Part shown: piece by piece, positions 1-23,026 of the stretch
How the letters are laid out: each line of letters begins with the position of its first letter
How positions within the stretch are numbered: the stretch's first letter is position 1
Virus record (IMG/VR): IMGVR_UViG_3300028384_001047
Location: 1-23,026 of that record
DNA from: a virus
DNA: 23,026 nucleotides
Reading direction: 5' to 3' (one strand)
The notes under the pieces: model-generated
Databases searched by the model: none
Seen by the model: the letters and a program-made list of their open reading frames with translations, nothing else
Told to the model about the DNA's origin: nothing
Translations under genes and position numbers: made by a program

Positions 1-864
1 AACATTACCACCGTATACTTCAGTTAAAGTACCCGCAGTGTTAATTAAGAAACCGATATTAGAATTAGCACCAGTATATTTAAGAATATAGTAGTTGCTG
101 ATATCCTCAAACCTTGCGTATAAAGCCTGATCATCACCAATAGCATCTTGAGTTAGTTTAAATTCTGTATCGTGCGTAAAATCACTAGAATGAATATCAA
201 AATCAGCACTTGGAGCAGCTCTTAAAAAGTTAGTACCCTGAAAGTTAAAAGCATGTCCGTCATATATTGCACTTGTAGCTGTAATAGTATGGGCAGAGGG
301 ACTTTCATCAGTTAAGTTTGAATCAAAATTAAGAATGAGTTTAGCGGCAGTGTTATCGCCAATGTCTATCCCTTGATTGCCATATACTACTGAAGGATAA
401 GTATAGGAGTCTGGGGCTTGAAAGACACCTGATAAAAACACCATAAAATCGGTAGAGGAAGAAACATTAACACCTTCAGGAAGAGCAAAAGATTCTGTAT
501 TTGAATTAATTAGAAAAGTATTAGAGTCAACAACTGTCGCGGTTGTATTACCATAGTCTATACTTCTTACAGCTGGAAAAGAGCGAGTAAGCTTAAAACG
601 GGCTGGTAGCGTAACTGTCTTAAGTGTAAGATTAGATGCGTTAGGAGCAGTCAAAAAAGAAACTGTCTGACCTGCGTTTGATATATCATATCCTGTAGTT
701 TGCTGTACAACACCGTCAATAAATGCTACAACTTCGCCACGATGGTCTACAGAGGAACCTAAATTAAAATCTGTTCTTACTGATCCAGTAGAAGTGAAAG
801 TTACATCAGTAATAACACTGAATGCAGTGACGGGGGCGGTTGCGTCATCTGGGTACGTCGCCAT
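1..864 (-). CDS. Tail protein with LamG-type domain (3' end outside window)
   Basis: Not in-frame terminated: 288 codons are open from ATG at 864 to base 1, so the C-terminus lies outside the window. GAGGAGGAG stands just upstream of the ATG, which comes one base after the tape measure stop. Residues 40-90 and 138-160 look like two repeats of a beta module (DGVVQQTTGYDI and SGVFQAPDSYTY) of the kind found in phage tail and fibre proteins. From about residue 175 the sequence fits the start of a LamG/concanavalin-like domain: a LILNFDSNLTDES opening, then FNFQGTNFL and SDFTHDTEFKL. Position straight after the tape measure is where distal tail or tail-tip proteins are encoded. I infer a tail-tip or tail-side protein that binds a carbohydrate or protein on the host surface; the ligand cannot be read from the sequence. 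Confidence 0.75.
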   Translation of the reverse strand, partial: MATYPDDATAPVTAFSVITDVTFTSTGSVRTDFNLGSSVDHRGEVVAFIDGVVQQTTGYDISNAGQTVSFLTAPNASNLTLKTVTLPARFKLTRSFPAVRSIDYGNTTATVVDSNTFLINSNTESFALPEGVNVSSSTDFMVFLSGVFQAPDSYTYPSVVYGNQGIDIGDNTAAKLILNFDSNLTDESPSAHTITATSAIYDGHAFNFQGTNFLRAAPSADFDIHSSDFTHDTEFKLTQDAIGDDQALYARFEDISNYYILKYTGANSNIGFLINTAGTLTEVYGGNV

Positions 865-865
865 T

Positions 866-3800
866 TTATGCTCCTCCTCTTAGAGACTTACGAATTGGAC
901 CGTTATTTCTAAGGTCTCTCATAACAATATCTACAACCATCTTTTCACCGTCAAATCTTGGAGGTGATGCAGTTGCTTCTTGCGGTGTGCCTGTATTAGT
1001 AATGTTAACTGCTACGTCACCACCAGCGTTGCCAGTAGCATTCATAGAGTTCAGCGCTGGAAGACCGATTTGGCTTGCAGAAGAACGCTTCATTACGAAT
1101 TCTCCAGGCTCTAGCATAGCAGGTACTCTGTCTCTCATCATACCACCAGCAGCCATATGAACAATACCACCTGAAGCTTTACCGCCACCAAACAGACCAC
1201 CTAGAGAGCTTAAAAGGCCACCGCCTCCTCCTCCACTACCGAAGGATGAGAAGATGGTAGTACCAACTTCGCCGATTGCGTTGAATACACTACTAAATAC
1301 TCCACTTAGTTTACTACCCATAGAACCAAAAGTTTCAAGTGCGCTATCTTTAAACTGTCCTAGTTTTTCGCCAATGCTTTCAAAAGCTGACACACCTTTT
1401 TCTTTAAGATCGCTCACTACTTCAGTTGGAGTTGATCCGTCTGCACTAGTAGTTAACAATGCTCCGCCAATTACTTTTGCATTATCTGCACCTTTTTCAT
1501 CAAAACCAAATAAGCCACCAAGACCTGACTTGATATTTTCTTGTAAAGGTTTAATTAAAGTCTCTTCTAATACAGACTTACGAACACTTTCAAAGGTCGA
1601 GCGAAGAACATCGCCTAAACCTTCAGTGATCGATTTACCTTGTGCTAAATTATCAAAAGCAGTATTAAAAGCATTACTTACGCCTTCATTTATATTCCCA
1701 ATCACAGCATTACCTAAATCACCGAGAGTTGATGAATCTCTTAGCAACTGACGTTTTCTCTCATCAGCGGCTCTGACTGCTGCTGATCTCTCATCTTCAT
1801 ATCCAGCCTGTTTTGCAGCGAAAGTTTCATTAATTAATTCAATTTCTAAATCTAGGTTATTTTTCTTAAGTTCTAAGATCTCTATTTGATTTTTAACTTC
1901 TTTAGTTGAGGTTTGAGTCTGTAAATCGAGTAATGTTTTCTCAAGTTGAGATTTCTGTTCATTCAAACGAATAAGTAATGTTTGTCTTTCAATTTGCGCA
2001 TCTAATTGTGCATTCTGTCCTGCAGAAGATAAGTCAGCGCCTTCTCTTCTTGAAGATATGATACCTTTCTGAACTTCTTCAATTGATGTTTGCAGACCTC
2101 TAAGACCTGCAAAATCTGACGCAATCTGTTGAGGGCCGCCTGCCTCTTGTATATTCTTGGCTATATCTGCTCTACCTTCTTCCTCTAAAAATGCTTGTAT
2201 TGCCTGAGTAAATTTATTATCAGTAGTCAAAGCTTCGACAAACTTATTTACAACGGCTTGTTGAACTTCAAGCCCTCTAATTTGTCTTTCGAAATTTTCA
2301 TTGTCTAATTGAAACTTTCTTTCTTGTGCATCAATCTGTAGATTTGCAATTTTGTTCTGTTGATCAAGAATAGTTTTCTGACCTTTTCTTTCAATTTCTT
2401 TATCTATAATTTCTTGTTGCGCAAGAATGTTATCTAAAGCTCTAGTTGCTTCTCTAGCAGCCTGTCTTTCTTTAGCGTCAATAATAGCTAATTGATTAGC
2501 CAATTCTAAATCAATTAATTCTCTTTGCTTTGCCTGAAGCTGTGACTGAGATCTTAAGTTAGGAAAAGCCTCAATATCAGAAATGCCTGACTTAGCGGCA
2601 TCAATGCCTGCATTACGTTCTGCTTGTAGTCTAGCTTCTGCAGCTTGAGCTCTTACTTCATCGATGCGTGCTAATATTCTAGACTGGTTGATTTGTTCTT
2701 TTAAAACATCAAGTTCAAATTGGGCTGCAATCTCAGCCTCCTTGATTCTAGCTTTAGCAACATCAAGTGATTTTTCTTCAAGATTTAAAGTTTTCTCAGC
2801 AACCTCAACCTGGGTTTTATTTTGTTCGTTCTGTAAAGCTAGAGCGTTCTGCAGTCTTTGTAAAACTACCTGTTCTCTTTGTAAGGTTAACTGCTCATTT
2901 AACTGGTCTAAAAGATTTTGCCTAGCGATGCGTTCTTTCTCAATTTCTTGAGGTAATTGAATCGCCAATCCGAATAAAGCTTTAACAGCTTTGCTACGAT
3001 TCTCAACTAGTTTTACCTGCTCAGAATCTCTATCAATTGCGTCAGTTTGAAGAGCTTGCAAAACTCTCTCATTCTTAATTTGATCTTCTTGTAATGTAGA
3101 AAGACCTGCTTGACGAGCAAGAAAGTTAGCTTGATTTGCAATCACATCTTCTGCTGATTTTGCAATTCCATCAAACCCGACAGTGCCTAAAGCAATAGCT
3201 TCATCTAAAACTTTATTATATTTACCAAAAATATCATTTAGAGCTTTACCTTGAGTTTCAAGAGCTTTAAGTGATCTGACTTGTTTATCAATATTTTCAG
3301 TCTGTTGTTCTTGTCTTTTTACCTCTTCAGGGTCTCCTCCAAAGACAGCTACTGTGCCTCCAGGACCGCTAACAAGTTTTGTATTTGTATCAATAAAGTC
3401 TTTTAAGGCTTTTCTCGCACCACCAAGTTGTTTTGATAAAGTTTCGGCACTTGCAGAACCGCTTTTAAAAGCTTTATCTGCTTTGTCTAAAGTATTCTCT
3501 AGTAAAACAAAAGTAGTTATTACTTTTTGTTCACTTTCATCTAAATCTGATAGTGACTTATCAGTTACGTCTACGCCTCTAGCAAATTTTAGAAAAGTCT
3601 GGCTTCCATCCTCTGAGATCTGTATTTGATCCTTTAAGATTTGGGCGACTTTAGTAGAAGATAAAGCTAAGTTGCTGGAAATACCGCCTAGTAGTCTCTG
3701 AGCTCCTGCAAAGTCTTGTTGGGCTTTGATTAAGTTTCTTAAAATTACAATGCGCTTTCTATCAGCATCTATTCCTTTTTCTTGTTCTCTAATGAGGGCG

Positions 3801-5506
3801 ATTTGAAGAGTAGTAAGTCTTTTTTGAGACTCACCGAAATCTTGAGCTTCTCTGGCAGTAACTCCTAAAATTCTACCAGCTGATGAGCTAAGTTGGTTGA
3901 AAAAATCCATAGAATTAGCAATTTTATCTATTTCAGCAGAAGTACCACTAATTGTCTCAGATAAATTTTCAATATCTTCTTTAGTAGCACCTACAGATTT
4001 AAGTGTTTCTACTAAGTTACCTCCTGCAGCAGCGTCAACAGCACCAAGAATGCCTACACGAAGATCTTCTGCTCTTTGTGAGGTGTCAATGAACAAATCC
4101 TTAATCTCTTTTAAAAAGTCTCGATCAAACAGCGATCCTGCTAATTGTATAACAGCTAATCCTGTAAACAAGCCACTGATAATACCTCCCAAAACACTAA
4201 ATGCAAGACCTAGCCCACGAACTGATACACCTAATGCATTAGCAATTCTGATGAAGAGTTGTGCACGAATACCCGCGCCTTTAAGAGCCGCATTGTTTTG
4301 AGCAATTAAAGAATTCAATACTTTAAAACGTTCAGAGGTAGGATCAAGCAATGCAAGTTGTGCCTTATATAATTTGTTAGCTCTGTTAATAGCTGAAGCA
4401 GTTCTTAATTGTCCTTTTTCTTGGAAGTTGAGTGTGTCACGTAAAGCAGCCGCCTCACCCTCTCCTTGTCCTGCAATTCTAGATTGAAAAATCTTTAAAC
4501 CAACTGCGCCTTTAGCTCTGCCTACAGATCCTTCTAAAGCATCAGCAGCTTTACTGAAAGAACCCATTTTAGCTGCACTATTAGCTAAAGTTTCCGTAAA
4601 GGCACTTAAGCGTTGAATAGCTCCACCTACAAAACCTCCAATAGCAGAAACAGCTCTGCCAAAAACAAGCCCTAATATTCCACCAAATAGTAGAAGAGCA
4701 TTACCTATATTATTTTTGAAAAACTCTGCCACAGGAGCTAAAACATTTGCAACCAGTATACCAAACTCTGTAGCTAATTCTACAAGAGTTACCCTTAACT
4801 GTTCAAATGTTTTTTGTGAAGAGCTAACACTAGTATCAATAGCTGAGAACTTCTTTTGACCTTCTTCAATTACTGCGTTAACAAATGCTTGTCGTTTTTC
4901 ATAGTTAGTAAGAGAAGAGGCAGCAATATTCAGTTTAGAAGCATAAGCTTCAACAGCTGGATCAATTCTAGTGAAGATACCAAGTTCGTCCAAAAGTTCT
5001 GGTTCAAGTTTTGAAGCACCACGAACAACTCTTTGAAAGGCATCTGTTAAATTACGTCCCAAAGCACGAGAAGCTTTCAAAGAAACCTCTGAAAGCTGTT
5101 CAATCTGATCTGAGTTAAATCCCGCAGAAAGAGCGATGTTGATGTTTTGTGAAGATTCAGCTAGTGTTAACTGAGCTTGAGTTATCTGCTGTACTGAATC
5201 AAGAATAGACTGACCACTTTGACCAATTTCAAGTGCTAAAAGTTTAGTACCACGAACAATTTGTTCAGCTTGCGCAGCTCTTCCAAGTGCGTCAAAAGCT
5301 GCTGTGATAGCAAAAACGTTAGCGGCAGCAGCTGCATAAACACCTACTAAGCCGCCTAATCCGTTTGCCTGAGCTGCAAAAGAACGTCCCGAGGAAGCAG
5401 ACGCCTGCCCTAGTCGGGTTTGGGCGCGACCAACAGCTTCAGTGTCTTTGGCAACTCTGTTAGCGCCTTCGGTTCTAAATCTGGTGGTAATTACTTGTTC
5501 AGCCAA
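866..5506 (-). CDS. Tail tape measure protein
   Basis: At 1546 residues this is the largest gene. Tape measure proteins set tail length, sit in the tube lumen and are ejected with DNA. The N-terminal third is Ala/Gln-rich helix. Hydrophobic stretches lie near residues 269-296 and 430-458. The middle (about 560-1290) is long charged Gln/Glu/Leu/Lys-rich coiled coil. The C-terminal part is glycine-rich and carries VPAMLEPGEFV (1461-1471) followed by IGLPALNSMN, a signature common at the C-terminus of tape measures. The start is TTG, placed directly after the chaperone stop (TAATTG) with GAGAGGAAG upstream; no ATG lies near, so TTG with translational coupling is the best start. At about 0.15 nm per residue, the family rule of thumb, the tail would be roughly 230 nm long. 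Confidence 0.95.
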   Translation of the reverse strand: MAEQVITTRFRTEGANRVAKDTEAVGRAQTRLGQASASSGRSFAAQANGLGGLVGVYAAAAANVFAITAAFDALGRAAQAEQIVRGTKLLALEIGQSGQSILDSVQQITQAQLTLAESSQNINIALSAGFNSDQIEQLSEVSLKASRALGRNLTDAFQRVVRGASKLEPELLDELGIFTRIDPAVEAYASKLNIAASSLTNYEKRQAFVNAVIEEGQKKFSAIDTSVSSSQKTFEQLRVTLVELATEFGILVANVLAPVAEFFKNNIGNALLLFGGILGLVFGRAVSAIGGFVGGAIQRLSAFTETLANSAAKMGSFSKAADALEGSVGRAKGAVGLKIFQSRIAGQGEGEAAALRDTLNFQEKGQLRTASAINRANKLYKAQLALLDPTSERFKVLNSLIAQNNAALKGAGIRAQLFIRIANALGVSVRGLGLAFSVLGGIISGLFTGLAVIQLAGSLFDRDFLKEIKDLFIDTSQRAEDLRVGILGAVDAAAGGNLVETLKSVGATKEDIENLSETISGTSAEIDKIANSMDFFNQLSSSAGRILGVTAREAQDFGESQKRLTTLQIALIREQEKGIDADRKRIVILRNLIKAQQDFAGAQRLLGGISSNLALSSTKVAQILKDQIQISEDGSQTFLKFARGVDVTDKSLSDLDESEQKVITTFVLLENTLDKADKAFKSGSASAETLSKQLGGARKALKDFIDTNTKLVSGPGGTVAVFGGDPEEVKRQEQQTENIDKQVRSLKALETQGKALNDIFGKYNKVLDEAIALGTVGFDGIAKSAEDVIANQANFLARQAGLSTLQEDQIKNERVLQALQTDAIDRDSEQVKLVENRSKAVKALFGLAIQLPQEIEKERIARQNLLDQLNEQLTLQREQVVLQRLQNALALQNEQNKTQVEVAEKTLNLEEKSLDVAKARIKEAEIAAQFELDVLKEQINQSRILARIDEVRAQAAEARLQAERNAGIDAAKSGISDIEAFPNLRSQSQLQAKQRELIDLELANQLAIIDAKERQAAREATRALDNILAQQEIIDKEIERKGQKTILDQQNKIANLQIDAQERKFQLDNENFERQIRGLEVQQAVVNKFVEALTTDNKFTQAIQAFLEEEGRADIAKNIQEAGGPQQIASDFAGLRGLQTSIEEVQKGIISSRREGADLSSAGQNAQLDAQIERQTLLIRLNEQKSQLEKTLLDLQTQTSTKEVKNQIEILELKKNNLDLEIELINETFAAKQAGYEDERSAAVRAADERKRQLLRDSSTLGDLGNAVIGNINEGVSNAFNTAFDNLAQGKSITEGLGDVLRSTFESVRKSVLEETLIKPLQENIKSGLGGLFGFDEKGADNAKVIGGALLTTSADGSTPTEVVSDLKEKGVSAFESIGEKLGQFKDSALETFGSMGSKLSGVFSSVFNAIGEVGTTIFSSFGSGGGGGGLLSSLGGLFGGGKASGGIVHMAAGGMMRDRVPAMLEPGEFVMKRSSASQIGLPALNSMNATGNAGGDVAVNITNTGTPQEATASPPRFDGEKMVVDIVMRDLRNNGPIRKSLRGGA

Positions 5507-5875
5507 TTATCTTCCTCTCTTAGCTTTAGAAAGCTGTTCCTGCTCTTTTCTCTTTTGTGCGTAGTATTTTCCTAGTTCATCTTCGCACACTTTGAGTAGT
5601 TCAAAGACTTCACGTTGTTGATCAATACCATATATGTTCATAATATCGATTAACCCGCCGTAATCTTTACCGAGCCAGAGACCATTCATGCCTTCCCATT
5701 TATCTGGTAATGCATTAATCATAACTAAAGCTTGTTGAGCTTCTAAAGAAAAAGTTGAAGGATCTTTCGGTATATCTTCTTCTTTAGGTTCTACCCCCAT
5801 CTGTTCACATATAGTAAAATATTGTTCTACTGATATTCCACCACCGTGTAAACTAGTCTGAAGGTAGTCTTTTAG
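5507..5875 (-). CDS. Tail assembly chaperone, frameshift-encoded T part
   Basis: The -1 frame is open from the slippery site at 5875 to the stop at 5507 (122 codons before the stop). An ATG at 5800 (MGVEPKEED) would give only 97 residues, and no Shine-Dalgarno site is evident before it. The region between 5800 and the slippery site is fully open in this frame (CTA AAA GAC TAC CTT ...), which is what a G-T fusion needs. Joined to the upstream frame the product is 265 residues. By analogy with lambda gpG/gpGT, the short form coats the tape measure and the long form recruits tube subunits. The T part is rich in charged helix and ends in a Lys/Arg/Gln tail. It touches the tape measure start. Confidence 0.8.
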   Translation of the reverse strand, partial: LKDYLQTSLHGGGISVEQYFTICEQMGVEPKEEDIPKDPSTFSLEAQQALVMINALPDKWEGMNGLWLGKDYGGLIDIMNIYGIDQQREVFELLKVCEDELGKYYAQKRKEQEQLSKAKRGR

Positions 5876-6303
5876 TTTTTTGCGTCTGTCTCAGCTTTTT
5901 TCTTTGAGAATTGTTCAAAATCGTTCATAGTATCTGTGATAAACTGATCAAAGATAGTTGAATTTTTTAACAACTCAATCGCATCTTCATTACTATAATC
6001 GATATTTTCTTCACCGTCCATTCCTGAAATGTCAACAGGCATTAAAGCAGGCATGTGTTTAATTTTTAGACCTTTCCATCCAATAATAGCTTTTTCAGCA
6101 TAATTTTCAAGAAAGCGATCATTATCGACTTCTTCTTCACGCTGACGTGTACGCTTATTAAATTTGAATGTAAGTGAAGCATTGCGAATTTTCATTAAAT
6201 CTTCGCGGGTAAGATATTTAAGATTGATCTCAAAACCTTCAATATCTGGGAATTCTGCCCAGACAGAAGATTGTTCAGCAATCATATTTTTAATTTTACT
6301 CAT
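5872..6303 (-). CDS. Tail assembly chaperone G (zero frame)
   Basis: 143 residues, located between the tube protein and the tape measure, the standard place for the G chaperone of long-tailed phages. The sequence is charged and mostly helical, with a central KYLTREDLMKIRNA stretch and an acidic C-terminal half. Its last sense codons are GCA AAA AAC followed by TAA, giving an A AAA AAC slippery heptamer right before the stop. The start ATG follows GAGGGGAAACC, whose GAGG is a Shine-Dalgarno match 7 bases from the ATG. That ribosome-binding site is part of the inverted repeats of the leader at 6304-6416. Identity rests on position, length and the frameshift; I recognise no catalytic motif and none is expected. 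Confidence 0.85.
   Translation of the reverse strand: MSKIKNMIAEQSSVWAEFPDIEGFEINLKYLTREDLMKIRNASLTFKFNKRTRQREEEVDNDRFLENYAEKAIIGWKGLKIKHMPALMPVDISGMDGEENIDYSNEDAIELLKNSTIFDQFITDTMNDFEQFSKKKAETDAKN
5875..5881 (-). other. Programmed -1 ribosomal frameshift site A AAA AAC
   Basis: Read on the minus strand in zero frame the codons are GCA AAA AAC TAA, so the last A of GCA plus AAA AAC forms the canonical X XXY YYZ heptamer A AAA AAC. Slipping back one base continues as CTA AAA GAC and stays open into the downstream frame down to 5507. About 6 bases after the heptamer, ACTACC can pair with GGTGGT (one G-U) across a 17-base loop, a possible stimulatory hairpin. Tail chaperone frameshifting is conserved in long-tailed phages, which strengthens the call. 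Confidence 0.88.
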
Positions 6304-6416
6304 GGTTTCCCCTCATAGTGTAAGTGTCCATCACATATCTGCTCTTCGTAGGTGAGGGGGAACCTTGAATCGCAAGTGACGGACACTCTCTGGTTGTTAA
6401 ATAATGTTCCCCCTCA
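6304..6416 (-). promoter_or_regulatory. Structured leader RNA before tail chaperone
   Basis: The 125-base gap between tube protein and chaperone contains five related arms. In RNA order they are A (6416-6406, TGAGGGGGAAC), B (6387-6376, AGTGTCCGTCAC), A' (6364-6353, GGTTCCCCCTCA), B' (6334-6323, GTGATGGACACT) and A'' (6315-6304, TGAGGGGAAACC). A and A' pair perfectly over 11 bases. B and B' pair over 12 with one G-U. A' and A'' pair over 12 with one mismatch, and A'' holds the chaperone Shine-Dalgarno sequence and abuts its ATG. A-B-A'-B' is a pseudoknot order, and A:A' excludes A':A''. There is no U-tract, so it is not an ordinary terminator. Switching between the two folds is my inference from base pairing. 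Confidence 0.65.
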
Positions 6417-6428
6417 GAAACATTTTAA

Positions 6429-7700
6429 TTATGATTTTTTAGCAAAAACCGTTACTTCGCCACCATCACCACGTGAAGCTGTAGGCTCCTGACCAACAAA
6501 GTTCACGGTCATGGAGATAACATCGTCTGTAGCGACTTGTGGGAATTCAAACTGTGTAGCATCGAGCTGGAAGGCAACGTATGGTGCTGTTGTACCACCG
6601 ATGATCAAGTTTGCATTTGAAGTTTGTGCTGAAGATGTACGTGAATCTTCAGAAATGTTACGCAGGAATCCTGCTGATTCTAAATCACCTGTACGTAGGT
6701 ACATAGTCGCAGAACCTGTTACGGCGCGAGTACCCATAAACTGACCAATCGGCTCGTTCAAAGCTGAAATTTCTTCAGGTGTCAGGTAAGTAATGTTGTT
6801 ATTGTAATCAAAGCTCAGTGCTGTTACTGGGAAGACAAACTTCTCATCAGCTGCACCAGCAGAAGCTTTATGGTGGAACTCAATAGCACTCAGACGATTC
6901 TTGATGAATGAGTTTGTGCCGACTGTTCCAGCTACGTTCATTTGACCATATGGATGGTACGCGGCTTCTTCTGATTCTTCTGAAGCGTTTGAGTTAGCGG
7001 TTACTGTTGTACCGTTGTTAAGAACACCGCCGAATACTGAAACAGCATTGTCACGAGGTGTACCTGTAACTTCTTTCATTGTTGTACCAAAACCAGCCCA
7101 GGTAACTGTAGCAATTTCTTCAATACCTGCGTCAACAGTTGCCTGATTGACTGTAGCATTTGATACCTGATAAATAACGTTATCAAGCTTGAAGTAAATG
7201 TGATTTTCTGTACCAGTTGAGAAGTTTGAACGGGTAGAGTGTGAACCTGTACCAGCAGCTACATTTGTTGTTTGAAGCTTACCACCGTCTGCCCATATTG
7301 ACTGCTCATTAGCACCAGAAGCGACTTTCGTATTTGATACAAGTGACTGCCACATAAACCAGTCAGCTACAGGCTTAACGTTACCTGTTTGTGTAGTTCC
7401 TGCAGCAGAACCACCAGCGGTTGCACCAGTGTTTACATCAGTTGGACGTAAATATACCTGGAAATTCCAGTCAACTGGGTTAATAGCAGTATTAAAACGT
7501 TGCTGCGAACGGTCAGGGTTTGTACCTGATTCAAGTGAAGTAATGTCCTGAGTAGCGGCAGACGAAGTCACTGCAAAGCCAGCCAACACTTCTAATTTCC
7601 ATGTGTTAGAAGGTTTCATAGCTGTAACAGCCGCACCATTGATCAAGTCAATAGTAGACATGAACACTTCTGAATTTCTCTGTAGATTAAGAGATGCCAT
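6429..7700 (-). CDS. Major tail tube protein
   Basis: 423 residues with ATG at 7700 preceded by AAGGAG at good spacing. The sequence is Thr/Ser/Ala/Gly-rich, rich in predicted beta strand and has few charged blocks. It has features expected of a tube subunit: an N-terminal segment (MASLNLQRNSEVF, then INGAAVTAMKPSNTWKLEVL), repeated short strands, and a C-terminal half ending in VISMTVNFVGQEP. It is followed by the G/GT chaperone genes and the tape measure, the usual order for siphoviruses. It is longer than the roughly 200-residue lambda-type tube, so it may carry an extra surface domain. I see no clear Ig-like motif. A sheath gene would be expected here in a contractile phage and is absent. 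Confidence 0.8.
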   Translation of the reverse strand: MASLNLQRNSEVFMSTIDLINGAAVTAMKPSNTWKLEVLAGFAVTSSAATQDITSLESGTNPDRSQQRFNTAINPVDWNFQVYLRPTDVNTGATAGGSAAGTTQTGNVKPVADWFMWQSLVSNTKVASGANEQSIWADGGKLQTTNVAAGTGSHSTRSNFSTGTENHIYFKLDNVIYQVSNATVNQATVDAGIEEIATVTWAGFGTTMKEVTGTPRDNAVSVFGGVLNNGTTVTANSNASEESEEAAYHPYGQMNVAGTVGTNSFIKNRLSAIEFHHKASAGAADEKFVFPVTALSFDYNNNITYLTPEEISALNEPIGQFMGTRAVTGSATMYLRTGDLESAGFLRNISEDSRTSSAQTSNANLIIGGTTAPYVAFQLDATQFEFPQVATDDVISMTVNFVGQEPTASRGDGGEVTVFAKKS

Positions 7701-7711
7701 GTTTTTTCTCC

Positions 7712-8164
7712 TTAATTATTCAGTCTATAGACTGTTGTTAGTTCAATTTCTGCTAGACCGTATGGATGTGCTAAACCTTCGTCAGTTGAAATATTATCTA
7801 TAGTTATATCTTGTATTCCAATGTCAGGTCTATCTTCCAATGAATAAATAACGTGTTCAATATCTTGAACTAAGTCATCGGCTAGACTTTGAGAATTATC
7901 TTCTCCGTATACATATGCTCTTATAGTAACGTCTAACTGTGCTACCGTCAAATCTTTAGAATTAAAGTTTCTTAATTCGGTCCCAGCAGATATATAGACC
8001 GCTGGAAAGTCATTTACTTCATCTAAAAACCTTAGTTTTCTGTATACATTATTGAATAGATTATTATTGTAAGTATATGCTGGATTGTACGTTGAAGTAC
8101 CCCCATTAATATTCTTTAACTCTAAAACAATGTATTCAACAATTTCTTTTCTTCTTGAGGCCAT
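7712..8164 (-). CDS. Tail terminator / tail completion protein
   Basis: 150 residues, upstream of the tube gene, at the head-tail junction position. Terminator proteins cap the tail tube and join it to the neck. Visible features are an N-terminal helix (KEIVEYIVLELKNI), a central strand-rich part (FPAVYISAGTEL, then AQLDVTIRAYVYG), a helix with acidic residues (LADDLVQDIEHVIYSL) and a final strand ELTTVYRL. This alternation fits the lambda gpU/HK97 tail terminator fold. The ATG at 8164 follows AAAGGG, which overlaps the end of the previous gene; the two genes are separated by one base. Identity is from fold pattern and gene order, not from a unique motif. Confidence 0.65.
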   Translation of the reverse strand: MASRRKEIVEYIVLELKNINGGTSTYNPAYTYNNNLFNNVYRKLRFLDEVNDFPAVYISAGTELRNFNSKDLTVAQLDVTIRAYVYGEDNSQSLADDLVQDIEHVIYSLEDRPDIGIQDITIDNISTDEGLAHPYGLAEIELTTVYRLNN

Positions 8165-8165
8165 T

Positions 8166-9593
8166 TTAACCCTTTACAATATTAAACGCTCTAGCATAAA
8201 GTGTTTGAACAACTTCTCTAGTCGCTTTGCCTACTTGTTCGCTCGGTTTATAACCATATCTATTTAATGAATCATAAATAGGGTTATAATAATACATTAT
8301 AACACCTTTTCTATAGTTTGCAACTATATTTACGCTACTTCTAAAAGTACCTGTTCTCTCGGTTAAGTCAGGTGCTTGTGGAGCTCCAAACTTTCTCATT
8401 GTTTTTCCCAAGCGTTGTTGTACAAGCTGAGTCAATTGTACTCCAGAGATAAACCTTTGAGGCCTCTGTCTAGGCTCTTTAAGGTCATTCAATAAAACAG
8501 CTGTGCCGTCCTTTAATCCTAATTTTTTTGGAGGTTTAATAGTAGATTTAACAACAATAGGAGTAAAACCGCCATCCTTAAACTCTTGTGCCAAAGCCTC
8601 TGTAAATGCTAACAACTCCGTTACCTTTTCTTTAGGAGCACCAGTAGTAGCAAATTGTTTAATTCTGTTTTGAATATATATCTTTGCAGCTGAAGAAAAT
8701 GCTCCTTGATGTGCCTTTAATACTTGCTTAGTAATATCTTTATATTGCCATGCTTTTTGTAGCTCTCTTGTAGGTTTAGCTTCGACACGGTAAGAAGTTA
8801 CTACTCGTTGATCAGATCCTGCTACTCTCTTTGTTCTTGGACGAATTCTAAGATCAATATATTTAGTAAAAGATACTGGGTCTCTTAAATTGACATTTCT
8901 AAGAGGGCTTTGAACAAAGTTAAGCTGTAAGTTTCTACCTTTTTTCTCAGTATCATAAGCATTTACAATTAGCAAGTTTTCAAACTTTGCCTCAATCGCT
9001 TTTATTATTTGATCACCTTTACCTCTTAAATTGTTATCAGAAAATATAAGATCATAAGCTTGTTTGCCTGTAAGATTAGTTTTACCTAGCTTAGTCAAAG
9101 CGCTTTCAATAACTCCTCTAGAAGCTGGATCTTTAGAACCGCCTAAGTCAAGCGCAGTAAAGGATATACCTGAACTAGTACCTAGGCCAGATACTTTTGT
9201 TTCAAAAAAACCTACATCATCAGCATTAGCTGATTTGAGTACATTTGTTTGAGATACTTTAATACCAGTTACTTTTTCAAACTGAGTGATGCTAAACTCA
9301 GCATCAGGAGAAACGTCGCCTGTCAGTCCAGTATAGTTTCTAAAAGCTTGTGCATTAGGAGTTTTTTTACCAAATCCAGGTATTTCTTCTGAGATATAGT
9401 CTGAAAAGTATCTGATAACCTGGTTTCGTATCTGAGTAGATACATCTTTTTTAGCTTTAACTTTTTGTCTAATATTACCTAAGTTAGGATCAGTATTAGT
9501 CTGGGTTACAGAACCTTTGACACGTTTATTGTATGCAGCTAAAGATTCTAACTTACCATCAATTCTGAGTCTTTTAGGTACACGAGGAGCCAT
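8166..9593 (-). CDS. Large neck protein with gp10-like C-terminus
   Basis: 475 residues. The start overlaps the stop of the connector gene by one base (TAATG). The last 75 residues (LTERTGTFRSSVNIV, a YYYNPIYDSLNRYGY stretch, then a helix ending ARAFNIVKG) resemble the core of HK97 gp10-type head-tail joining proteins, which are normally about 100-150 residues. The first 380 or so residues are basic and rich in Lys/Arg/Gln/Thr, and I do not recognise them. The segment has a KYIDLRIRPR stretch and long helices. It may be a fusion of a neck protein to an unknown domain. The slot between connector and tail terminator supports a head-closure or joining role. Function of the N-terminal region is unknown. 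Confidence 0.55.
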   Translation of the reverse strand: MAPRVPKRLRIDGKLESLAAYNKRVKGSVTQTNTDPNLGNIRQKVKAKKDVSTQIRNQVIRYFSDYISEEIPGFGKKTPNAQAFRNYTGLTGDVSPDAEFSITQFEKVTGIKVSQTNVLKSANADDVGFFETKVSGLGTSSGISFTALDLGGSKDPASRGVIESALTKLGKTNLTGKQAYDLIFSDNNLRGKGDQIIKAIEAKFENLLIVNAYDTEKKGRNLQLNFVQSPLRNVNLRDPVSFTKYIDLRIRPRTKRVAGSDQRVVTSYRVEAKPTRELQKAWQYKDITKQVLKAHQGAFSSAAKIYIQNRIKQFATTGAPKEKVTELLAFTEALAQEFKDGGFTPIVVKSTIKPPKKLGLKDGTAVLLNDLKEPRQRPQRFISGVQLTQLVQQRLGKTMRKFGAPQAPDLTERTGTFRSSVNIVANYRKGVIMYYYNPIYDSLNRYGYKPSEQVGKATREVVQTLYARAFNIVKG

Positions 9594-10930
9594 TACGTCA
9601 CTATTCTATATAAATCTAAAATACGTCTGATATGCGGTGGAAAATTACCAGCTAGAGGAAACTTTTCGCCACGCTCTCCTTCAAATGAGAATCCGCGTTT
9701 TTCTTGGTCTTGCTTGTAGATAAGTTTAATTACATCAAGAGTTGCCATCTGTAAATCTTGTGGTACATCAGCTGACTCATAGCCTGCACGATAATCAACT
9801 TTAACTCCTGAAGGGTAAGGCTGAAAAGAGGGAGGACCAGAAAGCGTTAAGGCTGGATAAGAGTTTCTAATTGTAGGATAAGTACCTCTAACTCCTACAC
9901 CACCTACGTCACGAGTAACTTCACCCATATCACGGCTAAAGTTATATTCATTTATCGCATTGTGTACATCTTTGGCTTCTTTTGACTTATGTTTACCGTC
10001 AAAATGAATTAATGCAACAGTATCATTATCAGGTCTAAAACGTTTTGAAGGAGGAGTAAAGCTAGCTTCTTTATACCTTGCTTTAGTCGAGAAACGCACT
10101 TCATCAACGTAACCAGCGAGATTATCACCTATAATAACGTTAGAAGTAAAAGTGTGATTAGATTGAGTATAGCTTGTGTTGTTAAATAAGTTACCATTCA
10201 TATGTAAGTAAATTCTTTGATCCACAGAATCATAACTAAAAGCTACGTGGGTAAATACTCTTGGAGAATAATTACCTGTTAAAAAGTTTGAGGAAGTACC
10301 TCTTATTAAATTAGTTGCGCCGCCAAACCGTGATCTAAAAGATAGCCCAAAAGTACTATCTAAAGCAAAGTCCATAAAACTTGTTGCGTTAGAGTTGAAT
10401 TTAACAATAGAGTTTGCGGGAGGTGATGCTGTATCTGTCCGTACAAAGAACTCGATTGTAAAATCTCCGTCTTCAAATTCTAATTGTTCTGGAACTGTAT
10501 TACTTATCACAAAATCGTCTAAGCCTACTTCTAAGGATGCTGTTCCAAATTTTTTATTTCTAGCATTCAATTGTGCATTGTTTTTAAATACTAAAGACAT
10601 TTCGTCAGAGTCTGATTGAACAGGTCTTCCTATGGTAGACGGATCATCAAGTATTACGTCTTCTACACCATTAAATTCTGTAACTTGGTATACGTTTGAT
10701 AATGGAAGTCTAGAAACCATTACAGATGATTTACCTCCATCAAAAACTTCAACGTAATCGTTAGCTAATACTTCTTGTCCAATGTAGTGCTCAACCATGC
10801 CTGTAGCATAATGAATTACATTAGATATTCTAGCATCTGCTGTATTACTTGAAATTGAAAGATAATCTTTAACTTGTGCAAGATCTACGAAAGGATACTT
10901 ACCCAAGTTTTCTTCTAATCTGTCTACCAT
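9593..10930 (-). CDS. Head-tail connector with inserted LamG-type domain
   Basis: 445 residues from the ATG at 10930, which has AAAGGTGG upstream; a GTG three codons earlier is possible but sits inside that ribosome-binding site. Residues 1-80 match the start of HK97 gp6-like connectors: VDLAQVKDYLSI, a helical middle, then SRLPLSNVYQV. The family's last part resumes at VDYRAGY (378-384) with PQDLQMATLDVIKLIY. Between them, residues about 110-312 form a LamG/concanavalin-like domain: KFGTASLEVG, DFTIEFFVRT, FTHVAFSYD, IYLHMNGNLF, GYVDEVRFS and VALIHFDG. The insertion falls in the connector's beta part. It lies after the acidic gene and before the gp10-like gene. I infer a ring protein below the portal carrying an exposed lectin-like domain. 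Confidence 0.8.
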   Translation of the reverse strand: MVDRLEENLGKYPFVDLAQVKDYLSISSNTADARISNVIHYATGMVEHYIGQEVLANDYVEVFDGGKSSVMVSRLPLSNVYQVTEFNGVEDVILDDPSTIGRPVQSDSDEMSLVFKNNAQLNARNKKFGTASLEVGLDDFVISNTVPEQLEFEDGDFTIEFFVRTDTASPPANSIVKFNSNATSFMDFALDSTFGLSFRSRFGGATNLIRGTSSNFLTGNYSPRVFTHVAFSYDSVDQRIYLHMNGNLFNNTSYTQSNHTFTSNVIIGDNLAGYVDEVRFSTKARYKEASFTPPSKRFRPDNDTVALIHFDGKHKSKEAKDVHNAINEYNFSRDMGEVTRDVGGVGVRGTYPTIRNSYPALTLSGPPSFQPYPSGVKVDYRAGYESADVPQDLQMATLDVIKLIYKQDQEKRGFSFEGERGEKFPLAGNFPPHIRRILDLYRIVT

Positions 10931-10951
10931 AAGAACCACCTTTTGTTAAAA

Positions 10952-11227
10952 TTAGGACTCGTCGTCCTCTTCTTCGTCTTCATCAGAGTCGTCCTCTTCG
11001 TCCCACTCTTCCTCTTCGTCTTCTTCCCACTCTTCCTCTTCGTCTTCTTCCCACTCTTCCTCTTCTTCTAGCTCTTCTTCCCATTCTTCTACTTCATCAG
11101 CAGAATCATAGCCAGCTTCCCATGCGGCAGCTTCTAGTTGAGCCATATCAGCGCTATAACCGTGACGGTGCAACCATGCAATTGCTTCTTCGCGAGTGGT
11201 GATATGATCAGGAATAATATTACTCAT
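10952..11227 (-). CDS. Poly-acidic protein with tryptophan repeats
   Basis: 91 residues from the ATG at 11227, which has AAGGAG at 11235-11240; an upstream in-frame ATG would place the start inside the terminator hairpin and is rejected. The N-terminal half has a short helical region (TTREEAIAWLHRHGYS, then MAQLEAAAWEAGY). Residues 46-91 are almost entirely Glu and Asp, with Trp at 49, 59, 67 and 75. The 59-75 part repeats the 8-residue unit EEEEWEED. I do not recognise a family. The charge could mimic DNA or cover a basic surface, and the place between capsid and connector suggests a head role; both are inference. Confidence 0.75.
   Translation of the reverse strand: MSNIIPDHITTREEAIAWLHRHGYSADMAQLEAAAWEAGYDSADEVEEWEEELEEEEEWEEDEEEEWEEDEEEEWDEEDDSDEDEEEDDES
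11002..11067 (-). repeat. 24-base tandem repeat in the acidic gene
   Basis: Units start at 11002, 11026 and 11050; the first two are identical over 24 bases and the third matches for about 18 before diverging. Each unit encodes the acidic octapeptide EEEEWEED or its variant. Identical codons in the units indicate recent duplication, so the copy number may vary between related phages. Confidence 0.85.
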
Positions 11228-11240
11228 TTTAAGTCTCCTT

Positions 11241-11271
11241 ATAATATAAAGGGAGGCGATGACCGCCTCCC
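11241..11271 (-). terminator. Rho-independent terminator after capsid gene
   Basis: In RNA, GGGAGGCG (11271-11264), loop GTCAT, and CGCCTCCC (11258-11251) form an 8-base-pair GC-rich hairpin, followed by TTTATATTAT. It lies about 30 bases after the capsid stop and just before the ribosome-binding site of the acidic gene. The U-run is interrupted by A, so partial read-through is likely, giving more capsid than connector message. Confidence 0.72.
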
Positions 11272-11302
11272 CCGTAAAGTCTAACAATTTGACTAGTTAG
11301 AA

Positions 11303-12556
11303 TTAACCAGCTTCAACTGTTACAGCGTATGAATACTTTGTAGCATCCAGAGCGTTGCTTGCATTGGTGGTCAGAGCTTTAAAGTCAATACGTGTTGACA
11401 TGTACATTGCTGTGACCTGCTGGCGTGGTTCGTATTCACTCTCGATCTCGATACCACGACGTTCTGCGATCATAAAGCCAGGCTTGTAGATCAATGCACC
11501 GATGTCGTTACCTGTGGTACCAACGTTGTCCAAGAACTCGGTGATTGCAATCGGAATACCGTATACGGCACCGACTGAACCTGTCAGATATGTTGCGTTT
11601 GGACCAAACTTATCAACAGTCTGGAAGTCTGAAGTTGTTACAAGGTTGTTGTAACCTTCAATTGATGTTAGGTAGACCAGATCAGCACCGAGCTGTAGGC
11701 CGTACTTGCCAAGCTTTGTACGAGCAGCTGCGATATCTGATGGATCTGCCTTATCGTTTGCAGAGCCAGTGTCTACAGTCAGGCCAGCGCCTACGTCGTC
11801 AGTCAGGTTAGTAATACCTTCGATGACTGATCCGAAACCTGTACCAGCTGTAATGGCGTTTGTTGGTGACTGGGTGAAACCTGTCAGTGCACCTGTACCA
11901 CGCAGGATTGACTTATCAATTGCACGGGCAAGACGACGAGTTGCTGCTGCACGCAGGAAGTCGAGCAGAGGAAGCACTGTGTCTTCTTCTTCGTCTTTGG
12001 CCAAGTGTGTTGTAGCCATGAACTTGTGTGGTGTGAAGTCTACAGATGCGATTGTGTTCTGATTTGATGTTGGAACACGTGAGCTATCAGCAATGCCTGT
12101 GGCAAAAGTGCCAGAAGCAAACTGTGCTACATCACCGTCTGTGTCTTCATCTGCAACTGGTACGCGGAAAGTTTTCGCGTCCACTGCAATACGATTGAAC
12201 AGAGGAGCAACAACAAGCTGCTGTTCCATCTCTGTATAAATGTTGCTTGAGAAGTTGCTCAAGAACTGGTCAACTGTTGTAACAGCTTTCATGCGCTGAC
12301 CCATTTTTGTATCAAATACGTCACGCTTGTTCAGGAGTTTCGCTACGAGTACTGCTGCATCACCCTTAACCAGCATCTGCTGATCTGCTGCCTCTGCCTC
12401 AGCCATAATTGCTTCACCGGTCTTTTCAACCAGTTCTGCTACTTGAGGTTCAGACACTTCTGCTACTGGAGCAGTTTTTGTGATCTCTTCTACGGCTTTC
12501 TTTTCAGATGCGCCTGTATCGAGAACGATTGGTGTATCAACGACTTGCTCAGCCAT
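11303..12556 (-). CDS. Major capsid protein, internal-start product
   Basis: Predicted 417-residue product of the fusion frame from the internal ATG at 12556 (MAEQVVDT). AAAGGAG at 12563-12569 stands 6 bases before it, as good as any start in the window. The length fits an HK97-type capsid with an N-terminal delta/scaffold segment: Glu/Ala-rich helix to about residue 90, then FLSNFSSNIYTEMEQQLVV starting the shell domain. A shell needs about 415 capsid copies but few protease copies, and independent initiation would supply that ratio. Synthesis from this start is inferred; the fusion could instead be cut by the protease near here. Confidence 0.6.
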   Translation of the reverse strand: MAEQVVDTPIVLDTGASEKKAVEEITKTAPVAEVSEPQVAELVEKTGEAIMAEAEAADQQMLVKGDAAVLVAKLLNKRDVFDTKMGQRMKAVTTVDQFLSNFSSNIYTEMEQQLVVAPLFNRIAVDAKTFRVPVADEDTDGDVAQFASGTFATGIADSSRVPTSNQNTIASVDFTPHKFMATTHLAKDEEEDTVLPLLDFLRAAATRRLARAIDKSILRGTGALTGFTQSPTNAITAGTGFGSVIEGITNLTDDVGAGLTVDTGSANDKADPSDIAAARTKLGKYGLQLGADLVYLTSIEGYNNLVTTSDFQTVDKFGPNATYLTGSVGAVYGIPIAITEFLDNVGTTGNDIGALIYKPGFMIAERRGIEIESEYEPRQQVTAMYMSTRIDFKALTTNASNALDATKYSYAVTVEAG

Positions 12557-13861
12557 TTCTTTCTCCTTTGTAGATTCAATGTGAAGCTCTTTAGACTGAT
12601 CAACAGATTCCTCGTCTTCACTAGCTTTGATTTCAATTTTTTCGACTTCTGAAATGTCGTCTGCTTTCACATTAACAACATTATCACAGTCTTGACCGTT
12701 AGCGTCAACCTCTAAAAACTTAAAAATTGGGCTTTGGCCTGTTGCAATTTTAGTTACCCTAAACATTTTTTCGTCGTAATTAACTAAATCACCATGTTGA
12801 AGTTTGTCAGTGTCAGCTGAGAGTAAGTTGACCATAGGGATTGATTCATTTGGATCGCGTGCTTCAAACACTTCTTCCTCATCATCATCTTTCTCTGCAA
12901 CTTCTTCAGTAACTTCTTCGGTATCGGCTTTTGCAACGACTTCTTCTGTTGCTTCTGAGACTTCTTCTGACTTAGTTTCGATTTCCGCATCAGTTTTCAC
13001 TTCTACTTCCATCTCGTCAGTCTTAATCTCTTCCACAACGTCTTGTTTGTCATTAGACATTGCTTCCTCCTCAGATGGAGACAATGGACGCTCGCTAACG
13101 CTCTCGTCGCTCTCCATGTTATGAATTGGAACACCCGTCATTGTAATAGAATGAGAGTGACCCTCAGCTTCCATCACGACTCCACCCACAATTTTATGTG
13201 CGTGGTTGGACATATGAGATGCATACGTAGTAACACCATTTCCAGCTTCATCAAGCTCAACGGTATGGTAATGTCCATCTTGTACATCGGTGATTCCAGC
13301 TTTTATACTACGCATCATTTTAATTTCGTCTTCATTTGCGTCATCAAATGATTTAATAAATTCTTTATAGTCATTATCAGAGTCGAAAGACTTGCGAATC
13401 GAAAAGAGTGACTCTTGATTACAAGGCACTGAAACTACTGAAATTTCAAGTAGCTCAACATCAGTAATCATCATTGAATCATCTTCACGATTATACTTAC
13501 CGTCTTTTACTCTAAATCCTACAGAAAAACTCTTCAAAGCGCCATCTTTGATCAGGGTTTGTACACCATGATTCTTTTCGGCTGCTTCGGAAACAGCTGC
13601 TTCGACAAAGATACCTTTCTTATCAACAGTAATTTTTTCAACACGACCAATAGGATTTTCATGTTTATGTTGATAAAGAAGGACAGGGTTCTTTCTATAA
13701 TTATCTACCCCTTTTGCCCAGGCTTGTGCTGTAACAACATCGTTTGCACGATCTTTAGTTGTTGTATTGGCATAGCCAGCAATTTTAAGGGATTTTGAAC
13801 CTTTTTTGAAAGACTTTGTCTCAAAAGCACTGCTTAGAAAAAGTGTTTTGTTAGTCTTCAT
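11303..13861 (-). CDS. Fused prohead protease - acidic linker - major capsid protein
   Basis: 852 residues from the ATG at 13861 with GAGGAAG upstream; it overlaps the portal end by 11 bases. Residues 1-160 are an HK97 gp4-type (U35) maturation protease: H65 in QHKHENPIG, S113 in SFSVGF and E139 in LLEISVVSVPCN match the His/Ser/Glu triad and spacing of HK97 gp4 (65/115/140). Residues 195-240 hold three HxH pairs. Residues 270-335 are very acidic and disordered. Residues 340-400 look like a small beta domain. From 436 the HK97-fold capsid begins: a helical scaffold-like segment to about 525, then the main shell domain. No stop or slippery site separates the parts. In most phages protease and capsid are separate genes. 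Internal starts at 13060 and 12556 may yield shorter products. Confidence 0.9.
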   Translation of the reverse strand: MKTNKTLFLSSAFETKSFKKGSKSLKIAGYANTTTKDRANDVVTAQAWAKGVDNYRKNPVLLYQHKHENPIGRVEKITVDKKGIFVEAAVSEAAEKNHGVQTLIKDGALKSFSVGFRVKDGKYNREDDSMMITDVELLEISVVSVPCNQESLFSIRKSFDSDNDYKEFIKSFDDANEDEIKMMRSIKAGITDVQDGHYHTVELDEAGNGVTTYASHMSNHAHKIVGGVVMEAEGHSHSITMTGVPIHNMESDESVSERPLSPSEEEAMSNDKQDVVEEIKTDEMEVEVKTDAEIETKSEEVSEATEEVVAKADTEEVTEEVAEKDDDEEEVFEARDPNESIPMVNLLSADTDKLQHGDLVNYDEKMFRVTKIATGQSPIFKFLEVDANGQDCDNVVNVKADDISEVEKIEIKASEDEESVDQSKELHIESTKEKEMAEQVVDTPIVLDTGASEKKAVEEITKTAPVAEVSEPQVAELVEKTGEAIMAEAEAADQQMLVKGDAAVLVAKLLNKRDVFDTKMGQRMKAVTTVDQFLSNFSSNIYTEMEQQLVVAPLFNRIAVDAKTFRVPVADEDTDGDVAQFASGTFATGIADSSRVPTSNQNTIASVDFTPHKFMATTHLAKDEEEDTVLPLLDFLRAAATRRLARAIDKSILRGTGALTGFTQSPTNAITAGTGFGSVIEGITNLTDDVGAGLTVDTGSANDKADPSDIAAARTKLGKYGLQLGADLVYLTSIEGYNNLVTTSDFQTVDKFGPNATYLTGSVGAVYGIPIAITEFLDNVGTTGNDIGALIYKPGFMIAERRGIEIESEYEPRQQVTAMYMSTRIDFKALTTNASNALDATKYSYAVTVEAG
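12556..12569 (-). promoter_or_regulatory. Internal ribosome-binding site and start for capsid
   Basis: RNA reads AAAGGAG, then AAAGAA, then ATG, in frame inside the protease-capsid fusion. The spacing of 6 bases is optimal. The bracket falls exactly between the variable linker and the capsid scaffold segment, where an independent start would be useful. Confidence 0.6.
13058..13072 (-). promoter_or_regulatory. Second internal ribosome-binding site in the fusion frame
   Basis: RNA reads GAGGAGG (13072-13066), then AAGCA, then ATG at 13060 (MSNDKQDV), in frame at residue 268 of the fusion. The product would be a 585-residue linker-plus-capsid form without the protease. The upstream codons encode Ser-Glu-Glu-Glu-Ala, so chance from Glu codons (GAG/GAA) is possible. 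Confidence 0.45.
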
Positions 13862-15128
13862 TTGGTACTTCCTCGTTTCCATCTGGGTTTTCCCCAGGTA
13901 GTGGTCTTCCACCTTGGGTAGCATCCGTAGCACTACCCACGATATTCTGTGGTATTCTTATACTATCATTATTCTCAAGTTTTGGAAATCTTAATCCTTC
14001 ACGAGCTTCATTTGGGGTAATAATTCCAGTATTAACTAGAGTAGAATAATAAATTGCCTGTGTTCTGTTGTCAGGTTGTAAAGCTGGTACTTTCATTCTA
14101 TCAGGTCTAATAGTTACGCCATTATTGAAGAAGTGTGCAAAAGCAGAACAGAACTGTGTTAAAATTGGGATGACAGTATGTAAATAAAATAGCTTTTGGT
14201 TTGCATCAATATTAGCGTTATTTCCTGATTTTAGAAGTACGTAAGGTACGCCTAGTGCCTTAGCCATATCCTGTTGAATACGTTCGATTGAGTTCTCAAA
14301 ATCAAGTTGTTCAAAAGACTTCGTTGAAAATTCGTCAATCTTGAGACCCCCATCGAGAATAGCAGGATTACGAGCACCATCAAAAATTGTTGTATAGGTA
14401 GATCTCCAAGCCTCGAGAAGTCTTTGTTTTACACGCTGAGAAAGAATAGAGTCAGTAGTAAGAACAAAACCAGGGACTGCATTATTCTTAAAGAATTGAC
14501 GCTGGAACTTAATCATATAATGGTAAAGTTCAATCAGTTTTAATATTGGTTTAATTTTTGAAGTGCCTCTAAAAATTGATTGATCATTCTCAGCCATTAC
14601 ATGAATAATCTCATGTGGTTCAAACTGGATAGCTTCAGACTTTTTAGACTGAGCACCTCTATTGAAACCGAATAAATCAGCAGACTGTTGATTTGATACT
14701 AAATAATTATAGTGGGAAACAAAAGTACGCTCATCTGGAATTACTTCGACATCATTAGCTGGTAAAAGATACATATCAGCACCGTCATAGTAAAAGAATG
14801 CGTTACCGTCAATAATAAAATCAAGAAAAGCTCGTCTAAACAGACGTACTCTATCCTCAAAAGGATTTGGTTTTACGTTAAGAAGCTTATTAACTTTTTT
14901 AGCAGGTGACTGACCTTCGACAATCAAAGGTATTTCGATACAAGCATTAATTATCATCTCTACAGAACGATGAATAACTTCAATCTCTCTGTAGGCTTGT
15001 TCATAATCAACAATAGTTTCTGGAGATGCATACGGTTCTAAGGATGCAATCGATGGTTGTGCAGGATTAAGTTTAAGCCTATCGGCTGCCCACTTCCTAA
15101 TCCCTTTTAAATCTTCATATTCCGCCAT
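13851..15128 (-). CDS. Portal protein (HK97 family)
   Basis: 425 residues, the usual length for the family. The portal is the dodecameric channel at the capsid vertex through which DNA enters and leaves. Family features are the VIHRSVEMIINACIEIPLIV opening, KPNPFEDRVRLFRRAFLDFI followed by DGNAFFYY, the LLPANDVEVIPDE strand region, HEIIHVMAEND, and a Gln/Asn-rich helical C-terminal half with KALGVPYVLLK. The ATG at 15128 has AGAGGT upstream and overlaps the HNH gene by 14 bases. The end overlaps the protease-capsid start by 11 bases. The tight terL - HNH - portal - protease order is a standard HK97-type head module. Confidence 0.93.
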   Translation of the reverse strand: MAEYEDLKGIRKWAADRLKLNPAQPSIASLEPYASPETIVDYEQAYREIEVIHRSVEMIINACIEIPLIVEGQSPAKKVNKLLNVKPNPFEDRVRLFRRAFLDFIIDGNAFFYYDGADMYLLPANDVEVIPDERTFVSHYNYLVSNQQSADLFGFNRGAQSKKSEAIQFEPHEIIHVMAENDQSIFRGTSKIKPILKLIELYHYMIKFQRQFFKNNAVPGFVLTTDSILSQRVKQRLLEAWRSTYTTIFDGARNPAILDGGLKIDEFSTKSFEQLDFENSIERIQQDMAKALGVPYVLLKSGNNANIDANQKLFYLHTVIPILTQFCSAFAHFFNNGVTIRPDRMKVPALQPDNRTQAIYYSTLVNTGIITPNEAREGLRFPKLENNDSIRIPQNIVGSATDATQGGRPLPGENPDGNEEVPNED

Positions 15129-15495
15129 TTTTTAACCTCTGAATGTCTAGCCATCTGTGAATTTTAGATGTTAGACCGTTTGAATAAGTTTGCCCGTATA
15201 AATTATGTAGTTGTTTATGGTGCTTGCTACAGAGTGTAAACAAGTTATCGTGTGATAGTTCCTCTGCACAATCTTCTGAAAACTTGATTCTATACTCGTT
15301 TATTTCTTCAACGTTGTCAATAGATTTGATGTTATTTTTATCACACCATTTTCTAAACAACTCACTGACACTAAATAAATGGTGTAATTCAAGCTTGTCT
15401 TTAGAACCACAAACATAACACTTATCACGAAGTTTGTAATCTTTTTTGATAAAATCTCTAATGTATTTTATCGGCAATCTTTTTAACTCACTCAT
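15115..15495 (-). CDS. HNH endonuclease
   Basis: 126 residues from the ATG at 15495; a TTG at 15522 would add 9 residues but has no ribosome-binding site, and the AGGGGTG before the ATG is rather distant (12 bases), so the start is uncertain. Motifs are CYVC (C26, C29), LELHH (H38, H39), N84 and CSKHH (C89, H92, H93), the CxxC plus His-His-Asn layout of zinc-containing HNH nucleases. In HK97-type phages an HNH protein next to the terminase stimulates terminase cutting during packaging (HK97 gp74). A homing role is possible, but its place inside the packaging genes fits packaging better. Confidence 0.85.
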   Translation of the reverse strand: MSELKRLPIKYIRDFIKKDYKLRDKCYVCGSKDKLELHHLFSVSELFRKWCDKNNIKSIDNVEEINEYRIKFSEDCAEELSHDNLFTLCSKHHKQLHNLYGQTYSNGLTSKIHRWLDIQRLKNGGI

Positions 15496-15515
15496 TCTAC
15501 GATATTTCACCCCTG

Positions 15516-16157
15516 CTACCAAGTTAAATTTTTAAATTTTTCTACCACGTTCCATCTCATCGAAAAATGGTTAGGGTCTTTGTTTAAACCAACATCACCT
15601 TCAGGTAAATTTAAGACTTTAGCTGAAATTGTTTTCATCCAGCAATCTGTATGTTTTTTAAGTAAATAACTTACAATAATATCATCCCCTCTTTGAGGGT
15701 ATCCTATTTTTTCAAGTTGAGGACGTATAATATCTAACTTATCTTGCCTAACCATGATAGCAGATCCTACGAGAAAATCATTATCTGCGTCAACGCACCA
15801 GTTGTCTTCTAGATCTTCATATCGTGAGGCCGTGGAAACATTTGTCTTACCGTAGATTCCAACTATAGTCTGTCTTTTTTTACGCATCCTCACTATAGAT
15901 CGAGTATCAATTAGTATATCATCATCAAGAATTAATTTGTAGTTCTCAGGATATTCAAAGCATCTCATCCATCTTTCCATACAATAATAATTCTTATCAT
16001 TATTTATTACGTCAACAGGTTGACCTACATAAGGAAACCTATCAACTGGGTTATTATTAATTACAGTAATAGGAAAATGTTCTTTGTAAGCCTCTATTAT
16101 CTTATGTACGTTGCCTGGTCTTTTATAATTTAAGACCATAATTCTAATATCAACCAT
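15516..16157 (-). CDS. Glycosyltransferase, GT-A fold (GT64-like)
   Basis: 213 residues; the ATG at 16157 overlaps the terminase end by 8 bases and has no clear ribosome-binding site, so translation is probably coupled. The N-terminus IRIMVLNYKRPGNVHKIIEAY with ITVINNN is the nucleotide-binding half of a GT-A transferase. LILDDDILI has a DDD metal/sugar-nucleotide motif at 78-80. Downstream, NDFLVGSAIMV and the RGDDI segment (156-160) resemble the acceptor-side motif of exostosin/GT64-type enzymes. It transfers a sugar from a nucleotide donor; acceptor unknown. It lies between packaging genes, so modification of a virion protein or of the host surface are both open. Confidence 0.75.
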   Translation of the reverse strand: MVDIRIMVLNYKRPGNVHKIIEAYKEHFPITVINNNPVDRFPYVGQPVDVINNDKNYYCMERWMRCFEYPENYKLILDDDILIDTRSIVRMRKKRQTIVGIYGKTNVSTASRYEDLEDNWCVDADNDFLVGSAIMVRQDKLDIIRPQLEKIGYPQRGDDIIVSYLLKKHTDCWMKTISAKVLNLPEGDVGLNKDPNHFSMRWNVVEKFKNLTW

Positions 16158-17400
16158 GTGCGTAAATAGATATATTACTCATTTTTGAGTGTGTATAAAT
16201 AGCATACCTCAATGCATCACAAGGGTGAGAAGTCCAATCATGAATTGGTTTTGGTGTTTCTGTTTTTGGATTCCATCTGTACGAACTCATCGCAGAGAAT
16301 GTATGAGAAGCTCCTAAAGTATCAAAGAACATGTTATTATTTTCAATTAAAACTTGTAAATAACTGATCCCATCATTAACTGACTTCACAGCATTCTCAC
16401 AATAAATATCGTAGTCATAAGCAAAATCAGCCTTAACTTGTTGTGCTGCCGAATCAATGTAAATAGTATCAATAGACCATTCATCAATCTTTTCTTGAAT
16501 GACTGAAGCAAGCTCTGATGTAGTAGACTCTCTAGATACATATTCATCAATTATATAATAAGACTGACCGTCAAAACCAATCACTACAAAAACATTTTCA
16601 TCTCTATATCCTACGTCTAACCCACCAATAACTTCAGAGAAACGTTCACCTACAAATTCGCCTAAGTGCTCTTCCTCATCTAATGCTTCGTATATCTGAG
16701 ACTCTGTTGTTGTCCACTCACACTCATACTCTTGAGCAAACAAAGCCCTAGAAACCGCTTTACGAGCTTCTTGAATATCTTTTTCAGAAAGTAGAGGATT
16801 AGAACGCCAAGTAAATACCGCACTACCCCACTCTGGATATTCTTGATCTTGTCCACGAAGATAGTAGTTGTAAAGATAATTACCTTTACCACGAGGAGTT
16901 GAAATCCACAAACAACGAGAGTCTTTGAATGTTGAAAGAGCAGGTCTAAGATCACGAGTAAAATATTCATCATTAGGAATAATAGCTGCTTCGTCTACGA
17001 TAAGTAGGTTAGCAGCTCTACCAACCAGTGAATCGCGATTATTTGCAGATAAAAGCCTAAAAACAGACCCATTAATTAACCTCACAACTTTGTCTTTTTG
17101 ATTAAATCGATCCACTTCTATTTCAAGTTGTTTTATGAGATCTGTTACATAATCCCATATAATAGAAGAAAGCGAAAAGTTAGGAGCCACTACCATAACC
17201 TGTTGTCCAGGCTCTAGTAATTTAGCAAAAGCAAGAATAGCAGCGGCATAAGATTTACCTGTACGTCTTGCTGCGATATGTACAAAAAACCTGTTCTCAT
17301 TTAGTCCTTGAATCATGGCTTGTTGTGATTCATTAAACTCTACGGGAACAGGTAATTTTGTTAAAAGTTTGTCTACGTTTAGTCGAAAAAAGTTATTCAT
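16150..17400 (-). CDS. terL: Terminase large subunit
   Basis: 416 residues. The ATPase motor and nuclease that packages DNA. Walker A is AARRTGKS (43-50, K49), Walker B is LLIVDEAA (132-139, D136, E137), and the coupling motif is ISTPRGKGN (166-174). The C-terminal RNase H-like nuclease has acidic residues D262 (GGLDVGYRDE), D316 (IYIDSAA) and D395 (HPCDALRYA). All the key residues are present. The ATG at 17400 overlaps the preceding gene stop by 4 bases (ATGA). No small terminase is recognisable within this window, where it is usually adjacent. Confidence 0.96.
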   Translation of the reverse strand: MNNFFRLNVDKLLTKLPVPVEFNESQQAMIQGLNENRFFVHIAARRTGKSYAAAILAFAKLLEPGQQVMVVAPNFSLSSIIWDYVTDLIKQLEIEVDRFNQKDKVVRLINGSVFRLLSANNRDSLVGRAANLLIVDEAAIIPNDEYFTRDLRPALSTFKDSRCLWISTPRGKGNYLYNYYLRGQDQEYPEWGSAVFTWRSNPLLSEKDIQEARKAVSRALFAQEYECEWTTTESQIYEALDEEEHLGEFVGERFSEVIGGLDVGYRDENVFVVIGFDGQSYYIIDEYVSRESTTSELASVIQEKIDEWSIDTIYIDSAAQQVKADFAYDYDIYCENAVKSVNDGISYLQVLIENNNMFFDTLGASHTFSAMSSYRWNPKTETPKPIHDWTSHPCDALRYAIYTHSKMSNISIYAHG

Positions 17401-17702
17401 TTAGGAATTGCACTAAGAATTGTTGTTATAAAGGCTACTAAAGCAGCCATAGTACCGCCTACCCAGAGAAGAGTTTTTAAAGAAGTCTTACCTTGAGATG
17501 CCAACTCTTGTACTTCATTAAGTTTGGTATGAACTGTCTTTAACTCTTCTTTCATCTCCATCATAGCTAGCATTATTTGAGCGTAACGTTCTTCACACAC
17601 TGCCTCATGAGCAGAAATGTTAGCTTTGTTAGATTGCGAACGTTCATGCAATCTATCAAGCTCAACCTGAATTTTATCTAGCTCTCTAAAATTCTCTTCC
17701 AT
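17397..17702 (-). CDS. Coiled-coil protein with one C-terminal membrane segment
   Basis: 101 residues. Residues 1-72 are charged helix with heptad-like hydrophobic spacing (a long coiled coil), and residues 77-98 (LLWVGGTMAALVAFITTIL) are one clear membrane segment with a short PK tail. No signal peptide. The layout (coil, then C-terminal helix) is that of XhlA-type proteins, which act with a holin in lysis, and also of some small inner-membrane phage proteins. It sits between the collar fibre and terL, where a small terminase would often be; the membrane segment argues against that. No ribosome-binding site is obvious, so coupling is likely. Confidence 0.6.
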   Translation of the reverse strand: MEENFRELDKIQVELDRLHERSQSNKANISAHEAVCEERYAQIMLAMMEMKEELKTVHTKLNEVQELASQGKTSLKTLLWVGGTMAALVAFITTILSAIPK

Positions 17703-17709
17703 TGCATGC

Positions 17710-18342
17710 TCATGTTTTGATCATAAAGTTCATGCCAGTAGAAGGAAGTGTTGTATCAATAGAGAAATCATTAACTGTCAAGGCAGGAATAGAATGAGTG
17801 TGAGCTGCTGTGTTCACTGAGTTAACACTTGAAGCAGTTGAGGAGTCTTTCGCTGAAGTAGCAACGTTGTGGTTACCAACAGTAACTGTCTGTGTAGTTG
17901 AACCAGTAGTGCTTGTCGCAGTTTGAACACCTGATTCTGTAGCAGAAGCCATAACAGCAGATCCTGCAATACCAGAAGCAGTGGTATCCCCTAGAGAGGT
18001 ATTTGTACCCACACCCAAAGGAGCTCGATCTCTTAGGTCTGGAACGTTAAATGTTGATGAACCGTCACCAACACCGTAAGAAGTACTAATAGCTGCAAAC
18101 AAACGAGCATAAGTTGTCCTACTAACTGCCTGATCATTACAAGCTAAAAAGCCTGTGGGAATAGAAGACCCTCCAAAGCCGACAATAGTACCAGCAGGTA
18201 TAATCTCAATACCACCAGCGGAAGATCCATCGTGTAGAATGATAGCATCGGTATCTGTATCTACAGTAATCTCACCGACTGCTCCTGTAAAACCATTATT
18301 TTGAGACGTAGTTCCCCGTCTAAATTGTAATTGAGTTGGCAT
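17710..18342 (-). CDS. Tail fibre protein with collar domain
   Basis: 210 residues, ATG at 18342 preceded by AGGAG. Residues 1-45 (LQFRRGTTSQNNGFTGAVGE, then DTDTDAIILHDG) are the adhesin-type opening repeat of phage fibre proteins. Residues 50-115 match the phage tail collar domain: GTIVGFGGSSIPTGFLACN, RTTYARLFAAI and FNVPDLRDRAPLGVG. The C-terminal half is Ser/Thr/Ala-rich, with HNV, HTHSIPAL and NFMIKT, typical of the receptor-facing end of such fibres. It probably forms a trimer at the distal fibre. It is the last of three consecutive fibre genes. Confidence 0.85.
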   Translation of the reverse strand: MPTQLQFRRGTTSQNNGFTGAVGEITVDTDTDAIILHDGSSAGGIEIIPAGTIVGFGGSSIPTGFLACNDQAVSRTTYARLFAAISTSYGVGDGSSTFNVPDLRDRAPLGVGTNTSLGDTTASGIAGSAVMASATESGVQTATSTTGSTTQTVTVGNHNVATSAKDSSTASSVNSVNTAAHTHSIPALTVNDFSIDTTLPSTGMNFMIKT

Positions 18343-18360
18343 ATCTCATCTCCTAAAAAT

Positions 18361-18507
18361 TTATGTTAAGACCCCTAAGTCTTGAGTATCAACAGACCCT
18401 GTAGGTTGCGAAAGCATATCAAAGCTTGTCAAACCACCTGTAGTCTGGCCAAATGCATCTGTAGCAACATTAGCAGAGTCTAATAGTGCATAATCCCCGA
18501 CAGGGAA
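18361..18507 (-). repeat. Shared fibre C-terminal module, copy 1
   Basis: Encodes the last 48 residues of the 242-residue fibre plus stop. Shared with 19147-19293 at the protein level (31 of 48 identical by my count), with both ending DLGVLT. The DNA is clearly diverged, so the pair is an old duplication held by protein-level selection. Confidence 0.8.
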
Positions 18508-19089
18508 AGTTGTAACAGAAGACCCAGAAGCTTGACCAGATCCGTCAGCAAAAATTAACTGACCTGAAGTAATTCTTACATTGCCAGCGACAACTAGCGC
18601 ATCTGTAGCTGCAGGGTTAGTATTACCTGCAATAGCAACGGTTTTTGCTACAAAAAGATTATCCGAAATATCGGCATTACCAGTAACAGTAAGTGTATTA
18701 CTTGCATTTGTACCGATAGTAACATTACCAGTAACATCCATGCTATAGGTAATTGTATTCATAGTTACAGCAATATTATCTGCTGATAAATATCTTGCAA
18801 AATGGTACGAGCCGCCTGTATTAAATGTACCATCGCCTATCTGATTAAACACCGAATTAGTTGGTGCATAGTTAACAATTCTGACTCTATTGGCTCCGCT
18901 TGCAGTGTTGCCAAATATAGCTTGCCCATTTGCTGTAAACGAGTGCATTTCTGTAGGGCCGCCAACCCACAGATTACCCGTAGCATTAATGTAATCGCCA
19001 ATTTCCACAGTAGCATTTGAAAATGCCCCTAGAACATTGCGAGTATCAATACCGAGACCACCCATATATTGTGATACTTTAGTAGTCAT
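18361..19089 (-). CDS. Short tail fibre protein
   Basis: 242 residues, ATG at 19089 preceded by AAGGAAGGT. The body alternates Asn/Thr/Gly-rich strands (VGGPTEMHSFTANGQAIFG, TGNVTIGTNASNTLTVTGN), typical of trimeric beta-helical fibres. The final 48 residues (FPVGDYALLDSANVATDAFG to the end DLGVLT) match the end of the 656-residue fibre gene at 31 of 48 positions by my count. There is no coiled-coil repeat of the sort seen in that neighbour. A tail fibre or fibre subunit that pairs with the longer protein is likely. Confidence 0.75.
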   Translation of the reverse strand: MTTKVSQYMGGLGIDTRNVLGAFSNATVEIGDYINATGNLWVGGPTEMHSFTANGQAIFGNTASGANRVRIVNYAPTNSVFNQIGDGTFNTGGSYHFARYLSADNIAVTMNTITYSMDVTGNVTIGTNASNTLTVTGNADISDNLFVAKTVAIAGNTNPAATDALVVAGNVRITSGQLIFADGSGQASGSSVTTFPVGDYALLDSANVATDAFGQTTGGLTSFDMLSQPTGSVDTQDLGVLT

Positions 19090-19146
19090 ATTTTACCTTC
19101 CTTGAATATATAGAGTATATCAAAATTTTTCACTCCCACCAAACTT

Positions 19147-19293
19147 TTAAGTTAAGACACCTAGGTCTTCTGTGCTTAAAGAACCAGTAGGATCGTTTTT
19201 CATATCGAAAGTTGTTAAATCTGCAATAGCAACACCAAATGAATCGGTAGAAGTATTAGCGGAGTCTAGCAGTCCGTAATCGCCATCAGGGAA
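19147..19293 (-). repeat. Shared fibre C-terminal module, copy 2
   Basis: Encodes the last 48 residues of the 656-residue fibre plus stop. Conserved positions with copy 1 include GDY, LLDSAN, TD.FG, FDM, PTGS and DLGVLT. The module may be an assembly or partner-recognition tail that both fibres need. Confidence 0.8.
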
Positions 19294-21117
19294 TGATCCT
19301 GAAGCTGTAGCTGCAATTCCTGCAGCTAGAGCCACCAAGTTTGAATTAATGTTTTGATCAATACCGTCAAGATGGCCTAGCTCAGTAGAAGTAATGTCAG
19401 ATACTTCAATTTTACCGCCTGTACCTGCAATTAATGCGCGAGAGGCTGTTAAATCTGTGGTAAGAACAGTTGAAATCGCACCAGCAATATTAGCAGTACG
19501 GCGAGACTCAATAGCATCTGCATTAGAACTTACAGTGTCGATACGAGTATCTAGTGTTGTATAGGTAGCGTAATCATTTGCTCTTAGCTCAACTTCGCCT
19601 GAGTAGATAGCTGGAGCAATTACTGCGTTTTGAGAATTAAGAGTACCGTCATAGTGTACATTAGCTTTGTAAGCACCGTCAATAGCAAAGTTAATATTTG
19701 CACCAGTGTCATCTATAACAATACCTGTATCTTCTGAAGCACGCAACCCAAAATGAACACGAGCTAGAGATGCGTCAGCAGCTGCGTGGAAAGCATTAGC
19801 ATGAGCATCCATAAATTCATCAATTGCGATTGTTACATTTGAATCTGCGGAAAGAGTATGCGCAAATATAACCCCGTCTTCTGCTACAGACTTACCGATA
19901 AATACGTTGCCTTCATTACCTCGATTGATTAACAAACCAGAATCAGTAGTAGGAGAATCTGTCGGACCAAGCTCTGCTGACAACTCAATTAAGTTGTTTG
20001 ATATAGTTGCGGTAGTAACGCCTAAGTCTACCTGTGCGCCATTTACAACCAAGTTACCCGTAATAATCAAATCATCGTTCATAGTAACTTCGCCAGTAAA
20101 GGCTGTTGTACCATCAGTAATTGAAGCTACGTTAGTTTGAACTACGTCGATATTAGCATCTAGTTGATTAAAGTTAGAAGTAACATTATCTTGTACAACG
20201 CTAATATTAGCATCAAGTTGATTAAAGTTTGCAGTAACGTTGTCCTGTACCGTATCAAGATTTGCATTAACCTGTACGTCAAGTGCTGATACATTTGAAG
20301 ATACAGTGTTTACATTACCTTCAAGAGTAGATAAATCAACAGCAACCTCTGAATTAGAAGCGGCTGTAATACGTCCTTGAGCATCAATAGTTAACACTGG
20401 AACATTAGAAACTGTACCAATCTTACCACCATACACACCAGCTGTCACCGCTGTTGCATCAAGGTCAAATTGGATTTGATTGTCAGAAACTGTAGAAGTA
20501 AGACCTGTGCCGCCTGCAAAAGTAAAAGTATCTGTGCCCACAACAACCACATCATTAGTACCAGAATCAGCGGCTACAGTAAGATCAACTGAAGTGCCTG
20601 CGATGCCTGCTGCAAGTGCGGCTGCGTTTGAATTTGAAGTTGATGCAAAAGAATCTATATTAGAGCGAACAAGGCCTACATTCGCTTCAGCTGCTGCTAC
20701 ATTGTCTTGTACAACAGAGATATTAGCATCTAGTTGAGTAAAATTAGCTGTTACATTAGCCTGAACTACATTAATATTAGCATCAAGTTGAAAATAGTTT
20801 GCTAATACATTGTCCTGCACGACATTAATATTAGAGTCTAATTGAATAAAGTTAGATACGACGTTATCTTGTACAATGTTAATATTGGAGTCAAGTTGAG
20901 TATGACGAGCTTCGACATTATCTTGTACTACATTGATGTTAGCGTTAAGTTGAGTATAGGTTACAAAGTCATTAGCGTCTGAAATACCGATAGTAAGATC
21001 AGAGATAGCAACTTTTTTAGTTTGATCTACATTGATGTCAACGATTGGTAACACATCGTTGGTAGCAAGGTCTACGCCTGCTATGGCGGTTAGATCGGTA
21101 ATTTTTACGTTTGCCAT
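19147..21117 (-). CDS. Long coiled-coil tail fibre protein
   Basis: 656 residues, ATG at 21117 preceded by AAAGGAA. The N-terminus (MANVKITDLTAIAGVDL, NDVLPIVDI, KKVAISDL) is a standard tail-attachment domain of marine phage fibres. Residues about 54-145 hold five tandem 18-residue repeats (QLDANINVVQDNV plus five), with three further copies near 280-332; these give a long trimeric coiled coil. From about 340 the sequence becomes beta-rich (DDLIITGNLVVNG, TDSGLLINRGNEGNVFIGK), as in structural fibre proteins of marine phages. The C-terminal 48 residues are shared with the next fibre. I infer host adsorption. Confidence 0.85.
   Translation of the reverse strand: MANVKITDLTAIAGVDLATNDVLPIVDINVDQTKKVAISDLTIGISDANDFVTYTQLNANINVVQDNVEARHTQLDSNINIVQDNVVSNFIQLDSNINVVQDNVLANYFQLDANINVVQANVTANFTQLDANISVVQDNVAAAEANVGLVRSNIDSFASTSNSNAAALAAGIAGTSVDLTVAADSGTNDVVVVGTDTFTFAGGTGLTSTVSDNQIQFDLDATAVTAGVYGGKIGTVSNVPVLTIDAQGRITAASNSEVAVDLSTLEGNVNTVSSNVSALDVQVNANLDTVQDNVTANFNQLDANISVVQDNVTSNFNQLDANIDVVQTNVASITDGTTAFTGEVTMNDDLIITGNLVVNGAQVDLGVTTATISNNLIELSAELGPTDSPTTDSGLLINRGNEGNVFIGKSVAEDGVIFAHTLSADSNVTIAIDEFMDAHANAFHAAADASLARVHFGLRASEDTGIVIDDTGANINFAIDGAYKANVHYDGTLNSQNAVIAPAIYSGEVELRANDYATYTTLDTRIDTVSSNADAIESRRTANIAGAISTVLTTDLTASRALIAGTGGKIEVSDITSTELGHLDGIDQNINSNLVALAAGIAATASGSFPDGDYGLLDSANTSTDSFGVAIADLTTFDMKNDPTGSLSTEDLGVLT
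20680..20960 (-). repeat. 54-base repeats coding the coiled-coil rod
   Basis: Five consecutive copies of an 18-residue unit centred on QLDANINVVQDNV. The DNA copies are similar but not identical. The 18-residue period is 7+11, a spacing compatible with a continuous coiled coil. A separate set of three copies lies at about 20120-20290. Confidence 0.8.
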
Positions 21118-21192
21118 TTAAATTCCTTTGCCTAGTTACATATACGAGTATTAAAACACATTGTTCAAAAAGAGTCTAATGAAAAATTTAAA

Positions 21193-21540
21193 TTAAGTGT
21201 CTCTCTGAGTCAGCAGGCCTCTGCCATCTTGAGTTGTAATCCCATCAAACCCTTGAGTGGTTAAAACTCTACCAGTAGTCTCTGCATCATGGTTGAGAAG
21301 CAGAACACGTAGAGGATTCTGATTCAAGCCAATAAAATCACCATCTTGGGTAAGCAGGGTATCCTCAGTTGAGATGAAATCAGCAGAGACGGGAGCTTCT
21401 TGAGTTACAAAAAACTCACCTCTCTGCGAAATGATAGCCTCTCCGCCTTGAGTTAAAATGTTGAATAATCCATCATCCTCTTGCGCAAAAGTGCGTTTTA
21501 GAGCGGTGATAGATATGCCAAGGCGAAGATGACTACCCAT
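21193..21540 (-). CDS. Small beta-repeat protein with TQ-G motifs
   Basis: 115 residues; the ATG at 21540 overlaps the upstream stop by one base (TAATG). Seven or so copies of a short TQ/SQ motif followed by acidic or Gly residues occur: ILTQGGEAI, ISQRGEFFVTQ, LLTQDGDFI, VLTTQGFDG, ITTQDGRGLLTQ. Such repeats of short strands joined by Gly/Asp turns suggest a beta-solenoid or beta-hairpin stack. I do not recognise a specific family; fibre or tail-tip proteins in marine phages carry similar LT-DG repeats. It is placed before the fibre genes, which fits an adhesion or baseplate-like role. Confidence 0.6.
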   Translation of the reverse strand: MGSHLRLGISITALKRTFAQEDDGLFNILTQGGEAIISQRGEFFVTQEAPVSADFISTEDTLLTQDGDFIGLNQNPLRVLLLNHDAETTGRVLTTQGFDGITTQDGRGLLTQRDT

Positions 21541-21884
21541 TACTGTCTCTCAGAAATATATAGCTTTCCGTCTGAAGTGTCTCCAATTACAGCAATAAAT
21601 CTATCATTCTCGGAGGATACAACCTCTGGTCCGAGTGATACATCATATGGAACTGTTTTTGGAATAAAGTGTGAGTTTGTAGTGTTAGCTACAACTGTGT
21701 TGCTCACATGAGTTTCAATGAAGCAGTCTTGCGTAGAATAGATTGTGACTACGCGAACTGAATCTGAAATTGCATGAGAGACATTTGAAGCGGCTGTAGT
21801 AAATGGTACTTGATGTCCTGCGTTGAACCGAAATCCTAACACAGGAATTGGATCATTACCATCATCTCTTGGTTGTTTTGACAT
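21540..21884 (-). CDS. Small beta-rich protein of the fibre cluster
   Basis: 114 residues from the ATG at 21884 (MSKQPRDDG), chosen because TTGGAG stands 7 bases upstream; an earlier in-frame start at 21929 lies deep inside the holin-like gene. The sequence is mostly short strands (VLGFRFNAG, VVTIYSTQDCFIETHVS, FIAVIGDTSDGKLYIS), a compact beta-sandwich pattern common in short marine phage structural genes. No transmembrane segment, no catalytic motif. I do not know its function; linkage with the next gene and the fibres suggests a structural role. Confidence 0.6.
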   Translation of the reverse strand: MSKQPRDDGNDPIPVLGFRFNAGHQVPFTTAASNVSHAISDSVRVVTIYSTQDCFIETHVSNTVVANTTNSHFIPKTVPYDVSLGPEVVSSENDRFIAVIGDTSDGKLYISERQ

Positions 21885-22221
21885 GTGTACTCCAATACCA
21901 GTATGCCCAAGCGAGAGCAGCTGCGCCACATCCAGTGACTACTGCCTCCATCATTTCAGGTCCAAAGTGTGTTGGGTGAATTAAAAAATCAGCAACTGCG
22001 GTGAACAGTCCTGTATACCAAATCAACCAATGAGGAGATTTAATGTTCCAAGCATAGCATAGAGCTACAGCAAGTCCTGCACAAGTGCCTGTCTTTGATG
22101 CAGTGATTGCGTGCTCTAGTGTTAAAACTGTAAAATCTCCCTGAACCATACATACCATGCAAGCTGTCCATGCTTGCGAAAACTTTTCAATAAACTGTTG
22201 TAGCGGGCCGGGAAGTGTCAT
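21862..22221 (-). CDS. Holin-like membrane protein
   Basis: 119 residues with the ATG at 22221 and GGAG 6 bases upstream. Three membrane segments are visible: about 46-58, 64-82 and 91-110. The C-terminus (STHVKTTKR) is basic, which suggests it faces the cytoplasm. The N-terminus is amphipathic (PLQQFIEKFSQAW). Length and three-helix layout suit a class I holin, which would permeabilise the inner membrane at lysis, but no endolysin gene is in the window, so the role is inferred from topology. It overlaps the next gene by 23 bases. Cysteines at 21, 24, 47, 55 and 98 are unusual for a holin. Confidence 0.55.
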   Translation of the reverse strand: MTLPGPLQQFIEKFSQAWTACMVCMVQGDFTVLTLEHAITASKTGTCAGLAVALCYAWNIKSPHWLIWYTGLFTAVADFLIHPTHFGPEMMEAVVTGCGAAALAWAYWYWSTHVKTTKR

Positions 22222-22235
22222 CCATTTCTCCTAAT

Positions 22236-22264
22236 CAAGCGCGAAGCGCTTGCGAAATTTTTTT
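22236..22264. repeat. Hairpin with T-run, copy 1
   Basis: On the plus strand, CAAGCGC-GAA-GCGCTTG is a perfect 7-base-pair stem at 22236-22252, followed by CGAAA and seven T (22258-22264). It has the form of a terminator for plus-strand transcription, or on the minus strand a hairpin just before the holin ribosome-binding site. It shares its core GCGCGAAGCGC and trailing T7 with a copy about 130 bases to the right. Confidence 0.5.
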
Positions 22265-22317
22265 ACCTCATCCACTCATCATACAATACAATGCCTGCAA
22301 CTATCAGTCAATTCAAA

Positions 22318-22473
22318 TTATGGAAGATCCACATAATACGGCTCGCCGGACTGGGCCATCGGTCTTTCATACTTTGCGCGAAGCGCAGCGATATTTTTTT
22401 CTCTCTGCACCCATGAGGTGCGATGTTGTTCATGATATTTAATCAGTTCTACATACTCTTCAAACCAACTCAT
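22318..22473 (-). CDS. Small helical protein of unknown function
   Basis: 51 residues: MSWFEEYVELIKYHEQH to YYVDLP. The ATG at 22473 follows AAGGAGG at 6-base spacing and overlaps the end of the upstream gene by 14 bases. That ribosome-binding site serves this gene and not the upstream one. It is mostly charged helix with a short YYVDLP tail, no membrane segment and no known motif. I do not recognise it. Confidence 0.65.
   Translation of the reverse strand: MSWFEEYVELIKYHEQHRTSWVQREKNIAALRAKYERPMAQSGEPYYVDLP
22375..22400. repeat. Hairpin with T-run, copy 2
   Basis: On the plus strand, TGCGC-GAA-GCGCA at 22375-22387 and seven T at 22394-22400. It lies inside the 51-residue gene, so its sequence is also coding. 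It resembles copy 1 at 22236-22264. Confidence 0.4.
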
Positions 22474-23026
22474 TCATTGCCTCCTTTTTCCAGTCTATGT
22501 CTGGTGTCGAAATGTGCGCCATGTAAGCGATATAGGCGCGTAACCGAGTTAACTTCATAGGCTTGTTTGCCCCACCCAGGTGGACAATTGTATCTGGCTT
22601 CCATGTCTCAGGATCACGTCCTTGTACGTGGTGGGAAGGCTCTCTTACTTGAACTCCGCTCCCCTCACGAGGATGGGTATATGCAGCCATAAATATTTCT
22701 TCAGTAAATTGCTGTGTTAAAGATTTATCGCCTGTAATGATTGGATAACGATTGAGGGCTCTTATAGTTTGTAAAATCTCATCTTGCGTGGCAGGATTTT
22801 CAAACTGTGTCTTAGCCCAATCTATAGCACGTTGAGTCTCTGTTTGTAGACCGCCCCATACGCTCATGTTAGGTCGTTTCCACCTGCCTTGTATAGTAGA
22901 ATGCCATCCAAAATTGCAAGAGATGGAAACTGGTGAATCACTATTTTCCTGATACCCAAAGATTAATGGGTTTCCCCAGATATAGCAATCTGCATCAACC
23001 CACCAAACATAGTCGTAATTGCTCCA
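22460..23026 (-). CDS. Glycosyltransferase, GT8-like C-terminal part (5' end outside window)
   Basis: The frame is open from base 23026 to the stop at 22460, 188 residues, so the start lies beyond the right edge; the internal ATG at 22867 (MSVWGG) has no ribosome-binding site and is rejected as the start. Near the beginning, YDYVWWVDADCYIWGNPLIF has a DxD motif (DAD, 22988-22996) after a hydrophobic strand, as in GT-A transferases. Further on, IVHLGGANKPMK matches the HxGxxKP motif that binds the donor diphosphate in GT8 (glycogenin-type) enzymes. The combination supports a GT8-like sugar transferase with unknown acceptor. It overlaps the 51-residue gene by 14 bases. Confidence 0.6.
   Translation of the reverse strand, partial: WSNYDYVWWVDADCYIWGNPLIFGYQENSDSPVSISCNFGWHSTIQGRWKRPNMSVWGGLQTETQRAIDWAKTQFENPATQDEILQTIRALNRYPIITGDKSLTQQFTEEIFMAAYTHPREGSGVQVREPSHHVQGRDPETWKPDTIVHLGGANKPMKLTRLRAYIAYMAHISTPDIDWKKEAMNELV

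Follow-up and report, generated by a model that had tools for sequence, protein, structure and literature searches.

A conserved kissing-hairpin mRNA leader between the tube and tail chaperone genes of uncultured T5-like phages

Between the major tail (tube) protein gene and the tail assembly chaperone gene of an uncultured phage and its relatives we identified a conserved structured RNA, in which two hairpins, P1 and hairpin 2, contact each other through their loops. From the comparison of its natural variants we propose that it may be a cis-acting mRNA leader tuning chaperone expression, with the kissing-hairpin fold setting translation of the chaperone apart from that of the tube protein, a reading to which we assign a probability of roughly 0.45. 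To build its tail a phage requires tube protein in much larger amounts than chaperone, and the element sits exactly between these two genes. Since its fold is strongly preserved and is in no RNA catalogue that we searched, it probably helps to set the amount of chaperone.

The window, i.e. the whole stretch of DNA analysed, is a virus record of 23,026 bases with its head and tail genes on the minus strand. In PHROG and Pfam we obtained matches for terminase, portal, fused prohead protease/capsid and tail terminator and, on the tail side, for major tail protein, tail chaperone, chaperone extension and tape measure. The -1 frame of the chaperone gene is open to about 5507, over about 121 codons, and would yield a gpGT-like product, so that the gene has both the slippery heptamer near its end and the open -1 frame of a lambda-type G/GT pair. 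Among relatives, A AAA AAC UAA is found at all 62 complete chaperone ends and the -1 extension measures 112-123 codons wherever the contig permits. Programmed -1 frameshifting of tail chaperones has been described for lambda and many phages, and in lambda, where the tail shaft subunit is present in about 192 copies, a gpG:gpGT ratio of about 30:1 is crucial (PMC5009743). The downstream gene thus resembles lambda G/GT in having A AAA AAC ahead of the stop codon and an extension in the -1 frame, but the structured leader lies 5' of the start codon rather than at the frameshift site, and so outside the known device. Given the frameshift site at all 62 ends and the crucial ratio in lambda, control of chaperone dosage would be its likeliest role.

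Table 1. Positions of the RNA element and of the neighbouring genes in the window.
Feature	Position	Strand	Support
Major tail (tube) protein, upstream gene	6429..7700	minus	PHROG 3575, E 7.9e-47
Tube stop codon	6431-6429	minus	
P1 hairpin: 5' arm AAUGUUUC, loop UGAGGG, 3' arm GGAACAUU	6403..6424	minus	covariation
Arm A, Shine-Dalgarno-like loop sequence UGAGGGGG, kisses A'	6409..6416	minus	coevolution with A'
Arm B, 5' strand of hairpin-2 basal stem (13 bp)	6376..6388	minus	double-sided changes
UUGC, pairs with GCAG (6342-6339) above 4-nt bulge on 3' side	6372..6375	minus	near-invariance
Apical stem-loop AGG-UUCCCCCUCA-CCU presenting arm A'	6350..6365	minus	compensatory closing stem
Arm A' CCCCCUCA, kisses loop A, complementary to Shine-Dalgarno sequence	6353..6360	minus	CCCCUC invariant
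Hairpin-2 GCAG strand and AUAU bulge	6335..6342	minus	GCA invariant 53/53
Arm B', 3' strand of hairpin-2 basal stem	6322..6334	minus	covariation with B
Arm A'', chaperone Shine-Dalgarno region UGAGGGGAAACC (GAGG 6314-6311)	6304..6315	minus	
Tail assembly chaperone (gpG-like), downstream gene	5872..6303	minus	PHROG 313, E 3.8e-14
-1 frameshift site A AAA AAC, directly 5' of chaperone stop	5875..5881	minus	

A preliminary description of this DNA had named five complementary arms in the only long gap of the operon. We found all of them (A, B, A', B' and A'') at the places named, on the minus strand of the tube-chaperone gap, which at 125 nt is indeed the longest of the operon. A and A' form a perfect helix of 11 bp (6416-6406 with 6363-6353), B and B' one of 13 bp (6388-6376 with 6334-6322), and the 12-nt version of A' (6364-6353) can pair at 11 of 12 positions with A'' (6315-6304), which includes the GAGG of the chaperone Shine-Dalgarno sequence, as had been noted. 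The arms follow each other in the order A-B-A'-B'-A'', confirming that B and B' interleave with the A arms as in a pseudoknot. The fold of this RNA has a z-score of -3.3, none of 200 shuffled sequences being equally stable, and two helices of at least 11 bp arose in just 5 of 1000 dinucleotide shuffles. The preliminary description had overlooked P1, a hairpin of 8-9 bp that starts 4 nt 3' of the tube stop codon and surrounds arm A, and whose final bases (AAC) are common to P1 and the 11-bp A:A' helix. Hairpin 2 is made up of the 13-bp basal stem and an irregular upper stem with an asymmetric bulge.

A chaperone search of IMG/VR gave 174 relatives, of which 80 were kept, and the element was present in every one of these with a complete leader. 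Pattern and profile searches added more divergent members, with chaperone identity as low as about 50-60%, and again the element was found in every complete leader among the matches listed; here and above, ‘every’ refers to the matches listed in each search, and all relatives are metagenome contigs. In total we collected 83 distinct leaders, and the structure was counted on 70 distinct cores and on a more diverse set of 53 representatives. At the first-scanned loci, 162 of 165 pattern matches precede a relative of the chaperone and the other three leave the contig at or just past its start; the leaders beyond these loci were read directly. Covariance models, whose E-values are rough, placed one copy in each record, including contigs of 112.8, 80 and 74 kb, and their weak second matches were on the opposite strand at the same place. 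A loose pattern of the core also matched bacterial and archaeal genomes; those among the matches listed were unrelated genomes and were treated as chance.

Judged by these comparisons, the element belongs to a large lineage of uncultured T5-like phages. The nearest cultured phages in a protein search were distant (about 28-36% identity) and mostly Demerecviridae, i.e. T5-like, the Demerecviridae lying at about 28-33%, and a chaperone alignment that included cultured phages was too diverse to serve as search query. A nucleotide search of cultured phages gave no match, no isolate carrying it was found in the phage collection searched, and both the tube-chaperone gap and the RNA are absent from the four cultured Demerecviridae records examined (L170, L171, L172 and L173). 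Because these phages make a chaperone of the same kind without gap or element, the element is not required for tail assembly in general. In the four cultured records a gene for a minor tail protein separates tube from chaperone, at the place where the uncultured lineage has the RNA. Among the divergent members, one leader (L315:5216-5327) retains B:B', A and A' without a clear P1 hairpin, three (L338, L350 and L362) have GCAAA or GCAUA in place of GCAGA, and the A of UCA is absent from loop A' in four (L337, L338, L340 and L356).

The pairing of B with B' and of A with A' was borne out by compensatory changes in the relatives. For B:B', changes on both sides were seen in 10 of 13 pairs among the 70 cores and in 11 of 13 among the 53 representatives; 97-99% of cells remained paired (98.7% on the 70 cores), and the stem measured 13 bp in 70 of the 83 leaders. 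Double changes also occurred in the outer pairs of P1 (5/5 on the 70 cores and 4/5 on the 53 representatives; AU/GC, UA/AU and GC/AU), and a hairpin of at least 3 bp lies at this position in 69 of 70 leaders, L296 having just 3 bp with an 11-nt loop. Taking the structure as a whole, 95-98% of cells were paired, versus 43-53% when the partners were slid by 1-3 columns, and cells with double changes numbered 156-193, versus 46-50 in shuffles, a control that ignores the relatedness of the sequences. G-U pairs recur on the minus strand (e.g. in 12, 11 and 8 of 53) and exist on that strand only, indicating that it is the RNA sense. Furthermore, the apical stem closing loop A' changed in a compensatory manner from AU to GC and from GC to AU, and the UUGC of the UUGC/GCAG pairing is invariant in 70 of 70 leaders and nearly so in the diverse 53. 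Spacing is likewise constrained: across the 83 leaders the Shine-Dalgarno sequence lies 7-13 nt 3' of hairpin 2 and 5-11 nt 5' of the AUG. As far as comparative evidence goes, these patterns show that the two-hairpin mRNA fold of P1 and hairpin 2 is real and conserved.

Because the kissing helix itself shows almost no variation, its support comes from only two observations, the behaviour of its eighth pair and a swap test. Loop A reads UGAGGGG in all 70 leaders, giving seven pairs, the CCCCUC of A' is the same in 53 of 53 representatives, and overall loops A and A' (CCCCUCA) hardly vary. At the eighth pair the 70 leaders have GC in 51 cases, AU in 11 and GU in 6, and the changes are compensatory. 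When partners were exchanged among the 53 representatives, true A:A' pairs had a mean of -17.73 kcal/mol versus -16.46 kcal/mol for swapped ones, and 0 of 2000 swaps were as good, in a test that, like its counterpart for A'':A' below, ignores relatedness among the sequences. Lengthened beyond 8 bp, A:A' competes with P1; of the added pairs, 22-77 and 23-76 are disrupted in 14-15 of the 70 leaders. Since the 11-bp helix overlaps P1 and has broken pairs, P1 with a loop-loop contact of 7-8 bp is the better-conserved arrangement; a free-standing 11-bp A:A' stem was replaced by this model. On this evidence A and A' coevolve, and the kissing helix forms between UGAGGGGG in the loop of P1 and CCCCCUCA in that of hairpin 2.

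The preliminary description had gone further and proposed a translational switch, in which A' alternates between A and A'' and the pairing with A'' hides the Shine-Dalgarno sequence, toggling chaperone synthesis. The pseudoknotted RNA in front of the chaperone gene stood up, being conserved and covarying, but the switch through A'' did not, as A' showed no coevolution with A'': 1991 of 2000 swaps equalled or exceeded the true pairs in stability (true mean -13.15 versus -13.47 kcal/mol for swapped pairs, 53 representatives), so that an anti-Shine-Dalgarno strand coevolving with its target, as in a sequestering switch, was not found by the swap test. Nor is a competition between two stems of near-equal length supported: A:A' is the more stable in 63 of the 70 leaders and 44 of the 53 representatives. 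Both pairings would draw on the strand A': all 70 leaders allow it 7 bp or more with A, and in the window it pairs with A'' at 11 of 12 positions, but in L291, L292, L293 and L299, four leaders whose Shine-Dalgarno sequence is just GAGG, A'':A' shrinks to 4-5 bp and is weaker than -9 kcal/mol. The complementarity in the window speaks for a switch, as does the use of GAGGGG as Shine-Dalgarno sequence in 51 of 70 chaperone leaders compared with 0 of 160 other gene leaders on the same contigs. The starts of these 160 were taken to be the first ATG codon, and some may be wrong. The odd use of GAGGGG favours a link between the element and the Shine-Dalgarno sequence. If A were removed, A'':A' (mean -13.5 kcal/mol) would outcompete pairing of the Shine-Dalgarno sequence with 16S rRNA (mean -8.0), and accessibility of the site is middling in a nested-fold estimate that ignores the pseudoknot (mean 0.44; window 0.57). 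Any trigger of the switch would be hypothetical, and with A:A' the stronger helix in 44 of the 53 representatives, masking of the Shine-Dalgarno sequence by A' is not expected as the default. Masking by A' is therefore possible but unproven, the evolutionary signal lying on A:A' and not on A':A'', and we consider the switch unlikely.

The main rival to translational control lies in mRNA processing or stability; a conserved structure by itself would fit both alike. A stable tube mRNA would then have the hairpins as its 3' end, either through cleavage by RNase III or RNase E or because they block 3'-to-5' exonucleases, and an excess of tube protein over chaperone would result. Intergenic RNase III hairpins of T7 shape mRNA ends in just this way, arm A lies 7-38 nt 3' of the tube stop, and hairpin 2 is long and irregular with its asymmetric bulge. 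Pseudoknots are also able to block RNases (PMC9373788). Yet a simple stem would suffice for this purpose, and the invariant loops, the coevolving loop-loop helix and the narrow spacing of 7-13 nt to the Shine-Dalgarno sequence would be left unexplained, which makes processing a doubtful account of the element. It is highly improbable that hairpin 2 and a following U-tract act as a partial intrinsic terminator lowering transcription into the chaperone gene: at least four U in a row occur within 10 nt after B' in 43 of 83 leaders, but at least five in just 12 of 83 and none in the window, and the basal stem closes an irregular upper hairpin of about 40 nt rather than a compact terminator hairpin. 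An intrinsic terminator consisting of a GC hairpin with a direct U-run was dropped for lack of the U-run. The order A-B-A'-B' also resembles the nested pseudoknot of HDV-like self-cleaving ribozymes, and in our own comparison the strand order and a short CUUG/CAAG pairing after B could mimic P1-P2-P3. A ribozyme nevertheless seems extremely improbable, as no Rfam ribozyme family matched even at E up to 10, CUUG/CAAG showed no covariation and has one pair broken in 15 of 42, and A is enclosed in the covarying hairpin P1 instead; with both an Rfam covariance model match and a covarying P3 absent, the HDV-like candidate was rejected.

For the dosage leader that we favour, the following mechanism can be envisaged. 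P1 just after the tube stop and hairpin 2, whose end lies 7-13 nt 5' of the Shine-Dalgarno sequence, would be linked by the 7-8 bp of A:A' and make a compact fold that sets chaperone translation separate from, and below, that of the tube protein. In the default fold A' would be held by A, leaving the Shine-Dalgarno sequence free of A', and a protein, which might be the chaperone, the tube protein or ribosomal protein S1, could recognise the fold and repress or gate initiation in the manner of gp32. The invariant letters of loops and upper stem (UGAGGGG, CUUGC, CCCCUC and GCAGA) suggest protein recognition, and by analogy the leader perhaps acts as a protein-bound operator. Freed A' masking the Shine-Dalgarno sequence would be a possible off state, one without evolutionary support. 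A bolder and rather speculative proposal is a new class of phage translational operator, in which the kissing-loop leader senses tail-building material and sets the tube-to-chaperone ratio, broken kissing freeing A' to mask the Shine-Dalgarno sequence; candidates for the sensed material are the chaperone, the tube protein and ribosomes that are completing the tube gene. Melting of P1 by the terminating tube ribosome was considered and is not clearly supported, the distance from stop to A varying between 7 and 38 nt. In siphophages the tube/chaperone ratio is usually ascribed to start-site strength and frameshifting. On a practical note, the more than 80 natural variants offer ready-made compensatory changes.

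No family of Rfam release 15 reached its gathering threshold, either with the window or with the stretches retrieved from four divergent relatives. With the limit relaxed to E up to 10, the matches were no more than noise well short of threshold (microRNA-like, lncRNA and freshwater-1). The element is in no Rfam family and in no cultured phage examined, and nothing of the kind was described in a literature search of partial coverage. The closest phage parallel, drawn by analogy, is the gene 32 leader pseudoknot of T4, T2 and RB69, possibly the only viral pseudoknot in translation autoregulation at the date of the review (PMC3014915). Both are pseudoknotted phage mRNA leaders 5' of the ribosome-binding site of the target, but the gene 32 leader is small, being built of two stacked helices that lie 67 nt 5' of the start, and has an A+U-rich tract for cooperative binding, whereas here two hairpins kiss by an 8-bp GC-rich helix beside the Shine-Dalgarno sequence of a tail chaperone gene. 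The gene 32 leader is bound by gp32, while the protein partner of this element is putative; if a tail protein does bind it, this would be a rare viral pseudoknotted leader in translational control. The SAM-II riboswitch, which is known from marine DNA as well, likewise has a pseudoknot beside a GAGG Shine-Dalgarno sequence, which the ligand-stabilised pseudoknot hides (PMC9373788). By contrast, the conserved loop-loop helix here excludes the Shine-Dalgarno sequence, the element has no Rfam match and the gene concerned is a phage tail gene. Hairpins of the T7 RNase III type share with the element their irregular shape and position between phage genes, but have neither a conserved loop-loop helix nor invariant loops.

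Two further proteins of the window, both encoded on the minus strand, each combine different domains. An 876-aa frame (13933-11303) has a prohead serine protease domain (Pfam S78) together with a phage capsid domain and is apparently a fused protease and major capsid protein. A protein of 448 aa (10939-9593) joins head-completion-like parts to a laminin-G/concanavalin-like lectin domain, and is perhaps a decoration on the neck.
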